The notes under the pieces: model-generated
What the model was told of the DNA's origin: nothing
Databases searched by the model: none
What the model saw: only the letters and a program-made list of their open reading frames with translations
NCBI GenBank assembly: GCA_030693515.1
Contig: JAUYAK010000018.1
Location: 1 to 64,000, forward strand
DNA: 64,000 nt
Direction of reading: 5' to 3'
DNA from: Opitutaceae bacterium
GTDB lineage: Bacteria > Verrucomicrobiota > Verrucomicrobiia > Opitutales > Opitutaceae
Program-made: the position numbers and the translations under genes
Shown here: positions 1 to 64,000 of the stretch, in pieces
Layout: the number at the start of each line of letters is the position of its first letter
Position numbering within the stretch: the first letter of the stretch is position 1

Positions 1-201
1 CACCCCGCCGGTCGTTCCACCCGGCCCAAGTCCACCCCCGCAACTTCCCTGCCCATGCCACTCGCCCGTTTCCATTCGCAAAAAAATCCCCTCGCACCCA
101 TCGGCCGGATTAAACAGTGAGTTTTTCAGAGGCTCCTTAAGTGTGAAAAGGATTCCAAGTGGGAGCCGGAAAACTTCGGTGGCCGCACCGAGTGGTTCGG
201 T

Positions 202-342
202 ATGCGACAATCAATAAGCTTGGAGACGATTGCCGCTGAAGCCGATCAAGTAAAAGCGGCCCAGAAATTCATGCTTACGGCGATGAGCGACGCGGAAAAC
301 TGGATGAACGAAAACCCGAACCTGCGCATTCGTGAGAAATGA
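202..342 (+). CDS. Possible small protein or remnant of a longer gene
   Basis: A 46-codon reading frame from ATG 202 to TGA 342. The frame stays open upstream to the stop at 118-120, and those extra codons also read like protein (for example KWEPENFGGRTEWFGM), but they contain no ATG, GTG or TTG. Composition is balanced, with helix-forming residues and an acidic/Asn-rich end. Codon use is more AT-rich than in the neighbouring genes. I do not recognise the family. Either a short protein starts at 202, or this is the 3' part of a gene whose 5' end was lost or frameshifted. Confidence 0.3.
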   Translation: MRQSISLETIAAEADQVKAAQKFMLTAMSDAENWMNENPNLRIREK

Positions 343-454
343 CGGGTTTGTTTGTCTGGCTGTGTGCAGGCTTCACGGGGCTGGTGTCTGGCACTATCCT
401 TTGGCGCCGTTTGACACGCTTGGTTAGCCCCCTAATCGTTCGCGCCTCATCACG

Positions 455-1639
455 ATGCCTTACACTGAAGATCGCGCCACCTGGTTCGAGGGCCAGGGCC
501 TTTGGCAGCATATCCCGGAGCGCGACTGGCGCGACTGGATCTGGCAGCTCAAGAACCGCCTCACGACCACCGAGCAGTTGGAGCGGCTGATGACGCTCAC
601 GCCGGACGAAAAGGCTGGCTGCGAGCACGCCAACCAGAAGCTGGCCCTCGCGATTACGCCGTATTTTTTCAACCTCATCGACCGCGACGATCCGGACTGC
701 CCGATCCGCAAGCAGGTGATCCCGCGCGCGGGTGAACTCGTCGTCAGTGAGGGCGAGATGCTCGACTCGCTCGACGAGGACGGCCACTCGCCGGTGCCCG
801 GCCTCGTCCACCGTTACCCGGATCGCGTGCTGTTTCTCGTGACGGATCGGTGCGCGGCGTATTGCCGCTACTGCACGCGGAGCCGGCTCGTCTCCAACGC
901 GCAGGACTACAATTTCCATCCGGAATACGAGCAGGGCCTGCGCTACATCGAGGCGCACCCGGAAGTGCGCGATGTGCTGCTCTCGGGCGGCGATCCCCTG
1001 CTGCTTTCGGACAAGAAACTGGAGCACCTCATCTCGCGGTTGCGGGCGATCAAGCACGTGGAGTTTATCCGCATCGGATCGCGCATCCCGGTGTTTCTGC
1101 CGCAGCGGATCACGCCGGAGCTCTGCGAGATTTTTAAAAAATACGGGCCGATTTGGATGAGCATCCATGTGAACCATCCGAAGGAGGCGACGGCCGAGCT
1201 GAAAGCCGCGTGCGAGCGGCTGGCGTTTGCGGGCGTGCCGCTCGGCAACCAGAGCGTGCTGCTCAAGGGCGTGAACGACGACGCCGAGGTGATGAAGGCC
1301 CTCGTGCACCGCCTGCTGCGGATGCGCGTGCGGCCCTACTACCTCTACCAGATGGACCTCATCACCGGTGGATCGCACTTCAAGGTCGATGTCCGCAAAG
1401 GCCTCGAGATCATCAAAGCGCTGCGCGGCCACACGACGGGTTACGCGGTGCCGCAATACGTGATCGATGCGCCCGGCGGCGGCGGCAAGGTGCCAATGAA
1501 CCCGGACTTCGTGGAAAAAATCACGGACGAGGAAATCATCTTCCGCAACTACGAGGGTCAGCGCTTCACCTATCCGCTGAAAGCCGAGCCGCGTGCCGTG
1601 CCGGCGGAGCCGATCGTCGAGGCGCGCGTGTTGGCGTAG
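455..1639 (+). CDS. kamA: KamA-family radical SAM enzyme, probable lysine 2,3-aminomutase
   Basis: Cytoplasmic radical SAM/PLP enzyme; the best-fitting reaction is conversion of L-lysine to L-beta-lysine. The [4Fe-4S] motif CAAYCRYC gives C133, C137 and C140 (CX3CX2C). The PLP lysine is K345 in PGGGGK. D301 (in YQMDL) and D338 (in VIDAPGG) match the two aspartates that hold the substrate amino group in clostridial lysine 2,3-aminomutase. At 394 aa it is nearer to the free-lysine enzymes (about 415 aa) than to the EF-P-modifying EpmB group (about 340 aa). An EpmB-like role is not excluded, but no efp or epmA gene is visible here. The ATG at 455 opens the conserved N-terminal region. The next gene is convergent, with only 9 bp between the two stop codons. 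Confidence 0.88.
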   Translation: MPYTEDRATWFEGQGLWQHIPERDWRDWIWQLKNRLTTTEQLERLMTLTPDEKAGCEHANQKLALAITPYFFNLIDRDDPDCPIRKQVIPRAGELVVSEGEMLDSLDEDGHSPVPGLVHRYPDRVLFLVTDRCAAYCRYCTRSRLVSNAQDYNFHPEYEQGLRYIEAHPEVRDVLLSGGDPLLLSDKKLEHLISRLRAIKHVEFIRIGSRIPVFLPQRITPELCEIFKKYGPIWMSIHVNHPKEATAELKAACERLAFAGVPLGNQSVLLKGVNDDAEVMKALVHRLLRMRVRPYYLYQMDLITGGSHFKVDVRKGLEIIKALRGHTTGYAVPQYVIDAPGGGGKVPMNPDFVEKITDEEIIFRNYEGQRFTYPLKAEPRAVPAEPIVEARVLA

Positions 1640-1648
1640 CGCGGTGCT

Positions 1649-2389
1649 TCAGCGCAACGAGAAGGTGGCTGCGACGGTGGCCGTGATCGTTTTCTCGAGG
1701 GAGCTGCGGTCGTTGTTGCCCTCCCAGCTCGTGGAGCCGGAGTGGAGCGGGTTGATTTGCACGACGCCCATGCGCGCGGAGCGCAGTTCGTGCAACGCGC
1801 GGCGGCCTTGCGCGGCGATCTGCTCGGCGCGGAGGCGGGCGTCGCGGGTGGCCTCGGCCATCATCTCGACCTTGGCTTCGCCGGCCTTGGTGTAGATGAA
1901 CTCGAGGCCGTCGGACACCAACGCGATGCCATCGCCAAGCAGCGCGGAGGAATCGGTGCCGAGACGCGGCACGCCGTCGATGTCATCGGAGCTGACTTCG
2001 AGGCGTTGAATGAGCCGGTAACCGATCCGGCGCTGGACGGTCTCGCCGTCGTCGTCCTTGGCCCGCGCGGTGACTTCGCGGAACTGCACGGGAGCGATGG
2101 TGAATTCGGCTACGCCGCGGCCACGGAGGAAGCGCTCCACCTTGGCGAGATCGGCGGCGAGTTTCTCGTGGGCGCCAAGGAGCGAGGCATCCTCGGTCGC
2201 GAAGCTCGCACGCCAGATGACGAGATCGGAGCGGACGTTCTTGCGGGCGGAGCCGGTGACGTTGACGACCTGGGTCTCGGCGATGCGCGTCCAGGCGCCG
2301 GCGACAGTGAGCGAGGCGAAGGCGAGGCCGCCGGCGAGAAAGAGGCCGGCGAGCAGGCCGAAGAGGTGAGGGCGGGAGGAAGTTTCCAT
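1649..2389 (-). CDS. SIMPL-domain (DUF541) protein, membrane-anchored or secreted
   Basis: A 246-aa protein with a hydrophobic N-terminal segment (LFGLLAGLFLAGGLAFASLTVAG, roughly residues 9-31), which is either an uncleaved anchor or a signal peptide. It is followed by one SIMPL/DUF541 domain (about residues 40-245). Family hallmarks are the opening VVNVTGSARKNVRSD strand and the later IALVSDGLEFIYTK and ARLRAEQIAAQGRR segments. SIMPL proteins are periplasmic or surface proteins of poorly defined role. An in-frame ATG exists 90 bp further upstream, but the start at 2389 places the hydrophobic segment at the N-terminus as expected. Confidence 0.8.
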   Translation of the reverse strand: METSSRPHLFGLLAGLFLAGGLAFASLTVAGAWTRIAETQVVNVTGSARKNVRSDLVIWRASFATEDASLLGAHEKLAADLAKVERFLRGRGVAEFTIAPVQFREVTARAKDDDGETVQRRIGYRLIQRLEVSSDDIDGVPRLGTDSSALLGDGIALVSDGLEFIYTKAGEAKVEMMAEATRDARLRAEQIAAQGRRALHELRSARMGVVQINPLHSGSTSWEGNNDRSSLEKTITATVAATFSLR

Positions 2390-2535
2390 GATGGGTCGGG
2401 TGCGCCACGAGACGTCGTGGAGCGCATCGCCGATGTCCAAGGAAACTCGTTCACAACGGCGCGGTGCGGCGGTGGACAAGTGGGCGCGTTTCGCGCTTGC
2501 GTGGCGCGAGGCGACTCAGGCCTCGCGCCGCCGGC

Positions 2536-5500
2536 TCACGGCACCTCGTAAATCTCGAGCAGCGCGACGCCCTCGGCGCCGGCTTTGCCCTTGACCTCGA
2601 CGGTGTAGGGGCCGGGAGGCAGCGTAATGAGCATCGCGGCGTCTTCACTGCCGCCGGCAAGTTGGAAGGCGCCGGCCCGGGTGCTGGCGGCGACGATGGC
2701 GGCGGCATTTTCCGCCGCGCCCCAGCGGTCATTGGCCGCGATCGGGGTGGAGCCGGAGTAAACGGTGAGCACGGGATCCGCGAGCGTGCCGGCGACGCCG
2801 AAGGCTCCGAGCGTGGGGCCGACCGCGCGGATGAGCATGCGTTTGCTGGCCGCGCCTTGGACGACGAACCCGCCGATGAGCACACCGGCGCCGGAGCGCA
2901 CGCGGGCGCGAGTGGAGAGGTTCACCGTGCGGCCGGTATCGTCGAGTTCGTAGAGTTCGGCGAGGCTGAGGCCGGGTTGGCCGGAGGCCGGCGTGACCTC
3001 GACCGTGTAGGTGCCGGAAGGCAGTTCAGGCGACAGCGCGGAGTCGCGCACTCCGGTCGAGAGAGGGAAGGCGCCCACGGCCTGAGCGTAGCCGCCCATG
3101 CTGAGGGCGCTCGAACCTGTTTGCCAGCCGAGGTTGCGCGCGAGTTCGCGGCCGGTGCCGGTGGAGACTTTCAGCAGAGGATCGGGGAGCGCGCCGGGGA
3201 CGCCGAAGGCGGTGAGGCCCGGCCCGATGCCACGCGCGAGGTAGCGCTTCGCCGTGGTGTCGGCGACCACGACACCGGCCACAAGGGCATCCTCGCCGGT
3301 GCCGGCGATGGCGCGGCTGGAGAGATTGATGAGGCGGGAGCGCGGGGTGAGCGGCGTCGAGGCGTCTCCACCGACGGCGGAACTCCACGGGCTGCCGGGG
3401 AAAGTGTCGCGAAGGTCCTCGCGGTAGCTGCGGACGTGGACATTGGTATTGGCGGCAACGGTGAGGCTGGCGGTCGTCACCATGGCGCCGGGCGCGACAT
3501 CGCCGCCGAGCGAGCGGGGATCGGAGCCGTCGAGCGTGTAGACGAGCTTGGCGCCGGCGGGAGCGGTGAAGGTGATGGTCGACCCGGAGGCCATGACGGC
3601 CGGGGCGGCGAGGAATTGGCGATCGATCCACTGCGCACGCACGGTAACCCAGCCCTTGAGGTGATCAATTTGGCCCGTATGGGTGCCGTAAACGGCGGGG
3701 GCATTGTCCGGCCAGCGGGCGGCGTCGCGCGCGGCGGCTTCAGGCCCGATTTCGGCGCCTTGTTCACCGACGAGTTTGATCAGGCTGGAGTTGGAGAGCT
3801 CACCTTTGCGCAGCGATTGCCAGCGGTCGACCCACTCCTGCATGAACTCGGGATCGCGGGCGAGGACACCCCACCAGCCGGTGTTCCAGACATCGGTGCC
3901 GCCGAGGCCGAACCACGTGTCCCAGCGGAAGGAGCGCTCATCCCAATAGGAGCCGAAGGCGCGATCGAAATCCCAGATGGGGCCGGCGGCGAGCTTGCCG
4001 CCGCGATCCTTGGTGAAATAGGCACTCTTAACCAAGGCGTCAGGATTGCACGAGAAGGTGTTCAGGATGTGATGATCCACCCAGGAGGAGCGGTCGAGGT
4101 AGTCCAGATAGGTGCGTTGGGCGAAGCCGGTGGCGCTGTCGGCGTAGAGGGCGTCCTCCATGCTTTGGACGTAGTTGCGGATGTAGTCGACCTGCGCAGG
4201 GGCGGCGTCGCTGGCCTTGGGGTAAACGAGGACGACGGAGGACTGGCCGTTCTCGGGGATGCCGCGATGGGTAAGCCAGCCGATCTCGTCGGGGTCGCGG
4301 CTGTCGATCTTCAGGATGTAGCCGCCGGTGATGGCCGGGGCGGTGAGGTCGATGCCGGAGAGGGGCTTGAGGTTTACGCGATCAGCACCGAGTTCGATGC
4401 GCTCGGTGAGGACATAGATTCCGGCGTAGTCGGTGGGGTCGAGGTCGCCCCCGTTGGCGTTGAAAAAGACCTCGGCGAATTTCGTGCGCGGCGCCCAGCG
4501 GCCGATGCGATTGGAAAGGGTGTAGAGGAACGAATTGTTGATGTAGCTGAAATCAAAGGACCAGGGTCCGATGAGGGCCCATTTGTTGTTGGCCGGCAGA
4601 TTAAGCAGCGGGTGATCAGCCGCGGCGCCATTCGAATCGGTGAGAGAGAGGGTGTAGCTTTTCTTGGGGAACTCAGCCGAGGATGAACCGCGAACCGTGG
4701 CTGTCAGCGGAGCAGTGAACGAAGGACCGTCGCTGAATGAGGGCCATCCGCTGGTTTGAGGATCGTAGACGTTCAGCCAAGACGCATGGTTGATCCCGTC
4801 TTTTACGAGCGGGCCGGAGCCCATGGTATCGAGGACCAACAGCGGCAGTTTGCTCGAGAAACCCGCAAGTCCCGGGCTGATCTTGGTGTAGGCGGCAGTG
4901 GTGGTGCGGCTGGTGTTCGTGCCGTCGGCCGAGAACACGGCGGCGCGAATGACCACGGAAGTGTTCACCGGGATCGGGCCGGTGTAGATCGGAGAGGTGG
5001 CGGTGGGCTCTGCCAACACAGCGCCGGAGGTCGGCTGAGCCATGATGTAGCGGATGTGCTGGCCGGAGTGGGCGCCGGAAAGCTGCAGGGTGAAGCCGCT
5101 TGTGAAAGGTCCGGAGACTCGAGAGAATGCGGCGGTTTCAGACATCGCGCTGCTGCCCGCGGGGGCATTTGCCGCGCCGGGAGTTGGGCGGCTCAAATAG
5201 GCGGGGTTCCCGAGTGAACCGTTTGCGTTAGGTGCCAGGCCGTAGGCGACATCGGGGGTTTGTTGGGGAAACTTGGGGGCGAACTCGGTGGTGACAGTCG
5301 AACCATCGGGCCGCACGAGGGCGAGATACTCGCCTTGGGCATTGAGAGAAAAATTCGTGTGCAACATCGCGCCCGGGATTCGGCGGTCCTTGCCGGAGGC
5401 GAAGACCACTAGGTGTCCGCCAGCCGGCAAGACTACGGAAGGAAACTGCCATTTGGTCTTGTTCGTTGCGGAATCAGTGAGAAACCAGCCTGACAGGTCA

Positions 5501-5688
5501 GTGGCGCCGCCATCTGGGTTGTGAATCTCGATCCAGTCCGAGTAGGCTCCGTCCTCGTCCGCGAGTGTCGTGGCGTTGGATGCCATGAACTCACTAATCA
5601 CCGGGGCTGCTTGTAGGGAAGCAGTGGCCAACGTGAGCAACAGGATGAGGCTCGAGCGGACCCGATGGAATTTTGAAACGTGACGCAT
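2536..5688 (-). CDS. Secreted CotH-kinase protein with lamin-tail domain and two C-terminal repeats
   Basis: A 1050-aa exported protein. Domain order: signal peptide (ending near SLQAA, residue 28); lamin-tail domain at about 30-150 (ISEFMASNATTL, YSDWIEIHNP); a segment resembling the chitobiase/FN3-associated region; CotH kinase domain at about 270-640, with the metal-binding WDFDRAFGS motif near residue 570; a second chitobiase-like segment (VYTLDGSDP); and two related beta-rich repeats of about 120 aa at the C-terminus, each with (R/G)AIGP- or GIGP-like and PG(P/T)YTVEV signatures. CotH proteins phosphorylate spore-coat proteins in Bacillus; the targets of secreted bacterial homologues are unknown. 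The start at 5688 was preferred over one 21 bp upstream because it fits the signal peptide. It is divergent from the PhoD gene, which carries the same C-terminal domain. Confidence 0.82.
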   Translation of the reverse strand: MRHVSKFHRVRSSLILLLTLATASLQAAPVISEFMASNATTLADEDGAYSDWIEIHNPDGGATDLSGWFLTDSATNKTKWQFPSVVLPAGGHLVVFASGKDRRIPGAMLHTNFSLNAQGEYLALVRPDGSTVTTEFAPKFPQQTPDVAYGLAPNANGSLGNPAYLSRPTPGAANAPAGSSAMSETAAFSRVSGPFTSGFTLQLSGAHSGQHIRYIMAQPTSGAVLAEPTATSPIYTGPIPVNTSVVIRAAVFSADGTNTSRTTTAAYTKISPGLAGFSSKLPLLVLDTMGSGPLVKDGINHASWLNVYDPQTSGWPSFSDGPSFTAPLTATVRGSSSAEFPKKSYTLSLTDSNGAAADHPLLNLPANNKWALIGPWSFDFSYINNSFLYTLSNRIGRWAPRTKFAEVFFNANGGDLDPTDYAGIYVLTERIELGADRVNLKPLSGIDLTAPAITGGYILKIDSRDPDEIGWLTHRGIPENGQSSVVLVYPKASDAAPAQVDYIRNYVQSMEDALYADSATGFAQRTYLDYLDRSSWVDHHILNTFSCNPDALVKSAYFTKDRGGKLAAGPIWDFDRAFGSYWDERSFRWDTWFGLGGTDVWNTGWWGVLARDPEFMQEWVDRWQSLRKGELSNSSLIKLVGEQGAEIGPEAAARDAARWPDNAPAVYGTHTGQIDHLKGWVTVRAQWIDRQFLAAPAVMASGSTITFTAPAGAKLVYTLDGSDPRSLGGDVAPGAMVTTASLTVAANTNVHVRSYREDLRDTFPGSPWSSAVGGDASTPLTPRSRLINLSSRAIAGTGEDALVAGVVVADTTAKRYLARGIGPGLTAFGVPGALPDPLLKVSTGTGRELARNLGWQTGSSALSMGGYAQAVGAFPLSTGVRDSALSPELPSGTYTVEVTPASGQPGLSLAELYELDDTGRTVNLSTRARVRSGAGVLIGGFVVQGAASKRMLIRAVGPTLGAFGVAGTLADPVLTVYSGSTPIAANDRWGAAENAAAIVAASTRAGAFQLAGGSEDAAMLITLPPGPYTVEVKGKAGAEGVALLEIYEVP

Positions 5689-5918
5689 GGTTGATTGAAG
5701 TCGTTCCAATGACGACCGGACTCGCGACTTGGTTAAAGCCTGTGCCTAATAAAAACATGCGAATTCAAAAAAGTGAGATGGCACGTAGTATGGCAACGGG
5801 TAGTCTCGCGCATTTATTCTTTCCATTCATGCGTTTGCATACGTAGCTCACATCAGCCGTTCGCAAGAAATTTACTTGCCGCTAGGCGAGAGGCGGGAAA
5901 GATAGGGGCTATACCCCG
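5689..5918. promoter_or_regulatory. Divergent intergenic region, AT-richer than its surroundings
   Basis: About 230 bp separate the divergent CotH and PhoD starts. The stretch 5745-5880 is clearly more AT-rich than neighbouring DNA, as expected for back-to-back promoters, but no -35/-10 pair could be assigned with confidence. A short GGGG-CTATA-CCCC hairpin (5905-5917) sits directly in front of the PhoD ATG and could hinder ribosome access. Confidence 0.35.
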
Positions 5919-7637
5919 ATGACGTTTCTTCGCTCCATCTCAGCCGCTTTCCTCGGAACGATTTGCGCCACGGGTTTTGCCCAGTCGGCCGCATCGTTTA
6001 TAGGTGGCGCGTGGTCGGGAAATGTCAGCACCACTACGGCTACAGTCGCGGTGCGGCTAAACACGACGGGCGTGAAGGTGCGGCTGCAAGTGAGCGAAAA
6101 AGAAAGCCTCACCCCGGCGGTTTTCTCGTCTACGGTCACGACGGCGGCTAACAGTGGCAACACCGCCAAGCTCTCCGTGCAGGGCCTTAAGCCCGACACC
6201 GATTACTATTACGGCATCGAAGTCGCGGGTGTGCTTCGCAGCGAGACGGTCTCGCGCGGCCGCTTCCGCACATTTCCTCTTGGCAAGTCTTCCTTTCGCA
6301 TCGCGTTTGGCTCGTGCGGTGATTTCCGCGCACCCGATCAGAGTGTGTATGACGCCATCATGCGCGAGCGTCCGCTCCTGTTCATCAACATGGGCGACAT
6401 GCACTACAGCGATACCAACAGCGCCAATCCCGACGAGTATCGCTGGAACTACGACAACGTCTCCGGTCACCGTGAACAAGGTGCTCTCTACCGCAGCGTC
6501 CCCATGGCCTACATGTGGGATGACCACGATTTCGCCGGCAATGATTCGGACACCACCTTTGTCGGCCGCGATGCCGCCCGTCAGGTTTACCGTGAACGCG
6601 TGCCGCACTACGCGATCGGGCCCACCGGCGGTTCGATTGGGCAGGCTTTTACCATCGGTCGCGTGCGCTTCATCATGACGGATCTCCGCAGCGCGTCGTC
6701 CCCCGCCACGCTCCGCGACACTGCTTCCAAGACCAAGCTCGGCACAGCGCAGAAGGCATGGTTCAAGCAGGAACTCATCAATGCCCGCGACAGCGGTTTC
6801 CCGCTGGTTGTCTGGGTGAATCCTGATCCGTGGATCGGCGCGGCTGAGGTCGGCGAGGACACGTGGGCCGGCTACACGACCGAACGCACCGAGATTGCCA
6901 ATTTCATCCGCGATAATCGTATCAACAATCTCGTCGTCCTTTCGGGTGACATGCACGGCCTCGCGGTCGACGACGGCACCAACTCGGACTATGCCACCGG
7001 CGGCGGCGCCCCCCTCACCGTGCTCCACGCGGCGGCCCTCACCAGCAACGGCTCGCTGAAGGGCGGCCCCTACTCCGCTGGTGTGATTCCCGGCACGCAG
7101 CAATACGGGATTCTTGAGGTATACGACAACGGCAGCGACAGCGTGGCCTGCCGCTTCCTCGGCAAGAAGGTCGGCGAGGGTGCCAAGCTCACGCACATCT
7201 TCAGTGGTTCGACCAAGGGCTCCAAGGATCACGCCATCGTCAACATCTCCACCCTTGCTCGGCTCGCGTCGGGCGACGACGCGCTGGTGAGCGGTTTTGT
7301 CATCTCCGGTGCGTCTGAGCGCCGCGTGTTGGTCCGCGCCATCGGGCCCACGCTCGCCGCGTTCGGCATCAATGATGCGCTGGCTCGTCCCGTCCTGACG
7401 GTCCATCAAGCTGGGCGGCTCATCGCGACAAATTCCGCTTGGGCTGGTCCTACGCCTGCCGCGACCGAGGCGACGCTCGATGCCTTTGACCGGGCCGGAG
7501 CCTTCCGTCTCGTGGACGAAACCAGCCGCGACACCGTCTTGCTCCTTTCGTTGTCGCCCGGGCCCTACACGGTGCAGGTGAAGAGTGGCGATGCCACGCC
7601 GGGTGCCACGCTCCTCGAAGTCTACGACTTGCCCTGA
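5919..7637 (+). CDS. PhoD-type metallophosphatase with C-terminal adhesion-like domain
   Basis: A 572-aa exported phosphatase/phosphodiesterase of the PhoD-like family. A signal peptide ends near ATGFAQSA. An N-terminal beta-sandwich (about 25-130) precedes the calcineurin-like core with the metal-ligand blocks FGSCGDFR, INMGDMHYSD (near residue 158), MWDDHDFAGND and VVLSGDMHG. Residues from about 445 to the end form a separate beta-rich domain (RVLVRAIGPTLAAFG ... LSPGPYTVQVK) that is homologous to the two C-terminal repeats of the divergent CotH protein. Likely acts outside the cytoplasmic membrane on organic phosphates; the substrate cannot be told from sequence. Confidence 0.85.
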   Translation: MTFLRSISAAFLGTICATGFAQSAASFIGGAWSGNVSTTTATVAVRLNTTGVKVRLQVSEKESLTPAVFSSTVTTAANSGNTAKLSVQGLKPDTDYYYGIEVAGVLRSETVSRGRFRTFPLGKSSFRIAFGSCGDFRAPDQSVYDAIMRERPLLFINMGDMHYSDTNSANPDEYRWNYDNVSGHREQGALYRSVPMAYMWDDHDFAGNDSDTTFVGRDAARQVYRERVPHYAIGPTGGSIGQAFTIGRVRFIMTDLRSASSPATLRDTASKTKLGTAQKAWFKQELINARDSGFPLVVWVNPDPWIGAAEVGEDTWAGYTTERTEIANFIRDNRINNLVVLSGDMHGLAVDDGTNSDYATGGGAPLTVLHAAALTSNGSLKGGPYSAGVIPGTQQYGILEVYDNGSDSVACRFLGKKVGEGAKLTHIFSGSTKGSKDHAIVNISTLARLASGDDALVSGFVISGASERRVLVRAIGPTLAAFGINDALARPVLTVHQAGRLIATNSAWAGPTPAATEATLDAFDRAGAFRLVDETSRDTVLLLSLSPGPYTVQVKSGDATPGATLLEVYDLP

Positions 7638-7730
7638 GGCTGGAAGCCGAGGGCTGCGTTTCGGCGCCGCGATCTCGTGCTGACACAGATTCCGCTTGCG
7701 CGGTCCAGTCACCCTGTCGTTTTGTGCCCG

Positions 7731-7834
7731 CGCCTGTAGGGGAGCCTCGCGCGCGAGGCTGAGATTTGTGGCACGCCCGGCCGCTCGACCCTTCGAACCT
7801 GAACGGATCATGCCGACGAAGGAAACAGCAGGCG
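7731..7834 (+). promoter_or_regulatory. TPP riboswitch (THI element)
   Basis: The conserved thiamin pyrophosphate aptamer is legible. P1 pairs 7731-7736 (CGCCTG) with 7829-7834 (CAGGCG). A GCC/GGC-closed P3 hairpin leads into CTGAGA at 7759-7764. The 3' core at 7788-7828 contains ACCCTTCGAACCTGA, then CGGATCATGCCG, then ACGAAGGAAAC, all matching the family consensus. It lies 79 bp upstream of the TonB receptor start and is followed by a terminator hairpin. The expected behaviour is repression when TPP is plentiful. Confidence 0.93.
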
Positions 7835-7850
7835 CCGCGGTCGCGCCATT

Positions 7851-7876
7851 GGGTGCGGGGTGAGCGCCCCTTTTTT
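7851..7876 (+). terminator. Riboswitch expression-platform terminator
   Basis: Hairpin GGGTGC (7851-7856) / GCGCCC (7864-7869), followed after one C by six Ts (7871-7876). It sits 17 bp after the TPP aptamer and 37 bp before the receptor ATG, so control is most likely by transcription attenuation. Confidence 0.75.
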
Positions 7877-7912
7877 CGGGAGTCTTGTCCGGGTTCACAG
7901 GCTACCACGCCC

Positions 7913-10018
7913 ATGCACCTCCCGCTCCGCCTCCTCCCACTTGCCGTCCTTCTCGTCGCCGGCCCTTTGCTTCGTGCGCAGATTTCTCCGCCGCCAGTGA
8001 CTCTGTCGCCGGTCGTCGTCACCTCGGAACTGTGGGCGACTCCCCTCGAACGCTTGCCTGCGAGCGTGACGGTCTTTGATGAAGCCGCCCTGCGCGCCGG
8101 TGCCGTCAGGCATTTTGCCGACCTCGTCGATCAGGTGCCCAACCTCACTTGGACGGGTGGCACCTCGCGTCCGCGCCACCTTCAGATCCGCGGCATTGGC
8201 GAGAATTCCCAATTCGAGGGCGAGACACCCGATTCCGCCGTCCGCTTCCTCATCGACGATCTCGATTTCACGGGGCTTGGCACGCTCGGCGGCGCGTTCG
8301 ATGTGCGGCAAATCGAAGTGTTGCGCGGTCCCCAAGCCGGAGCCTTCGGCGCCAACGCCGCCGGCGGTCTGGTGCGCCTCGTCACCCACGCCCCCACGCC
8401 TTTTTGGACCGGACGCATCGAGGCCGGAGTCGGCGGGGACGCCCTGCGCGAGGCTGGCGTGGCGGTCGGCGGCCCGCTCGCCGGCGAGCAGCTCATGGCG
8501 CGCCTCGCCCTGCACACCCACCGCAGCGACGGTTTTCGCCGCAACCTCACCCTCAACCGCGCCACCAACGCCCGCGACGAATTCTCCGCCCGCCTCCGGC
8601 TCGCCGGCCAGCCGGCGGCGCATCTGCGCTGGGACGCCGCGTTGCTCTTTGCCGAACTGAACAACGGCTACGACGAATTCGCACTCAACAACAACGGCCG
8701 CTTCACCTACAGCGACCAGCCTGGGCACGACGAGCAACGTTCTCGCGCCGCGAGTTTCCGCGCCGCATACGACGGCTTTGCCGGCGCGCGTCTCACGAGT
8801 GTGAGCGCCGTCAGCGGCACGCACTCACGCTATAGCTACGACGACGACTGGACCGCCGCCTCCTACCGCGGTTTCAGCGATCTGCTGCGCGATCGCACGG
8901 TCTTCAACCAGGAGCTGCGGCTCGATTCCTCCGCTACGCGCGGAGCGTTCGGCGCGATTGATCGCTGGACGATCGGTGTGTTCGGCTCCACCACGCGCGA
9001 GACGAGCGCCTACACCAACGAGGACCCCGCCAACCTCCGCGGCTTGCGCACCCGCTACGCCTCGGACCAGCTCGCGCTCTTTGGCCAGGCGGCGCACCAC
9101 TTCGACGCGCACACACGCATCACCCTCGGGCTTCGGACCGAACGCGTCGTGCTCGACGGCCGCGGCACACGGACCCGCTTCCGCAAGACCCGTGGCACGT
9201 TCGATCCGGTCGCGACGTTTGCGCCCGCTTTTTCCGACACGCTGCTCGGCGGCAAGCTCACCCTCGAGCGTGATCTCGCGGCGCACATCGTCGGCTTCGT
9301 TTCCCTCACGCGCGGCTACAAGGCCGGCGGCGTCAACATCGATGCCCGCATCAACCCGCCCGCCGACCCGCTCACCTACGGCACCGAGACGCTCTGGAAC
9401 ACCGAGGTGGGCCTGCGCGGTCACTGGCTCGATCGCCGGCTCACCGGCGAGTTTACCGCGTTCCATCTCGCGCGCCGCGACACGCAGGTGCGCGACTCCG
9501 CTGGTTTCGGCGGCAACTACCGCTTTTTCACCGCCAACGCCCGCGCGGCCCATGTGACCGGGCTCGAGGCCGCCGCGCGCTATGCCTTGACCGATGCCCT
9601 TTCGCTTCACGCCACGCTCGCGCACATGGAGTCCGGACTCGACCCTTTCCGTCTCACGAATGGCAACACCGGCGGCGGTCGCCGCCTCGCCAATACGCCG
9701 CGCTACGGCTACACGGTGGGCGTCCGCCACCGCGATCCGTCGGGCTTTTTCGCCCATGCCGAGCTCGTTGCTCGGGCGAGCCAGTTCGACTCCAACAACC
9801 AGAACGAAGCCCGCCGCGCACTCCACGTCGTGCACGCCAGCCTCGGTTATGCGTGGCGCGCGTGGACGTTCACGCTCTGGGGCCGCAATCTCCTTGATGC
9901 GCGCTATGAGAAGCGCGTCTATTTCTTCGGCAACGAGGACCCGAACTACGTTCCCGCGCGCTACGAGACCCGCGCGGACCCACGCCAGATCGGCGCGAGC
10001 GTGGCGTGGGGCTTCTGA
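7913..10018 (+). CDS. TonB-dependent outer-membrane receptor, probably for thiamin
   Basis: A 701-aa outer-membrane receptor with signal peptide (ending near LLRAQ), TonB-box-like LSPVVVTS, plug domain (about 30-150, with PRHLQIRGIGENSQFEG and QIEVLRGPQAGAFGANAAGG) and a 22-strand-type barrel ending in the aromatic residue of ASVAWGF. It has no carboxypeptidase-like front domain, unlike most receptors further along. The TPP riboswitch directly upstream is the strongest clue to substrate: thiamin or a phosphate ester. TPP-controlled outer-membrane receptors are known from Bacteroidetes. ATG 7913 was chosen because any earlier in-frame start would lie inside the riboswitch and the signal peptide begins here. 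A PQQ dehydrogenase follows 63 bp downstream, so a PQQ-related role is a weaker alternative. Confidence 0.82.
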   Translation: MHLPLRLLPLAVLLVAGPLLRAQISPPPVTLSPVVVTSELWATPLERLPASVTVFDEAALRAGAVRHFADLVDQVPNLTWTGGTSRPRHLQIRGIGENSQFEGETPDSAVRFLIDDLDFTGLGTLGGAFDVRQIEVLRGPQAGAFGANAAGGLVRLVTHAPTPFWTGRIEAGVGGDALREAGVAVGGPLAGEQLMARLALHTHRSDGFRRNLTLNRATNARDEFSARLRLAGQPAAHLRWDAALLFAELNNGYDEFALNNNGRFTYSDQPGHDEQRSRAASFRAAYDGFAGARLTSVSAVSGTHSRYSYDDDWTAASYRGFSDLLRDRTVFNQELRLDSSATRGAFGAIDRWTIGVFGSTTRETSAYTNEDPANLRGLRTRYASDQLALFGQAAHHFDAHTRITLGLRTERVVLDGRGTRTRFRKTRGTFDPVATFAPAFSDTLLGGKLTLERDLAAHIVGFVSLTRGYKAGGVNIDARINPPADPLTYGTETLWNTEVGLRGHWLDRRLTGEFTAFHLARRDTQVRDSAGFGGNYRFFTANARAAHVTGLEAAARYALTDALSLHATLAHMESGLDPFRLTNGNTGGGRRLANTPRYGYTVGVRHRDPSGFFAHAELVARASQFDSNNQNEARRALHVVHASLGYAWRAWTFTLWGRNLLDARYEKRVYFFGNEDPNYVPARYETRADPRQIGASVAWGF

Positions 10019-10055
10019 TCGGCGCGGCCCGCACTGCACGGTTGCCCGCCGCGGT

Positions 10056-10081
10056 GGGGTGCGTCACGGTCACGCCACCCC
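10056..10081 (+). promoter_or_regulatory. Hairpin abutting the PQQ dehydrogenase start codon
   Basis: GGGGTGCGT (10056-10064) pairs with ACGCCACCCC (10072-10081), with one bulged base, and ends at the base before ATG 10082. The only purine-rich stretch near the start is inside the stem. It has no T-run, so it is not a typical terminator; it may dampen translation. Confidence 0.35.
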
Positions 10082-12208
10082 ATGCACCCCGCGCGTCTGC
10101 TTGCCTGTTTTGCCCTGCTCCTGCCTGCGTTCGCGCCGGCCGCCTCCGCCGATCCCAAGGCCAGCCGCCGCGAGTGGCAAATCTACCACGGCGACTACGG
10201 CGGCTCGCACTATTCCGAGCTCGATCAAATCAACAAAGCCAACGTCAAGCGCCTCCAGCTCGCCTGGACGTGGCGCACGGGCGACGTCGGCACCACCATC
10301 GAGTGCAACCCGATCATCGTCGATGGGGTGATGTTCGTCACCACGCCGCGTTTGCACGCCGCCGCGCTCGACGCCGCGACCGGCCAACTCCTCTGGCGCT
10401 TCGATCCGTGGGAGGGCGCGCGCGGCGGCGGCCTCAACCGGGGCGTCGCCCACTGGACCGACGGCCGCGGCGACGCGCGCATTTTCCACTCCGCCGGTGA
10501 CTGGCTCTACGCGCTCGACGCGAAGACCGGCCAGCCGGTTCCGTCCTTCGGTCGCGACGGTCGCATCAGCCACCGCGACGGCTTCGACACCGATGTGTTC
10601 TATCTGCGCGTCGGCAACAACACCCCCGGCCTCGTCTGGAAAGACCTGCTCATCCTCGGCTCCACGACCGGCGAGGGCCCGCAGCCCACCGCGCCCGGCC
10701 ACATCCGCGCGTTCGACGTCCGCACTGGCGAGCGCAAATGGATCTTCCACACCATCCCGCACCCCGGCGAATTCGGCTACGACACCTGGGCGTCCGATTC
10801 GTGGAAGAAGAACGGCAGCGCCAACGCCTGGTCCGGCTTCACCCTCGATCACGAGCGCGGCATCGTGTTCATGGGCACCGGCTCACCGGCCAACGACAAA
10901 TGGGGCGGCAATCGCCCCGGGAAAAATCTCTTCGGCAACTGCACGCTCGCCCTCGACGCCGCCACGGGCCGGCGCCTCTGGCATTTCCAGGCCGTGCATC
11001 ACGATCTCTGGGACTACGATCTGCCCACGCCGCCCGTGCTCGCTCAGCTCCGCCGCGATGGCCGTCTGATCGATTGCGTCGTGCAGCCGACGAAGATGGG
11101 CCACCTCTTCGTGCTCGATCGCGTGACGGGCGAGCCGCTCTTTCCCGTCGAGGAACTGCCCGTGCCCCAGAGCGATCTCGCCGGCGAGATCAGCTACCCC
11201 ACGCAGCCGTTTCCGCCACGGGATTTTCGCCTGACCAAACAAGGCTTCACCCGCGACGACGTCACCGACCTCAATCCTGCCGCGACCGCCGCTGTCCTCA
11301 AACAGCTCGAGACCATCCAGCCCGCGCCGATGTTCACGCCGCCCTCGCTGCAGAAGAAAGCCGTGCTGCCCCAGTTCAACGGTGGCTGCGAGTGGGGCGG
11401 CGCCGCCTTCGATCCGCAGTCGCGGCTCGTTTACGTCAACACGAGCAACGAGGTCGAATACACCGCGATGGTGCCCTCCAAGCCCGAGACGCGCGTCTCG
11501 CTCCACGATCTCGGCAAGCGCAGCTACCAGGGCGTGTGCGCCTCGTGCCACGGCACGGGTTCGCCGCTCAATCCCGCCTCGCCCTCGCTCGAACGCGTGC
11601 GCGAGCGCCTCACGCGCGAACAGGTGCTCGCGCTGCTCGAGGCCGGCCGCGGGCAGATGCCGTCCTTTGCCAGCTTCAGTGCGCAGGAGAAGCGCGCGGT
11701 CGTCGCCTTTCTCTACGGCGACGGCCAGGAAGAGATGATCGAGGCCCGCGACATCCAGGTCAGCTACGCCAACGAGATTCCCTTCGTCATGACCGGCCAC
11801 CACGAGTGGAAGGATCCCGAGGGCTTCCCGGTGAACAAGCGCCCCTGGGGCCAGCTCCACGCCGTCGATCTCGACGCTGGCCAGGTGAAATGGTCCGTGC
11901 CGCTCGGCACCTATCCGAAGCTCGAGGCGCGCGGCCTGCCGGCCACCGGCACCTTCAACATCGGCGGCCCGATCGTGACCAAGGGCGGCCTCGTTTTCAT
12001 CGGCGCCGCGATGGACGAGCGGTTCCACGCCTTCGACAAGGATACGGGCGAGCTGCTCTGGGTATTTCAAATGGAGTTCGGCGGCTACGCGACGCCCGCC
12101 ACTTTCGAGATCGCCGGCCGCCAATACGTCGTCATCGCTGCCGGCGGCGGCGGTAAACCCGAGACCAAGGCCGGCGACATGTTCTACTGCTTCACGCTGC
12201 AGGAGTAG
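10082..12208 (+). CDS. PQQ-dependent dehydrogenase with embedded cytochrome c domain
   Basis: A 708-aa periplasmic quinoprotein. Signal peptide (about 1-23), then an eight-bladed PQQ propeller of the glucose/quinate-dehydrogenase-like type. The repeats include GLVWKDLLILGSTTGEG, CTLALDAATGRRLWHFQ and PWGQLHAVDLDAGQVKWSVPLGTYP, and the opening block YHGDYGGSHYSELDQI is typical. A cytochrome c domain is inserted between blades at about 470-555, with heme motif CASCH (C486, C489, H490) and a likely Met ligand in GQMPSF. It would oxidise a sugar or alcohol and pass electrons to its own heme; the substrate is not predictable. It may be co-transcribed with the upstream receptor. No PQQ synthesis genes are in the window. 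Confidence 0.85.
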   Translation: MHPARLLACFALLLPAFAPAASADPKASRREWQIYHGDYGGSHYSELDQINKANVKRLQLAWTWRTGDVGTTIECNPIIVDGVMFVTTPRLHAAALDAATGQLLWRFDPWEGARGGGLNRGVAHWTDGRGDARIFHSAGDWLYALDAKTGQPVPSFGRDGRISHRDGFDTDVFYLRVGNNTPGLVWKDLLILGSTTGEGPQPTAPGHIRAFDVRTGERKWIFHTIPHPGEFGYDTWASDSWKKNGSANAWSGFTLDHERGIVFMGTGSPANDKWGGNRPGKNLFGNCTLALDAATGRRLWHFQAVHHDLWDYDLPTPPVLAQLRRDGRLIDCVVQPTKMGHLFVLDRVTGEPLFPVEELPVPQSDLAGEISYPTQPFPPRDFRLTKQGFTRDDVTDLNPAATAAVLKQLETIQPAPMFTPPSLQKKAVLPQFNGGCEWGGAAFDPQSRLVYVNTSNEVEYTAMVPSKPETRVSLHDLGKRSYQGVCASCHGTGSPLNPASPSLERVRERLTREQVLALLEAGRGQMPSFASFSAQEKRAVVAFLYGDGQEEMIEARDIQVSYANEIPFVMTGHHEWKDPEGFPVNKRPWGQLHAVDLDAGQVKWSVPLGTYPKLEARGLPATGTFNIGGPIVTKGGLVFIGAAMDERFHAFDKDTGELLWVFQMEFGGYATPATFEIAGRQYVVIAAGGGGKPETKAGDMFYCFTLQE

Positions 12209-12234
12209 GCGCGGCCGCCCGTTGCGGGTTGCGC

Positions 12235-12256
12235 GCGGCTCCGCCGCACATTTTTT
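12235..12256 (+). terminator. Possible terminator after the PQQ dehydrogenase
   Basis: Short GC hairpin GCGGC-TCC-GCCGC (12235-12247), then ACA and six Ts (12251-12256), in the 54-bp gap. The stem is only 5 bp, so termination may be partial. Confidence 0.4.
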
Positions 12257-12262
12257 CCTCCC

Positions 12263-14593
12263 ATGAAATCCACTCAACATCTCCCGGTGGTCTGGCTCGT
12301 GACGATGATGCTCGCCACCGCCGCCGAATCACCCGCGCCCACGCGCGACGCGGCCGGCAACACTCCGCTGCACCTTGCCGCGCTCAACCACGATGTCGCT
12401 GCCGTGAAGGCGCTGCTCGCGGCCGGCGCGGAGGCGGACGCGAAGAACGCCGCCGAGGCCACGCCGCTTCTCTATGGCGCCGGCCACGCCGAGATTGTGC
12501 GCGCCCTTCTGGCGCGCGGCGCGAATCCCAACGCGGTCTCGGCGCTGAAGAACACGCCGCTGATGGCCGCGGCGTCGCATGCGGACTCGTTTGAGGCGGC
12601 GCGTCTGCTCCTCGAGGCGGGCGCGGATGTGCAGGCCGTCAAGCAGCCGGGGCAGGAAATCATGCTCAGTCGCGCGGTCGAGGCCCGGGATCGCCGCACC
12701 GTCGATTTGCTGATCGCGCGGGGCGCGGCGAAAAATCCGCAGTCGGTCTCCGTCGCGCTGCAGTCGGCGGCGTGGCTCGGGGATGCCGCGCTCGTGCGCC
12801 TGCTGGCGGCCCGCGGGGCGAATCTCAACCACAGCGACGGCTTTGCCGGCCATGCGCTGAACCTCGCGCTCTACGGCGGCCATCCCGAGGTGGCGCGCCT
12901 GCTCATCGAATTGGGCGCGGACCTGAACCTGCGCTCGCCGCGCGGCCATGGCATGCCGCCGATGGTGTGGTCGGCCTACAACGACACCGGCGATCCGTCC
13001 TTGGCGCGGGCGCTGGTCGCCAAGGGCGTCGACGTGAATGCGGCCAACGACGCGGGCGCGACCGCGCTCTCGTTTGCCGAAAAGGTCGGCACCGACACGC
13101 CGTTGATCCGTTTTCTCCGGGAGTCGGGGGCGAAAGCGCCCGAACCCGCCCGCGTGCGGCAACTGCCCGACCGGGCCGTGCCACCCACGCCGGCGGCCCG
13201 CGCCGCGCTCGCGTGGGAGCGGCTCCAACCCACGCTTGATCTGCTGGCGCGCGGGTCGGGGGCGTTTTTGGACAACGCCTTTGTTCAGCGAGCGAAATGC
13301 ACCTCGTGTCATCAGCAGGATCTGCCCGTGGTCGCGTTTGAATTGGCGCGCCTGCGCGGGTTTCGCGTGGACGATGCGGCGGCGGGCCGCTCGCACGAGG
13401 TGCTGACTGGCCGGTGGAACGCCCGCGCCGAGCGCGCCCGGCAGATGACGCAGCCCGTGCCGGATCCGATGGTGAGCATCGGCTACGGGTTCTTCGGCCT
13501 GAAGGCCGCGCACTACGCGCCCGATGAAATGACCGACGCACTGATCCGCTATCTCCTGCGCGTGCAGCAGTCCGATGGCTCGTGGGCCGGCTTCGATCGC
13601 CGTCCGCCGATGGAGGACGGCCCGGTGATCGCGACCGCCTGGGCGGCGCTCGCCGTGCGCGACTATCCGCCCGCCGCGCTCGCGCGCGAGGTCGCGGCGT
13701 CGCAGGCCCGCTCGGCGCGCTGGCTCGCGGCTCGGACGCCCGCGACGCACAACGAGGCGGTCTTTCAACTGCTCGGCCTGCACTGGAGCGGCGTGCCAGT
13801 GAGCGGCAGCGTGGCCGCCGCGGAGCGTGTCATCCGCTCGCAGCGGCCCGATGGCGGCTGGGCGCAGCTGCCCGGGCTCGCGAGCGACGCGTGGGCGACC
13901 GGCAGCGCGCTCTACGCCTTGCACGAGGCCGCCGGCATGAAGCCGACCGACGCGGTCTATCAGCGCGGCGTGGCGTATCTCCTGCGGACGCAGTTTGAGG
14001 ACGGCTCATGGTGGGTGAAGAGCCGCACGTGGCCGTTTCAGCCGCACTTCGACGGCCAGTTCCCCCACGGCAAGGACCAGTGGATCTCCGCCGGCGCGAC
14101 CGCCTGGGCCGCGATGGCGCTGCTCTTCACGATCGAGCCGGTGAAACCCGCGGTGCCGGCGCCGACGGCGCGCGAGCTGATGGCGACGTATGCTCAGTCG
14201 CCCGCTGCGCAGCGGAACAAGGCGGGCGTGCCGCCGGACGCCGCGACTGCCATGGCATCGGCCAAGATCGATTTCACCCGCGACATTGCGCCGATCTTCG
14301 GGCGCTCTTGCACGGGCTGCCACGGCGGCGAGAAATCGCGCGGCGACTTCACCCTCGTCTCCCGTGAGGCGCTGCTCAAGGGCGGCGGGAGCGGCGAGCC
14401 CGCCATCGTCCCCGGCTCCGCCGCCGGCAGCGCGCTCATCCGCTACGTCACCGGCCAGATCGAGGACCTCGAGATGCCCCCGCTTGACCGCCGCGAAAAA
14501 TATCCCGCGCTCACACCCGCCGAGGTCGACGTGCTCCGCACCTGGATCGACGCCGGCGCCCCGTGGGCACCGGTGAAAACGGTCTCGCGCTGA
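12263..14593 (+). CDS. Exported ankyrin / CxxCH / cyclase-repeat / cytochrome c fusion
   Basis: A 776-aa protein of unusual make-up. Signal peptide (about 1-22); about seven ankyrin repeats (27-290: NTPLHLAALNHDVAAVKALL, TPLMAAASHADSFEAARLLL); first heme motif CTSCH (C346, C349, H350); an alpha-toroid region with squalene-hopene-cyclase-like repeats (about 400-640: QQSDGSWAGF, QRPDGGWAQL, QFEDGSWWVK); then a planctomycete-type cytochrome c domain (about 670-770) with CTGCH (C683, C686, H687) and the LRTWIDAGAPW ending. The cyclase-like part lacks an evident DXDD catalytic motif, so it probably serves as a scaffold. It presumably works in the periplasm in redox chemistry, perhaps with the PQQ dehydrogenase just upstream; the actual function is unknown. 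Confidence 0.75.
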   Translation: MKSTQHLPVVWLVTMMLATAAESPAPTRDAAGNTPLHLAALNHDVAAVKALLAAGAEADAKNAAEATPLLYGAGHAEIVRALLARGANPNAVSALKNTPLMAAASHADSFEAARLLLEAGADVQAVKQPGQEIMLSRAVEARDRRTVDLLIARGAAKNPQSVSVALQSAAWLGDAALVRLLAARGANLNHSDGFAGHALNLALYGGHPEVARLLIELGADLNLRSPRGHGMPPMVWSAYNDTGDPSLARALVAKGVDVNAANDAGATALSFAEKVGTDTPLIRFLRESGAKAPEPARVRQLPDRAVPPTPAARAALAWERLQPTLDLLARGSGAFLDNAFVQRAKCTSCHQQDLPVVAFELARLRGFRVDDAAAGRSHEVLTGRWNARAERARQMTQPVPDPMVSIGYGFFGLKAAHYAPDEMTDALIRYLLRVQQSDGSWAGFDRRPPMEDGPVIATAWAALAVRDYPPAALAREVAASQARSARWLAARTPATHNEAVFQLLGLHWSGVPVSGSVAAAERVIRSQRPDGGWAQLPGLASDAWATGSALYALHEAAGMKPTDAVYQRGVAYLLRTQFEDGSWWVKSRTWPFQPHFDGQFPHGKDQWISAGATAWAAMALLFTIEPVKPAVPAPTARELMATYAQSPAAQRNKAGVPPDAATAMASAKIDFTRDIAPIFGRSCTGCHGGEKSRGDFTLVSREALLKGGGSGEPAIVPGSAAGSALIRYVTGQIEDLEMPPLDRREKYPALTPAEVDVLRTWIDAGAPWAPVKTVSR

Positions 14594-14601
14594 AGGCGCG
14601 T

Positions 14602-14618
14602 GCCCTCGCGCCGAGGGC
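14602..14618. terminator. Weak hairpin between convergent genes
   Basis: Seven-bp stem GCCCTCG / CGAGGGC with a 3-nt loop in the 43-bp gap between two convergent stop codons. It could serve either strand but lacks a T-run. Confidence 0.25.
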
Positions 14619-14636
14619 TTGTCCGCGACTGCCGGC

Positions 14637-16118
14637 TCAGTGCGACTCCGTGAAGCTCGTGATCGAGTGCCACTCGAAGACTTCCTGGAGCAGCACGCGC
14701 TCGGCCTTGGCGATGGCGCGCTCCAGGCCGGCCCACGTCTGGCTGTGCGCGATTTCCTTCCGCACCGTCTCCAGCCGGATGCTCATCTCGCGGTAGCGCG
14801 CCACGCGCCGGTGCAGGTCGTTGATCGAGATGAGCGACATGAAGGCCGCCGCCAGCACCGGCAGCATGATGGGCCCGAAGTAGAACGCCGCCGCCGCCAC
14901 GCCCGCCGGCAGCGGCCAGTGGAACGTCTCCTGCAGCGCGTAGCCCGCGGTAAAAACGATGGCGGCGACCGAGCACACCGCGAAGCCGGCCCGCAGCCGC
15001 GCGAGCAGCGGGTTCGCCTTGGCCTCCTGCCGCGCGAAATACGCGAGCTGGTCGTCGATGCGGCCGGCGAGATAGCCCTGCTTGAACGTGTCGAAATCCG
15101 GCGGCGCCTCGCGCGAGGCGCGGCGGTGCAGCACATCGAGCGAACGCCGCAGGGGCTCGAGGCCCGCCCAGTCGAAGTCCGCAAACAGCCGCGTCGCGCG
15201 CGGCAGTCCCCAGATGGCGAGCGCGGAGCGGGTGATTTCGGCGGCGAGGCGGCAGCGCGTCCATTGGTGCTGCGTATGGCGGTAGCGCACGACCATCGCG
15301 ACCACGAGGGCGCCGATCAGGCAGGCCAGCTTGCCCCAGGGCAGGGCGCTCCAGTGCCAGCCAAAGGCCAGCGACGCCGTCGCGAGCGCGGTGGCGGTTA
15401 CGTGCAGCGCGAGGGTGAGCGCGATCAGCCGGCGGAAATGCGGGGAGCTCTGCGTCGCGGCATCGTCCACCTTTTGCTGAAAGGCCGCCACCCGGTCGCG
15501 CGGCGAGGCCTCGGCCGGGGCCGTCCGGCCCGGCACCGCGTTGAGGTAGCGCAGATTCGCATCGTGCAGCCGGAGGCGGTCGAAATTCTCCCGCCGCACG
15601 ACCTTGGTCTCCGGGTTTATGATCACGAGCGGCCGGCCCATGGCGCGCGCGTAGGCGACCACATCGGCCGTGCCGCCCTTGCCGCGCGCGGGCAGGCCGT
15701 CCCAGACCGCGAGCAGCACGTCGGTGTTGTTCACGATTTCAAAGCCACCCGTGAGGTAGGCCTCCTCGCGCGAGCCGGGCTCGGTGGCGACTTCGATGCG
15801 CTCGGCCCGCGCGAGCAGCGCTTGCACCGGCCGCCACTCCTCCGGGGAAAAATCACGCTCGAAATCCACCAGCGGCAGCGGCAGCACCGCCTCCCAGCCC
15901 AGCCCCAGATCGAGCGCCGCGTGCACGAAAAGCAGGTCCGCCCCGGCCGCCGCCGACGACAGCGCGATCCACTCGCCCGGCGCCTCGCGCTGCAGTTCGC
16001 GCAACACATCGGCGATGGTGCGGGCCACGCCCGGCTCGTCCGCGAGCAGCCGGTGTCCCGTGAAACCCACGACATGAAACAGCGGCAACTGGCTGGCGGT
16101 GGCGGGAGCGGTGGACAT
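14637..16118 (-). CDS. SLOG-like nucleotide-sensor domain fused to a four-helix membrane effector (SLATT-like)
   Basis: A 493-aa protein. Residues 13-190 form a Rossmann-like SLOG-family domain: VVGFTGHRLL (16-25), ALSSAAAGADLLF (52-64), VNNTDVLLAVWDG (129-141), GKGGTADVV (146-154) and PLVIINPE. The C-terminal half has two pairs of membrane helices (about 228-275 and 375-440) separated and followed by charged helices, including a basic/acidic end region (ISINDLHRRVARYREMSIRL). This is the layout of SLOG fused to a SLATT/DUF4231-type membrane effector described for biological-conflict systems. SLOG domains bind nucleotide ligands; in Thoeris one senses an NAD-derived signal made by a TIR protein. 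The ATG at 16118 is the only start that fits the domain; upstream in-frame DNA crosses the divergent TIR gene. It lies 162 bp from the first TIR gene, on the opposite strand. Confidence 0.72.
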   Translation of the reverse strand: MSTAPATASQLPLFHVVGFTGHRLLADEPGVARTIADVLRELQREAPGEWIALSSAAAGADLLFVHAALDLGLGWEAVLPLPLVDFERDFSPEEWRPVQALLARAERIEVATEPGSREEAYLTGGFEIVNNTDVLLAVWDGLPARGKGGTADVVAYARAMGRPLVIINPETKVVRRENFDRLRLHDANLRYLNAVPGRTAPAEASPRDRVAAFQQKVDDAATQSSPHFRRLIALTLALHVTATALATASLAFGWHWSALPWGKLACLIGALVVAMVVRYRHTQHQWTRCRLAAEITRSALAIWGLPRATRLFADFDWAGLEPLRRSLDVLHRRASREAPPDFDTFKQGYLAGRIDDQLAYFARQEAKANPLLARLRAGFAVCSVAAIVFTAGYALQETFHWPLPAGVAAAAFYFGPIMLPVLAAAFMSLISINDLHRRVARYREMSIRLETVRKEIAHSQTWAGLERAIAKAERVLLQEVFEWHSITSFTESH

Positions 16119-16197
16119 GCGGGCGAAGCGGCGTGTGCCACGGGTGCCAGCGCGAGTTTGGACTGGCAAGGCCGAAGCCGGGGCGGCTAGCTCGGAT

Positions 16198-16224
16198 AAA
16201 GCGCTCAACGCCGAACGTTTAACT
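16198..16224. repeat. Left-flank copy of a GTTAAACGTT..GCGTTGA repeat
   Basis: AAAGCGCTCAACGCC then GAACGTTTAACT. Its reverse complement matches the repeat at 29949-29966 (GTTAAACGTT, two mismatches, GCGTTGA) and shares AGCGCTCA with 29890-29900. It lies just before the TIR genes, while the other copy lies just after them. Confidence 0.5.
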
Positions 16225-16264
16225 CCCCATGCCTGAGTGATGAAACCGAATCGCGCCAACCGCC

Positions 16265-16273
16265 AGGGGAGGG
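16265..16273 (+). promoter_or_regulatory. Strong Shine-Dalgarno supporting a TTG start
   Basis: AGGGGAGGG, 7 bases before TTG 16281. Most other genes in this window have weak or no Shine-Dalgarno sequences, so this match supports TTG as the true start of the first TIR gene. The ATG at 16288 is out of frame, and the next in-frame ATG would delete most of the TIR domain. Confidence 0.6.
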
Positions 16274-16280
16274 CCGTGCC

Positions 16281-19200
16281 TTGAACGATGAGCGTTCCGG
16301 TGGGGTCGGGCGCGCGGTTTTCTTGAGCTACGCGTCGCAGGACGCGGAGGCGGCGAAGCGCATTGCCGAGGCGCTGCGCGCCGCGGGCGTCGAGGTGTGG
16401 TTTGACCAGAACGAACTGGTCGGCGGCGATGCGTGGGATGCGAAGATCCGCGGGCAGATCGCGAGCTGTGCGCTGTTCGTGCCGGTGATCTCGGCGGCGA
16501 CGCAGGCGCGGCTCGAAGGGTATTTTCGGATCGAGTGGAAACTCGCCGCGCAGCGCACGCACGCCATGGCCGAGGAGAAGGCATTTTTGTTGCCGGTCGT
16601 CATCGACGCGACGCGCGATGCCGAGGCGAAGGTGCCGGGGGAGTTTAAGGCCGTGCAGTGGACGCGGCTGCCGGGCGGCGAGGGGGCGGAGAAATTTTGC
16701 GCGCGGGTGAAGCAGTTACTCGGTGGCGATGGGGTGGAACCGGGGCGCCCGCGCTCCGGAGAACGCGGCGAGGGCGCCGCGTCCCCCGTCAAACCTGCGG
16801 CGACCCGTCGCCTATGGCTTATACCAGCGGCGCTCGGACTCGCCGCCGTGCTCGCAGTCACCACCTTTCTCGCGCTCCGCCCGATGTCCGAGCCGGGCAC
16901 GGGCGGGAGCGCATCCACCGCCGCGAAATCCGCGCCGCTCACCGAGGCGCAGCAGCTCGTCGCGAAGGCGCGAAAAGTGTTCGAGGAAGGCGACCTGTAT
17001 AACCGGGAGACGTATGCGCTCACCGAGGCCTTGTTGAAGAAGGCGGAGGAACTGGATGTCGGCGAAGCCGAAGCGTGGGCGCTGCACGCGTCGGTTTCCG
17101 GATGGATCAAGGATTTTGGCTTCGACAACTCGACCGACCGCGCGCCGGCGCTGAAGATGCAGGCGGAACGTGCGATCAAGCTGGCGCCGACGTCGGTCGC
17201 GGCGCGGCTCGCGTATGCTACCGTTAACGAGGACGAAGCCGAATCCATTTTGCCCGGGCTGCTGGCTGAGCGGCCCGATGACTGGCGCGTGCTGCATGGT
17301 CTCGCGCGGTTGCGCCGGCGGCAGGAAAAGACCGACGAGGCAGTCCAACTCCTGCAACAAGCGCGCCGGCTCTCTGACGATCACCAGGCGGTAACCGGCG
17401 ACTTGCTGACGGTGCTCGTCTACGCCGGGCGCTTCGCCGAAGCGGAAGCCGTGGTGGAGGAAGTTCTGCCGCGCCGCAGTTGCGGCCGCGTGTTGGAATT
17501 CGATGTGCGCTTGAAACTGAACTGGCGGGGCGATGCGGCCGCGGCAGCCGCGGCCTTGGAGCGCTGGCCGGCGTGGCTGTTGAAGGAGGACCGTGGGGCC
17601 CATTGCGCCGCACAGGTCTGGATGTGGAACCGGCAGCCTGCGAAAGCGCTCGCCATCCTCGGCGGGTTTCCGCGCGACTACTTTCGCCACCACCGTTTCA
17701 CGGGTCCGCGCGCCGCGCTCACCGCGTGGCTGCACGAGTTGGCCGGGAACACCCAGGCGGCACGCTCGGACTGGCGGGTGGCGATTCAGGTGGTGGATCG
17801 CGAGTTGGCGGCGATGCCGGCCAGCACGCCGGCCCTGCATTGGAAAGCGTGGGCCCTGGCCCGGCTCGGCGATCGCCCGGCGGCCGAGCCGATCTGGCGT
17901 GAACTGATCGAGCGGCGAGCCGGAACGTTCCGCGCGAATGATACGACCGGCGGACTGGCCGGTCTCGCCCTGACGGTCGGCCACATCGACGAAGCGTTCG
18001 CCGAACTGGAGCGGCTGTTCACCGGCAAGCAGGCGTTTCAGGGTTTTCTGCCGACCCGCGCGACCCTGGATTTGAATCCGTGCTTCGACGGCATCCGCAC
18101 CGACCCACGATTTGTGGCGCTGCGCGCGGCTGCGCCCGCCCCTGAGGAAAAACCGGGAAAAAAAACTTCGGCGGTTCCAACTCCGGCCCCGAACGACAAA
18201 TCCCTCGTCGTCCTCCCGCTCGAAAATCTCAGCCCCGATCCGGAGGACGCGTTTTTCACCGGCGGGATGCATTTCGAGATAATCCAGACGCTGTCGCGCA
18301 TACCTGATTTGAAGGTGATCTCCCGTGATTCTGCGCTGGCGTTAAGGGAGTCCACCCTCTCGCTGGCGGAAAAGGCCCGGAAAGTCGGTGTCACCAACGT
18401 GGTCATTGGCAGCGTGCGCCGGGCCGGCGCACGCGTGGTGATCGCCCTTGAGCTCCGCCGAGCCCGCGACGAAGCGCTGCTGTGGACCAAAACCTATGAG
18501 CGGGACGCCAGCGGAGCCTATGCGATCCAAGGCGAGGTGGCGGCGGAGGTGGCGCGCGTGCTGCAGGCGCGGGACCAACGGGGCTCGTTTGCCGGCGCGC
18601 GCTATCATACGCAGAATGCGCAGGCCTACCGGCTTTTTCAAAAACTGCGCGACGCGCATCTCTACGAAAACAGCCTCACTTCCGCCGAGCGTATCGCCCA
18701 AGCGGAAAAAATCGTGGAGCTCGATGCCGAGTTCATGCCCGCGGTGACTTTGCTGTCGATGGCCCACGCCTCTAAGTCGAGCGGGACGCGCGAAGCGGCT
18801 GAACGAAAGAAACACGCCGACCTCGCTCGCCAGTGGGCGGAAAAAGCTGCGGCGTTGGTGCCGGGCGGAGCCGGGGACGGGGCGCTCGCGAATTTTTACT
18901 CTGTGACGCGCGATTATGAGCGGGCTCTCCTTTACGCCGAGAACACGGCGCGCGCCTCGCCGAACGATGCCACCTCGCACGCCTTTGTCGCCTCGGCTCT
19001 GGAGGGACTCGGTCGGAACGCCGAGGCGCTCGCTGCCTACGAACGCGCGCTCGCACTCGATCCGATGAATGTCGGGCTGCATGGCAACCGGCTGGAACTG
19101 CTGGTCGCATTGCGCCGGCCGGACGGGTTTGAAGCCGCTTGCGCGAAGTGGCGGGAGATCCAACCCCAGGTGAGCCCGACCCTCTTTTTCCCCGGCCGAT

Positions 19201-19802
19201 TTCGACTCTACGGGGAGATTCCGAAGGAGCTGGGCGGCTTGCGCGTGTATGACACCGCGCTGTGGCTTTGGCGGACGCGCCGCTTTGCCGATCTGATCTC
19301 ACTGCTCGATGCTGAACTGGCGCGAGGCGATATGGCGGTCCGTATGCGCTTCGATGTCCTTGAGAAAAAAGCCCAGGCGTTACGGAGAACAGACCGGTTG
19401 AACGACCTGCAGACAGTGGCGCAGGAGATGAACGGAATCGCCGGACAGTTATTGGACGATGACGATGCCGAATACGCCTACGACTCGTCCCGGGTGGCGA
19501 AAGCCAAGGCGTTCAACGGTGAGGTGGACGCCGCCGTTTCCACGCTACGAAGAGCCATCGCGACGACGAACTCCGCCCAGCAGATGTGGCAGGCACGCGT
19601 GCAACGGACCTACCTCGCAGAAATCCTGGCCGCCGCCGGACGGTCCAAGGAGTGCGTCGCGCTGCTCGTCGAGATTCTCGCCACCGGCAGCCCAACGCTC
19701 TCCGTGCCCTCGCTGCGACTCGACCCCACGTGGGACAACGTGCGCGAGGACCCGGCGTTCAAAGCGCTGCTCGCCGACCCCAAAAACTCCGCGCCGCTGT
19801 GA
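16281..19802 (+). CDS. TIR-TM-TPR-TolB-like-TPR protein (first of the array)
   Basis: A 1173-aa protein starting at TTG. TIR domain at 12-148: box AVFLSYASQDA, then VEVWFDQNEL, with the candidate NADase glutamate E85 in YFRIEWKLA. A palindrome-encoded linker (about 154-172) is followed by one membrane helix (178-199), a first TPR-type helical module (about 205-620) ending LDLNPCFDGIRTDPRFVAL, a TolB-like/COG5616 domain (about 640-775: KSLVVLPLENL ... VVIGSVRRAG) and a second TPR module (about 785-1160) ending in a similar WDNVREDPAFKALL tail. TIR domains are often NAD-cleaving enzymes or signal makers. The C-terminal parts look like a binding/sensing scaffold across or along the membrane. It overlaps the next gene by one base (TGATG), so translation is probably coupled. 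Confidence 0.85.
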   Translation: MNDERSGGVGRAVFLSYASQDAEAAKRIAEALRAAGVEVWFDQNELVGGDAWDAKIRGQIASCALFVPVISAATQARLEGYFRIEWKLAAQRTHAMAEEKAFLLPVVIDATRDAEAKVPGEFKAVQWTRLPGGEGAEKFCARVKQLLGGDGVEPGRPRSGERGEGAASPVKPAATRRLWLIPAALGLAAVLAVTTFLALRPMSEPGTGGSASTAAKSAPLTEAQQLVAKARKVFEEGDLYNRETYALTEALLKKAEELDVGEAEAWALHASVSGWIKDFGFDNSTDRAPALKMQAERAIKLAPTSVAARLAYATVNEDEAESILPGLLAERPDDWRVLHGLARLRRRQEKTDEAVQLLQQARRLSDDHQAVTGDLLTVLVYAGRFAEAEAVVEEVLPRRSCGRVLEFDVRLKLNWRGDAAAAAAALERWPAWLLKEDRGAHCAAQVWMWNRQPAKALAILGGFPRDYFRHHRFTGPRAALTAWLHELAGNTQAARSDWRVAIQVVDRELAAMPASTPALHWKAWALARLGDRPAAEPIWRELIERRAGTFRANDTTGGLAGLALTVGHIDEAFAELERLFTGKQAFQGFLPTRATLDLNPCFDGIRTDPRFVALRAAAPAPEEKPGKKTSAVPTPAPNDKSLVVLPLENLSPDPEDAFFTGGMHFEIIQTLSRIPDLKVISRDSALALRESTLSLAEKARKVGVTNVVIGSVRRAGARVVIALELRRARDEALLWTKTYERDASGAYAIQGEVAAEVARVLQARDQRGSFAGARYHTQNAQAYRLFQKLRDAHLYENSLTSAERIAQAEKIVELDAEFMPAVTLLSMAHASKSSGTREAAERKKHADLARQWAEKAAALVPGGAGDGALANFYSVTRDYERALLYAENTARASPNDATSHAFVASALEGLGRNAEALAAYERALALDPMNVGLHGNRLELLVALRRPDGFEAACAKWREIQPQVSPTLFFPGRFRLYGEIPKELGGLRVYDTALWLWRTRRFADLISLLDAELARGDMAVRMRFDVLEKKAQALRRTDRLNDLQTVAQEMNGIAGQLLDDDDAEYAYDSSRVAKAKAFNGEVDAAVSTLRRAIATTNSAQQMWQARVQRTYLAEILAAAGRSKECVALLVEILATGSPTLSVPSLRLDPTWDNVREDPAFKALLADPKNSAPL
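16742..16787. repeat. GC-rich palindromic element inside the TIR/TM linker
   Basis: GGGGCGCCCGCG, then CTCCGGAG, then CGCGGCGAGGGCGCC and GCGTCCCC form an imperfect palindrome. It encodes the linker EPGRPRSGERGEGAASP between the TIR domain and the membrane helix. The same protein position in the three other TIR genes also holds a palindrome of different sequence. Confidence 0.5.
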
Positions 19803-21838
19803 TGAGTTCAGCTGAAAACAAAGCCGTATTCCTATCCTACGCGTCGCAAGACGCTGCAGCGGTGTTGCGCATCTGCGAGGCGCTGCGCACCGCGGGCATC
19901 GAGGTGTGGTTCGATCAGAACGAGCTAGTGGGCGGCGATGCATGGGATGCGAAAATCCGTGGGCAAATCGCGAGTTGTGCCTTGTTCGTGCCGGTGATCT
20001 CGGCGGCGACGCAGGCGCGATTGGAGGGCTATTTTCGGATCGAGTGGAAACTCGCGGCGCAGCGCACGCACGCGATGGCGGAGGAGAAGGCGTTTGTGCT
20101 GCCCGTGGTGATCGACGACACGCGCGATGCCGAGGCGAAGGTGCCCGTGGAGTTCAAGGCCGTGCAGTGGACGCGCCTGCCGGGCGGCGAGGGCGCCGAG
20201 AAATTCTGCCAGCGGGTGAAAAAGCTGCTCGGAAGCTCGGAGATTGATGTAGGCCCGGTCGCCGACCGGGCGCCCGGCCAGCGGCCGGGCCTACAGCCAA
20301 TCCCTGTCCGCAGGAAATCTCCCTGGTCCGTCTACCCCATCATCGCTGTCGCCGCCGTCGTTGCCCATGCCTTCTGGCAGCCGTGGAAATCGAACGCGCC
20401 GCCCGCCGCGCCCGCCACTGCGTCGCCTCTCACCGCCAGCCCGTCACCGGCGGCGGCTCCCGTGGCGGACCAGAAATCCGTCGCCGTGCTGCCGTTCGTG
20501 AATGGCAACGGCGACAAGGAGAACGAATTCTTCTCAGACGGAATCAGCGAAGAGTTGATCAACGCGCTCCTAAAGATCCCGGGGCTCAAGGTGCCCGCTA
20601 GCACCTCGTCGTTTCACTTCAAAGGCAAGGACACCCCGATCGCCGAGATCGCGCGGCAGCTCAACGTCGCCCACGTGGTCGAAGGCAACGTGCGCAAGGT
20701 CGGCACACGCGTGCGCATCAACGCGAAGCTCATCAAGGTCGCGGACGGTTTTCCCGTGTGGTCGTCGGGCAACATCGATCTCGATCGCGAGTTGAAGGAC
20801 GTGCTCGCGTTGCAGGAGGAAATCGCCGGGCGAATCGCTCAGGCGTTGCAGCTCAAACTCGGCGGGGTCGCCGTCACCGCGACGGTGAATCCGGAAGCGT
20901 ATCAACACTTGCTGCAGGCACGCTTCTACAGCCGCAGCCAGGACAACGAGGGCTGGCGGAAAGCCGTGGCCGAGTGTCGCGCCGCGCTTGCCCTCGATCC
21001 GAACTACGCGGCGGCGGCGGCGGAGATGGCACGCAGCTATATTTTTCTCTGCCGCTTCGGCGGCATCCCCCTCGCCGAGGGATTTCTGGCTGCGCGCCTC
21101 GCGGCCGAGCGTGCCATTACGCTCGATCCCGAATCGCCTGAGGCGAACAACGCGCTGGCGTGGGTGCAGCGCACGGCCGATTGGGACTGGCAGCGTGCGG
21201 ACGCTTCGTTTCGGCGCGCCTACGAACGCGCACCGCGCAGCGCGGACATGATTCTCGATTACGCCGTCATCCGCAACAATCTCGGCTTCCTCAGCGAAGC
21301 CGTCGAGCTCGGCCGCCGCGCCGTCGAACTCGATCCGTTGAACGCCTACACTCACGCCTGCCAAGGGCTCTTCCTCGCGTGGAGTGGCCGCTTGGAGGAA
21401 GCATCCGCGGAGATGAAGCGCGGCATCGAACTCGCCCCGACCGCGGTCGAGTGGCCCTCCTACCAGACGCGCTTTCTCGTGATGCTCGGCCGGATCGACG
21501 AAGCGGCGGCGATGGCCGAACTCGAGCCGAGCGAAAGCTACCGGCTGTTTTCCCGCGGGCTTGTGCTGCTCGGCCGCAAGAACCGAGCCGCTGCCGATCA
21601 CGTGATTCGTGAGCTGAGCGAAAAGCACGGCGAAACCATGAACAACTACATCGCGGAGCTCTTCGCGTTCGCCGGCGAAACCGATCACGCATTCGAATGG
21701 CTGGAGCGCGCCCGTGTGCGGCGCGAGACGGCGATGGTGTGGCTTCGTGCGACGCCCGCGTTTCGTCCACTCCACCCGGATCCGCGCTGGACGGCCCTGC
21801 TGCGCAAACTGGGAATGCCCGACGGGCCGACGAGATGA
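19802..21838 (+). CDS. TIR-TM-TolB-like-TPR protein (second of the array)
   Basis: A 678-aa protein. TIR domain at 7-145, with E81 as the likely catalytic glutamate (YFRIEWKLA). The linker VGPVADRAPGQRPGLQ (150-165) is encoded by a palindrome. Membrane helix at about 172-193; TolB-like domain at about 222-350 (KSVAVLPFVNG, NEFFSDGISEELINALL, AHVVEGNVRKVG); TPR repeats at about 360-655. It lacks the first TPR module present in its larger relatives. ATG 19802 overlaps the stop of the preceding gene by 1 bp, and the stop overlaps the next TIR start by 4 bp (ATGA), indicating one operon. COG5616 TolB-like/TPR halves are more often attached to adenylate cyclases or DNA-binding domains; here the partner is TIR. 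Confidence 0.86.
   Translation: MSSAENKAVFLSYASQDAAAVLRICEALRTAGIEVWFDQNELVGGDAWDAKIRGQIASCALFVPVISAATQARLEGYFRIEWKLAAQRTHAMAEEKAFVLPVVIDDTRDAEAKVPVEFKAVQWTRLPGGEGAEKFCQRVKKLLGSSEIDVGPVADRAPGQRPGLQPIPVRRKSPWSVYPIIAVAAVVAHAFWQPWKSNAPPAAPATASPLTASPSPAAAPVADQKSVAVLPFVNGNGDKENEFFSDGISEELINALLKIPGLKVPASTSSFHFKGKDTPIAEIARQLNVAHVVEGNVRKVGTRVRINAKLIKVADGFPVWSSGNIDLDRELKDVLALQEEIAGRIAQALQLKLGGVAVTATVNPEAYQHLLQARFYSRSQDNEGWRKAVAECRAALALDPNYAAAAAEMARSYIFLCRFGGIPLAEGFLAARLAAERAITLDPESPEANNALAWVQRTADWDWQRADASFRRAYERAPRSADMILDYAVIRNNLGFLSEAVELGRRAVELDPLNAYTHACQGLFLAWSGRLEEASAEMKRGIELAPTAVEWPSYQTRFLVMLGRIDEAAAMAELEPSESYRLFSRGLVLLGRKNRAAADHVIRELSEKHGETMNNYIAELFAFAGETDHAFEWLERARVRRETAMVWLRATPAFRPLHPDPRWTALLRKLGMPDGPTR
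20249..20294. repeat. In-frame REP-like palindrome (GTAGGCCCGG family)
   Basis: Outer arms GTAGGCCCGG (20249-20258) and CCGGGCCTAC (20285-20294) are a perfect 10-bp inverted pair around CCGACCGGGCGCCCGGCC-type inner stems. The element starts exactly at codon 150 and is read in frame without a stop. Confidence 0.8.
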
Positions 21839-21943
21839 GCGCCGCAAACAAAGCCGTCTTCCTCTCCTACGCGTCCCAAGACGCGGGCGCGCCGCATCTG
21901 CGAAGTGCTGCGCGCGGCCGGAGTGGAAGTGTGGTTCGACCAG
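21835..21943 (+). pseudogene. Truncated, frameshifted TIR gene fragment
   Basis: The start MSAANKAVFLSYASQDA matches the N-terminus of the neighbouring TIR proteins. A 5-nt shortfall after the QDA codons then shifts the frame; the downstream codons in another frame continue the homology (RICEVLRAAGVEVWFDQ). Similarity stops abruptly at about 21943, in the middle of the TIR domain, where DNA unrelated to TIR genes and the ATPase gene begin. The ATG still overlaps the preceding stop (ATGA). It is most likely a dead TIR copy cut by insertion of the ATPase gene or by recombination; as read, the frame ends at 21969. Confidence 0.75.
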
Positions 21944-21961
21944 GGCGGAATCAGGGCTTGC

Positions 21962-21993
21962 TTGCATAATAGAAACAGATTTCTAATTTGCAA
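21962..21993. promoter_or_regulatory. 32-bp imperfect palindrome at the ATPase start codon
   Basis: Outer arms TTGCA / TGCAA (21962-21966, 21989-21993) and inner arms TAGAAA / TTTCTA around a 4-bp centre. The stretch is strikingly AT-rich within GC-rich DNA and ends on the base before ATG 21994. It could be an operator for a dimeric repressor, a promoter for a leaderless mRNA (CATAAT at 21965-21970 resembles a -10 box) or an insertion end. Confidence 0.5.
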
Positions 21994-23145
21994 ATGATTG
22001 CGCGTGAGATGACCGCGTTGGTGCGGGCCCGGCTGAAAGATTATCCGGCGGTGGGGCTCGTCGGGCCCCGGCAGACGGGCAAGACCACTCTGGCCCGGGA
22101 GCTTTCGGCCGTGTATTTCGATCTGGAGCAACCGGCCGAGCGCATCCGCCTCGATTTGCAGTGGGATGGTTTGATGAAGCAGAAAAAACTCGTCGTGCTC
22201 GACGAGGCGCAGGCCTGGCCCGAGGTGTTTCCCCGGCTGCGCGGGGCGATTGATGCGGAGCGGAAGCGGGTCGGCCGGTTCTTGTTGCTGGGCTCGGTGT
22301 CCCCCGCGCTGATGCGGCAGGTCTCCGAATCGCTGGCCGGGCGATTGGGACTGGTTGAGCTGGCCCCGCTGCTCAGCTCCGAGTTGCCCGACGTGCCGCT
22401 CGCTGAACGCTGGCTCCGGGGTGGATTTCCCGAGGGCGGCGTGGCCGGGGGCTCGCGCTTCCCGCAATGGCAGCTGGATTATCTCACGCTGCTGGCGCAG
22501 CGCGATCTGCCGGTCTGGGGTCTGCCCGCCAAGCCGGCGGTGACGGACCGATTGTTGCACATGACGGCGGCCGTGCATGGACAAATTTGGAATGCCAGTC
22601 AGGTGGGGCAGAGTCTCGGGCTGAGCTATCACACGGTGAACAGTTACGTGGATTTTCTTGAGGGAGCTTTTCTCCTTCGCCGGTTGCCGCCGTGGCTGCC
22701 CAATTTGAAAAAACGCCTCGTCCGCTCACCGCGCGTTTACTGGCGCGACAGCGGTCTGTTGCATGCCTTGCTCGGAGTGCGCGAGGCCGATGAACTGCTC
22801 CACCAGCCTTGGGTGGGTGCCAGCTGGGAAGGGTTCGTCATCGGGCAGGTGGTGGAAACGCTGGCGGCGCGTGGCGTCGTGGTGATGCCCCACTATTTTC
22901 GCACCGCCGATGGCTATGAGGTGGATTTGGTTTTCAAACTCGGCCGCCGCCTCTGGGCGGTGGAGGTGAAGCTGACGTCGAGCCCGGCCGAGAGGGATTT
23001 TGCGCGCTTCAACGCGGCGGCCGATTTGATTGGCGCCGACCGCCGAGTGCTGGTGGCGCAGGTGGCCGAGACGACATTTAACGGCAAAGCCGGCGTCGCC
23101 ACGTTGCCTGGCCTGCTGGAACTTCTCGCGAAGGAAATCGCATGA
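21994..23145 (+). CDS. AAA-family ATPase with DUF4143 C-terminal domain
   Basis: A 383-aa cytoplasmic ATPase of the COG1373 type. Walker A GPRQTGKTT (about 24-32) and Walker B KKLVVLDEAQ belong to the AAA_14 core. The middle has a winged-helix-like part (WNASQVGQSLGLSYHTVNSYV). DUF4143 follows with the nuclease-like strands YEVDLVFKLGRRLWAVEVK, resembling a restriction-endonuclease-fold core. Family function is unknown; such genes are sporadically distributed and behave as mobile or conflict-associated cargo. ATG 21994 was chosen over an in-frame TTG 6 bp upstream. No Shine-Dalgarno is visible because a palindrome occupies the leader. The stop overlaps the next TIR start by 4 bp (ATGA). The gene sits directly after the truncated TIR fragment, inside the array. 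Confidence 0.85.
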   Translation: MIAREMTALVRARLKDYPAVGLVGPRQTGKTTLARELSAVYFDLEQPAERIRLDLQWDGLMKQKKLVVLDEAQAWPEVFPRLRGAIDAERKRVGRFLLLGSVSPALMRQVSESLAGRLGLVELAPLLSSELPDVPLAERWLRGGFPEGGVAGGSRFPQWQLDYLTLLAQRDLPVWGLPAKPAVTDRLLHMTAAVHGQIWNASQVGQSLGLSYHTVNSYVDFLEGAFLLRRLPPWLPNLKKRLVRSPRVYWRDSGLLHALLGVREADELLHQPWVGASWEGFVIGQVVETLAARGVVVMPHYFRTADGYEVDLVFKLGRRLWAVEVKLTSSPAERDFARFNAAADLIGADRRVLVAQVAETTFNGKAGVATLPGLLELLAKEIA

Positions 23146-26100
23146 GCGGCGCCACCAACAAAGCCGTCTTCTTGAGCTACGCGTCGCAAGACGCGGAGGC
23201 GGTGCGGCGTATCGCGGAGGCGCTGCGTGCCGTGGGCGTCGAGGTGTGGTTCGACCAGAACGAACTCGTGGGTGGCGATGCGTGGGATGCGAAGATCCGC
23301 GGGCAGATCGCGAGCTGTGCGCTGTTCGTGCCGGTGATCTCGGCGGCGACGCAGGCGCGGCTTGAAGGGTATTTTCGGATCGAGTGGAAACTCGCCGCGC
23401 AGCGCACCCACGCGATGGCGGACGAGAAGGCGTTTTTGCTGCCCGTGGTGATCGACGGCACGCGCGACGCGGAGGCGAAAGTGCCAGGGGAATTCAAGGC
23501 CGTGCAGTGGACCCGGCTGCCGGGTGGCGAGACGCCGGAGAAATTCTGCGCGCGGGTGAAGCATTTGCTCGGCGAGGACGGGATCGATGTGGGCCCGGTC
23601 GCTGACCGGGCGCCCGGCCAGCGGCCAGGCCTACAACCAAGCCGCGCCACCAAACGCAGCTGGTTCGTGCCGGCGGTCATTGCCGCAGCCGTGCTCGCCA
23701 TCGCCGCCGTCGTGATCCTGCGTCCGCGGACTGGTTCCGAAGCGCGGCCACCCGCGCCCGCGGACGCCAGGCAGGTCCCGTTCTCCCCCGCGCGCCAGCT
23801 CGCGGAGAAGGCGAACGCGATGTCGCTGCAGAAATACAATTCGACGGCGGATGACTTTGCCGCCGCCGAGGGGCTGCTCAAGGAGGCGCTCGCGCTGGAT
23901 CAGAACGACGCGGAAATCTGGGCGATCGCGTCGCTGTTCAACACCGCGATCCGCACGCGCGGCTTCGACGACGCGCCGGCGCGGCGCGAGGCGGCGCGCA
24001 GCCAGGCGGAGCGGGCGCTGAAGCTGGACCCGCAGTCCATCGAGGGCCTCTTCGCCCTCGGCCGCTGGCAGCGCGACAACGATTCGGATCGCACCGTGGC
24101 GGAGAAGACGTTCCTCGCCGTGCTCGCCCGTGCGCCGGAGCACGAGGGCGCCATCGGCAACCTCGGCACGATGTATGGCCGGCAGGATCGGGTCGAGGAG
24201 GCGCTCGCGATGTTCGAGCGCGCGGCCCGCACCCCAAGCACGCTCGCTCTCGCGCGTTACAGCCAATACCTCGTCTACTTCAACCACGGGCGGATGGAGG
24301 AAGCCGAGCGTGCCGTGCGCGCCTCAATCGCGGCCGAGTCTTCGGCGAATTCCGTGTGCGGGCTCGCGATGGTGCTGCTGACGGCGAAGGGCGATGCCGC
24401 CGCCGCCGGGCGCGCGCTGGCCGACGTGCCGGCGGCGAACCGCAACGAGCATCGGGCGGTGTGGATGACGGCCTTTGCTCACCTCGCGGCGCGCGAGCCC
24501 GAAGCTGCGCTCACGGCCCTGCGCCGGCTCTCGGCCGACTTTGTGCAGGACAACTGGTTCATCGGCCCGACGGCATATTGGACCGGGCGGGCGCACGCCC
24601 AGGCGGGCCGGGCGGAAGCGGCGCGCATCGCGTTCGAGTCGGGCGTGGCCGTGATGGATGCGAAGCTGAAAGCGACGCCGAGCGATTTTGCGCTGCACGT
24701 CGCGCGGGGCGAGCTGCTCGCGTGGCTCGGCCGAACCGACGAAGCCCTGCGCGCCGCGCGCACCGCGACGGAGCTGATGAACCCCCGCGAGGCGACCCTG
24801 TGGTTCGTCTCACCCGCGCGGATTTACGCGGCATTGGGCCGCGCGGACGAGGCGCTGCCCCTTTTGGAAAAACTCTCCGCCCGCGATTCGCGCGCCGTGC
24901 AATGGCCGCTCACACCCGCACTGCTGCGAATCGATCCCTTGTGGGACAAGCTGCGCGGCGACGCGCGGTTTCAGGCTCTGATCGTAGAAGCGAAGCCGGT
25001 GGAAAAACAGTCAGCGATCACTCCGACCGCTCCAAAGATCGCCGACAAATCCGTCGCCGTGCTGGCCTTCGCAAATCTCTCCGACGACAAGGGCAACGAG
25101 TATTTCTCCGACGGCATCAGCGAGGAACTGCTCAACGTGCTGGCGAAAGTGCCGGGACTGAAAGTTTCGGCGCGGACCTCGGCGTTTCACTTCAAGGGCA
25201 AGGACACGCCCATTCCCGAAATCGCGCAGCAGCTCGGCGTGGCCTACGTCGTCGAGGGCAGCGTGCGCAAACAGGGCGACAAGGTCCGCATCACCGCGCA
25301 GCTCATCAAAGCGGCGGACGGTTTCCACGTGTGGAGCGACACCTTCACGCGCGACTTGAAGGACATCTTCGCCGTGCAGGATGAGATCGCGGGGCTGATC
25401 GCGAAGAATCTCTCGCTGAAACTCGGGGCGAGTTCGTCTGGGGCGAAGGCCGCGATCAACCCCGAAGCCTTCGAGCTCTATGTGCAGGCCCGGCAGGCGT
25501 GGAATCTCCGCACGACCGAGGGCTTCGACCGGGCGGAGGAATTGCTGAACCGGGCCTTGGCGCTCGAACCGGATTTTGCCCGCGCCCACGCCGCGCTGAG
25601 CGATGTCTGGGGCACGCGCGGCTCGGAGATCGGCCAGTTCGGTCGGCGCGAGTCGCCCCTGATGCGCCGGATCATCGCGGCCGCCGAGCGGGCGGTGGCG
25701 CTCGATCCGAATTCCGGCGAAGCCCATGCCTCGCTCGGCAACGCCTACCTGAACTCGTGGAAACTGGCCGAGGCCACGCGGACCTTGCGTCACGCCGTAG
25801 CGCTCAATCCCAATTATGCCACGGGCCGCCAGATGCTGGGCCGGGCGCTCCTGGCGCAGGGCTACTTTGCAGAGGCCGCGGCGGAAATGGCCCGGGCGAC
25901 GGAGTTGGACCCGCTTTCCCACCGCATCATCGACAACTACGCCATTGCCCTGTTCGCAATGGGACGCCCGACCGAGGCTTTGGCCGCGACCGAGCGCGCG
26001 CTGGCGCTATGGCCGGATTCCGTCCAAGCCGGGAGATGGCGGGCCCGGTGCCTCTCAAAATTGGGACGGCACGAGGAAGCCGTGGCCCAAGCCCGGCGGG

Positions 26101-26441
26101 TCAAAGAGGACGACGTCCCAACCTCAGTTTATCTCGTGGAAGTGTTCGTCGCGGCGGGGCTGAAGTCCGAGGCCGAGGAAATACTGGCCAAGCTGGACCG
26201 GAATTTTGCGGGCAGGAGATTCGTTGGCCTGTTGGAACTTGGCCGCTATGAAGAGGCGCTGGCAGCGATGAACCCCGCCGAGATGAACCCCCAAAGCTTT
26301 TATCAGACGAACCTCGACCCCGTCCGCGACGATCCGCGCTTCAAGCAGGTGCTCGCGACGCTCGGCCTGACCGACACCGACGCCCGAGTCCGCGCCTGGC
26401 ACCAGGCGCATCCGCCGGAAAAACCGGCGGCGAAGAAATGA
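23142..26441 (+). CDS. TIR-TM-TPR-TolB-like-TPR protein (third intact copy)
   Basis: A 1099-aa protein with the same plan as the first array member. TIR at 7-145 with E81; palindrome-encoded linker VGPVADRAPGQRPGLQ (150-165, same position and residues as in the second copy); membrane helix at about 173-195; first TPR module at about 215-620; TolB-like domain at about 634-765 (KSVAVLAFANL, NEYFSDGISEELLNVL, AYVVEGSVRKQG); second TPR module at about 770-1065, ending LDPVRDDPRFKQVL. Its TIR DNA differs from the first member by about one base over a 120-bp stretch, whereas the TPR parts have diverged widely. Translation is probably coupled to the ATPase by the ATGA overlap. Confidence 0.86.
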   Translation: MSGATNKAVFLSYASQDAEAVRRIAEALRAVGVEVWFDQNELVGGDAWDAKIRGQIASCALFVPVISAATQARLEGYFRIEWKLAAQRTHAMADEKAFLLPVVIDGTRDAEAKVPGEFKAVQWTRLPGGETPEKFCARVKHLLGEDGIDVGPVADRAPGQRPGLQPSRATKRSWFVPAVIAAAVLAIAAVVILRPRTGSEARPPAPADARQVPFSPARQLAEKANAMSLQKYNSTADDFAAAEGLLKEALALDQNDAEIWAIASLFNTAIRTRGFDDAPARREAARSQAERALKLDPQSIEGLFALGRWQRDNDSDRTVAEKTFLAVLARAPEHEGAIGNLGTMYGRQDRVEEALAMFERAARTPSTLALARYSQYLVYFNHGRMEEAERAVRASIAAESSANSVCGLAMVLLTAKGDAAAAGRALADVPAANRNEHRAVWMTAFAHLAAREPEAALTALRRLSADFVQDNWFIGPTAYWTGRAHAQAGRAEAARIAFESGVAVMDAKLKATPSDFALHVARGELLAWLGRTDEALRAARTATELMNPREATLWFVSPARIYAALGRADEALPLLEKLSARDSRAVQWPLTPALLRIDPLWDKLRGDARFQALIVEAKPVEKQSAITPTAPKIADKSVAVLAFANLSDDKGNEYFSDGISEELLNVLAKVPGLKVSARTSAFHFKGKDTPIPEIAQQLGVAYVVEGSVRKQGDKVRITAQLIKAADGFHVWSDTFTRDLKDIFAVQDEIAGLIAKNLSLKLGASSSGAKAAINPEAFELYVQARQAWNLRTTEGFDRAEELLNRALALEPDFARAHAALSDVWGTRGSEIGQFGRRESPLMRRIIAAAERAVALDPNSGEAHASLGNAYLNSWKLAEATRTLRHAVALNPNYATGRQMLGRALLAQGYFAEAAAEMARATELDPLSHRIIDNYAIALFAMGRPTEALAATERALALWPDSVQAGRWRARCLSKLGRHEEAVAQARRVKEDDVPTSVYLVEVFVAAGLKSEAEEILAKLDRNFAGRRFVGLLELGRYEEALAAMNPAEMNPQSFYQTNLDPVRDDPRFKQVLATLGLTDTDARVRAWHQAHPPEKPAAKK
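23589..23634. repeat. In-frame REP-like palindrome, second copy of the GTAGGCCCGG family
   Basis: GTGGGCCCGG (23589-23598) pairs with CCAGGCCTAC (23625-23634) with slight decay compared with the 20249 copy. It also begins at codon 150 of its gene, so it was present before these two genes separated or was spread between them by gene conversion. Confidence 0.75.
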
Positions 26442-26468
26442 TTTCAACCAAGACGACAAACCTTTCGA

Positions 26469-26556
26469 CACAGAGTTCACGGAGAGGCCAAGCCGAGCGC
26501 ACAGAGATTTCCTCCGTGGTCTCCGTGAGTCTCCGTGAGTCTCCGTGTTCTCTGTG
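26469..26556. repeat. Intergenic inverted repeat with CTCCGTGAGT direct repeats
   Basis: CACAGAGTTCACGGAG (26469-26484) is nearly the reverse complement of CTCCGTGTTCTCTGTG (26541-26556). The loop holds CTCCGTGGT and two copies of CTCCGTGAGT. It fills most of the 136-bp gap between the third and fourth intact TIR genes, and a long RNA hairpin here would separate their expression. It looks like a dispersed repeat family. Confidence 0.7.
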
Positions 26557-26577
26557 ACTCAACTCCAGTTTCTGAGC

Positions 26578-29500
26578 ATGAGTGATCCCACCAAAGCCGT
26601 CTTCCTCAGCTACGCGTCACAGGACGCTGAGGCGGCGAAGCGCATTGCTGAGGCGCTGCGCGCCGCAAGCGTGGAGGTGTGGTTCGACGTAGAAGGCGGC
26701 TTGGAGACCGGCGACGAGTGGGATCAGAAAATCCGGCGTCAGATCAAGGAGTGCGTGCTGTTCATCGCGGTGATTTCTCAAAACACGCAGGCGCGGCACG
26801 AAGGGTATTTTCGGATCGAGTGGGAACTTGCGGCACAGCGCGCGATGGGATTCGCGAGCGGCGTGGCGTTTATTTTGCCCGTGGTGATTGACGACACCCG
26901 CGAACCGGAGGCGCTCGTGCCGGATCGTTTCCGCGCGGTGCAGTGGACGCGGCTGCCAGGCGGCGTGATGGCGCCGGAGGTGGTGGCGCGGTTCGTGAAG
27001 CTGTGGTCGCACCGGGCGGGAGTGGTGAAGGCTGACCGGGCGATTGAAGTAGGGCGGGTCTCTGCCCCGCCCATGAGTCAGGAGGGGACAAGGGCGGGTC
27101 AGAGACCCGCCCTACCACGGAGGCGCGGGCTCAGCGGAGGCGTCGTGGTTTTGTTCGCGGCCGCACTCGCGGTGGGCGGGTATTTTTGGCTGAGGCGGCC
27201 GGCGGAGCCGGCGACGAATGCGGGCGCGGGGACGCGCCCGCCCACCGCAGCCACTGCGGTCTGGCCGCGCGATCCGGAACTGAAGCGGGCGATGGCGTTG
27301 GTGAACGGCCTCGAGGCCAACCCCGAGGACTTCACGCTGGCGGAGGACATCGCGAAAAAGGTGCTCGATAAGAATTCCACCGCACCAGAAGCGGTGACCG
27401 TGATGGCCCGGGTGCAGGTGGCGTTTCTCTTTCGGGGCTTCGACCTGAGCGACGAACGATTCGCGGCCGCTCGCCGCTACGCCGAGCGCGCCGTGCAACT
27501 CGGGCCCGAAGATCCCGAGGCCGTCGCGGCGCTGGGCATCTGCTTTCTCATGCGCGCCGCCGATTATCCGCGCGCGCGCGAGTTGCTGGAGCGGGCGGTC
27601 GCGCTCAGGCCCGGCGAACCTCTTTTCCACCGCTTCCGCGACCGGGCCATCTTTGGCGACTTGAAGGTGCCGACCGCCGAGGCTCTGGCGGCATCGGAAA
27701 AAACCGCTGCGCTTTTCCCCGGCGACGCGCTGGCGCACTACGAACTTTCGCGCCACTACCGCGACGCGGGCCGCATCGCCGACATGGAGCGTGAGCTGGA
27801 CCGCACCCTCGCGATCACGCCGCTGACCAACGCCATTGTTTGGAAAGCGCGCATCGCCCTGCTCGTGCGGGCTGACGCCGCCGAGATGAAAGCGCTCCTC
27901 GACCAGGTGCCCTCGCGCACCCGCTCGGGCGAACGGGTCGTCTTCAGCCGTTGGATCCATGGGATGGTGACGGGGCAGGCCGAGGACGGGCTCACGGCCC
28001 TCGGCAGCCTCACCACCAAATGGATTGACGACTTCGAATACACCGGTCCGACCGCGCTGCTCACGGCGCAGTTGCTGGAACTGCAGGGCAAACCGGCCAT
28101 GGCCCGCGCGCAGCACGCAGTGGCGCTCGCCGAGGCGCAGACGCGGAAGGCGCGCAACCCGGCCGACTACTACGCGCGCGTGGCCGAGGTGTGGGCGTTG
28201 CACGGGCTGAAGCGCGATGCGGAAGCGCGGGCGCTCCACCCGGCCACGCTCGAGGGGCTGCGTCGGCCCTATCGCTACGGGCTGATGGGTGATTGGTGGT
28301 TCAACGCGATTCCGGCCAGCCTGCTGCTCAGCGAACGCGCCACTGCCCTCGACCTTATCCGCGAAGCCGTGACGGCATCGGCGGAGGGCGTTGTCTCGCG
28401 CCGCGTGATGCTCAGCGACGGCGACGTGGCGCGCCGGCTGGCGGGCGCGGTGGGCGGCGAGAGTTACGCCGCCGAAGCGCGCGCGGCGCTGCGGCTGCGT
28501 TTCAAACAGGATCCGCGCATGGCGCCGTGGCGCGACGATCCGGAAATCGTCGCGCTGCTGGCCGAGCCTGCGGACGGTGCGGACAAAAAAACTGTCGCCG
28601 CACCGCCCGCCCTGAGCTCGCCGAGTGGGTTGAGTGAAGGCGCGCAGCTCGCGGCGCGGGCGCTGGCGTTGTTCGCCAAGACGAGTTTTACCCGCGACGA
28701 TCTCGGGCCGGCGGAGGACTTCGCGCGCCGCGCGACCGACAAAGAGCCCGATAACGCCGGCGCGTGGGGCGTGCGCGCGGGCGTGCAGGCGGCGTGGATT
28801 TATCGCAACTGGGATGTGAGCGAGAAACGCCGGCAGGAAACGCAGACGCTCGCCAACCGGGCGCTCGCCCTCGACCCCAACGAGCCCGAGGCGCTCCTCT
28901 CGCTCAGCCATGTGCTGCGGAAGCAGGGGGCGCTCGATCAGGCTGAGGTCCATCTGCGGCGTTCCATCGCGGCCAACCCGCATCACGTCCGCTTGGTGCG
29001 GGCGCTGGGCTTCACGCTGATCAGCGCGGGTCGCGCGGCCGAGGCCCGCGCGGTGTTGCAGGAACTCGCCCAACGCTTCCCGCGCGAACCCATGGTGCGC
29101 TACGAATTGTCGATGAGCTACGCGAACTATGGGGCGGGCGGGGCCAATCCGGAAGACCTCGCCGCGGCGCTGGAGCAGCTCGACACCGCCATAGCCCTCC
29201 AGCCCTTTGCGTCGGCGCTGCTGGCCAAGGCGGCGCTGCTGGGCGGTTGGCGGGGAGATTTGTCCGCGATGCGGTCCACGCTGGATCAGTTGGACAAGTT
29301 CCCCCTCGGCGAGCGCTCCGAAGATCGGGCGGTCTGCCTGGCCATGTGGGCGGGGTTGCTCGAGCGCCGGCCCGACCGCGTCGCGGCGACCGCGACGTTG
29401 ACGGCGCGAACTTATTTCGAGGACGGCATCTTGCCGCTGCGGCCCAAGGCCTGGTCGCTCGCGCTGGCCTACCGGATCGCCGGCAAGGAAAATCTGGCCC

Positions 29501-29865
29501 GCCGCGAATGGCAGGCGGCGGAGACGGTGCTGCGCCAGCGGCTGAAAGACGAACCCGCCAACGAGACCTACCAAGTTGAGCTGGCGATCACGCTCGCGTG
29601 GCTGGAGCAACGCGAGGAAGCCACGCGGTTGATCGGCGCGGTCGAGCCGATGTGGCGGGAGGAATTGGTGCGAGGACGCCCATTGCTGCTGGCGCGCTAC
29701 TACGCGGCGGCCGGTGACGCGGTGAAGACGGCGGCCTATCTGTCGCTGGCGATCGACCACACGGTCTTCTTTGCACGCAAAGCGATCGCGCTCGATCCGT
29801 GGTGGGACAACGTGCGCGGCGCGCCGGAGTTCGCGGCGGCACTGAAGGCGCCGGCGGCGAAATGA
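26578..29865 (+). CDS. TIR-TM protein with two tandem TPR modules (fourth intact copy)
   Basis: A 1095-aa protein. TIR at 6-145 is the most diverged of the four (VEVWFDVEGGLETGDEWD in place of WFDQNELVGGDAWD), but keeps E81 in YFRIEWELA. The linker at 158-180 is encoded by a 67-bp palindrome; membrane helix at about 185-207. It has no TolB-like domain. Instead the C-terminal part is two copies of one TPR module (about 215-665 and 680-1090), each opening with an ALA.F....A.....A(R)(R/K) pattern and closing with WRDDPEIVALL or WDNVRGAPEFAAAL. The start at 26578 was preferred over GTG 26545, which lies in the upstream inverted repeat. It probably has its own promoter or depends on read-through across that repeat. 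Confidence 0.84.
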   Translation: MSDPTKAVFLSYASQDAEAAKRIAEALRAASVEVWFDVEGGLETGDEWDQKIRRQIKECVLFIAVISQNTQARHEGYFRIEWELAAQRAMGFASGVAFILPVVIDDTREPEALVPDRFRAVQWTRLPGGVMAPEVVARFVKLWSHRAGVVKADRAIEVGRVSAPPMSQEGTRAGQRPALPRRRGLSGGVVVLFAAALAVGGYFWLRRPAEPATNAGAGTRPPTAATAVWPRDPELKRAMALVNGLEANPEDFTLAEDIAKKVLDKNSTAPEAVTVMARVQVAFLFRGFDLSDERFAAARRYAERAVQLGPEDPEAVAALGICFLMRAADYPRARELLERAVALRPGEPLFHRFRDRAIFGDLKVPTAEALAASEKTAALFPGDALAHYELSRHYRDAGRIADMERELDRTLAITPLTNAIVWKARIALLVRADAAEMKALLDQVPSRTRSGERVVFSRWIHGMVTGQAEDGLTALGSLTTKWIDDFEYTGPTALLTAQLLELQGKPAMARAQHAVALAEAQTRKARNPADYYARVAEVWALHGLKRDAEARALHPATLEGLRRPYRYGLMGDWWFNAIPASLLLSERATALDLIREAVTASAEGVVSRRVMLSDGDVARRLAGAVGGESYAAEARAALRLRFKQDPRMAPWRDDPEIVALLAEPADGADKKTVAAPPALSSPSGLSEGAQLAARALALFAKTSFTRDDLGPAEDFARRATDKEPDNAGAWGVRAGVQAAWIYRNWDVSEKRRQETQTLANRALALDPNEPEALLSLSHVLRKQGALDQAEVHLRRSIAANPHHVRLVRALGFTLISAGRAAEARAVLQELAQRFPREPMVRYELSMSYANYGAGGANPEDLAAALEQLDTAIALQPFASALLAKAALLGGWRGDLSAMRSTLDQLDKFPLGERSEDRAVCLAMWAGLLERRPDRVAATATLTARTYFEDGILPLRPKAWSLALAYRIAGKENLARREWQAAETVLRQRLKDEPANETYQVELAITLAWLEQREEATRLIGAVEPMWREELVRGRPLLLARYYAAAGDAVKTAAYLSLAIDHTVFFARKAIALDPWWDNVRGAPEFAAALKAPAAK
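27049..27115. repeat. In-frame REP-like palindrome (GTAGGGCGGGTCTCTG family)
   Basis: Perfect 16-bp arms GTAGGGCGGGTCTCTG (27049-27064) and CAGAGACCCGCCCTAC (27100-27115). It starts exactly at codon 158 and is read in frame. Sequence and length differ from the palindromes at 20249 and 23589, yet it occupies the equivalent place between TIR and membrane helix. Confidence 0.85.
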
Positions 29866-29868
29866 CGG

Positions 29869-29966
29869 CAACGCTTAACGCTTAACTTTTAGCGCTCAGG
29901 TGGCGGCACCGATATCGCGGCTCAGTCCCTGGGCGTTGAGCGTTGGGCGTTAAACGTTGAGCGTTG
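29869..29966. repeat. Right-flank inverted repeat (CAACGCTTAACGCTTAAC / GTTAAACGTTGAGCGTTG)
   Basis: Arms at 29869-29886 and 29949-29966 match 16 of 18 bases in inverted orientation. Short GCGTTGAGCGTTGGGCGTT-like tandem units lie inside the right arm. A related sequence occurs at 16198-16224, on the other side of the TIR genes. It fills the gap after the last TIR gene. Confidence 0.65.
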
Positions 29967-30000
29967 ATCACGCTGCCTCCGCCCGCACAGTGGCCGGTCA

Positions 30001-30600
30001 ATGATCGGTCTCCACGAAGGCAAGGGCCCCCGGGTGCGCGCGAAGAAGCCCACCGAGCGCACGCTGCTGCTGCGCCTGCAGGTCGTCGCCTGCGAGCCGC
30101 CGGTGTGGCGCCGCCTCCTGGTGCGCGAGTCGATGTGGCTCTCCCGGCTGCACGACGCCATCCAAGTCACCTTCGACTGGTTCGACTACCAGACCCACGC
30201 CTTCAACGTGGACGACCTCCGCTACGGCAACCCGCTCAAGCGCGACGAGCTCACGATCGAGGATGATCGCGACATCACGCTCGCCGAGCTCGATCTCGAG
30301 CACCGGGCGCGCTTCACCTACGGCTACCACTTCGGGGAGGGCTGGCAGATTGAGATCAAGCTTGAGAAGGTCGGCACGGTGGAAAAGGGCCATTTCTATC
30401 CCGCCTGCCTCGGCGGCGAACGCGCCGGGCCGCCGGAGGATTGCGGCGGGCTCGACGCCTACCACGACATGCTCGCCTGCCTCAAAGAGCCGCACACCGA
30501 GCTGGGCCGCGAGTGGCGCGAGTGGCTCGGCCCCGACTACGATCCCGAGGCGTGCAGTCTGCCGAAGCTCAACCAGGCGCTGAAAAAACTGCGGAAATAG
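30001..30600 (+). CDS. pRiA4b ORF-3-like family protein
   Basis: A 199-aa cytoplasmic protein matching the plasmid pRiA4b ORF-3 family, whose members include the IS1096 TnpR passenger protein. Typical blocks are LRLQVVACEPPVWRRLLV, LSRLHDAIQVTFDW, ARFTYGYHFGEGWQIEI and the late CLGGERAGPPEDCGG. Biochemical role is unknown. It directly follows the right-flank repeat of the TIR island and has no visible Shine-Dalgarno. No transposase is next to it, so mobility is not shown. Confidence 0.82.
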   Translation: MIGLHEGKGPRVRAKKPTERTLLLRLQVVACEPPVWRRLLVRESMWLSRLHDAIQVTFDWFDYQTHAFNVDDLRYGNPLKRDELTIEDDRDITLAELDLEHRARFTYGYHFGEGWQIEIKLEKVGTVEKGHFYPACLGGERAGPPEDCGGLDAYHDMLACLKEPHTELGREWREWLGPDYDPEACSLPKLNQALKKLRK

Positions 30601-30622
30601 CGGCGCCGGGGCCGCCGCTGGC

Positions 30623-30925
30623 TCATACCTTGGCGGAAGGAACCGTCGGAAAGAACGGCGCGAGGCCGTCGATGAAGGGCTTGAGCACGACGGGTTCGGT
30701 GCGGGTCTGCGTCCAGTGCATCACGAGCACGGCCACGAGCAGCAGCAGCACGAAGCCCACGAGCGCCGGGCTGATGCTGCGAAGAAACTTGTAGAAACTG
30801 ATCGTCATGAGCAGGGCGAAAAACCCGCACACGATCGTGATGAAATGATGCTCCGCGAACAGCGTCTGGATTTGGATCCAGAGCGGTTCGACGGCTTTTT
30901 GTAGCGGTGTTAAATCGGCATTCAT
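30623..30925 (-). CDS. Small membrane protein, unknown
   Basis: A 100-aa protein with an amphipathic N-terminus and two predicted membrane helices (about 27-46, HFITIVCGFFALLMTIS; about 50-70, ALVGFVLLLLVAVLVMHW). No family recognised. It converges on the pRiA4b-like gene with a 22-bp gap. Confidence 0.6.
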   Translation of the reverse strand: MNADLTPLQKAVEPLWIQIQTLFAEHHFITIVCGFFALLMTISFYKFLRSISPALVGFVLLLLVAVLVMHWTQTRTEPVVLKPFIDGLAPFFPTVPSAKV

Positions 30926-31064
30926 CTGCGGTGGGAAAAAAGTGGGGCCGGTGCATGACCCCGCAATGGCTAATCGGTGCGCGAAGCGTCAACGCCGCGT
31001 AAAGTTTGGACGGAGCTTGGGGAGGGGAGCCTTCGCTCGTGAGAAGGGAGACTCCAAGATAGCC

Positions 31065-31121
31065 CGAGGCTTCAGCCTGCGCAGGGAGGTGAACTCACAT
31101 TTGGCGCGGGCTGAAGCCTCG
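31065..31121. repeat. REP-like inverted repeat (CGAGGCTTCAGCC family)
   Basis: CGAGGCTTCAGCCTGCGC (31065-31082) and GCGCGGGCTGAAGCCTCG (31104-31121) match 17 of 18 bases. It lies 14 bp from the 3' end of the first M16 gene and could act as an mRNA 3' hairpin. Confidence 0.75.
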
Positions 31122-31135
31122 CGCTCCCTCAAACA

Positions 31136-33904
31136 TCACTTCGCCGCGGGCAGCGTGCCGGCGAGCACCGTGACCATCTTGTCCGGGTCGAGACGCTGCC
31201 GGATGGCGGCGTTGACCTCCGCGAGGGTGAGGGCTTGGAGCTGGCGCGGATAGTCGTCGATCCACTCGGGTCCATAGCCGCGGCGCAGTGCGTTGAGCAG
31301 CGCGGAGGCGACCCCGCCGGTAGTCGCGAGCGTGACTTGGTGCGTGCCGGTGAGCGTGACCTTGAAATTTGCGAGTTCCTCGGCCGTGACGCCTTGCGCG
31401 TGAAAGCGCCGCAATTCGCGGAGCGTGGAGGCGAGGCCTTGGTCGAGCAAATCGGGGGCAAACGTCGCTTGGATGGCCCACGAGCCGTCCGCGTGTGCGT
31501 CGGAGCCAAGCTGCGCGCCGATGCCGTAGGTGAGGCCTTCCTGATTGCGGATGATGTCGAGCAGACGGGCGGAGAAGAAACCGCTGCCGAGCACGGCCGT
31601 CGCGAGGTGCAGCGGCTGGTAGCCGGCATCGCGTGCGCGCAGGCCCGAGGGCTGGCCGATCACGAGGGAGACGCTGGTCTTGCCGGGCATCTCGACCTGC
31701 TCGCGGCGGCCGGCGGTGAGCGCGGGAGCCGGAGTGGCCGCGGGCAGGGTGCGGCCGCCGGTCCAGCCGGCGAAACGCTCGGCGATCGATCGATCGATCA
31801 CAGCGTCGTCGAGGTCGCCCACGAGCACGAGGCGCGCGGCGGCGGGGCCGTAGTGGGCGGCATGGAAGGCCTTCACTTGTCCGAGGGTCGCGGCCTCCAG
31901 ATCGGCGAGGTAGCGCTCATCGGCTGGCGGGCGGTTGGGGTGGCCGACGGGGAAGATCGCCCGGGCGAAGGCGGCATCGGCGCGGAAGCCGGGGTCCTCG
32001 AGCTGGCGTTTGAAGCGGCCGGCGATCTGTTTCTTGAGCTTGGCGAACTCCTCGGCGTCGAAGCGCGGGGTGCGGAGCTGCTCGGCGAGGAGGCCGAGCA
32101 CCAGCGGCAGATCCTGGCGGAGGCACTTGCCGGCGATGTTGAGCGCGTGCGAGTCAGTGCCGAAGGCGAGGGTGGCGCCGGCTTGTTCGAGCTGCGCGGC
32201 GACGGCGAACTTGTCCTGCTGGACCGTGCCCTTGTCCAGCATCCCCGCCGCGAGATCGGCGATGGCGGAGTTGCCGGGCGGATTGAACACATCGCCCGCG
32301 CCCACGATGCCGCGGAGGGTGACGACCTCCTTGATCGAGGTGCGGAGGGTGACGACGTCGATCCCGGCGATGGTGCGGCGGCGGACGTGGGGCGCGATGG
32401 CGGCAGCGGAGCCGGGGCCGCCGGCGGGAGCGGCGTCGCGTGCGAGGCCTGCGCGATGGCGGGAGAGCGGTTCGTCGGGAGTTCGGTAGTAGCGCGGCCC
32501 ACGGGCGTGGCCCGCGTGCGAAGCGTCGTGCGGCAACGCGCTCGTGGCCTTGCCCGGTGCCTCGGCCTGCGGGATGAACCAGCCTGTGGTGCTCTGGTCT
32601 TCGAGACAGTAGGTTTTCGCGACGCGCTGCACATCGGCGGGCGTCACGGTTTTCAGTTGATCGAGGAGCGTGTGGTAGGCGGTCCAGTCGCCGACGGCGA
32701 TGGCCTCGTTGAGCTGGCCGGCGATGGCGAAGGAGCCGTCGCGGCGGTAGGCGTGGCCGGCGAGCAGTTTGTTGATGGCGCGACCGACTTCGGCGGACGT
32801 GGCGCCGTCGCGCTGCACTTTGGCGATCTCAGCGAGGAGGGTCTGCTCGGCCTGCGCGTGCGTGGCGCCGGGGGCGAGGACGGCGGTGAGGTTGAAGAGC
32901 GTGTTGTCGCGGAAAAAGCCCTTCGCAGCGTCGGCACTGATGGCGAGGTTGGGGTCGATGAGGGCGCGGTAGAGGCGGCTGGTTTTGCCGTCGCTGAGGA
33001 CGGCGGCGAGCACGTCGAGCGCGGCGTGATCGGCGTGGAGGGCGCCGGGGGCCTTGAAACCGATCTGCACGACGCCGACTTCGCCGGGGCGTTTGACGGT
33101 CACGCGGCGCGGGCCGGTCTGCGCGGGTTCCTCGGTGTAAACCTGCGGGATGGGCTTGGGCGCGCGCGGGATGGGGCCGAAAAACTTCCTGATCAGATCG
33201 AGCGCCGCGGTGGGCTGGAAGTCGCCGATGACGGTGACGGTCGCGTTGTCGGGCCAGTAGAACGTGTCGTAGAACTCGCGGAGTTTCTCGATCGAGACCT
33301 TCTCGATGTCGGAGCGCCAGCCGATGGTCGGGTGGTGGTAGGGGTGGGCGAGGTAGGCGGCGGCGCTGACCTCCTTGTCGAGGGCCTCGCTCGGATCGTT
33401 TTCGCCGCGCTCGAATTCGTTGCGGACGACCGTCATTTCCGGCTGGCGATCCTCCTCGCGGAGGAGGAGGCCGCGCATGCGGTCGGCCTCGAGTTCCACG
33501 GCGAGCGCGAGGTGCTGGCTGGGGAGATTCTCGTAGTAGTTGGTGCGGTCGAGCCAGGTGGTGGCGTTGTTGATGCCGCCGATGCGGTCCATGAGGGTGT
33601 CGAAGCCCTTGCCGATTCCGGGATGGAAATTTTTCGAGCCCTTGAACATGAGGTGCTCGAGCAGGTGGGTGGCGCCGGTGGTGCCGGTGACCTCGTTGCG
33701 TGAGCCCACCCGGTAGGTGACCATGAACGTGAGCACCGGCGCCGAGTGGTCCTCGAGGAGGAGCACGTTAAGATCGTTGGCGGCGAGTTTGTATTCGGCG
33801 ATGCCGCCGAGGGTCTTCACGTGGGTGAACCCCGCGGGGACGGCGGCGTGGGCGACGGGCAGGAGGGCCGACGTGGAAAGGCAAAGGGCCAGGAGGCGTT
33901 TCAT
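31136..33904 (-). CDS. M16-family zinc metallopeptidase (two-domain)
   Basis: A 922-aa exported peptidase. Signal peptide (about 1-20, LLALCLSTSALLPVAHA). The inverted zinc motif H80-LLE83-H84 is followed by the distal glutamate helix (VRNEFERGEND). The M16 N-terminal, middle and C-terminal parts repeat twice, with a second, catalytically silent half from about 490 (RTSIKEVVTLRGIVGAGDVFNPPGN). It belongs with the periplasmic PqqL/YmxG-type zinc proteases. It is the second gene of a two-gene operon, 14 bp after another M16 gene. The start at 33904 fits the signal peptide; an upstream in-frame start would overlap the preceding gene. Confidence 0.88.
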   Translation of the reverse strand: MKRLLALCLSTSALLPVAHAAVPAGFTHVKTLGGIAEYKLAANDLNVLLLEDHSAPVLTFMVTYRVGSRNEVTGTTGATHLLEHLMFKGSKNFHPGIGKGFDTLMDRIGGINNATTWLDRTNYYENLPSQHLALAVELEADRMRGLLLREEDRQPEMTVVRNEFERGENDPSEALDKEVSAAAYLAHPYHHPTIGWRSDIEKVSIEKLREFYDTFYWPDNATVTVIGDFQPTAALDLIRKFFGPIPRAPKPIPQVYTEEPAQTGPRRVTVKRPGEVGVVQIGFKAPGALHADHAALDVLAAVLSDGKTSRLYRALIDPNLAISADAAKGFFRDNTLFNLTAVLAPGATHAQAEQTLLAEIAKVQRDGATSAEVGRAINKLLAGHAYRRDGSFAIAGQLNEAIAVGDWTAYHTLLDQLKTVTPADVQRVAKTYCLEDQSTTGWFIPQAEAPGKATSALPHDASHAGHARGPRYYRTPDEPLSRHRAGLARDAAPAGGPGSAAAIAPHVRRRTIAGIDVVTLRTSIKEVVTLRGIVGAGDVFNPPGNSAIADLAAGMLDKGTVQQDKFAVAAQLEQAGATLAFGTDSHALNIAGKCLRQDLPLVLGLLAEQLRTPRFDAEEFAKLKKQIAGRFKRQLEDPGFRADAAFARAIFPVGHPNRPPADERYLADLEAATLGQVKAFHAAHYGPAAARLVLVGDLDDAVIDRSIAERFAGWTGGRTLPAATPAPALTAGRREQVEMPGKTSVSLVIGQPSGLRARDAGYQPLHLATAVLGSGFFSARLLDIIRNQEGLTYGIGAQLGSDAHADGSWAIQATFAPDLLDQGLASTLRELRRFHAQGVTAEELANFKVTLTGTHQVTLATTGGVASALLNALRRGYGPEWIDDYPRQLQALTLAEVNAAIRQRLDPDKMVTVLAGTLPAAK

Positions 33905-33918
33905 GGGAGCAGGGTGGG

Positions 33919-36744
33919 TCACTGATACTGCCGGGAAGGTTTCCACAATTCCCGCTCGGTGAAGGCGGGCTTGGTCATCGCGTCGAGCGGGTGATTTTTG
34001 CTGCCGAGGAGCAGGGTGCGGCGGCGGGAGGTCTCAGGGGCGAAGGCCCGGGTGAGCAGATCGACCGCCTGCTGCTGGGTGAGCGACGCCAGCGCGGCGA
34101 GCGAGGCCTGCTGCCGATCCCACTCGCCGCCGAAGGTGTAGGCGCGGCCGAAGAAGATCTCGGCCTTGTCGCGGATGCTCTTGGGCTTCTCCTCGAAACC
34201 CGAGCGCGCGCCGGCGACGAGAGTGGCCCACTGCTCGGCCGAGACCGCGGCGAGTGTGGCGGGCAGCGTGGCGATGAAGGCTTCGGCACGGCGCTTCAGC
34301 TCCTCGGGCGGGTAGCCGCTCGATTGCACGACGAACGTGAAATAGCGGTGCCGCAGCGAGCCGCTCGCGGAGGAGCCGACGATGTAGCCGAGCTGCTGCT
34401 TGGTCCGCAGTTCGCTGAAAAACGGATCGCCGAAGAAATTGCCGGCGACGGCGGCCGCGACGCGCAACGCGGGCGAGTCGTCGCCCAGCAGGTAGTCGCC
34501 GATGTAGGCGGAGTTCACGCCCTCGATGAGGCCGGCATCGACGATATTCTCGCCCGGCGCGATGGCGAGGTGGCGGCGGCGGAGCAGGTCGGCGGGCGCG
34601 GCGGGCTGCGCGCCGATTTTCTGCGCGAGCGCTCGCGTCGCCGCGATGGCTTGCTCGGCGGAGAAGTGGCCATGCACCACGGCCTCGACCGTTCCGCGCG
34701 CGAAGAATTTCTGGGCGAAGGCCTGCACGTCGGGCCACGTCGCGGCTTCCGTGAGGCCGATCAGTTCGCTGGGGAGGTAGTGGAATTCGCGCATCAGCGC
34801 GTCGCGCCGGTCGCGCGCGAGAACGTAGGCCTCGGTCTGATTATAGCTGCGGAGACCGCGGAGCACGGCCTCCTTGATCGATTCGAAGCGGCCGGGGGCG
34901 AGAGTGAAGGTGCGGAGGTTTTCCGCGGCGTGCGCGAGGTAGCGCGCGGCGGAGTCGCCGTAGCCGGCGGCGGAAAATTTGGCGCCCTCCAGCGTGAAAT
35001 CGGAGGCGAGTTCGAGGCCGGCGAGCTCGGCATCGGCGCTCGCGGGCGTGAGGAAATCGCCGAGGCACGCGGCGTAGAGCCGCAGCAGCGCGGCGGAGCG
35101 CGCGGTGCCCAGCTCGCGCACGGGGACGAAACGCACGCTGAGGGCGGTCTGCGGCCGCTGGAACTCCGTGTCGGGCGCGTAGTGCAGCACGAGGCCGGGC
35201 TCATTGATGAGTGCGACCGGGCGCTCGGCGAGCAGCGGGGTGTCGCGGGGCATGAAGGGATTGGCTCCGGGCAGGGCGAACTTCGTCTTCGACACGGGCC
35301 GCGCGATCGCGTTGTAGGCGGGGCCAGTCTCCTCGCGGTAGGAATAGGCGGTGCCGTAGATGCGCTCCTGCTTGTCGGTCGGCACACCTTTGGCCGAGAG
35401 CAGCACGAGCACGTTGTCGGCCGTGAGCGTGTTGAGCAGGCGGCGGTAGGCGGCCTCGTCGGGCGCGCCCCAGACATCGGCGGCGCGCTCGGCGATCTCG
35501 AGCGGGTAGAAGAGCGCCTGGTTGGCGAGGCGCGTGGCGAGCGCGGCGCCCTCGCCGCGATTCTTGTAGGTCTCGTCGAGCGCCGCGATGCGGGCGCGGT
35601 CGCGGTAGAAAGCCGCGGGGAAGGGCGAGGCGCGCAGATGCGCGAGGTAGGCGAAAATCTCCGTGAGCACGCGCGCATGCAGCTCCTGCCCGGCGGGCGT
35701 GAGATCGATGCTCAGGAGAAAGGAACCGTAGACGGGCGTGCGCTCCCAGATGCCGCCGCTGAGGCTGTTGATCAGGCCGTCGCGCTTGAGCGCCTCGATG
35801 AGGCCGCCGGGGCCGGGATAGCTGATGAGTTGGGAGAGCAGTTCGTCCGGCTTGCTGGCGAAATCCGCGCGCGTGCCGGGCACGAGGAACTCCAGCCCGA
35901 GGAAGCGGACCTCCTTGACGGGCTCGATCTGCGCGAGGCGCAGGGCGGCCTTGCGCGGGAGAAAGCGCGCTTCCCGGACCGGCGGGGTGACAGGGCGCTT
36001 CGGCACGGGGCCGAATTTTTCACGCGCGAGTTTCTCCAGCTCATCGAGCGGGGCCTTGCCGCCGATTGCGAGGGCCATGCGGTCGGCGGTGTAGGTGGCC
36101 TCGTAGAAGGCGCGCACCTGCGCGGGCGTGGCGCCGGCGAGCGTGTCCTTGTTGCCGGTGCCGAACTTGTTCTCGGGGCTGCCGGGCGCGTAGAGCTCGG
36201 CGGCGACGAGGAAGCGGCGGCGGAGATCGTTCTGCACGTGGCGCATGGCCTCGTTATGCACGGCGTTGATCTCGCGGCCGGTGAATTCCGGCGTGAAGAG
36301 CGGCGCGATGAAGAATTGCGCGAGCCGGTCGAGGCCCTCGGCCAGCGCCTCGTGGCGCACCTCGAACTGGTAGTTGGTGTGGTCCGAGGCGGTGTAGGCG
36401 TTGTGGTAGCCGCCGTTGGTCTGCATGAAATTCCCGTAGGCGTTTACGTCGGGATACTTTTCCGTGCCGAGAAAGAGCATGTGCTCAAGGAAGTGCGCCA
36501 TGCCCTCGCGGTCCGCGGGATCGTCGCCCGCGCCGATGGGCACGACGAGCGCGGCGCCGGACTTGTTGAACTTGGCGTCGGACACGAGGAGCACGCGCAG
36601 GCCGCTCTCGAGCACGAAGCGCCGGAACTGCGCGGTGTCAGTCGGGGCCTGGATGCGCGGCGGCAGCTCAGGGACGGGGGCGCTGGCGGCGAGGAGCGGG
36701 GCGGCGAGAATGAGCGAGAGGCTGAGAGGGCGGAGGAGCTTCAT
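33919..36744 (-). CDS. M16-family zinc metallopeptidase (insulysin/pitrilysin type)
   Basis: A 941-aa exported peptidase. Signal peptide (about 1-22). Zinc motif H84-FLE87-H88 in GMAHFLEHMLFLGT, and INAVHNEAMRHVQND carries the third zinc ligand. The later QQLGYIVGSS and SGGYHNAYTASDHTNYQFEV-like blocks are typical of pitrilysin/insulin-degrading enzymes. It probably degrades peptides in the periplasm. First gene of the M16 pair, divergent from an S9 peptidase with 140 bp between starts. ATG 36744 was chosen for the signal peptide. It is a different M16 subgroup from its partner, not a recent duplicate. Confidence 0.88.
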   Translation of the reverse strand: MKLLRPLSLSLILAAPLLAASAPVPELPPRIQAPTDTAQFRRFVLESGLRVLLVSDAKFNKSGAALVVPIGAGDDPADREGMAHFLEHMLFLGTEKYPDVNAYGNFMQTNGGYHNAYTASDHTNYQFEVRHEALAEGLDRLAQFFIAPLFTPEFTGREINAVHNEAMRHVQNDLRRRFLVAAELYAPGSPENKFGTGNKDTLAGATPAQVRAFYEATYTADRMALAIGGKAPLDELEKLAREKFGPVPKRPVTPPVREARFLPRKAALRLAQIEPVKEVRFLGLEFLVPGTRADFASKPDELLSQLISYPGPGGLIEALKRDGLINSLSGGIWERTPVYGSFLLSIDLTPAGQELHARVLTEIFAYLAHLRASPFPAAFYRDRARIAALDETYKNRGEGAALATRLANQALFYPLEIAERAADVWGAPDEAAYRRLLNTLTADNVLVLLSAKGVPTDKQERIYGTAYSYREETGPAYNAIARPVSKTKFALPGANPFMPRDTPLLAERPVALINEPGLVLHYAPDTEFQRPQTALSVRFVPVRELGTARSAALLRLYAACLGDFLTPASADAELAGLELASDFTLEGAKFSAAGYGDSAARYLAHAAENLRTFTLAPGRFESIKEAVLRGLRSYNQTEAYVLARDRRDALMREFHYLPSELIGLTEAATWPDVQAFAQKFFARGTVEAVVHGHFSAEQAIAATRALAQKIGAQPAAPADLLRRRHLAIAPGENIVDAGLIEGVNSAYIGDYLLGDDSPALRVAAAVAGNFFGDPFFSELRTKQQLGYIVGSSASGSLRHRYFTFVVQSSGYPPEELKRRAEAFIATLPATLAAVSAEQWATLVAGARSGFEEKPKSIRDKAEIFFGRAYTFGGEWDRQQASLAALASLTQQQAVDLLTRAFAPETSRRRTLLLGSKNHPLDAMTKPAFTERELWKPSRQYQ

Positions 36745-36884
36745 GCGACGGGAGGATGGGTAGGGCAACGAACGCGCCGCGACGCTGGCCGCAAGCCGCG
36801 GCGAGGCCAAGCCGTTTGCGACGAAGGGCGGGCTCGCAGAAAACGCGCTGGCTTCGCCGCCGAAAAACGAGCCAACGTGGCGGC

Positions 36885-38963
36885 ATGAAACTCCCCTTCA
36901 TCCCGATGGTGGCCGCGTGGGCGCTGGTCGCCGCCTTCCCCGCCATGGCCCAGCCGCGTCCGATGGTCCTCGAAGATATTTTTAGTCTGAAACGGGTCGC
37001 CGATCCGCAGATTTCGCCGGATGGGGCGCGCATCGCCTATGTCGTCACCGAGGTGCTGAAGGAGGAAAACCGCACCAACGCCGATCTCTGGGTCGCGAAG
37101 GCCGACGGCACCGGCGAGCCGCGCCGGCTGACCGCCGCGCCGAAGCGCGACGCGAGCCCGCGCTGGTCGCCCGATGGCCAATGGATCGCGTTTGAGTCGG
37201 CGCGCGACGGCGAGACTCAGATTTTCCTGCTGCCCGCGACCGGCGGCGGCGAGGCGCGCAAGCTCACCACAATCTCGACCGGCGCGGCCCAGCCGGTGTG
37301 GTCCCCCGATGGCAAATCGCTCGCGTTCGTGTCGGCGGTGCTTCCCGAATTTTCCGCCCAGCCTTTCAAGGAGGCCGACCGCCGCAACAAGGAGAAGGCC
37401 GACGCCCGAGAAAAATCCAAGGTCAAGGCCCGCGTGATCGACGCGCTCCTCTACCGACATTGGGACTCGTGGGTGGACGACAAGCGCCAGCATATCTTCG
37501 TCGTCGGCGTGAACGCGGATGGCAGCGCGGCCGGCGAGCCGCGCAATGTGACGCCCGGGGACAACGATGCGGTGCCGACCTCGAGCACCTTCAGTTCCGG
37601 CCTTGAGTTTGCCTGGTCGCCCGACGGCCGGGAGATCGCGTTCAGCGCGCCGCCGCTGCCGCTGCGGGAGCAGGCTTGGCGCACCAACCACGACGTGTGG
37701 ACGGTGAATCTCGCCACGGGCGAAAAGAAAAATGTCACGACCACCAGTCCCGGCGCCGACGGCCGCCCGCGCTACTCGCCGGACGGGAAATGGCTCGCCT
37801 ATCGCGCGCAAGCCCGCGCCGGCTTCGAGGCCGACAAGTGGACGCTCCATGTGATCGAGCGCGCGACGGGTCGCGCCCGCGCCCTCACCGCCGCGTGGGA
37901 TCGCTCCGTGGACAGCTTCACCTGGGCGCCCGACAGCCAGACGATTTACCTCGAGGCGCAGGATCAGGGCACGCGGCCCCTGTGGCGCGTCGCCCTCGCC
38001 GGGGGCGAACCGCGGCCGCTGATCACGGGCGGCGCGAACTCCGAGATCGCGGTGGCGCCGGACGGCCAGTGGTTCGCCTTCCTGCGCGCCTCCTTCACGC
38101 AGCCGCCGGAGATTGCGCGCTGGCGCGTGGGCGACGGGGAACCGGCTGCGCTCACGAAAACCAATGCCGCCGCCGTCGCGGCGCTCGCGCTGCCGCGGCC
38201 GGAGAGTGTCACGGTCGCGGGTGCCGGCGGCACGCCGGTGCAGATGTTTATCCTGAAGCCGCCGGGCTTCGACGCTGCGAAGAAGTATCCGCTTGTCTTC
38301 TGGGTGCATGGCGGGCCGCAGAGCGCGTTTATCGACGCGTGGTCCACGCGCTGGAACCCGCAGCTCTGGGCCGCGCAGGGCTATGTGATCGCGCTGCCCA
38401 ATCCGCGCGGTTCGACGGGCTTTGGCCAGCAGTTCACCGACGAGATTTCGCACGACTGGGGCGGCAAGGTCTTCACCGATCTCATGGCCTGTCTCGCGCA
38501 TCTCGAAAAGCAGCCCTACATCGACACCGCGCGCATGGCGGCGGCGGGCGCGAGTTACGGCGGCTACATGATGAACTGGTTCCAAGGCCACACGGACAAG
38601 TTCAAGACCCTGGTGACGCACTGCGGCGTGTATGACTTTGTCAGCATGTATGGCGGGACGGAGGAGACGTGGTTCGACGAGTGGGACCACGGCATCCCGT
38701 GGGAGAATCCGGACTTTGAAAAATGGTCGCCGCACCGGCACGCCGCGAAGTTCAAAACGCCGAATCTGGTCATCCACAACGAACTCGATTTCCGCGTGCC
38801 CATCGGCCAAGGCCTGAGCCTCTTCACGACGCTCCAGCGCCGGGGCGTGCCGTCGAAGTTCCTCTATTTTCCGGACGAGGGCCACTGGGTGCTGAAGCCG
38901 CAGAATAGCGAACTGTGGCACCGGACGATCTTCGACTGGCTGGCGGAGTATCTCAAAAAGTAG
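36885..38963 (+). CDS. S9-family serine peptidase (acylaminoacyl/prolyl oligopeptidase type)
   Basis: A 692-aa exported peptidase. Signal peptide ends near FPAMAQ. An N-terminal propeller carries TolB/WD-like turns (ISPDGARIAYVV, WSPDGQWIAFES, YSPDGKWLAYRA). The C-terminal alpha/beta-hydrolase has the nucleophile S557 in GASYGGYMMNW, an Asp in the NELDFRVP region and H667 in DEGHWVLKP. It removes short units from peptide ends. Divergent from two M16 proteases, so this spot looks like a small peptide-breakdown cluster in the periplasm. Confidence 0.9.
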   Translation: MKLPFIPMVAAWALVAAFPAMAQPRPMVLEDIFSLKRVADPQISPDGARIAYVVTEVLKEENRTNADLWVAKADGTGEPRRLTAAPKRDASPRWSPDGQWIAFESARDGETQIFLLPATGGGEARKLTTISTGAAQPVWSPDGKSLAFVSAVLPEFSAQPFKEADRRNKEKADAREKSKVKARVIDALLYRHWDSWVDDKRQHIFVVGVNADGSAAGEPRNVTPGDNDAVPTSSTFSSGLEFAWSPDGREIAFSAPPLPLREQAWRTNHDVWTVNLATGEKKNVTTTSPGADGRPRYSPDGKWLAYRAQARAGFEADKWTLHVIERATGRARALTAAWDRSVDSFTWAPDSQTIYLEAQDQGTRPLWRVALAGGEPRPLITGGANSEIAVAPDGQWFAFLRASFTQPPEIARWRVGDGEPAALTKTNAAAVAALALPRPESVTVAGAGGTPVQMFILKPPGFDAAKKYPLVFWVHGGPQSAFIDAWSTRWNPQLWAAQGYVIALPNPRGSTGFGQQFTDEISHDWGGKVFTDLMACLAHLEKQPYIDTARMAAAGASYGGYMMNWFQGHTDKFKTLVTHCGVYDFVSMYGGTEETWFDEWDHGIPWENPDFEKWSPHRHAAKFKTPNLVIHNELDFRVPIGQGLSLFTTLQRRGVPSKFLYFPDEGHWVLKPQNSELWHRTIFDWLAEYLKK

Positions 38964-38993
38964 AAGCTCCACCCAGGCCGAAACTCGCTCACT

Positions 38994-40559
38994 TTACGGC
39001 GTGGCAAAGGGCCGCTGGGCCGAACTCGGCGGCATGAATTCGCCAAAGGGCAGCGGCTGCGCGAGGCCCATGAGTGCGTAGCCGAAGAGCAGGCGCCGCT
39101 GCTCCGGCGAGAGGCCCGGCTGCACCATCGCGATCCGGTAGTGCGTGTAGAGGACGGAGGTGCGGCCGAAGGTCTCGAACTCCGCCATCGAGGCCGCGTG
39201 GACGCGCAGCAGGGTGTCGGCGCTGAGTGGCTGGCCAGTCCTCCGATCGACCTGATGCTGCGCGAGGATCGCCAGGCTGTCACGGATGGCGCGGTATTGC
39301 GCCTCCAGGATGCCGAAGCGCTCCGCGTGCGTGCGTTGAAACTCAAGCGCAGCGGCGCGCTTCACCTCGGCCCGGCGCGCCTCGAACTGCCGTTCCTCGT
39401 CACCCCTTTTTTCCGCAGGCCGCGGCAGTTGATCGGCCGCGAGTTCGACGGCGATTCTCATCGCGTGGAAATAATCGTCGCGGTCCGCGTTGTAGCGGTG
39501 GATGGCCTCGAAGATTTCGGCCGGCACCCACGGGGGAGCCGGCGGCGGCGCGGGCGCGAGGCGGGCGGCGAGTTCGCCCCGCATCTCCTCCGCGAGCGCC
39601 TCGAGGGCGACGATCTCGGGCCACTGGCGATCGGCGAGCGCATCGAAGGCGGCGCTGCGGGTCTCCGCATCGGCCTTGTCCTGCGCGACGACGGTCTCGA
39701 GGAGGGCGCGCTTCAAGGCGGCCTTGCGGCCGTTGTAGGTGGCGAACTTCGCGCGGAGCTCCAGCGTGACGCCGGGAGGCAGGCGGAAGCGGGCGGTCTC
39801 GGGCGAGAAGAAAATTGCGTCGCTTTCGGCGCGGTTGGCCGGGAGTCCGCGGGCTCTGCGCGCCTCGTCGCGCAGATCGATGGCGAGCTCGGTCAGGAGC
39901 CCGCGCTGCGCCGGGAGCAGGCCGGTCTGGTAGTGGGCCGTGGCGCGCACGACCTGGAACCGGGCCTCGGCGTCGACCGCGTTGGAAAAATCCTTCCTCG
40001 GATCGAGTTTCCAGCGCCGGCGGCCGTTCCAGTCGCCGTCTGAAAACCAGCCGCCCGGAATCAGGTCCGCGCGCAGTCGCTCCTCCTCCTGCTCGAGGGC
40101 GGCGAGCCGTGGGGTCTGTTCGGCCGCGAGAGCTTGCAGCGCCGCTGGATTCGCCGGGGCAAGACCGGCCTCGGCGGCGAGGAGCAGATCGAGGAGGGCA
40201 TTCGTCTCGCGCTGGCGCGCGGTGCGGTAGGCGTGGAGCCGGGTCTCGATGCGGCGGTCCAGCTTGAGGTTGAAGAGCCGCGTGCTGAGCGCCGGATAGA
40301 ACGACTCGGCCACGAAGTCTGCGAGCCCGTCGGGCGCGGTCAGCGGGCGGTTGTCGATCCAGTGCGGCCGCAGGCCCGTGCGTTCCCCCACGGGCGCGCC
40401 GAAGACCGGCGGCACGGGCGGGAAAAAAGCGACGCGGGCGAACGGCGTGTCGCTCCAGAACTGCGCGGGCAGCGGACTGGCGCACGCGACCGCGAGCGCG
40501 GCGGCGCGAAGCAGACGCGGGCGGACAAGCGAACGGGCGGTGGATATGCGCAGGGACAT
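38994..40559 (-). CDS. Secreted helical protein of unknown function
   Basis: A 521-aa protein with a likely signal peptide (about 1-33, ending ASPLPAQ) and mainly long alpha-helices rich in Ala, Arg and Glu (about 100-160, 280-330 and 370-440). Notable blocks are WIDNRPLTAPDG, GGWFSDGDWNGRRRWKLDPRKD and MVQPGLSPEQRRLLFG. The last resembles pieces seen in verrucomicrobial exported proteins that end in a zinc- or heme-free helical tail. I do not recognise a family. It converges on the S9 gene with a 30-bp gap. Confidence 0.55.
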   Translation of the reverse strand: MSLRISTARSLVRPRLLRAAALAVACASPLPAQFWSDTPFARVAFFPPVPPVFGAPVGERTGLRPHWIDNRPLTAPDGLADFVAESFYPALSTRLFNLKLDRRIETRLHAYRTARQRETNALLDLLLAAEAGLAPANPAALQALAAEQTPRLAALEQEEERLRADLIPGGWFSDGDWNGRRRWKLDPRKDFSNAVDAEARFQVVRATAHYQTGLLPAQRGLLTELAIDLRDEARRARGLPANRAESDAIFFSPETARFRLPPGVTLELRAKFATYNGRKAALKRALLETVVAQDKADAETRSAAFDALADRQWPEIVALEALAEEMRGELAARLAPAPPPAPPWVPAEIFEAIHRYNADRDDYFHAMRIAVELAADQLPRPAEKRGDEERQFEARRAEVKRAAALEFQRTHAERFGILEAQYRAIRDSLAILAQHQVDRRTGQPLSADTLLRVHAASMAEFETFGRTSVLYTHYRIAMVQPGLSPEQRRLLFGYALMGLAQPLPFGEFMPPSSAQRPFATP

Positions 40560-40659
40560 CGCGCCGGGGCGGGTAACCTCGCCGACGATGCCGCCGCGGC
40601 GCGGCGCGGCGACGCCAAAAAAAAATGCACCGACCCGACTGGGCGGGCCGAGCTTAACG

Positions 40660-43413
40660 CTACTTTTTGAACATCGCGTCCGCGGGATTTCCGCCGCTGA
40701 GGAGGTAGGCGAGGAGGTCTTTCAGCTCCTCCTCGTTGAGCGAGTTGATCAGGCCGGCGGGCATCATCGAGGTGCCGAAGGCTTTTCTCGATTTCACGGC
40801 GCTCGTCTTCACGCGGACTTTTTCGTCGGCCATGAAAGGGTTGGCCATGATGAGCAGCTCGCCGTTTTCCTCGCCGACCACGCGGCCGACGATCGGGTCG
40901 CCGTCGGTGCGCTCGATCTGCTCGCTGCCGAACTGGTCGCTGATGACGGCCGAGGGATCGATGATGTTTTCGAGGAGGTCGCGGATACTGTAGCGGCCGC
41001 CGGCGCCGCTGAGATCGGGGCCGGCGGCGCTGCTGCCTTCGCTGCCGAAGCGGTGGCACATCACGCAGGCGGTGGCGGTGAACATCGCCTGGCCGCGGGC
41101 GAAGTCGCGGCCCGTGAGCTTGGCGGGCATCGTGGCCATGGCGTCTGGCACGGTGTAGGCGCGGCCGGGACCCTTGGGGGTCATCGTGGGCACGGCGAAG
41201 CCGGCGGGGGCGGGTTTCGAGAGGGCATCGTAGGCGGCGCGCTCGGTTTTGTCGGGCACGGTCGCGAGGGACTCGGTGCGGATATTCTGGATGAAGCCGC
41301 TGAAGCTGTTGCCACCTTTCCAATTTCGCGTGCGAGGAAACCAAGCGTAGAACTCGGTGCGGAGCTTGGGGGTCCAGCCGGCGGTGGCGTGGCGCAGCGC
41401 ATAGGCGTAGGCGATCTGCTGGCGGTCGGGGCGGCTGGCGGCGACTTCGGCGACGGTGGCGCCGTAGCGATCATTGCGCGCGATGAGAGCGGCACCGCCG
41501 AGCTCGTGGGCGTTGGCGTCGGCGGGCTCGGAGACGCTGAGGAGCGGGACGGTCTTCGCGACGACCTGCTTGGAATCGAGATAGATGAGCAGCGAAACAA
41601 GCTCGCGGTTCACGAGTGCGTCGGCGTGCGGGAAATTGTCCTCCAGTTTCGCGACGACGGTGGCGCAGGCTTCGGCGGAGGGCTTGCCCATGCGGGTAAA
41701 CGCAAGCTGCCACGCGCGGAGGAGCGGCAGGCGCAGGGCGGCGGGCACCGTGGCGAAGTCGAGCCGGCCGAGCGACGCGATGATTTTCGGCTGGAGCGTC
41801 TTGTCGCCCACGCGGGCGAGTGCAATGAGCGCCTCGATGGCGGCCTGCGGCTGCAATTCGGCGAGCGCGCGGTCGGCCCATTTATCGGCCGGCTGCCGTT
41901 CGATGGCGACGCGCGCGGCGAAGCGCACAAAGCGATCCGGGCTCGCGAGGTGCGGCCAGGCGGTGTCGATGGCCTCAGGGCCGGTGCCTTCGGCGTGGAG
42001 CGCCTCGAGGGTGCGGCGGAGCTGGGCGGCCTCGGTGGGGGGCGCGAGCTTCGCGGGCGCGGTGCTCTCGCGACCGGTGTAGGTCACGCGGTAGAGCGCG
42101 GACTGCGTGCGCCGGCCGCCGACAGCGAAATACATCGCACCGTCTTTCGGGTTGATCACGACATCGGTGAAAGGCAGCGGCTTGCCGGAGACGAACTCGG
42201 TGCGCTCGCCGCGAAAGCTCGCGCCGTCGGGCGTCAGGTGGATCGCGTAGAGCGTGCCGAAGGTCCAGTCGGCGGCGAAGAGCGCGTGCTGGAACTTCGC
42301 GGGGAATTTCGCGCCTGTGCCGAAGGTGACGCCGACCGGCGAGCCGGGGCCGATGTTGACGACTTCGGGGAGAGAGTCGGCGTAGTAATTGGGCCAGCGG
42401 CCGGCGCCGGAGCGCCAGCCGTAGTCGCCGCCGCCGATGGCGTGGTTGATGCGCGTGGGCATATACCACGGGGAGCCCTGGTCCCACTCCATGTCGGAAT
42501 CGTAGGTGAAGAGTTCGCCGTTCTGGTCGAAGGCCATGTCGTATTGGTTGCGGAAACCGATCGAGAAGAGCTCGATCGATTTGCCGTCGCGATCGGTGCG
42601 GGCGATGTAGCCGCCAGGGGCGAACTTGTTGCGGGCGTGGCCGCGGGCGTCCCACATGCGCGGGAGGAGATGGTCTTCGCCCCAGGCGACCATGCGGGCG
42701 CGCTCCATGGCTTTCGGGAGATCGGTGTGGTTGCCGTTGGCGAAATAGATCGACTGGCCGTCGGGCGCGAGGACGAGGGCGTGCGTGCCGTGCTCACCGG
42801 AGCCGTTCATCGCGCGGAGAAATTCGATCTGGTCGAACTGGTCGTCGCCATTGGTGTCGCGCACGCGCCAGAGGCCGGACTTGCCGCGCTGTTCGTTGAC
42901 CATGACGTAGAGACTGTCGAAGGCGTAGAGCAGGCCGTGCGCGCCGACCTGCATGCGCGGGCCGAGGTCGACTTTCTTTTTCCCGGCATCTTTGGCGGAG
43001 GCGGCAGGCTCGGCCTCGGCCGGAGCGCCGGCCTTCACGGCAGTGAAATCGATCGCGAGGTGCTCGATCTTAGTGCCGGTGCTGGTGCCGACGGCGGGCA
43101 AGGTGAGGCGGTAGAGGCCGCCGTATTGATCGCTGGCGAGGAGGCGGCCCTTGGGATCGAGGGCGAGGGCGACCCACGAGCCCTGGTCGCCCTTGGGCAC
43201 GGTGTAGAGCAGCTCGACCTTGAAGCCCGGCGCGACGGTGATCGCGGAGGGTTCGGTGGCGGTGGCGAGGGCGGCCATCTCGGCCCGCGATTTCTGGCCG
43301 GCGGTGGCTGGCTCAGCGGCGGGCGCGGCGTTTTCCTTTTTCGGCGCCTGGGCGAGAGCGGACGAGACGGAGAGAAGGAGGGAAAGGGCGACGGAGCGCC
43401 GGAGTGAAGGCAT
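40660..43413 (-). CDS. Heme-binding propeller/HEAT protein, PVC type
   Basis: A 917-aa periplasmic protein. Signal peptide (about 1-21); a six-bladed sugar-dehydrogenase-like propeller (about 55-440: WVALALDPKGRLLASDQYG, GEHGTHALVLAPDGQSIYFANGN, IGFRNQYDMAFDQNGELF); HEAT-like helices (about 460-690); and a C-terminal cytochrome c domain with CVMCHRFG (around residue 782), GPDLSGAGGRYSIRDLLENI and a Met-rich ISDQF/SMMPAG end. This is the membrane-bound-dehydrogenase/heme-binding layout typical of Planctomycetes and Verrucomicrobia. It probably oxidises a sugar; the substrate is unknown. 100 bp separate it from the next gene. Confidence 0.83.
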   Translation of the reverse strand: MPSLRRSVALSLLLSVSSALAQAPKKENAAPAAEPATAGQKSRAEMAALATATEPSAITVAPGFKVELLYTVPKGDQGSWVALALDPKGRLLASDQYGGLYRLTLPAVGTSTGTKIEHLAIDFTAVKAGAPAEAEPAASAKDAGKKKVDLGPRMQVGAHGLLYAFDSLYVMVNEQRGKSGLWRVRDTNGDDQFDQIEFLRAMNGSGEHGTHALVLAPDGQSIYFANGNHTDLPKAMERARMVAWGEDHLLPRMWDARGHARNKFAPGGYIARTDRDGKSIELFSIGFRNQYDMAFDQNGELFTYDSDMEWDQGSPWYMPTRINHAIGGGDYGWRSGAGRWPNYYADSLPEVVNIGPGSPVGVTFGTGAKFPAKFQHALFAADWTFGTLYAIHLTPDGASFRGERTEFVSGKPLPFTDVVINPKDGAMYFAVGGRRTQSALYRVTYTGRESTAPAKLAPPTEAAQLRRTLEALHAEGTGPEAIDTAWPHLASPDRFVRFAARVAIERQPADKWADRALAELQPQAAIEALIALARVGDKTLQPKIIASLGRLDFATVPAALRLPLLRAWQLAFTRMGKPSAEACATVVAKLEDNFPHADALVNRELVSLLIYLDSKQVVAKTVPLLSVSEPADANAHELGGAALIARNDRYGATVAEVAASRPDRQQIAYAYALRHATAGWTPKLRTEFYAWFPRTRNWKGGNSFSGFIQNIRTESLATVPDKTERAAYDALSKPAPAGFAVPTMTPKGPGRAYTVPDAMATMPAKLTGRDFARGQAMFTATACVMCHRFGSEGSSAAGPDLSGAGGRYSIRDLLENIIDPSAVISDQFGSEQIERTDGDPIVGRVVGEENGELLIMANPFMADEKVRVKTSAVKSRKAFGTSMMPAGLINSLNEEELKDLLAYLLSGGNPADAMFKK

Positions 43414-43473
43414 GACGGGAAGATTGAGGAACAGAGAGACGGAGAGAAGGGAGCGGGATTCCGCGCGCGGGAA

Positions 43474-43527
43474 GGTAGGGCGAACCGTCCGCGGTGGCCG
43501 CGGCTCGGCGGGACGCCTCGCCCTACC
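43474..43527. repeat. REP-like palindrome (GGTAGGGCGA / TCGCCCTACC)
   Basis: Perfect 10-bp arms at 43474-43483 and 43518-43527 enclose a further GC-rich stem (CCGCGG). It shares the GTAGG..CCTAC ends of the palindromes inside the TIR genes, but here lies in an ordinary 132-bp gap. Confidence 0.75.
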
Positions 43528-43545
43528 TGGGGCCGGATCGATGCG

Positions 43546-46302
43546 TCAGAATTTCTGCGTGAAGGTGATGAAGTAGGAACGCGGCTGGACGGGGACGTAT
43601 TGGAGCATGGTGTCGCGGCCGGTGGCGGGGAGCGAGGTGTAGCTCTGGCGGTCGCCAGGGTTTACGCCCCACCCGCGCCACGTCATCACACCTTCGCTGT
43701 CGAAGAGGTTGTTGATGTTGAGGCCGAGAGAGCGGGTGCGGCTGATGGTCCAGCCGGCGTTCAAGTTGAACTGATTGAAGCGCGGCAGCGTGATCACGTT
43801 GGGGATGTTGCCGGCGCGCTCGCCCATGTGGCGCCACGAGACATTGACGAAGCCATTGCGCAGGCGGTAGTCGAACGTGGTGTTGAGAATGAAGTCGGGG
43901 TTGTTGTCCGCATCACGGCCGGAGTAGTCGAGGTAGGTGTCGTCATCGCGGCCGTTGGAGCCGGCGACGAAAACTTTCCAAATGGTGTTTTCGGCTTTCT
44001 GGGCGGTGAAGACGGAGCGGATGCGGAAGCGCTCGGTGAAGCGGACCTCGGCCTCAAGCTCGAGGCCAAAGGTGGTCACCATGTTATAGATGGGATCCGG
44101 GTAGTAGAGCGTGATGCCGTCGGCCTCGGTGGCCTGGGGATTGGAGTTGATGTTGCCGAGCCGGCTCCAGAAGGGCGTGGCGGTGAGCGTGACGCCCTTA
44201 TGTTTCCATCGGTAGCCGAGCTCGACCTGCTCGACGGTCTGGGGGCGCGGGCGGAGATTGGCCAAGCGGAAGACCGAGTTGTAATTGCGAAAGAAGGCGT
44301 AATCGGGCGCCTTCTCGCCGTCGGCGTAGCGGATGTAGAAGGAGTTTTCGTTGTTGATGACGAAGTTGCTGGCGGCGGACCACGAGAAGCTGCGCACATC
44401 CTTGTCGAAGAACCATTGGGCGTTCGGATTCGGCACGGTGAACCGATTGTCGAACATGGTAAGCGGATTGCCGTCGGCGCCACCATAGGTGGGATCCCAA
44501 TTGCCGCGGGGGTTGAGGGAGCCGGATTGGTTGAAGCCCTTCACGCGGAATTTCTCGCCGCGGAAACCCCAGTCGATGCCCCAGCGTTGGTTGATGTCCC
44601 ACTTGTGGCCGAAGAAGTAGGCGAACTGGCGGGCGATGGCGAGATCGCGGGTGTAGCCGTTGCCGAGGGAGGTGAAGCCCTCGGGGTTGGTGAGGAGGAC
44701 GGGCTGACCATTCCAGCCGGCGACGGCGGCGAGGGCGGCGGCGGGCGTGCCGGCGGGTTGGTTGGCGGCGGTGGCCGGAATCCAGGTGATCGCGACGGGC
44801 TGCGGTTGCTCAGTGAGCGGTGAGGCGGTGCGACCGCCGCTGGTCTGGCGGTCGGAAATGTCGTCATAACCGAAATAGCCGCCGGCGGTGAACGAGTGGC
44901 TGCCCCACTTCTTGGTGATTGAGAAGCGCTGCATGATTTCGTCCATGTGTTCGTTGGCGACGCGGCCGGTGTTGGTCCAGAAGGCGCTCGGCACGATCTG
45001 GCCGTTGGGCAGGTTGGCGAAACGCACGACCTGGCCGGCGTTGAACAGGGCGTTGGCATTGACGGTGTAGAAGCCGGTGGAGGTGACCTCGGCGAGGACG
45101 CGGCCGGTCTGGCGGTCCGAAAAACGGTAGAGGCCCGCGGGCACACGGCCGTTCTGCGTGCCGCCGCTGAACTGGATGGCCATCGACGAGAAGAAATTCG
45201 GCCACTCGAGCGAGCGCGGCGTGACGCCGGCAGAGGAGTTCCAGTCGGCCCAGTTGCGGGAGAACTTCACGTTGTGGTTGAGCGACCAGCCGTCGCCGAA
45301 GTCGTGCTTCCACTCGATGCCGGCGTAGCGCTGGCGGGAGCGGACGGCGTCGGCGGTGTCGAAGGTGGCGAGGGTGGTGTCGGACTCGCGCGGGTATTGG
45401 TGGGAGCTCTTCGGAAACAAGTTGGTGCTGTAGCGGCTGAGGCCGGAAAACTGCTTTGGGTCCTGCGGATCACGGGCGAGGAGGTATTCATACCAGTGAT
45501 TCCGGTCGTCCATGTATTTGCCGTAGATTTTCAAGGAGCCCTGGCCGTAGTCCTTGAACAGGTTGCCGCGGACGACGAAGCCATTGTTCATCGGGTAGCC
45601 GTCCGCGGGGCGATGGCCCACCGCGTAGCGGTAGAAACCGCCGAGGCTGTAAACCCAGCCCTTCTGGCCGAGCGGGCCGCCGTAAACCAGATCGGCGCGG
45701 TAGTGCGGCTCTCCGCGGCCTTCGAGGCCGAAGCGGGAGCGCACCTCGCCGCCGGCCGTCGCCGGGCCGGTGCGGCTGATGTAGTTGAAGGCGCCGCCGG
45801 GCGAATTGGACGAGGTGATGGAGGCGCTGCCGCCGCGCACGGCCTCGACGCGCTTGAGCGTGATGTCCGGGCGGTTGAAGTAGGAGGCGTTGTAATTGCC
45901 GAAGGCGATGTTGGTGATCGGCAGGCCGTCCTCCTGCATGGAGACGTAGTATTGGCCGGTGGCGCCGTCGGAGCTGTCGGCGGAGATGCCACGCGAGTAA
46001 ACCATCCCGCGGATTTCGCCGAGGGAGGAGTTGACGAAGACGCCGGCGACCTCGAGCAACATATCGTCGGCGCTGAGATAGACCTGCTCGGCGAGATAGT
46101 CGGCCGTGAGCGTGGTGATGGCGGTCGTGGCCTTCTTGGCCTCGGTGGCGTTGAAGACACCGGTGACGACAAAGTCGTCGAGTTTGACCGCTGTGCCGGC
46201 CGCAGGCGCAGGGGTGGAAGGCGCGACTTGAGCGGTGAGCGGAGCAGCCAGCGCAAGAGCCAGCGCGGCGAGGAGCAGGGGGGCAGGTTGGGGGTTGTTC
46301 AT
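43546..46302 (-). CDS. TonB-dependent outer-membrane receptor
   Basis: A 918-aa receptor. Signal peptide ends near PLTAQ; TonB-box-like LDDFVVTGVF; plug domain at about 45-190 (EVAGVFVNSSLGEIRGMVYSRG, LKRVEAVRGGSASITSSNSPGGAFN); long barrel ending SYFITFTQKF with terminal Phe. It lacks the carboxypeptidase-like N-terminal domain of the receptors at 47754 and 50673. Substrate unknown. The sulfatase lies 83 bp upstream on the same strand, so import of a sulfated molecule or its breakdown product is a fair guess. Confidence 0.87.
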   Translation of the reverse strand: MNNPQPAPLLLAALALALAAPLTAQVAPSTPAPAAGTAVKLDDFVVTGVFNATEAKKATTAITTLTADYLAEQVYLSADDMLLEVAGVFVNSSLGEIRGMVYSRGISADSSDGATGQYYVSMQEDGLPITNIAFGNYNASYFNRPDITLKRVEAVRGGSASITSSNSPGGAFNYISRTGPATAGGEVRSRFGLEGRGEPHYRADLVYGGPLGQKGWVYSLGGFYRYAVGHRPADGYPMNNGFVVRGNLFKDYGQGSLKIYGKYMDDRNHWYEYLLARDPQDPKQFSGLSRYSTNLFPKSSHQYPRESDTTLATFDTADAVRSRQRYAGIEWKHDFGDGWSLNHNVKFSRNWADWNSSAGVTPRSLEWPNFFSSMAIQFSGGTQNGRVPAGLYRFSDRQTGRVLAEVTSTGFYTVNANALFNAGQVVRFANLPNGQIVPSAFWTNTGRVANEHMDEIMQRFSITKKWGSHSFTAGGYFGYDDISDRQTSGGRTASPLTEQPQPVAITWIPATAANQPAGTPAAALAAVAGWNGQPVLLTNPEGFTSLGNGYTRDLAIARQFAYFFGHKWDINQRWGIDWGFRGEKFRVKGFNQSGSLNPRGNWDPTYGGADGNPLTMFDNRFTVPNPNAQWFFDKDVRSFSWSAASNFVINNENSFYIRYADGEKAPDYAFFRNYNSVFRLANLRPRPQTVEQVELGYRWKHKGVTLTATPFWSRLGNINSNPQATEADGITLYYPDPIYNMVTTFGLELEAEVRFTERFRIRSVFTAQKAENTIWKVFVAGSNGRDDDTYLDYSGRDADNNPDFILNTTFDYRLRNGFVNVSWRHMGERAGNIPNVITLPRFNQFNLNAGWTISRTRSLGLNINNLFDSEGVMTWRGWGVNPGDRQSYTSLPATGRDTMLQYVPVQPRSYFITFTQKF

Positions 46303-46385
46303 GGCAGCAAATGGACTGGCCGCAGGGTGAGAGCGGCGATGGCGGCGAACAGGAGGGGTGACGGAGACCGGCAGCCTCGGGGGCG

Positions 46386-47744
46386 TTATTGAGCGGCGGC
46401 TTTAAGCTCTGCGAAACGGGTGCGGAGGGCAGCGAGGCGCGGAGCCTGCGCGGGATCGGCGGCGAGGTTGTGCTCCTCGAACGGATCGGCACGGAGGTCG
46501 AAGAGCTGCTCGTGCTTGAAGTCGGGCCACCAGACATACTTCACGTCCTTGCGCACGAGGGCCTCGGAGGAGGGGATGAAGTTGATGTTCCGGATCGTGG
46601 CGTGCTCGTAGAAAAACTCGGTGCGCCAGGCGGGCGCGGATTTCGCGAGGTAGAGCGGGGCGAGGTCACGGCCCTGCATGCGCGCGGGGGCGGGGTGGCC
46701 GGTGGCGGCGAGGATGGTGGGGGCGAGATCGACGTTGAGGGTGAAATCCTCGTTGGTGGTGCCGCGTTGGGCGGCCGGCATCCGCGGGTCGCGGATGATG
46801 AGGGGCACGCGGATGCTCTCCTGGTAGGGATACCATTTGTCGGCGAGGCCGTGCTCGGCGTGGAAGTAGCCGTTGTCGCTGGTGAAAATCACAAGAGTGC
46901 GGTCCAGCACACCCTGCTTTTTCAGCTCGGCGAGCACGCGGCCGCAGGTGGTGTCCACTTCAGTCGCGAGCCGATAATAGTTTTTCATCATCAGCTGGAA
47001 TTTATCCGGCGTATCGAAACGCCAGTGCCAGCGGACGCGGCCCTCGTTCTCCTCGTTGGCGAGGAAGGGAGGGAGGCGGCGAAAATGCCCGTTGGTGGCC
47101 GTCTTGGGCACGGGCACGATGTCGTCCTGGTAAAGCGCCATGCTGCCGGGCTGCGGCAAAAATTGGAGTGGGTTCTGGTCCTCGGCGTGCGTGGCGAAAA
47201 ACGCGAGCGTCAGGACGAACGGTTTTTCAGCGGGGCGGGTGCGGAGAAACTCCAAGGCGTCGTTTTCGTTTTTCTGGGTGACGTGGATTTTTGTGCCGTC
47301 GGGCTCGTTGATCCAGTGGGTGCCGCTGTAGGCGCGGCCGAAGTCGAAATGCTCCTGCGGGAATTTGCCATTGTGCCACTTGCCCACGTGGCCGGTGTGG
47401 TAGCCGGCGGCGCGGAGGAGGCCGGGATACGTCTCGGCCCACGGCGTTTTGAAGGCCGCGAAAGCCGGGTTGCCGTGCCGCGCCATCCACTGGCCGGTGA
47501 AGAGCGTGGCGCGGCTGACGCCGCAGATCGCCGTCGTCACGCAGTTCTGCGTGAAGCGGACGCCGTCGCGCGCGAGCTGGTCGAGCACGGGGGTCTTGAC
47601 GGTCGGGTTGCCCGCGATGCCGAGCGTGTCGTGGCGCCAGTCGTCGGTGTAGAGGATGAGGATGTTCAGCGGTTTTTCAGCGGCGCGGGCCCAAGCGAAA
47701 CCGGCCAGCGTGAGAACAAAGGTGAAAAAGAAGCGCGGATGCAT
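46386..47744 (-). CDS. Sulfatase with a non-canonical CxVSR active-site motif
   Basis: A 452-aa exported type I sulfatase. Signal peptide (about 1-22); metal ligands D34/D35 in YTDDWRHD; formylglycine region C74-G-V-S-R78 in [18 protein letters not shown] carries the lysine/His pair; [11 protein letters not shown] carries the late Asp-Asn metal ligands; [13 protein letters not shown] is a family hallmark. The usual CXPSR has Pro replaced by Val, so processing by the formylglycine enzyme may differ. It removes sulfate esters in the periplasm. It sits between TonB receptors, 9 bp after the upstream receptor gene, so it is probably in one operon with them. Confidence 0.86.
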
Positions 47745-47753
47745 GGACGAGGG

Positions 47754-50666
47754 TTAGAACCGGCCGTTGATCCCGAGGGTCAGCGTGGTGCCGTTGATGA
47801 TCACGTTCTGCATCTGGTCGGGGATGCCGCGGTAGAAGGCCTGCGGCTCGTTGCCGAGATTGGCCACATCCAAGGTGAGCGTGGCGGACGGGCGGAGCTG
47901 GTAGGAGACGCCGACGTTCACGGTGGAGTATTTGTAGCGGTAAATGTTTCGGCCGACACTCGCGGCGGTGTAGCTCGTGATATACTTCCCGGTGAAGTTG
48001 TAGAGCGCACGAGCGCCAAATTTTAGGTAGCGCCAGGAGAGGCTCGCATTGCCGGTGCGGGGGATGAAGCCGGCGACCTCGTTGGTGCTGCGCGAAACCG
48101 TGCCGCCGAAATCGCCGTGCGTGGCGATGAGGGTGTAGTTCGCTGAAGCGCCGAGCCCCTTCAACAGGCCGGGGAGAAACGGGAACTGCTGCTGATAGCT
48201 GAACTCCCAGCCCTGGACGTAGGCGGTGCCGGCATTGGCGGACGTGAGGCGCGTGAAGCCGGCGTATTCGCCATTGTAGCCGTTGTCGTTGCCACCGGCG
48301 ATTGTGCCGGTGGCGATCCCGGGCACGATGTAGTCCTTGATGCGCTTGCGGAACCAGCCGACCGAGAAATTGCCGACGGGCTCGAAATAATACTCGAGCG
48401 TGGCGTCCCAGGTGTCGGCGAGCTGCGGGAGCAGCGCGGGGTTGTTCACGGTGAGGGTCTGGTTGGCCTCGCTGATCGTTTCGTTGGGGAGCGCGTTGTT
48501 GAGTGCGGGACGGCCGAAGCTGGTGGACCAACTCAGCCGGGCTTTCAGGTTCGGCGTGAGATCGTGTGAGAGGTGCGCGCTGGGAAACCATTTCCGGTAA
48601 TCGCCGCTGAGGTTGCGCTGCGTGCCGGCGTAGTCGCGCTGCGCGGAGCCGACCGGATCGGCGGTCTGCTGGGCAGCGGTGCTCCCGGTGCGGGTGCGGA
48701 CCCAGCCCCAGCTCGATGTCTCGGTGGTCTCAGTGCGGACCCCGGCGAGGAACCCCGTGCGACCCACGCGCCCTTGCGTCATGGCGTAGGCGGCGAGGAC
48801 ATCCTCGGTCACGGCGCGGTTGGCCGTGTAGTTGTTCTGCTCGCTGAAGTAGCGGTCCTCGCGCCAGAGCGCGGGCGTGATCGGCTGGCGGTCGGCGAAG
48901 AACTGGATCGCTTCCCACTGCGGGATGCGGCGGCCGGTTTTCACGGAGTCCTGGGTGATGATCGTGGGGTCGGCGGGGAGGGCGGTGGTGCCGGCGTAGT
49001 TCCAGCGGCGGGCGAAGCTCTTTGCGGCGACGTAGCGGGTGCGCCATTGCCCGCCGGCCTTGAGCGCGAGCGGGAAGGGCGTCGGCAGCGTGTAGCGGGC
49101 GTTGGCGCGGGCCTCGCGGATCATGTCGTCGCTCTGGAGAATCGAGTTCGTGTAAGTGGTGGGGCGGTAGTTGGCGGCGTTGGTGAAATCGGGCCCTTCG
49201 GTCTGCACGAAACGCGGATGCAAATCGTCCAGCGTGCGGTCGAGGAGCCAGCCGATGCCGGTGATGCGGTTGACCAAGATGCCGCCGCGGCCGCCGCCGC
49301 CGCCGTTGATGTTCGTCTGCGTGTAGAGGGCATTGTAGTCCAGCATCAGCGGCCCGAAGGTGTGCTCCGCGCCCAGATCGACGCGGCGCAGCCGGTTGTA
49401 GAAATTACCCGGGCCGGTGGTCGTCATGTCGATGGTGGAGCCCGGGGCGGCGCGGACCTGCGTGATGCGATCGGTGAAGCCGGGGAGGATGCCGGCGGTG
49501 CCAGTCGTGCCGATGGTCTGCGTGGTGAAGGCGCGCGTCTCGTATTGGCGGCGGAAGGTCTCGACGGCGTCGTTGAGGATGGTGTTGAGCGAGAGCTTGG
49601 TGTTAGGCGAGAGGCGGTAGTCGGCCTTGAAGTTCACGCTGCCCTGCTTGCGGTTGTTATAGTTGTCCCACGTGCGGTAGTCCCAGAGGTAGGCGGGCTG
49701 CGCGGTGGTGTTTTGGAAATCGCGCGTGGTGCGGAAGCCGCCGACGGCGTTTTCGCTGTAAAAGAGGTTGAGCGAGACCCCGAGGTTGCGCTCGCCGCCG
49801 AAGACATCGAACACCTCCTGCCACTGCACGTTGAAGAGCGGATGCGCGCGGTGCTTTTCGCGCGTGGGCGTCTGCTCGGTGAACGGCGGAGCGTAGCGCA
49901 CGCTCGAACTGTAGCTAAGGCGGCGTTTTTCCCTCATGCTGAGGGGCGAGCGGCTCTTCAGGTTGATCGTGCCGCCGATGGAGCCGGCCTCCTTGTCGGG
50001 CGTGTGTCCCTTGGTGAGCTCGAGCTGGTCGAACATCGTGCCGGTGAGATTATTGATGTTCGACGCGCGATTGAGCGCGCCCTGGCTGGTGAGCTGCGCG
50101 CCGTCGAGGGTGATGGAGTTGAGGCCGGGGCCGATGCCGCGGATGGTAAAGCCATCGACGAGATTTTCGTCGCTGAGATTGCCGGCGACGCCGGGGAGGC
50201 GGATGGCGACCTCGCCGGCGTTCATGTTGGGCAGGTTGCCGAACGAATCCATCGCGACGATGTTCTTCACGTTGTCGGCGTTGCGCTGCGCGGTGATGGC
50301 CGCGGCGCCGCCCTCGCGCTCGCCGGTCACCTTGAAGGCGTCGAGTTTGTAGATCCCGGTGGTGAGATCGAAGTTGCGGACGGCGCGCTGGCCGGCTGCG
50401 ACGGCGATGGAGGCGCGCGACGAATCGAGGCCGATGTAGGAGACGAGAATCTCGTGCGAGCCGGCGGGCAACGCGGTGATCGCATAGGTGCCTGTGGGAT
50501 CGGTGAGCGCGGTGAGCCCGAGGGAGGGAATCGTGACGCGGGCGCCCTCGAGGAGATTGCCGGTCGCGACATTGGAGACCGTGCCGGTGAGCGTGGCCGT
50601 GTCGGCCGCGCGAAGCACCGCGCAGCTGAACACGAGCAGCAGCGCGATGAACGGGAGGGGTTTCAT
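47754..50666 (-). CDS. TonB-dependent receptor with carboxypeptidase-like front domain
   Basis: A 970-aa receptor. Signal peptide (about 1-20, VFSCAVLRAAD); CarboxypepD-regulatory-like domain at about 22-105 (LTGTVSNVATGNLLEGARV, GTYAITALPAGSHEILVSY); TonB-box-like YKLDAFKVTGERE; plug at about 130-260 (MDSFGNLPNMNAGEVAIRLPG, GFTIRGIGPGLNSITLDG, GGTINLKSRSPLSM); barrel ending TLTLGINGRF. Close relative of the gene 6 bp upstream; the pair arose by tandem duplication. Substrate unknown. Confidence 0.88.
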   Translation of the reverse strand: MKPLPFIALLLVFSCAVLRAADTATLTGTVSNVATGNLLEGARVTIPSLGLTALTDPTGTYAITALPAGSHEILVSYIGLDSSRASIAVAAGQRAVRNFDLTTGIYKLDAFKVTGEREGGAAAITAQRNADNVKNIVAMDSFGNLPNMNAGEVAIRLPGVAGNLSDENLVDGFTIRGIGPGLNSITLDGAQLTSQGALNRASNINNLTGTMFDQLELTKGHTPDKEAGSIGGTINLKSRSPLSMREKRRLSYSSSVRYAPPFTEQTPTREKHRAHPLFNVQWQEVFDVFGGERNLGVSLNLFYSENAVGGFRTTRDFQNTTAQPAYLWDYRTWDNYNNRKQGSVNFKADYRLSPNTKLSLNTILNDAVETFRRQYETRAFTTQTIGTTGTAGILPGFTDRITQVRAAPGSTIDMTTTGPGNFYNRLRRVDLGAEHTFGPLMLDYNALYTQTNINGGGGGRGGILVNRITGIGWLLDRTLDDLHPRFVQTEGPDFTNAANYRPTTYTNSILQSDDMIREARANARYTLPTPFPLALKAGGQWRTRYVAAKSFARRWNYAGTTALPADPTIITQDSVKTGRRIPQWEAIQFFADRQPITPALWREDRYFSEQNNYTANRAVTEDVLAAYAMTQGRVGRTGFLAGVRTETTETSSWGWVRTRTGSTAAQQTADPVGSAQRDYAGTQRNLSGDYRKWFPSAHLSHDLTPNLKARLSWSTSFGRPALNNALPNETISEANQTLTVNNPALLPQLADTWDATLEYYFEPVGNFSVGWFRKRIKDYIVPGIATGTIAGGNDNGYNGEYAGFTRLTSANAGTAYVQGWEFSYQQQFPFLPGLLKGLGASANYTLIATHGDFGGTVSRSTNEVAGFIPRTGNASLSWRYLKFGARALYNFTGKYITSYTAASVGRNIYRYKYSTVNVGVSYQLRPSATLTLDVANLGNEPQAFYRGIPDQMQNVIINGTTLTLGINGRF

Positions 50667-50672
50667 GGGAGC

Positions 50673-53600
50673 TTAGAAACGTCCGCTGAGGCCCACGGTG
50701 AACGTCGTGCCGGGGTAGTTGTAATACTCGACCTGGTCCGCAGTGCCACGGTAGCGCTTTTGGCCGACGTTGTTCAGGTTATCGATATCGAGGGTGAGGT
50801 TGAGCGTTGGGCGCACCTGGTAGGCGAAGCCGACGTTGATCAGGTTGCGTTTCACCCGGTAGAGATTCCGCCACGGCGAGGCGCCGCCGTAGTTCGTGAG
50901 GAAGGTGGTCGCGTAGTTCGACAGGATGCGCGTGCTGAACGCGCGGTAGCGCCACGAGAGGCTGGCGTTAGCCGTGCGCGGCACGAAGCCGGCGACTTGC
51001 CCGGAAGTCAGCGTGGTGTTGCCAGTGAATTTGCCGTGGGTGTCGAGCATCGTGTAGTTGAGCATGCCGCTGAGGCCCTTGAGCACACCGGGGAGAAACG
51101 TGAACTGCTGCTGGTAGCTGAACTCCCAGCCCTGCACGATGGCAGTGCCGGCGTTCTGCGAGGTGAGGATGGTCCAGCCGGGATATTCGCCGTTGAAGCC
51201 GTTGTCATTGCCGGTGCCAATCTTGCCGGAGTCGATGCCGCTGACGATGTAGTCGCGGATCTCCTTGTGGAACCAGCCGACCGAGAGATTGCCGACGGGC
51301 TCGAAATAATACTCGAGCGTGGCGTCCCAGTTGCGCGAGGTCCGTGGGCGCAGCGAGGGATTGTTGATCGTGAGCGTGGGGGAGCCGCCAAAGTTGGCAT
51401 TGGACTCGTTGGGCGTCTCGCCGGGAGTCAGGTTGCCGAAGCCGGGGCGGCCGAAGCTCGTGGACCAGCTGAGCCGCGTCTTCAGGTTGGGCGTGATGTC
51501 GTGGTTGAGGTGGATGCTCGGGAAGTATTTCGTGTAATCGCCCTCGGTCGTGCGGCGATTGTCGGCGTAGTCTGCTTTTGCGGCGGCGACGGCGGCGGCC
51601 TCGGTGGCGGTGGCGCCGGTGCCGCTGAGGCGGCGGGCGCGGACCCAGCCGTAGGCCTCGTTCTCGGTGCGCTCCGCGCGCACGCCGCCGAGGAAGCCGG
51701 TGCGGCCGAGCAGGCCGTCGCGGCCGAGCTTGCCCTGGGCCATCGCGTAGGCGGCGGAGACGGTCTCGGTGGCAGCCGTGAAGCCGGTGTATTTCGTGGT
51801 CTCGCGGAAATAGAAATCCTCGCGCCAGATCGTCGGGTCGATGACCTCGCGGGCGCGAATGAAGTGCGAGGCTTCCCACTGCGGGAGCGCGCGTCCGGTC
51901 TTTACCTGATCCATCATCAGGAGCGACGGCTCGGGGCGCAGCGGGCCGGTGCCGATGTAGTTCCACCGGCGGGAGGCGCTGGTGGCGCCGACGACCTGCT
52001 CACGCCACACGAAGCCGCTCTTGAGCATGACGGGAAACGACAGCGGCAGGGTGTAGCGGACGTCGCCCCGCAGCTCGGTGACTTCGTGGAGCTGCGTGTT
52101 GTTGCCGTTCGTGAGCGCGTTGGTGGGCGAGGGACGGTAGTTGGCGGGGTTGGTGAAGTCCGGGCCGCCGTTCTGGATGAACTTGGGAAACAGATCTGAT
52201 TGCGTGCGATCGAGGATCCAGCCGGCACCGGTGAGGCGGTTGACGAGCACGCCGCCCTCGCCGTTGCCGATGTTGATGTGGGTCTGGGTGTATTTCCCGC
52301 CGTATTCGATCTGCCACGGGCCCCAGTTGTGCTCGGCGCTGAGGTCGGCACGGCGCAGGCGGTTGAAGAAGTTGTTCGGGCCCGTCATCGTGAGGTCGAT
52401 CGTCGAGGCGGCGACGGGGCGGACGGTCGTGATCCGATCGGTGTAGCCAGGGGCGATACCGGCGCCGGTGTTGGCGGTCGTGTTGAGCGCGGGATTAAAG
52501 ACGACCTGGTTGGTGAAGGCGCGCGCGTCGTATTGGCGGCGGTAAACCTCCGAGTGGTCGATGTAGCTGGCGAGAAAGGAGAGCTTGGTCGCGGGCGAGA
52601 GGCGGTAGTCCACCTTGGTGGTGATGTTTTTCTGGCGACGGTGATTGTAAACATCGCCGGTGCGGTAGTCCCAGAGGAAGTTGGGTTGGGCGGCGGTGTT
52701 TTGGAAATCGCGCTGGGTGGTGAACCAGCCGAGGGCGGTCTCGGAGTTGAAGATGTTGACGACCACGCCGAGGTTGCGGCTGCCGCCGAAGGCATCGAAC
52801 ACCTCCGTGTAGCCGAGGCTCGCGAGCCCGTGCAGGCGGCGATCCTCGCGAATCGGAATCTGCTGGGTGAAGGAGGGCGCGATGCGGGCGCTGAGCGTGT
52901 AGGTGACGCGGCGCTTCTCGCGCATCGAGAGCGGGGAGCGGCTCTTGAAGTTGATCGTGCCGCCTAGGGAATCGGCGCCCTTGTCGGGGGTGTGGCCCTT
53001 GATCAGCTCGACCTGGTCGAACATCGCGCCGGTGATGTTGTTCACGAAAATGGAGCGGCCGGCGCCGCCCTGGCCGGTGAGCAGGCCGCCGTCCATGGTG
53101 ACGGAGTTAAGGCCGGAGGTCATGCCGCGCACCGTGAAGCCGGAGAGATTGCCGCCGGCGTCGAGCTCGCCGTAGATGCCGGGGAGGCGGATGGCGACTT
53201 CGCCGGCGTTCATGTTGGGGAGATTGCCGAAGGAATCAGTGGCGGCGACGTTCTTGAGGTTCTCCGCATTGCGCGCGGCGGTGATCGCGGCCGCGCCGCC
53301 CTCGCGCTCGCCGGTGACCTTGAAGGCATCCAGTTTGTAGATGCCGGTGGAAAGGTCGAAATTGCGCGTCGCGATCTGGCCGGCGGCGACGGCGATCGGG
53401 GCGCGCGAGGTGTCGAGGCCGACGTAGGACACGACGACCTCGTGTGTGCCCGCGGGCAGGCCGGCGAGGACGTAGCGGCCGGTGTTGTCGGTGAGCGTGC
53501 TCACGCGCAGCGCCGGGATCTCCACGCGCGCGCCCTCAAGGTTGTTGCCCGTGGCGATGTTCGAGATGTTGCCGGCGAGCGTGCCAGTGCCGTCGGCGGC

Positions 53601-53681
53601 GCGGGTTGCTGTAATCAGCGGAAAGAAGGCGAGCGCCAGCCGAAACATGACGGTGGCGAGGGAGGGGAGTTGAGGGACCAT
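50673..53681 (-). CDS. TonB-dependent receptor with carboxypeptidase-like front domain (paralog)
   Basis: A 1002-aa receptor with the same layout as its downstream neighbour: signal segment (LALAFFPLITATRAAD), front domain (LAGNISNIATGNNLEGARV, GRYVLAGLPAGTHEVVVSY), identical motif YKLDAFKVTGEREGGAAAIT, plug (TDSFGNLPNMNAGEVAIRLPG, GFTVRGMTSGLNSVTMDGG, GGTINFKSRSPLSM), barrel ending TFTVGLSGRF. Met12 (position 53648) is an equally possible start and gives a shorter signal peptide; neither has a clear Shine-Dalgarno. It probably heads an operon of receptor, receptor, sulfatase and receptor. Ligand unknown. Confidence 0.87.
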   Translation of the reverse strand: MVPQLPSLATVMFRLALAFFPLITATRAADGTGTLAGNISNIATGNNLEGARVEIPALRVSTLTDNTGRYVLAGLPAGTHEVVVSYVGLDTSRAPIAVAAGQIATRNFDLSTGIYKLDAFKVTGEREGGAAAITAARNAENLKNVAATDSFGNLPNMNAGEVAIRLPGIYGELDAGGNLSGFTVRGMTSGLNSVTMDGGLLTGQGGAGRSIFVNNITGAMFDQVELIKGHTPDKGADSLGGTINFKSRSPLSMREKRRVTYTLSARIAPSFTQQIPIREDRRLHGLASLGYTEVFDAFGGSRNLGVVVNIFNSETALGWFTTQRDFQNTAAQPNFLWDYRTGDVYNHRRQKNITTKVDYRLSPATKLSFLASYIDHSEVYRRQYDARAFTNQVVFNPALNTTANTGAGIAPGYTDRITTVRPVAASTIDLTMTGPNNFFNRLRRADLSAEHNWGPWQIEYGGKYTQTHINIGNGEGGVLVNRLTGAGWILDRTQSDLFPKFIQNGGPDFTNPANYRPSPTNALTNGNNTQLHEVTELRGDVRYTLPLSFPVMLKSGFVWREQVVGATSASRRWNYIGTGPLRPEPSLLMMDQVKTGRALPQWEASHFIRAREVIDPTIWREDFYFRETTKYTGFTAATETVSAAYAMAQGKLGRDGLLGRTGFLGGVRAERTENEAYGWVRARRLSGTGATATEAAAVAAAKADYADNRRTTEGDYTKYFPSIHLNHDITPNLKTRLSWSTSFGRPGFGNLTPGETPNESNANFGGSPTLTINNPSLRPRTSRNWDATLEYYFEPVGNLSVGWFHKEIRDYIVSGIDSGKIGTGNDNGFNGEYPGWTILTSQNAGTAIVQGWEFSYQQQFTFLPGVLKGLSGMLNYTMLDTHGKFTGNTTLTSGQVAGFVPRTANASLSWRYRAFSTRILSNYATTFLTNYGGASPWRNLYRVKRNLINVGFAYQVRPTLNLTLDIDNLNNVGQKRYRGTADQVEYYNYPGTTFTVGLSGRF

Positions 53682-53997
53682 GGTAGTAGAGGATCAGGGT
53701 TGAAAAAAGCGCATAGGCGCTCCGCGGCCCGGCAGGCGGGCGGCGTGGGGTGGTGGGGAGGAAAAGATACTCCAGATGCGCGGCGGTGCCTAGGAGCCCA
53801 GCGGCGTCTTTTTGTGAAATCGCGCCACGACGGACGGAGGTATAAAGGCGGGTGACCGAGCGGTTGCGGGCGTTGCCGGGGCTGAAATCAAAAACGGCCG
53901 TTGACGCCGGCGGTGCTTGCTCCTGTCGGGAAAAGCTCAGCGCTGGGGGTGAGGAGGAGGAAAGGGAAGGTGGACTAATCGCGATCAACTTGGCTCA
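53682..53997. other. 316-bp intergenic stretch
   Basis: Lies between the receptor operon start and the end of the DUF1501 gene on the same strand. It should contain the promoter of the 53681 receptor. I see scattered AT patches (for example around 53700 and 53855-53865) but no convincing promoter pair, RNA gene or open reading frame that looks real. Confidence 0.4.
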
Positions 53998-55446
53998 TCA
54001 AGCAATGATGCGGTGGATGACCTGGCCGAAGACGTCGGTGAGGCGGAACTGGCGGCCGTTGTGCAGGTAGGTGAGCCGCTGGTGGTCGAGCCCGAGCAGA
54101 TGCAGGATCGTGGCGTGGATGTCGTGCACCGACACGGCGTCCTCGACGGCGCGGTGGCCGATTTCATCGGTGGCGCCATGATGGTAGCCAGGGCGCACGC
54201 CGCCGCCCGCCATCCACATGAGGAACCCCTCGGGGTTGTGGTCGCGGCCGCCGTTGGTGCCTTGCGACTGCGGGAGGCGGCCGAACTCGCCGCCCCAGAT
54301 GACGAGCGTGGTGTCGAGCAGGCCGCGGCGCTTCAGATCGGTGATGAGGCCGGCGACGGGTTGATCCGTCATGCCGCAGAGTTTGCCGTGGTTGCCCTTG
54401 AGATCGCCGTGGGCGTCCCACTGGTCGTTGGGGTAGGCCTGGATGAAGCGCACGCCGCGTTCGACGAGCCGGCGGGCGAGCAGGAGTTTCGAGCCGTAGT
54501 CGCGGCTGCGTTCCTGATCGAGGCCGTAGAGCGATTTGGTTTCCGCGGTTTCCTCGGCGAGGTTTACGGCGTCCGAGGCGGCGAACTGCATGTTGTAGGC
54601 GAGCTCGTAGCTGGCGATGCGGGCCTCGAGATCGCGCTCGGCGGGGTTGCGCGCGTAGTGCGCCTCGTTGAGTTCGCGGAGGAGATCGAGCTGGCGGCGC
54701 TGCTGGGCGTCGGTGACATCGGCCGGCCGGCGGAGGTTGAGGATGGGATTGTCGCCGGCGCGGAAGAGCGTGCCTTGGTTGGCGCCGGGGAGAAAGCCCG
54801 CGCCCCAGTTGAGCACGCCGCCCTTGGTGCCATCGCTCTTGGGCATGACGACGAAACTCGGCAGGTCCTGGCTCTCGGAGCCGAGGCCGTAGCTCGCCCA
54901 GGCGCCCGCGCTGGGAAAGCCGGGGCGGGTGAAGCCGGTGTTCATCTGATACATCGCGGGCGCGTGGCTGTTCGAGTCAACGTGGCAGGCTTTGACGAGG
55001 CAGAGCTCGTCGATGACGCGGCTGGTGTGCGGCAGTTGATCGCAGACGGAGGTGCCGCTCTGGCCGTGGCGCTTGAAGGTGAACGGCGAGCGCATGATGG
55101 GCCCGAGGTTGCCGAAGAACGGCTCGATCGTCGTGGCGAGGCGCTTGCCGTGGTAGCGCTCAAGGGCGGGCTTCGGATCGAAGAGATCGAAGGCGCTCGG
55201 GCCGCCTTCCTGAAACAGCCAGATGACCGAGCGGGCCTTGGGCGCGAAATGCGGCGGCTTCGGCGCGAGGGGGTTGACGAATTTTCCGGCGGCCGGCGTC
55301 GCGGCGGCGCCGAGCATTTTGTCGGTGCCGAGGAGGCCGGAGAGGGCGAGCAAGCCGAAGCCGGTGCCCGCGCGCCGGAGCATCTCGCGGCGGGAGAAGG
55401 GGCGGGAATCCTGGACGGGGGAGCAGCGGTTGTTGCAGAGGGCCAT
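53998..55446 (-). CDS. DUF1501 protein, Tat-exported
   Basis: A 482-aa protein of the DUF1501 family, which has a sulfatase/alkaline-phosphatase-like fold. A twin-arginine signal is evident (SRREMLRRAGTGFGLLALSG, about 18-37), so it is exported folded. Hallmarks are WLFQEGGPSAFDLFDPKP, CHVDSNSHAPAMYQMNTG, SWASYGLGSES-like WASYGLGSES, NDQWDAHGD, LVIWGGEFGRLP, GRDHNPEGFLMWMAGGG and VHDIHATILHLLGLDH. These genes almost always sit beside DUF1549/DUF1553 genes in PVC bacteria, as here (22 bp downstream of one). Function unproven; thought to act on large organic substrates. Start 55446 was chosen for the Tat signal. Confidence 0.9.
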   Translation of the reverse strand: MALCNNRCSPVQDSRPFSRREMLRRAGTGFGLLALSGLLGTDKMLGAAATPAAGKFVNPLAPKPPHFAPKARSVIWLFQEGGPSAFDLFDPKPALERYHGKRLATTIEPFFGNLGPIMRSPFTFKRHGQSGTSVCDQLPHTSRVIDELCLVKACHVDSNSHAPAMYQMNTGFTRPGFPSAGAWASYGLGSESQDLPSFVVMPKSDGTKGGVLNWGAGFLPGANQGTLFRAGDNPILNLRRPADVTDAQQRRQLDLLRELNEAHYARNPAERDLEARIASYELAYNMQFAASDAVNLAEETAETKSLYGLDQERSRDYGSKLLLARRLVERGVRFIQAYPNDQWDAHGDLKGNHGKLCGMTDQPVAGLITDLKRRGLLDTTLVIWGGEFGRLPQSQGTNGGRDHNPEGFLMWMAGGGVRPGYHHGATDEIGHRAVEDAVSVHDIHATILHLLGLDHQRLTYLHNGRQFRLTDVFGQVIHRIIA

Positions 55447-55468
55447 GGCGGGGAGGCGCGCGGTCGCG

Positions 55469-57817
55469 TCAGTTGACGTAGATGAACTCGCTGAGGTTGA
55501 AAACGACTTGGCAAAGATCGCTGAGGGTGCGGCGGGTGTCGCCGCGGCGCAGGGCCAGCTGATCCTGGTGGAAACGGGCGAGGCGCGCGTGTTCGTCGGA
55601 GGTCGGAGCGCGGCCCAGCGCGAGGGCAAAGGCGCGCGTGAGCTGTGCGTCCAGGCCGCCGGGTGCCTCGCGCAAGATGCGGTCGGCGAGGTCGGCGCTG
55701 CGGGCGAGCACGGCGTCGTTGTTCATCATCAGCAGCGCCTGGGTGGGGACGGTGGTGTTGAGCCGCTGGCCGCAACTGGCGCTGGCGTCGGTGCCATCGA
55801 ACAATTGGAGGAGCGGCACGGGCACGGTGCGTTTGGTGTAGGCGTAAACGCTGCGCCGGCGAATCCAGGCATCGTCCTTGATGTCGGCCGGATACGGCGC
55901 GCCGGTGAGCGTGATGATCGCCTCGGGCGGGACGGGCAGCACGACGCTCACGCCGAAGCGCTGGGGATTGAGCTGGCCGCTGACGGCGAGCATGGCGTCG
56001 CGGAGATTCTCCGAGCTGAGCCGGACCGGGCTGCGTCGCCACCACGTGCGATTTTCCGGATCGAGGGCGGCGCGGGTCGCGTCGAAGGTCGTGTCCTGCC
56101 GGTAGGCGGCGCTGAGCAGCATCCGCCGGTGCAACGACTTCAGGCTCCACCCGCTGGCGATGAAATCGCGGGCCAGCCAGTCCAGCAGTTGGGGCAACGC
56201 CGGGGTGTCGCCCGTGGTGCCGAAGTCGCTCGGCGTGCGCACGAGGCCCGCGCCGAAATGCTGCTGCCAGACCCGGTTCACCATCACCCGTGCGAGCAGG
56301 CCGCCGGCGCCGGATTCGGGGTCGGTGATCCAACGCGCCAAGGCGGCGCGCTGGTAGGTGGTCGTGGAGCCGGGTGCCGCGATGGCGGGCTGGCCCGTGT
56401 CGGGCGTGTAGCCTTGGGCCGTGAGCACATCGATGAAACCGAGGGCGACGGGCTCGCCGGGCAGGGTGACGGAGCCGCGCTTGAGGATGGTGGTGGCGGC
56501 GGGCGTGGCGGCGACGTCGGCATAGACCAGCGTCTTGTCCTGGCGGGTGAAACCGCGGCGTTCGAGGTCGGTGCTGCGCCGGACGACTTTCTGGTAGGAG
56601 GCGACCGCCTCGGCGGACAGCGCGGCGCGGACTTCGCGGACGACGAGCGGATTGAAATTGCGGCGCGGGTCGGAGAGGCGCTCCACGTCACGGCGGTTGC
56701 CAGCGAACTTTGCCTGCACATCGTAGAGGAAATATTTCTGGGCGATGGGATTCTTGTTCAGGTTCGAAATCTCGCGGGCCAGATCGGCCTCGGTCGCCGC
56801 CGGATTTTGCTGGAAGAACACCTTGCGCACGTGGGCGAGGTCGGCGTCGAGCTTCGCCTTCTTCACCGCGAGGATGGGGCCGATGACCGCGCCGTGCCGT
56901 TCGAACCAGGCGACCGCCTCATCCTCGATGGCCTGCTTCTCGGCGAACCACTCGCGCTGCATCGTCTCCTGCTCGGGGGTGAGGGGCCGCGCGCCGTCGA
57001 TGACAGTGCGCTCGCCGGCATTGAAGACGCGAACCAACTGGTAGTATTCGCGGGTGCTGATCGGCTCCGTCTTGTGATCGTGGCAGCGTGCGCAGCCGAG
57101 GGTGAGGCCGAGCAGAGCCGAGCTGGTGGTGGCGACGATATCATCCAGTTCGTCGTAGCGGATCTGCTTGCGCACGTCGGGCGGGCCCTCGTCGCGCTCC
57201 TTGGGCCCGATCGCGCAGAAGCCCGTGGCGGCCTGCGCGTCGATGTTCGCCGGGGCGAGTTCGTTGCCGGCGAGCTGCCAGCGGACGAATTGATCGTAGG
57301 GGAGGTCGGTGTTGAGGGCGCGGATGACGAAATCGCGATAGTGGTAGGCCTCGGGCTGATCGTCGTCGTAGCGGTAGCCGTTGCTGTCGGCGTAGCGCGC
57401 GACATCGAGCCAATGGCGGCCCCATTGCTCGCCGTAGTGGGCGCTCGCGAGCAGCCGATCAACGAGGCGCTCGTAGGCTGCGGGAGCGCGGTCGTTGACG
57501 AAGGCCGCGACCTCTTCCGGTGTCGGCGGCAGGCCGGTGAGTCCGTAGGCGAGCCGGCGAATCAGGACCGCGCGCGACGCTTCGGGGTTAGGCGTGAGTC
57601 CGCGCGCCTCCTGCGCGGCGAGGATGAACCGATCGAGATCGTTGCGAGCCCAGCCGGTGTTCTTCGCCGCGGGCGCGGCCGGGCGGGTCAGCGGTTGGAA
57701 GGCCCAATGGGTGGAGGCGCGGACCGGCGGGCGTGCTTCCGCCGCGAGCCCGGCTGCGGCCAAGGCGACGAGGGCGAGACCGCTGAACAGCAGTGCGGGG
57801 GGGCGGGGTGTTTTCAC
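55469..57817 (-). CDS. DUF1549/DUF1553 protein (PSCyt2-PSD1)
   Basis: A 782-aa exported protein. Signal peptide (about 1-25); DUF1549 (about 55-260: LIRRLAYGLTGLPPTPEEV, LLASAHYGEQWGRHWLDVARYADSNG split over two blocks); a single heme-like motif CARCHDHKTEP (near residue 260); a coiled middle (about 330-410); DUF1553 (about 490-750: RVWQQHFGAGLVRTPSDFG, NRTWWRRSPVRLSSENLRDAML). It is the central gene of a PVC-specific trio with the cytochrome-LRR protein 15 bp upstream and DUF1501 22 bp downstream. Function not established. Confidence 0.88.
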   Translation of the reverse strand: MKTPRPPALLFSGLALVALAAAGLAAEARPPVRASTHWAFQPLTRPAAPAAKNTGWARNDLDRFILAAQEARGLTPNPEASRAVLIRRLAYGLTGLPPTPEEVAAFVNDRAPAAYERLVDRLLASAHYGEQWGRHWLDVARYADSNGYRYDDDQPEAYHYRDFVIRALNTDLPYDQFVRWQLAGNELAPANIDAQAATGFCAIGPKERDEGPPDVRKQIRYDELDDIVATTSSALLGLTLGCARCHDHKTEPISTREYYQLVRVFNAGERTVIDGARPLTPEQETMQREWFAEKQAIEDEAVAWFERHGAVIGPILAVKKAKLDADLAHVRKVFFQQNPAATEADLAREISNLNKNPIAQKYFLYDVQAKFAGNRRDVERLSDPRRNFNPLVVREVRAALSAEAVASYQKVVRRSTDLERRGFTRQDKTLVYADVAATPAATTILKRGSVTLPGEPVALGFIDVLTAQGYTPDTGQPAIAAPGSTTTYQRAALARWITDPESGAGGLLARVMVNRVWQQHFGAGLVRTPSDFGTTGDTPALPQLLDWLARDFIASGWSLKSLHRRMLLSAAYRQDTTFDATRAALDPENRTWWRRSPVRLSSENLRDAMLAVSGQLNPQRFGVSVVLPVPPEAIITLTGAPYPADIKDDAWIRRRSVYAYTKRTVPVPLLQLFDGTDASASCGQRLNTTVPTQALLMMNNDAVLARSADLADRILREAPGGLDAQLTRAFALALGRAPTSDEHARLARFHQDQLALRRGDTRRTLSDLCQVVFNLSEFIYVN

Positions 57818-57832
57818 GGCGGGGAGGGATTC

Positions 57833-59125
57833 CTACTTGGCGCGGTGCTGCGCGTGGCACGACTTGCAGTCCACGGCTTGCTTGAACTCATCGTCCGCCC
57901 CGGGCGTTTTCGCAAGCAGCCCCTTGGTGGCGGCAATGAGCGTGTGGGTCAGGGCTTGGAAGTGGGCCTTGTCGCCTTGGGGCGGGCTCAGGCCGGCCAT
58001 GAGGCCATAGAGTTCCAGCATCTGGTTGAGGTCGTCGTCGCTGAGCTTGCCCTGCGGGGCGAGCTGGGCCTTCGAGTTTTTGCCCTCGTGGATCGCCTTC
58101 ATGATCTCGGCGATGGTCATCCCTTTCGGGGCTTCCGCCTCGCTGGCTTCGGGACCGGTTGAGGCGTTGGCGACAATCTCGACGCGCAACGCGTCGCGGG
58201 TGTGCTCGAGCGCGGCGATCTGCAGGCGCAGCCGCTCGGCTTCGGCGGCGCGGTAGAGCGAGGCCTGCAACGTCTTCACGCCTTCGGCGGTCACCGCGGT
58301 CTCCCATAGATAAATCTTTCGCAGCGCTTTCAGCCGGCGCAACGGCTCCAGCCCCTGATCGGTTACGCGCGTGCCATTGAGATTGAGCGACGTGAGCTGC
58401 TGCAGCGGCGCGAGCGCCGCCGCGCCTGCGTCGGTGATCCCCGTGTGATCGAGACGGAGGCTTTGGAGATTCGTCAGTCGGCCGATGGCTGCGAACGCGC
58501 GGTCGGTGATCGGGGCGCGGGTGAGATCAAGGACGGTGAGATTCTCGCGCACGGCGAGGAGGCGCTCGATGTCGGCGTCGGTGGCGCGGCTTGAGCTGGC
58601 GTGCAGCGCACCGGACTCGAGCGACACGAAGCGGACGGCAAACGTCGCCGGCACCGTGCCCGCGGCGAGCGCGGCCTGCACCTCGGCCCGGGGTTTCGGG
58701 CGGAGAATCTCGCGGGGGGCGAAGAGGGGCGCAAGCGCGGCGGGGACCTTGAGCCCGGCGACGCGGGCCTGCGGGTCGGCGCCTTGATCAATCCACCAGC
58801 GGAGCAGCTGCACCAACTCGGGGGCGGGCTGCGGCTTGTCGCGCGGCGGCATGTGGTCCTCGTCGTCGGCGGGCAGCAGCAGGCGCTCGACGAGGGCGCT
58901 GCGCGCACTGTCGCGCACGACGAAGGCCGGGCCGCTCTCGCCGCCCTTGAGCAGCTGCTCCAGGGAATCCAAACGCAGGCGCCCCTTTGATTTTTCCTCG
59001 CCGTGGCACGACACGCAGTAGTCGGCAAAGATCGGCTGGATGTGCGCGGCAAAGATCGTCGCGTCTGGCGTGGCGGCGGAAGCGGAGCCGAGACTGAGCA
59101 GGAAGGCGCAGGCGAGCCGGTTCAT
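57833..59125 (-). CDS. Cytochrome c / leucine-rich-repeat protein with a second C-terminal CxxCH
   Basis: A 430-aa exported protein. Signal peptide (about 1-18); planctomycete-type cytochrome domain (about 20-115) with CVSCHGEEKSKGRLRLDS and a WWIDQGADP end; leucine-rich repeats (about 175-265: NLTVLDLTRAPITDRAFAAI, NLQSLRLDHTGITDAGAAAL, QLTSLNLNGTRVTDQGLEPL); helical linker; and a small C-terminal heme motif DCKSCHAQHRAK. Likely an electron-transfer or binding partner of the DUF1549/DUF1553 protein next to it. The last 18 codons have a degenerate copy upstream of the IclR gene at 63150-63203. The start at 59125 fits the signal peptide. Confidence 0.84.
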   Translation of the reverse strand: MNRLACAFLLSLGSASAATPDATIFAAHIQPIFADYCVSCHGEEKSKGRLRLDSLEQLLKGGESGPAFVVRDSARSALVERLLLPADDEDHMPPRDKPQPAPELVQLLRWWIDQGADPQARVAGLKVPAALAPLFAPREILRPKPRAEVQAALAAGTVPATFAVRFVSLESGALHASSSRATDADIERLLAVRENLTVLDLTRAPITDRAFAAIGRLTNLQSLRLDHTGITDAGAAALAPLQQLTSLNLNGTRVTDQGLEPLRRLKALRKIYLWETAVTAEGVKTLQASLYRAAEAERLRLQIAALEHTRDALRVEIVANASTGPEASEAEAPKGMTIAEIMKAIHEGKNSKAQLAPQGKLSDDDLNQMLELYGLMAGLSPPQGDKAHFQALTHTLIAATKGLLAKTPGADDEFKQAVDCKSCHAQHRAK

Positions 59126-59166
59126 GGGGCGGGAGGAGGCAGGGCGGGGTGAAACCGCCCCCGGCG

Positions 59167-62100
59167 TTAAAAGGTGCCTTTGACCCCGAAGGTGACCAGC
59201 GCGCCGACTTCCTCGCGGCTGCGGAAACGCGCGTGGGACGGCGTGCTGGGGCCGAAGATTTTGTTGTCGGTCGGGGCGGAATCGCCGAAATTCCGGATGG
59301 CCGCGAACAGGGCCAGCTTCCGGGTGAATTTGTAATCGGCCTGGAGGTCCACGTAGAGCTGCTTGGCGTTCCAGTTGTAGGTGCCCTCCCCGATGCTGCG
59401 GCCGGTGACCGCGGCGCCGCGCTGGACACCCCGGTAGTTCCAATTCGCGCGCAGCGTGTATTTCTCGCGGGAAAGACTCACGCCCCAGTTGTAGGTGCGC
59501 GGGGTGAAACCGTTGAAATTCGCCGCGCCGTCGCCCTGCGTGCGGAGGGCGTTCGCGTTGGCGAAGACCTGCACGCCGCGCGCCCAGTGCGGGAGGAAGG
59601 TGAGCGCCTGCTTGTATTCGAACTCGAGGCCGGTCATCCGCACGGTGGTCTGGACATTGTGCTGCGTGGCCACCGGGTAGTCGCCGTAGGTGGCCGCATC
59701 AAGATCGTAGAGCGCGAGGAACGCCGGCGTCGCGGGGAAGGTGATGTTGCCGAAGAAATTCTCGAAATCGCGGCGGAAGGCGCCCACGGAGAAGTTGCCG
59801 ACGCGCTCGAAGTAATACTCGAGCCGCACCTTGGTCGTTTTCGCGCTCCAAGCCTTGATGGCGGCGTTGTTCACGCCGATCCGGCTGTTGGCGTTGCTGG
59901 CGTTGGGGGCGTTTTCAGTGTCAGGCAGCGTGAGCGCGCCGGCGTATTGGTTGAAATTGGGCCGGCCCACCGAGGTGTAGAAGGCGGTGCGCAGGATCAG
60001 GTTTTCGCGAAGGTTGTAGCTCGCGTTCAGGCTCGGAAAGAGCCGGAGGTATTCCTTCTCGGCGCGCAGCCCGCGATCGATGTAGGTGAGCTGGGAGTAG
60101 GCGAGGCCGGCATTCGTCGGCACCTGCAGCAGTGGCGTGCCGTTGGCCGCGCGGAGGATCTGGCCGGCGGCGTTGCGCTGGAAGGCGCGCGTGGGATCGG
60201 TGAGCGGGCCCTCACCCTGGACATTGGTCTGCTCGGCGCGAACACCGCCCACGAGCTTCAGCCGTCGTTCAAAAAACGCCACGTCACCGCGAAAGTAACC
60301 GGACGAGATCACCTCGGCGGCGCGCTGCGATCCGCCCACCTCATTACGATACCGGGTGTTGGCATCGACCGTGAAATACTCCGGGTTCGACTTGTAGAGG
60401 CCGTAATAGCGGGAGGAGTCGAGCCACTGATACCGGCCGAAGCCGAAGGGCGCGGTGTTCTGCGAGTTGAAGACGTCCAGGGCCACGCCTGCCCGGTCGT
60501 CGCTGCCGAGCGGATCGGCCGGCGTGGTGGTGGCGCGTTTGTCGGCCCCGACGAACGTAAAATTGGGCGCACTGCGCCGGAGTTCGCGGACCTGTTCGCG
60601 GACGTCGAGCCCGGCCTTGAGCGTGACGGGCACATCGCGCACCACGAAATCGCGGCGCAGATTGGCGTAGGCGCTGCGCTTCAAGTCCGAGGATGGGCGC
60701 TGGTTGCTGGTGGCGGTGGAGAGCGAGTAATTGTCGAGCACGGCGGGATCGACGGGCGCACCCGTGACATCGGTCACGGTGATGCGGCGCGGGCGTAGAT
60801 AGAAAATATCGTCGAACGCCACGGTCACGCCCGTGCGCCGGGCTTGGGCGACGGCGAAGAAACCTTTGTCGATATCGCTGAAAATATTGGTCGAGTGGGA
60901 ATAGCCGGCGCCGGCCTCGGATTTCCACACCGGGCCGTCGTGCCGCCAGACCAGCGTGGGCATCCACGTTGTGCCGACCTTGCCGTCTCCTTCGTTTTCC
61001 ATCCGGATCTGAGCCTGACCCGGCGCGCTGCGGGTGGACGTCGGGGTGAAATTGCCGGGGAGCACCTGGCTGATTTGGTAGAGGATGGTGCGATTGCTCC
61101 GGCGTTTGTCGGAAAACGCATATTGAAACGCGAATGACACCGTGTCGTTGCGCGTGAGCTTGAAGTCCATCGTCACGCCGGCGGAGGAGCGGCGGCTGAT
61201 CTTGCCGCCGTCGCGCACGGAATAGTCGGTGAGGTAGGGCCGGTCGGGCGTGGTGTCGGGAAAATTGCCGGGGCCGGTGGCGGTCGGTGCGGTCGTGGCC
61301 GAGCCCGCGCCGCGCCACACGGTCTGCATGGCATCGAGCGGCGTGTATTGCGTGCTGTTGCCGGCGGACACGGTGAACCCAAATCGCTTGTTCACGGGCA
61401 CGACGTAGGACATTTCCCAGCCGGGATTGGTCTTGTAGTAATTCCCGCTGATCGGGCCGGGCGTCTTTTTGAAGTCGCGGTGGTTGTCCCGCATCAGCAG
61501 GAAGACACTATAATTAAAGACGGGCTTCGAACGTTCGAACGCGCTGCGCGGAACCATGTTGACCGAGCCGGCCAGCGCCATGCCGGGCGACTCCGGCGTG
61601 GGCGTGTGGAGCACCTCGATGCGTGAGATGTTATTGAGCGAAATTTGATCGAGCAGGACGTTACGATTGGTGCTCGAGCCGGAGGCCCCGGCCAGATCGA
61701 AGCCGCCGACGGAGATCGGCACGTTGCCGGCGGGAACCCCGTTCATCGAAAACTGGCGCGCCTCGCCGCCGGCGACGTTGATATTCATGCCCGGAAGATA
61801 TTTGAAGAACTCGCCCACATTACCGTCGGTGATCGCGCCGAACTCGTCGGCGGAGACGACGTTCTTGATGCTCGCGGCGAAGCGCTGCTCGTTGATCGCG
61901 ATCGCGGCGCCGTCCATTTCCTTGGACGTGGCGACAACGAACTCGCCGAGTTTCACGACATCGCCCGCCCGCCCAGGCTCGCTCCGGCGCCCGCCGGCCT
62001 CGAGGTTGAAGTCGCGCTGCGCCGTGCCACCGGCAGTGACGAGCACTGCTTCCGTTTGCACGTCGAGTCCCGTGAAAAATACCCGCACGCGCGCCGGGCC

Positions 62101-62337
62101 GGCGGGGACGTTGGTGAGGCGGTATTGCCCGCTGGCGTCGGTGAAGGTTTCCAGGCCGGTGCCCTCGACCGTGACGCGGGCACGCTCGAGATACTCGCCG
62201 TTGCGCAGATTGAGCACGCGGCCTTCAACGATGCCGGTGGCGACGGACTGGGCGGAGGAAACAGCCGCGGTGAACGCAGCAAGCGCGATTACGAAGGTCG
62301 CGCGCAGAACCGAGGTGAGGAACGTGGGGGTATTCAT
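59167..62337 (-). CDS. TonB-dependent receptor with carboxypeptidase-like front domain
   Basis: A 1056-aa receptor. Signal peptide (about 1-29, ending AVSSAQ); front domain at about 32-110 (IVEGRVLNLRNGEYLERARV, GQYRLTNVPAGPARVRVFF); TonB-box-like VKLGEFVVATSKE; plug at about 150-280 (VSADEFGAITDGNVGEFFKYLPG, MPRSAFERSKP-like VPRSAFERSKP); barrel ending VGALVTFGVKGTF. It belongs to the long FKYLPG-type receptors common in Opitutaceae. It is 41 bp upstream of the cytochrome-LRR gene, so the receptor, cytochrome-LRR, DUF1549/1553 and DUF1501 genes may be one operon. ATG 62337 fits the signal peptide. Confidence 0.88.
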   Translation of the reverse strand: MNTPTFLTSVLRATFVIALAAFTAAVSSAQSVATGIVEGRVLNLRNGEYLERARVTVEGTGLETFTDASGQYRLTNVPAGPARVRVFFTGLDVQTEAVLVTAGGTAQRDFNLEAGGRRSEPGRAGDVVKLGEFVVATSKEMDGAAIAINEQRFAASIKNVVSADEFGAITDGNVGEFFKYLPGMNINVAGGEARQFSMNGVPAGNVPISVGGFDLAGASGSSTNRNVLLDQISLNNISRIEVLHTPTPESPGMALAGSVNMVPRSAFERSKPVFNYSVFLLMRDNHRDFKKTPGPISGNYYKTNPGWEMSYVVPVNKRFGFTVSAGNSTQYTPLDAMQTVWRGAGSATTAPTATGPGNFPDTTPDRPYLTDYSVRDGGKISRRSSAGVTMDFKLTRNDTVSFAFQYAFSDKRRSNRTILYQISQVLPGNFTPTSTRSAPGQAQIRMENEGDGKVGTTWMPTLVWRHDGPVWKSEAGAGYSHSTNIFSDIDKGFFAVAQARRTGVTVAFDDIFYLRPRRITVTDVTGAPVDPAVLDNYSLSTATSNQRPSSDLKRSAYANLRRDFVVRDVPVTLKAGLDVREQVRELRRSAPNFTFVGADKRATTTPADPLGSDDRAGVALDVFNSQNTAPFGFGRYQWLDSSRYYGLYKSNPEYFTVDANTRYRNEVGGSQRAAEVISSGYFRGDVAFFERRLKLVGGVRAEQTNVQGEGPLTDPTRAFQRNAAGQILRAANGTPLLQVPTNAGLAYSQLTYIDRGLRAEKEYLRLFPSLNASYNLRENLILRTAFYTSVGRPNFNQYAGALTLPDTENAPNASNANSRIGVNNAAIKAWSAKTTKVRLEYYFERVGNFSVGAFRRDFENFFGNITFPATPAFLALYDLDAATYGDYPVATQHNVQTTVRMTGLEFEYKQALTFLPHWARGVQVFANANALRTQGDGAANFNGFTPRTYNWGVSLSREKYTLRANWNYRGVQRGAAVTGRSIGEGTYNWNAKQLYVDLQADYKFTRKLALFAAIRNFGDSAPTDNKIFGPSTPSHARFRSREEVGALVTFGVKGTF

Positions 62338-62441
62338 CGGGGTAGGCCTGGAGTGTGTTTCATGGGGCGCTGCGGTCAAAAGGGGAATCGCCTGTGTCCG
62401 TATTGCGGACAGATTTTCGCACCGCGGCAGACCGGCTGCGG

Positions 62442-63149
62442 TCAAGACGAGCCGAGGTGTCGGCGGATCGCCGCGAGCGCCTTGCGCGCCTTCGCCTCGG
62501 TGAAGCGGAAGAACGGCCACTTCACGCAGATCACCGGGGTCACCGCCGAGGGTTTCCCCGCCCAGGTGGCGACGGCGGTGATGTTAGGATCGGATTCGCG
62601 GCGATTCCACGCGATGCCGGTGCGGCGCGCCTCGTCGATCTCGGCCAGCAACCGCTGATCGGTCAGGCCGGCGCACAGATCGGGCCGCTGCGAGAGCAGG
62701 AGCTTGCCCGCCGCGGTGCGGTGCAGCGGGTAGAGCGCGCTCTTGAGCGGATCAATGGTGATCGGATGGGCGGCCTGCACCCAGTCGATGTAGCGCACGC
62801 CGCGACCCTCGCCGAGGCCGAGTTCGACGAGCTCGTCGAGCTCACCGGCGATGGCGTGGAGCGCGCGGTGGTGGCGTTCCTTGATTTCCCGATACATGTC
62901 GCGGTTGCACCACTCGTGGAACCGCTCGGTGGTGCCCCAGACATTTTCTTGGTGCGCGATCAGGCCGAACTGCTCCAACGTTCCGAGCATGCGGAGCACG
63001 GAGGTGCGCGGAAACTTCAGGTGCTGGCGAATTTCGGGCACGGTCAGGCCCGGGGGGTTGCGGGCGAGCAGCGTAAGCAGGTCGAGGCCCTTGAGGAACG
63101 ACGTGGCGATTTCACGTTTCTGCCGGAGGTGATCGGCGGCGGGAGTCAT
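62442..63149 (-). CDS. IclR-family transcriptional regulator
   Basis: A 235-aa DNA-binding regulator. N-terminal winged helix (about 15-75: FLKGLDLLTLLARNPPGLTV, PEIRQHLKFPRTSVLRMLGT); C-terminal IclR effector-binding domain (about 85-230: YPLHRTAAGKLLLSQ, DEARRTGIAWNRRESDPNIT). It probably controls the receptor/DUF1501 genes that begin 105 bp downstream or the DUF1080 gene upstream; the ligand is unknown. ATG 63149 directly follows the degenerate CxxCH-tail remnant, which would be fused in frame if translation started earlier. Confidence 0.85.
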   Translation of the reverse strand: MTPAADHLRQKREIATSFLKGLDLLTLLARNPPGLTVPEIRQHLKFPRTSVLRMLGTLEQFGLIAHQENVWGTTERFHEWCNRDMYREIKERHHRALHAIAGELDELVELGLGEGRGVRYIDWVQAAHPITIDPLKSALYPLHRTAAGKLLLSQRPDLCAGLTDQRLLAEIDEARRTGIAWNRRESDPNITAVATWAGKPSAVTPVICVKWPFFRFTEAKARKALAAIRRHLGSS

Positions 63150-63203
63150 GGCGTGGTGCTGGGCGTGGCAGGATTTGCCGTCCACGGCCTGCTTGAATTC
63201 ATT
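63150..63203 (-). pseudogene. Remnant of a CxxCH cytochrome tail
   Basis: Reads in frame into the IclR start as EFKQAVDGKSCHAQHHA. This matches EFKQAVDCKSCHAQHRA, the C-terminus of the cytochrome-LRR protein at 57833. The first heme Cys is changed to Gly, and nothing of the rest of that gene is present. It is a leftover of a duplication or recombination that used this end. Confidence 0.65.
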
Positions 63204-63930
63204 TGGCGGGAGGAGGCAGGGCTTCGCGGCCGGGCAGGTCCATGGGCTGGGCGAAGCGGGCGGGCTGCTCGGTGATGATGCGGAGATTCCTGAAATGCAC
63301 GCGGTAGGTTTCCTGTTCGGCTTTCGCGGTCGCGGGGAGGGAGTGGACTTTGAGGGCGAGGGGACCGTGCCGGTATTTGTCGTCGAGCAGATGGGTGACC
63401 GGCACGCCGTTGACCCAGACCTTGAGGGCGCGGCCGATGGCCTCAACCCGGAAGCGGGTCCATTCGCCGTGCCGGTAGGCGGCGCGGGCGCGGGCGTCGT
63501 TTTCTAAATTATACATCCAGGTCCAGGACTTGCCGAAGTCGTCGAAGATGCCGCCGGTCCAGCTGCGTGGGGTCGGATCGATTTTGATTTGGTAGCCAAA
63601 GAGGCGGACCTTGGCCTCGACCGGCGCCTCGGTGCAGCGCAGGAGAAACCCCGTGTGCAGCACGCCGACATCCTTGCATTCGGCCTCGAGAATAAAGTCG
63701 CCGAAGCGCTCGTCGGTCGTGATCAGCGTGTGCTCGTCGGTGCCGCGGATCATCTGGCCGACGATCGCGCCGTCCTCGATCCACACCTTGCTCCCGCCGC
63801 CGATGAGTTTCCAGCCGGTGAGATCGCGACCGTTGAAGAGTTCTCGCCACGGTGGGACGGGCGCGGCGCCAAACGCGGCCTGGCCGAGCAGACTGGCGAA
63901 CAGAAAGGCAAGCAGGAGTCGGTGCTTCAT
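63199..63930 (-). CDS. DUF1080 protein (3-keto-disaccharide-hydrolase-like)
   Basis: A 243-aa exported protein with signal peptide (about 1-22, LLLAFLFASLLGQAAFGA) and one concanavalin-like DUF1080 domain (about 28-220). Typical strands are ELFNGRDLTGWKLIGGGSKVW split over two blocks, DFILEAECKDVGVLHTGFLLR, FGYQIKIDP, GEWTRFRVEAIGRALKVWVNG and GPLALKVHS. Family members hydrolyse 3-keto-glycosides made by Gfo/Idh/MocA-type oxidoreductases. The start overlaps a possible upstream gene by 4 bp (ATGA). The stop overlaps the cytochrome-tail remnant, a tight junction that hints at a past rearrangement. Confidence 0.85.
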   Translation of the reverse strand: MKHRLLLAFLFASLLGQAAFGAAPVPPWRELFNGRDLTGWKLIGGGSKVWIEDGAIVGQMIRGTDEHTLITTDERFGDFILEAECKDVGVLHTGFLLRCTEAPVEAKVRLFGYQIKIDPTPRSWTGGIFDDFGKSWTWMYNLENDARARAAYRHGEWTRFRVEAIGRALKVWVNGVPVTHLLDDKYRHGPLALKVHSLPATAKAEQETYRVHFRNLRIITEQPARFAQPMDLPGREALPPPAK

Positions 63931-64000
63931 GGGAAAAGTGTTGATGGTTTGGCGAGGCGCTTGGGTTGGACAGAGGCGAGGTCGGTGCCGATCCGGAGGT
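63927..64000 (-). CDS. C-terminal end of an upstream gene cut by the window edge
   Basis: On the minus strand a frame open from the window edge ends with the residues IGTDLASVQPKRLAKPSTLFP and a TGA that overlaps the DUF1080 ATG (ATGA). Such overlaps are typical of operons, but only about 23 codons are visible and no family can be named. Confidence 0.4.
   Translation of the reverse strand, partial: LRIGTDLASVQPKRLAKPSTLFP

Follow-up and report, generated by a model that had tools for sequence, protein, structure and literature searches.

In-frame REP-like palindromic repeats of many families in the linker between TIR domain and membrane helix of Opitutaceae genes

Introduction

Why do palindromic elements lie, in frame and translated, between the TIR domain and the membrane helix in four genes of one bacterial locus? 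The locus belongs to an Opitutaceae bacterium, and the window is the whole stretch of 64,000 nucleotides that was analysed (contig JAUYAK010000018.1). A sequence-only reading had suggested that the linker is a repeated landing site for such elements, or that the repeats seed recombination between TIR heads and sensor tails. REPs of the GTAG class inside genes have already been published, with Opitutus terrae as the leading case, and flexible linkers are named in that account as a possible tolerant place for REPs (PMC3733652).

Window genes and their palindromic elements

The TIR genes and gene remnant considered here are as follows.

16281..19802, + strand: gene 1, TIR, linker, membrane helix and TPR tail (TIR_2, E 4e-21, with TPR matches; helix about 90 nt past the end of the head)
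19802..21838, + strand: gene 2, TIR, linker, membrane helix and TPR tail (TIR_2, E 4.5e-20; N-terminus modelled)
21839..21943, + strand: truncated TIR head (DNA identity 76-79% with other heads), followed by an unrelated ATPase gene
23142..26441, + strand: gene 3, TIR, linker, membrane helix and TPR tail (TIR_2, E 2.9e-20)
26545..29865, + strand: gene 4, TIR, linker, membrane helix and TPR tail (TIR_2, E 1.5e-19; head read from about 26578)

The span from the end of the TIR head to the membrane helix runs from about 20230 to 20324 in gene 2, from 23570 to 23658 in gene 3 and from 27006 to 27127 in gene 4. In a structural model of the first 253 residues of gene 2, a confident TIR fold is followed by residues with pLDDT below 50 (146-158 and 160-165), which include most of the REP codons, and then by a helix at residues 179-192; the linker is thus modelled as disordered. 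In a PADLOC search, the best stretches are confined to residues 1-118 of the four window proteins, with no match to a known defence protein outside the TIR part.

Each linker carries one palindromic element.

16742..16787, + strand: decayed palindromic element in gene 1, family F8 by a loose signature; weak fold (DNA z -1.1, RNA z -1.7)
20249..20294, + strand: REP dimer of family F9 in gene 2 (codons 150-165); a GTAG tag, two hairpins side by side and a closing CTAC (DNA z -4.2, RNA z -5.8)
23589..23634, + strand: REP dimer of family F9 in gene 3, with 5' tag GTGG; folds (DNA z -2.2, RNA z -4.9)
27049..27115, + strand: REP dimer of family F10 in gene 4; starts with GTAG, ends with CTAC, outer arms perfect over 16 bp (DNA z -8.1, RNA z -7.4)

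Reading and folding at all sites bear out the earlier claim that the palindromes lie between the TIR and membrane-helix codons, and none of the four contains an in-frame stop. A tag stands beside the hairpin at 20249 and 27049 (GTAG) and at 23589 (GTGG), and two head-to-head hairpins form a single unit, as in a GTAG REP or REPIN. The palindromes at 20249, 23589 and 27049 are therefore head-to-head dimers of GTAG-type REPs, in frame in the linker. The GTAGG..CCTAC ends that had been described hold at 20249 but not at 23589, which starts with GTGGG though it is of the same family. The gene 4 palindrome does belong to a different family at the same protein position, as had been noted. The palindrome reported in gene 1 is present in the linker, but it is at best a decayed element with GGAG in place of the tag; its peptide is found again in linkers of relatives. 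RNA folding, proposed as a check, gives very stable hairpins in the other three genes.

It should be noted that genes 2 and 3 do not represent independent landings, because DNA homology spans both head and repeat (86% over 489 nt). An element of a fourth family is carried by a fifth TIR head in another part of the window genome.

Dispersed copies across genomes

The genome-wide search that had been called for shows that the palindromes are not unique. F10, the commonest family among those searched in the window genome, has 155 units there, and F9 is rarer, with 5 hits at four places; the reversed pattern of either gives 0. The F8 signature has one counted match in that genome, the gene 1 element. 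Inverted repeats scoring at least 12 number 66 in 464 kb of the window genome, vs 7 in one shuffled copy. Of the 13 families recognised in linkers (see below), whole-genome searches covered six, each of which proved to be repeated; the other seven have 0 to 3 copies in sampled stretches. Among relatives, F1 has 234 copies in genome G123 and 16 in G060; F3 has 52 in G145, 70 in G149 and 54 in G123; F4 has 68 in G123, 40 in G080 and 11 in G060; and F8 has 281 in G080. These whole-genome searches disproved an impression from sampled stretches that F1, F3 and F4 are private to linkers. Two families, F8 and F12, are without a GTAG or GTGG tag.

Three of the seven Y1 loci in the window genome (L003, L006 and L007) have REPs on their flanks that belong to other families of that genome, and none of the seven was seen with F9 or F10 there. 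Against the model NF047646, L003 and L006 score 76.1 and 72.0 bits, below the cut-off of 80. In-frame elements in PurL, RecD2 and altronate dehydratase also lie between or outside domain matches. Short recurrent Opitutaceae peptides, such as VARVSRPV, GRPRPGERGEGAASP and VGRDLRIPPS, are repeat-encoded and carry no sign of a shared function.

Survey of 131 linkers

The survey set consists of 131 TIR genes from 31 Opitutaceae-type genomes, picked irrespective of repeats and mainly from family-rich genomes (19 each from G080 and G060). Loci L102-L181, sequence duplicates, frames with stops and genes with less than 700 nt after the head are excluded, and the set supersedes an earlier count of 150 genes, which included loci fetched for having a repeat.

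A strong inverted repeat is present in the linker of 45 of the 131 genes, just past the helix in 6 and elsewhere in about 1 kb in 4, and shuffled linkers contain 0-4 per trial (ten trials). Signatures of 13 repeat families occur in 79/131 linkers, vs 0/131 head windows and 1/131 tail windows; because the signatures were drawn from such linkers, these controls outweigh the count of 79. At least one family is found in 25 of the 31 genomes and two or more in 10. Clustering of elements as a count of separate insertions was unusable (1 cluster at an identity of 0.6, 8 at 0.7 and 28 at 0.8), and families and family-genome combinations, of which there are 48, are counted instead. Repeats number 2.6 per kb in linkers, vs 0.93 per kb between the genes of the window genome; with repeats scoring at least 13, the comparison is 40 of the 131 linkers vs 44 repeats in about 73 kb of intergenic DNA of four relatives. 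Elements of 13 signature families thus lie in frame in the linker, at a density above that of intergenic DNA, and both intact and decayed ones occur: the strong palindrome has been lost in 37 of the 79 signature linkers, with the reading frame still open.

Genes that are alike in head and tail can also have different families at this position. L064:505 and L064:15237 share head and tail identities of 0.80, and their linkers differ (F1 vs F8). Nor are the linkers well conserved as protein: 13 gene pairs have a tail identity of at least 0.6, and in 0/13 does linker identity reach 0.6, the closest pair (L020/L039, 0.59) having the same repeat family in both. Signature and strong repeat are both absent from 49/131 linkers, including all 8 genes of G215, so no repeat is required. 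A protein kinase control of 30 loci says little, because at that position most kinases have a short conserved segment in place of a free linker; no catalytic motif was identified in 15, a helix was found in 14 of the 15 others, and none of those 14 has a strong repeat.

Probable explanation: a tolerant linker rebuilt from REPs

We give a probability of roughly 0.7 to the following reading: insertion, survival of bland in-frame peptides, decay and replacement, together with copying along with duplicated TIR heads. The elements are head-to-head dimers of GTAG- or GTGG-tagged REPs in genomes with numerous repeat families, and such short elements are thought to be moved by RAYT transposases. Insertions would fall at many sites, and those in the linker would survive because nearly any peptide of some 30 residues appears to do there, provided that it is hydrophilic and free of stops. 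The palindrome would then decay to ordinary coding sequence, and a later element may overwrite it. Head duplication and gene conversion between paralogues would copy occupied linkers, and this may account for some of the surplus relative to intergenic DNA. Each repeat would amount to a flexible linker ready for use, and its structure as DNA or RNA is probably dispensable. The earlier landing-site proposal survives insofar as REP-like elements of many families are found at this site, but not in taking genes 2 and 3 for two separate landings.

Some observations fit less well. The density above that of intergenic DNA is unexpected from tolerance alone, the near-equal median linker lengths (32 aa with a strong repeat vs 31 aa without) depart from what simple insertion would give, and no clean empty site turned up.

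Alternative explanations

An unlikely alternative is descent only, with a few ancient insertions copied along with heads as the family expanded and no special hot spot. In two genera, the F1 copies within TIR linkers share one 11-nt spacer type and are therefore not independent landings; heads are 80-95% identical in many pairs; and the correlation of linkers is weak with heads (r 0.26-0.27) and weaker still with tails (r 0.08-0.10). However, the number of families and family-genome combinations at one site speaks against descent only, as do genes alike in head and tail that bear different families.

Just as improbable, in our judgement, is that selection, going further than neutral tolerance, retains REP dimers before and after the membrane helix, where they would act as flexible spacers and provide seams for head/tail exchange in a fast-reshuffling, receptor-like TIR family. 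Slightly less credible still is the proposal that REPs between head and tail act as short shared homologies or transposase-cut sites, by which TIR heads move to other sensor tails and the element marks the seam. Heads and tails do look shuffled: among 16 pairs with head identity of at least 0.9, median tail identity is 0.325 and only 2/16 reach 0.5; 75 pairs share linker identity of at least 0.6, with tail identity of at least 0.5 in 3/75; and genes 2 and 3 diverge after their common head and repeat. But the end of head homology falls near the linker whether or not a pair has repeats there, it continues beyond the helix in L068:2/L068:5638, and G215 has a large gene cluster with no repeats. 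Breakpoint mapping was set aside as a test, a repeat-made joint being inseparable from the end of a conserved domain.

Directed insertion, in which linker DNA or its transcription draws RAYT-made insertions in fixed orientation and phase, is doubtful. The density in linkers favours it, and so does the codon phase of the tag, which in TIR linkers is constant within families, being phase 0 for F1 (10/10), F3 (7/7), F7 (9/9), F2 (4/4), F13 (4/4) and F11 (5/6) and phase 1 for F4 (7/7), in counts that leave out F5, F8 and F12; for F1, the phase is kept in 10/10 copies in TIR genes vs 3/11 in other genes. However, common descent, or avoidance of stops and awkward residues, likewise yields a fixed phase, and inspection by eye of the sequences beside F1 copies shows no common target. 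Selection of the hairpin itself, for example for a translation pause between TIR domain and membrane helix or for control of mRNA decay, is very improbable despite the stable RNA hairpins, given the open linkers that have lost the palindrome or show no trace of one and the lack of any Rfam match within the window.

Significance and relation to known systems

The linker looks like a natural case of short mobile DNA repeatedly becoming protein at one defined site, where intact, decayed and different elements co-occur. It makes testable how little protein linkers are constrained, and whether REPs, usually called extragenic, aid domain shuffling in receptor-like gene families.

Rickettsia palindromic elements are palindromes inside open reading frames that are translated, and the present elements resemble them in this respect. 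The suggested kinship with them has nevertheless been dropped in favour of the GTAG REP class, with candidate RAYT transposases in the genome, a separation made by class; RPE-4 and RPE-6 are placed in the CGTC class (PMC3733652). REPINs are inverted REP doublets that move as a unit and occur near Y1-type transposase genes, and the present dimers resemble them, but REPINs were described from extragenic space (PMC3116915), unlike the coding elements reported here.

A single linker of one gene family as a recurrent multi-family site, denser than intergenic DNA, was not found in print, although the supplementary gene list of PMC3733652 may hold single TIR cases. The closest parallel in that account is recB of two Xanthomonas species, with different REPs at about the same site (PMC3733652). 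The intragenic GTAG REPs of Opitutus terrae share with the present elements the GTAG tag, the head-to-head dimers, the in-frame position inside genes and the bacterial family. As described there, however, those REPs are spread over unrelated genes, many of them for DNA repair (PMC3733652), whereas here many families are found in one linker of one expanded gene family, with decay and, on our reading, replacement.

Palindromes in the TIR Gene Cluster

The window, on contig C37 of a genome of 6.65 Mb, contains four consecutive genes, each encoding a TIR domain, a short linker, a single membrane helix and a TPR-rich tail.

14637-16118, minus strand: gene matching SLATT (2TM effector) weakly, just upstream of the TIR cluster
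16281-19802, plus strand: gene 1; palindrome 16742-16787
19802-21838, plus strand: gene 2; palindrome 20249-20294
21838-23145: TIR head truncated after about 35 codons, then an AAA_14/DUF4143 ATPase gene, a pattern as after an insertion or deletion
23142-26441, plus strand: gene 3; palindrome 23589-23634
26545-29865, plus strand: gene 4; palindrome 27049-27115

The sequence-only reading placed palindromes in the TIR/helix linker, in frame and free of stops, and this is borne out for those that it named. Of the GTAGG..CCTAC ends that it gave them, the outer GTAG and CTAC are present at 20249-20294 and 27049-27115, whereas the 5' start of 23589-23634 is GTGG. Its palindrome in gene 1 stands only in part, as the fold scarcely exceeds that of shuffled sequences, although the element matches the loose signature of family F8 and its peptide resembles the linkers of relatives. 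RNA folding, which it proposed as a check, gives one long hairpin for each of the other three; folded as single-stranded DNA, 20249-20294 forms two adjacent hairpins and the other two form one long hairpin each. The genome holds five TIR-head matches with linker elements of four families in all, intact in four and decayed in gene 1; the fifth head, at the edge of contig C16, carries an F3-type dimer of head-to-head REPs.

Element Class and Genome-Wide Copies

The 27049 palindrome is far from unique in the genome, and the 20249/23589 family is rare. Whole-genome searches allowing up to three mismatches, also among the proposed checks, turned up 155 units for the 27049 family (F10) and five hits for the 20249/23589 family (F9) at four places, one of which holds both halves of one dimer; the reversed patterns gave no hits in the same searches. 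GTAG-plus-hairpin units number 184 over 400 kb of this genome, compared with counts of 72, 80 and 83 for Markov copies. Three of seven Y1-transposase loci (L003, L006, L007) have flanking REPs that belong to other families found in the genome; two of the three were run against the NCBIfam REP-associated transposase model and match it slightly below its cut-off. These elements belong to the world of GTAG REPs, REPINs and RAYTs (REP-associated Y1-type transposases). Of the 13 families distinguished by signature, the six searched in whole genomes (F1, F3, F4, F8, F9, F10) are all repeated, and the remaining seven have 0 to 3 copies apiece in sampled stretches.

Two further arrangements were observed. 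At about 1396-1990 of locus L005 (contig C44 of the same genome, 24181-27444), an alanyl-tRNA synthetase gene encloses a complete, hairpin-flanked RAYT-type transposase in frame, the whole forming one open frame (alaS 759 bits; transposase 78.6 bits, cut-off 80); it has no other close match among 27 genomes of the genus, the next best showing 42% identity. In genome G123, many F1 dimers that lie between genes and have 8-nt spacers are nested inside a further palindrome with flanks like TTGCAGGCGATTTC (for example, L156, L162 and L169).

Linker Elements among Relatives

A match to the TIR head is present in 105 of the bacterial family's 252 genomes. Its relatives in named genomes (79 loci) are nearly all from MAGs labelled Opitutaceae, Opitutus, Oleiharenicola, Candidatus Didemnitutus or Verrucomicrobia, and one is labelled Gammaproteobacteria; the host is accordingly taken as belonging to the Opitutaceae. 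Among 131 distinct genes selected blind to repeats, 45 have a strong inverted repeat (score 12 or more) in the first 130 nt past the head, six have one at 150-299 nt, just past the helix, and four have one elsewhere within about 1 kb; ten trials with shuffled linkers gave 0-4. The 13 signatures match 79 of 131 linkers vs none of the 131 head windows and one of the 131 tail windows, and it is these control windows that carry the weight, since the signatures were derived from the linkers themselves. Signature or strong repeat is present in 82 linkers and neither in 49. At least one family occurs in 25 of 31 genomes and at least two in 10, making 48 family-genome combinations; genome G215 has no family in any of its eight genes. 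Directly past the helix, a second site is occupied by another family (GTGGCTGAGGCGTCCCGCCTCAG) in L065, L068, L069 and L098, whose genes carry elements at both sites.

Strong inverted repeats, counted here with non-REP ones included, reach 2.6 per kb in TIR linkers vs 0.93 in intergenic and 0.04 in other coding DNA of the window genome. The TIR linker thus holds repeats more densely than intergenic DNA, which can accept insertions freely. Among 50 F1 copies sampled in G123 (57 rows, from which seven of other genomes were removed by hand), six lie in TIR linkers, 11 within other genes and the remaining 33 between genes. Part of the linker excess must be inheritance, because F1 dimers in TIR linkers share an 11-nt spacer of one type (15/15), whereas intergenic copies have apparently unrelated spacers of 8 to 11 nt.

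Reading Frame and Protein Context

Within each family, the tag (GTAG or GTGG beside the hairpin) keeps a nearly constant codon phase in TIR linkers: phase 0 for F1 (10/10), F3 (7/7), F7 (9/9), F2 (4/4), F13 (4/4) and F11 (5/6), and phase 1 for F4 (7/7), in a tally that leaves out F5, F8 and F12. Within other genes, 3 of 11 F1 tags have phase 0. One phase per family may be explained by common descent; bland peptides or a particular insertion context may also be favoured.

The N-terminal 253 residues of gene 2, modelled with 49 family sequences, show a confident TIR fold and a helix at 179-192, with pLDDT below 50 at residues 146-158 and 160-165; the REP codons are 150-165. Elements in other proteins also lie in frame outside domain matches: in PurL at aa 636-656, between matches (592 and 675); in RecD2 of two genomes (L089 1774-4122 and L099 13838-16210; aa 292-311 and 295-316), between HHH_RecD2 and AAA at nearly identical sites with different families; and in altronate dehydratase at aa 557-582, past the final match. 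Two sensor histidine kinases from two genomes, similar by eye (L110 and L150), carry in-frame F4 and F1 at nearby but different sites.

Probable Replacement and Decay, and Possible Domain Shuffling

Two genes of one genome (L064:505 and L064:15237) have head and tail identities of 0.80 and yet carry F1 vs F8, with flank homology picking up again right beside the element. The tails of gene 4, L013 and L068:11044 are related (0.64-0.68) and their linker families differ, with F10 in gene 4 vs F11- and F1-type peptides in the others. None of 13 gene pairs with tail identity of at least 0.6 reaches linker identity of 0.6, the best match (L020/L039, both F8) being 0.59. The strong palindrome has been lost in 37 of 79 signature linkers. 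Median linker length is 32 aa with a strong repeat and 31 aa without (helix located in 85 of 103 genes), so the elements add less to the linker's length than they contribute to its substance; the linkers compared included no clean empty site.

Head and tail identities are almost unrelated (85 genes, 3570 pairs): the 16 pairs with head identity of at least 0.9 have a median tail identity of 0.325, and in some other pairs both are about 0.8. This points to domain shuffling, though a tail identity of about 0.3 is background. Whether or not a pair carries repeats, its head homology stops close to the linker, which leaves REPs as a possible cause of the shuffling and no more.

Comparison with Published Work

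This gene family is absent from the literature found on intragenic REPs, palindromic repeats in TIR linkers, REPINs and RAYTs in coding linkers, Rickettsia elements, Opitutaceae TIR-TPR families and O. terrae palindromes. As far as our searches go, no published account describes repeated turnover at one site within a single gene family. The nearest published work, its supplementary gene list aside, is PMC3733652, and in kind the elements are intragenic GTAG REPs, which are already known.
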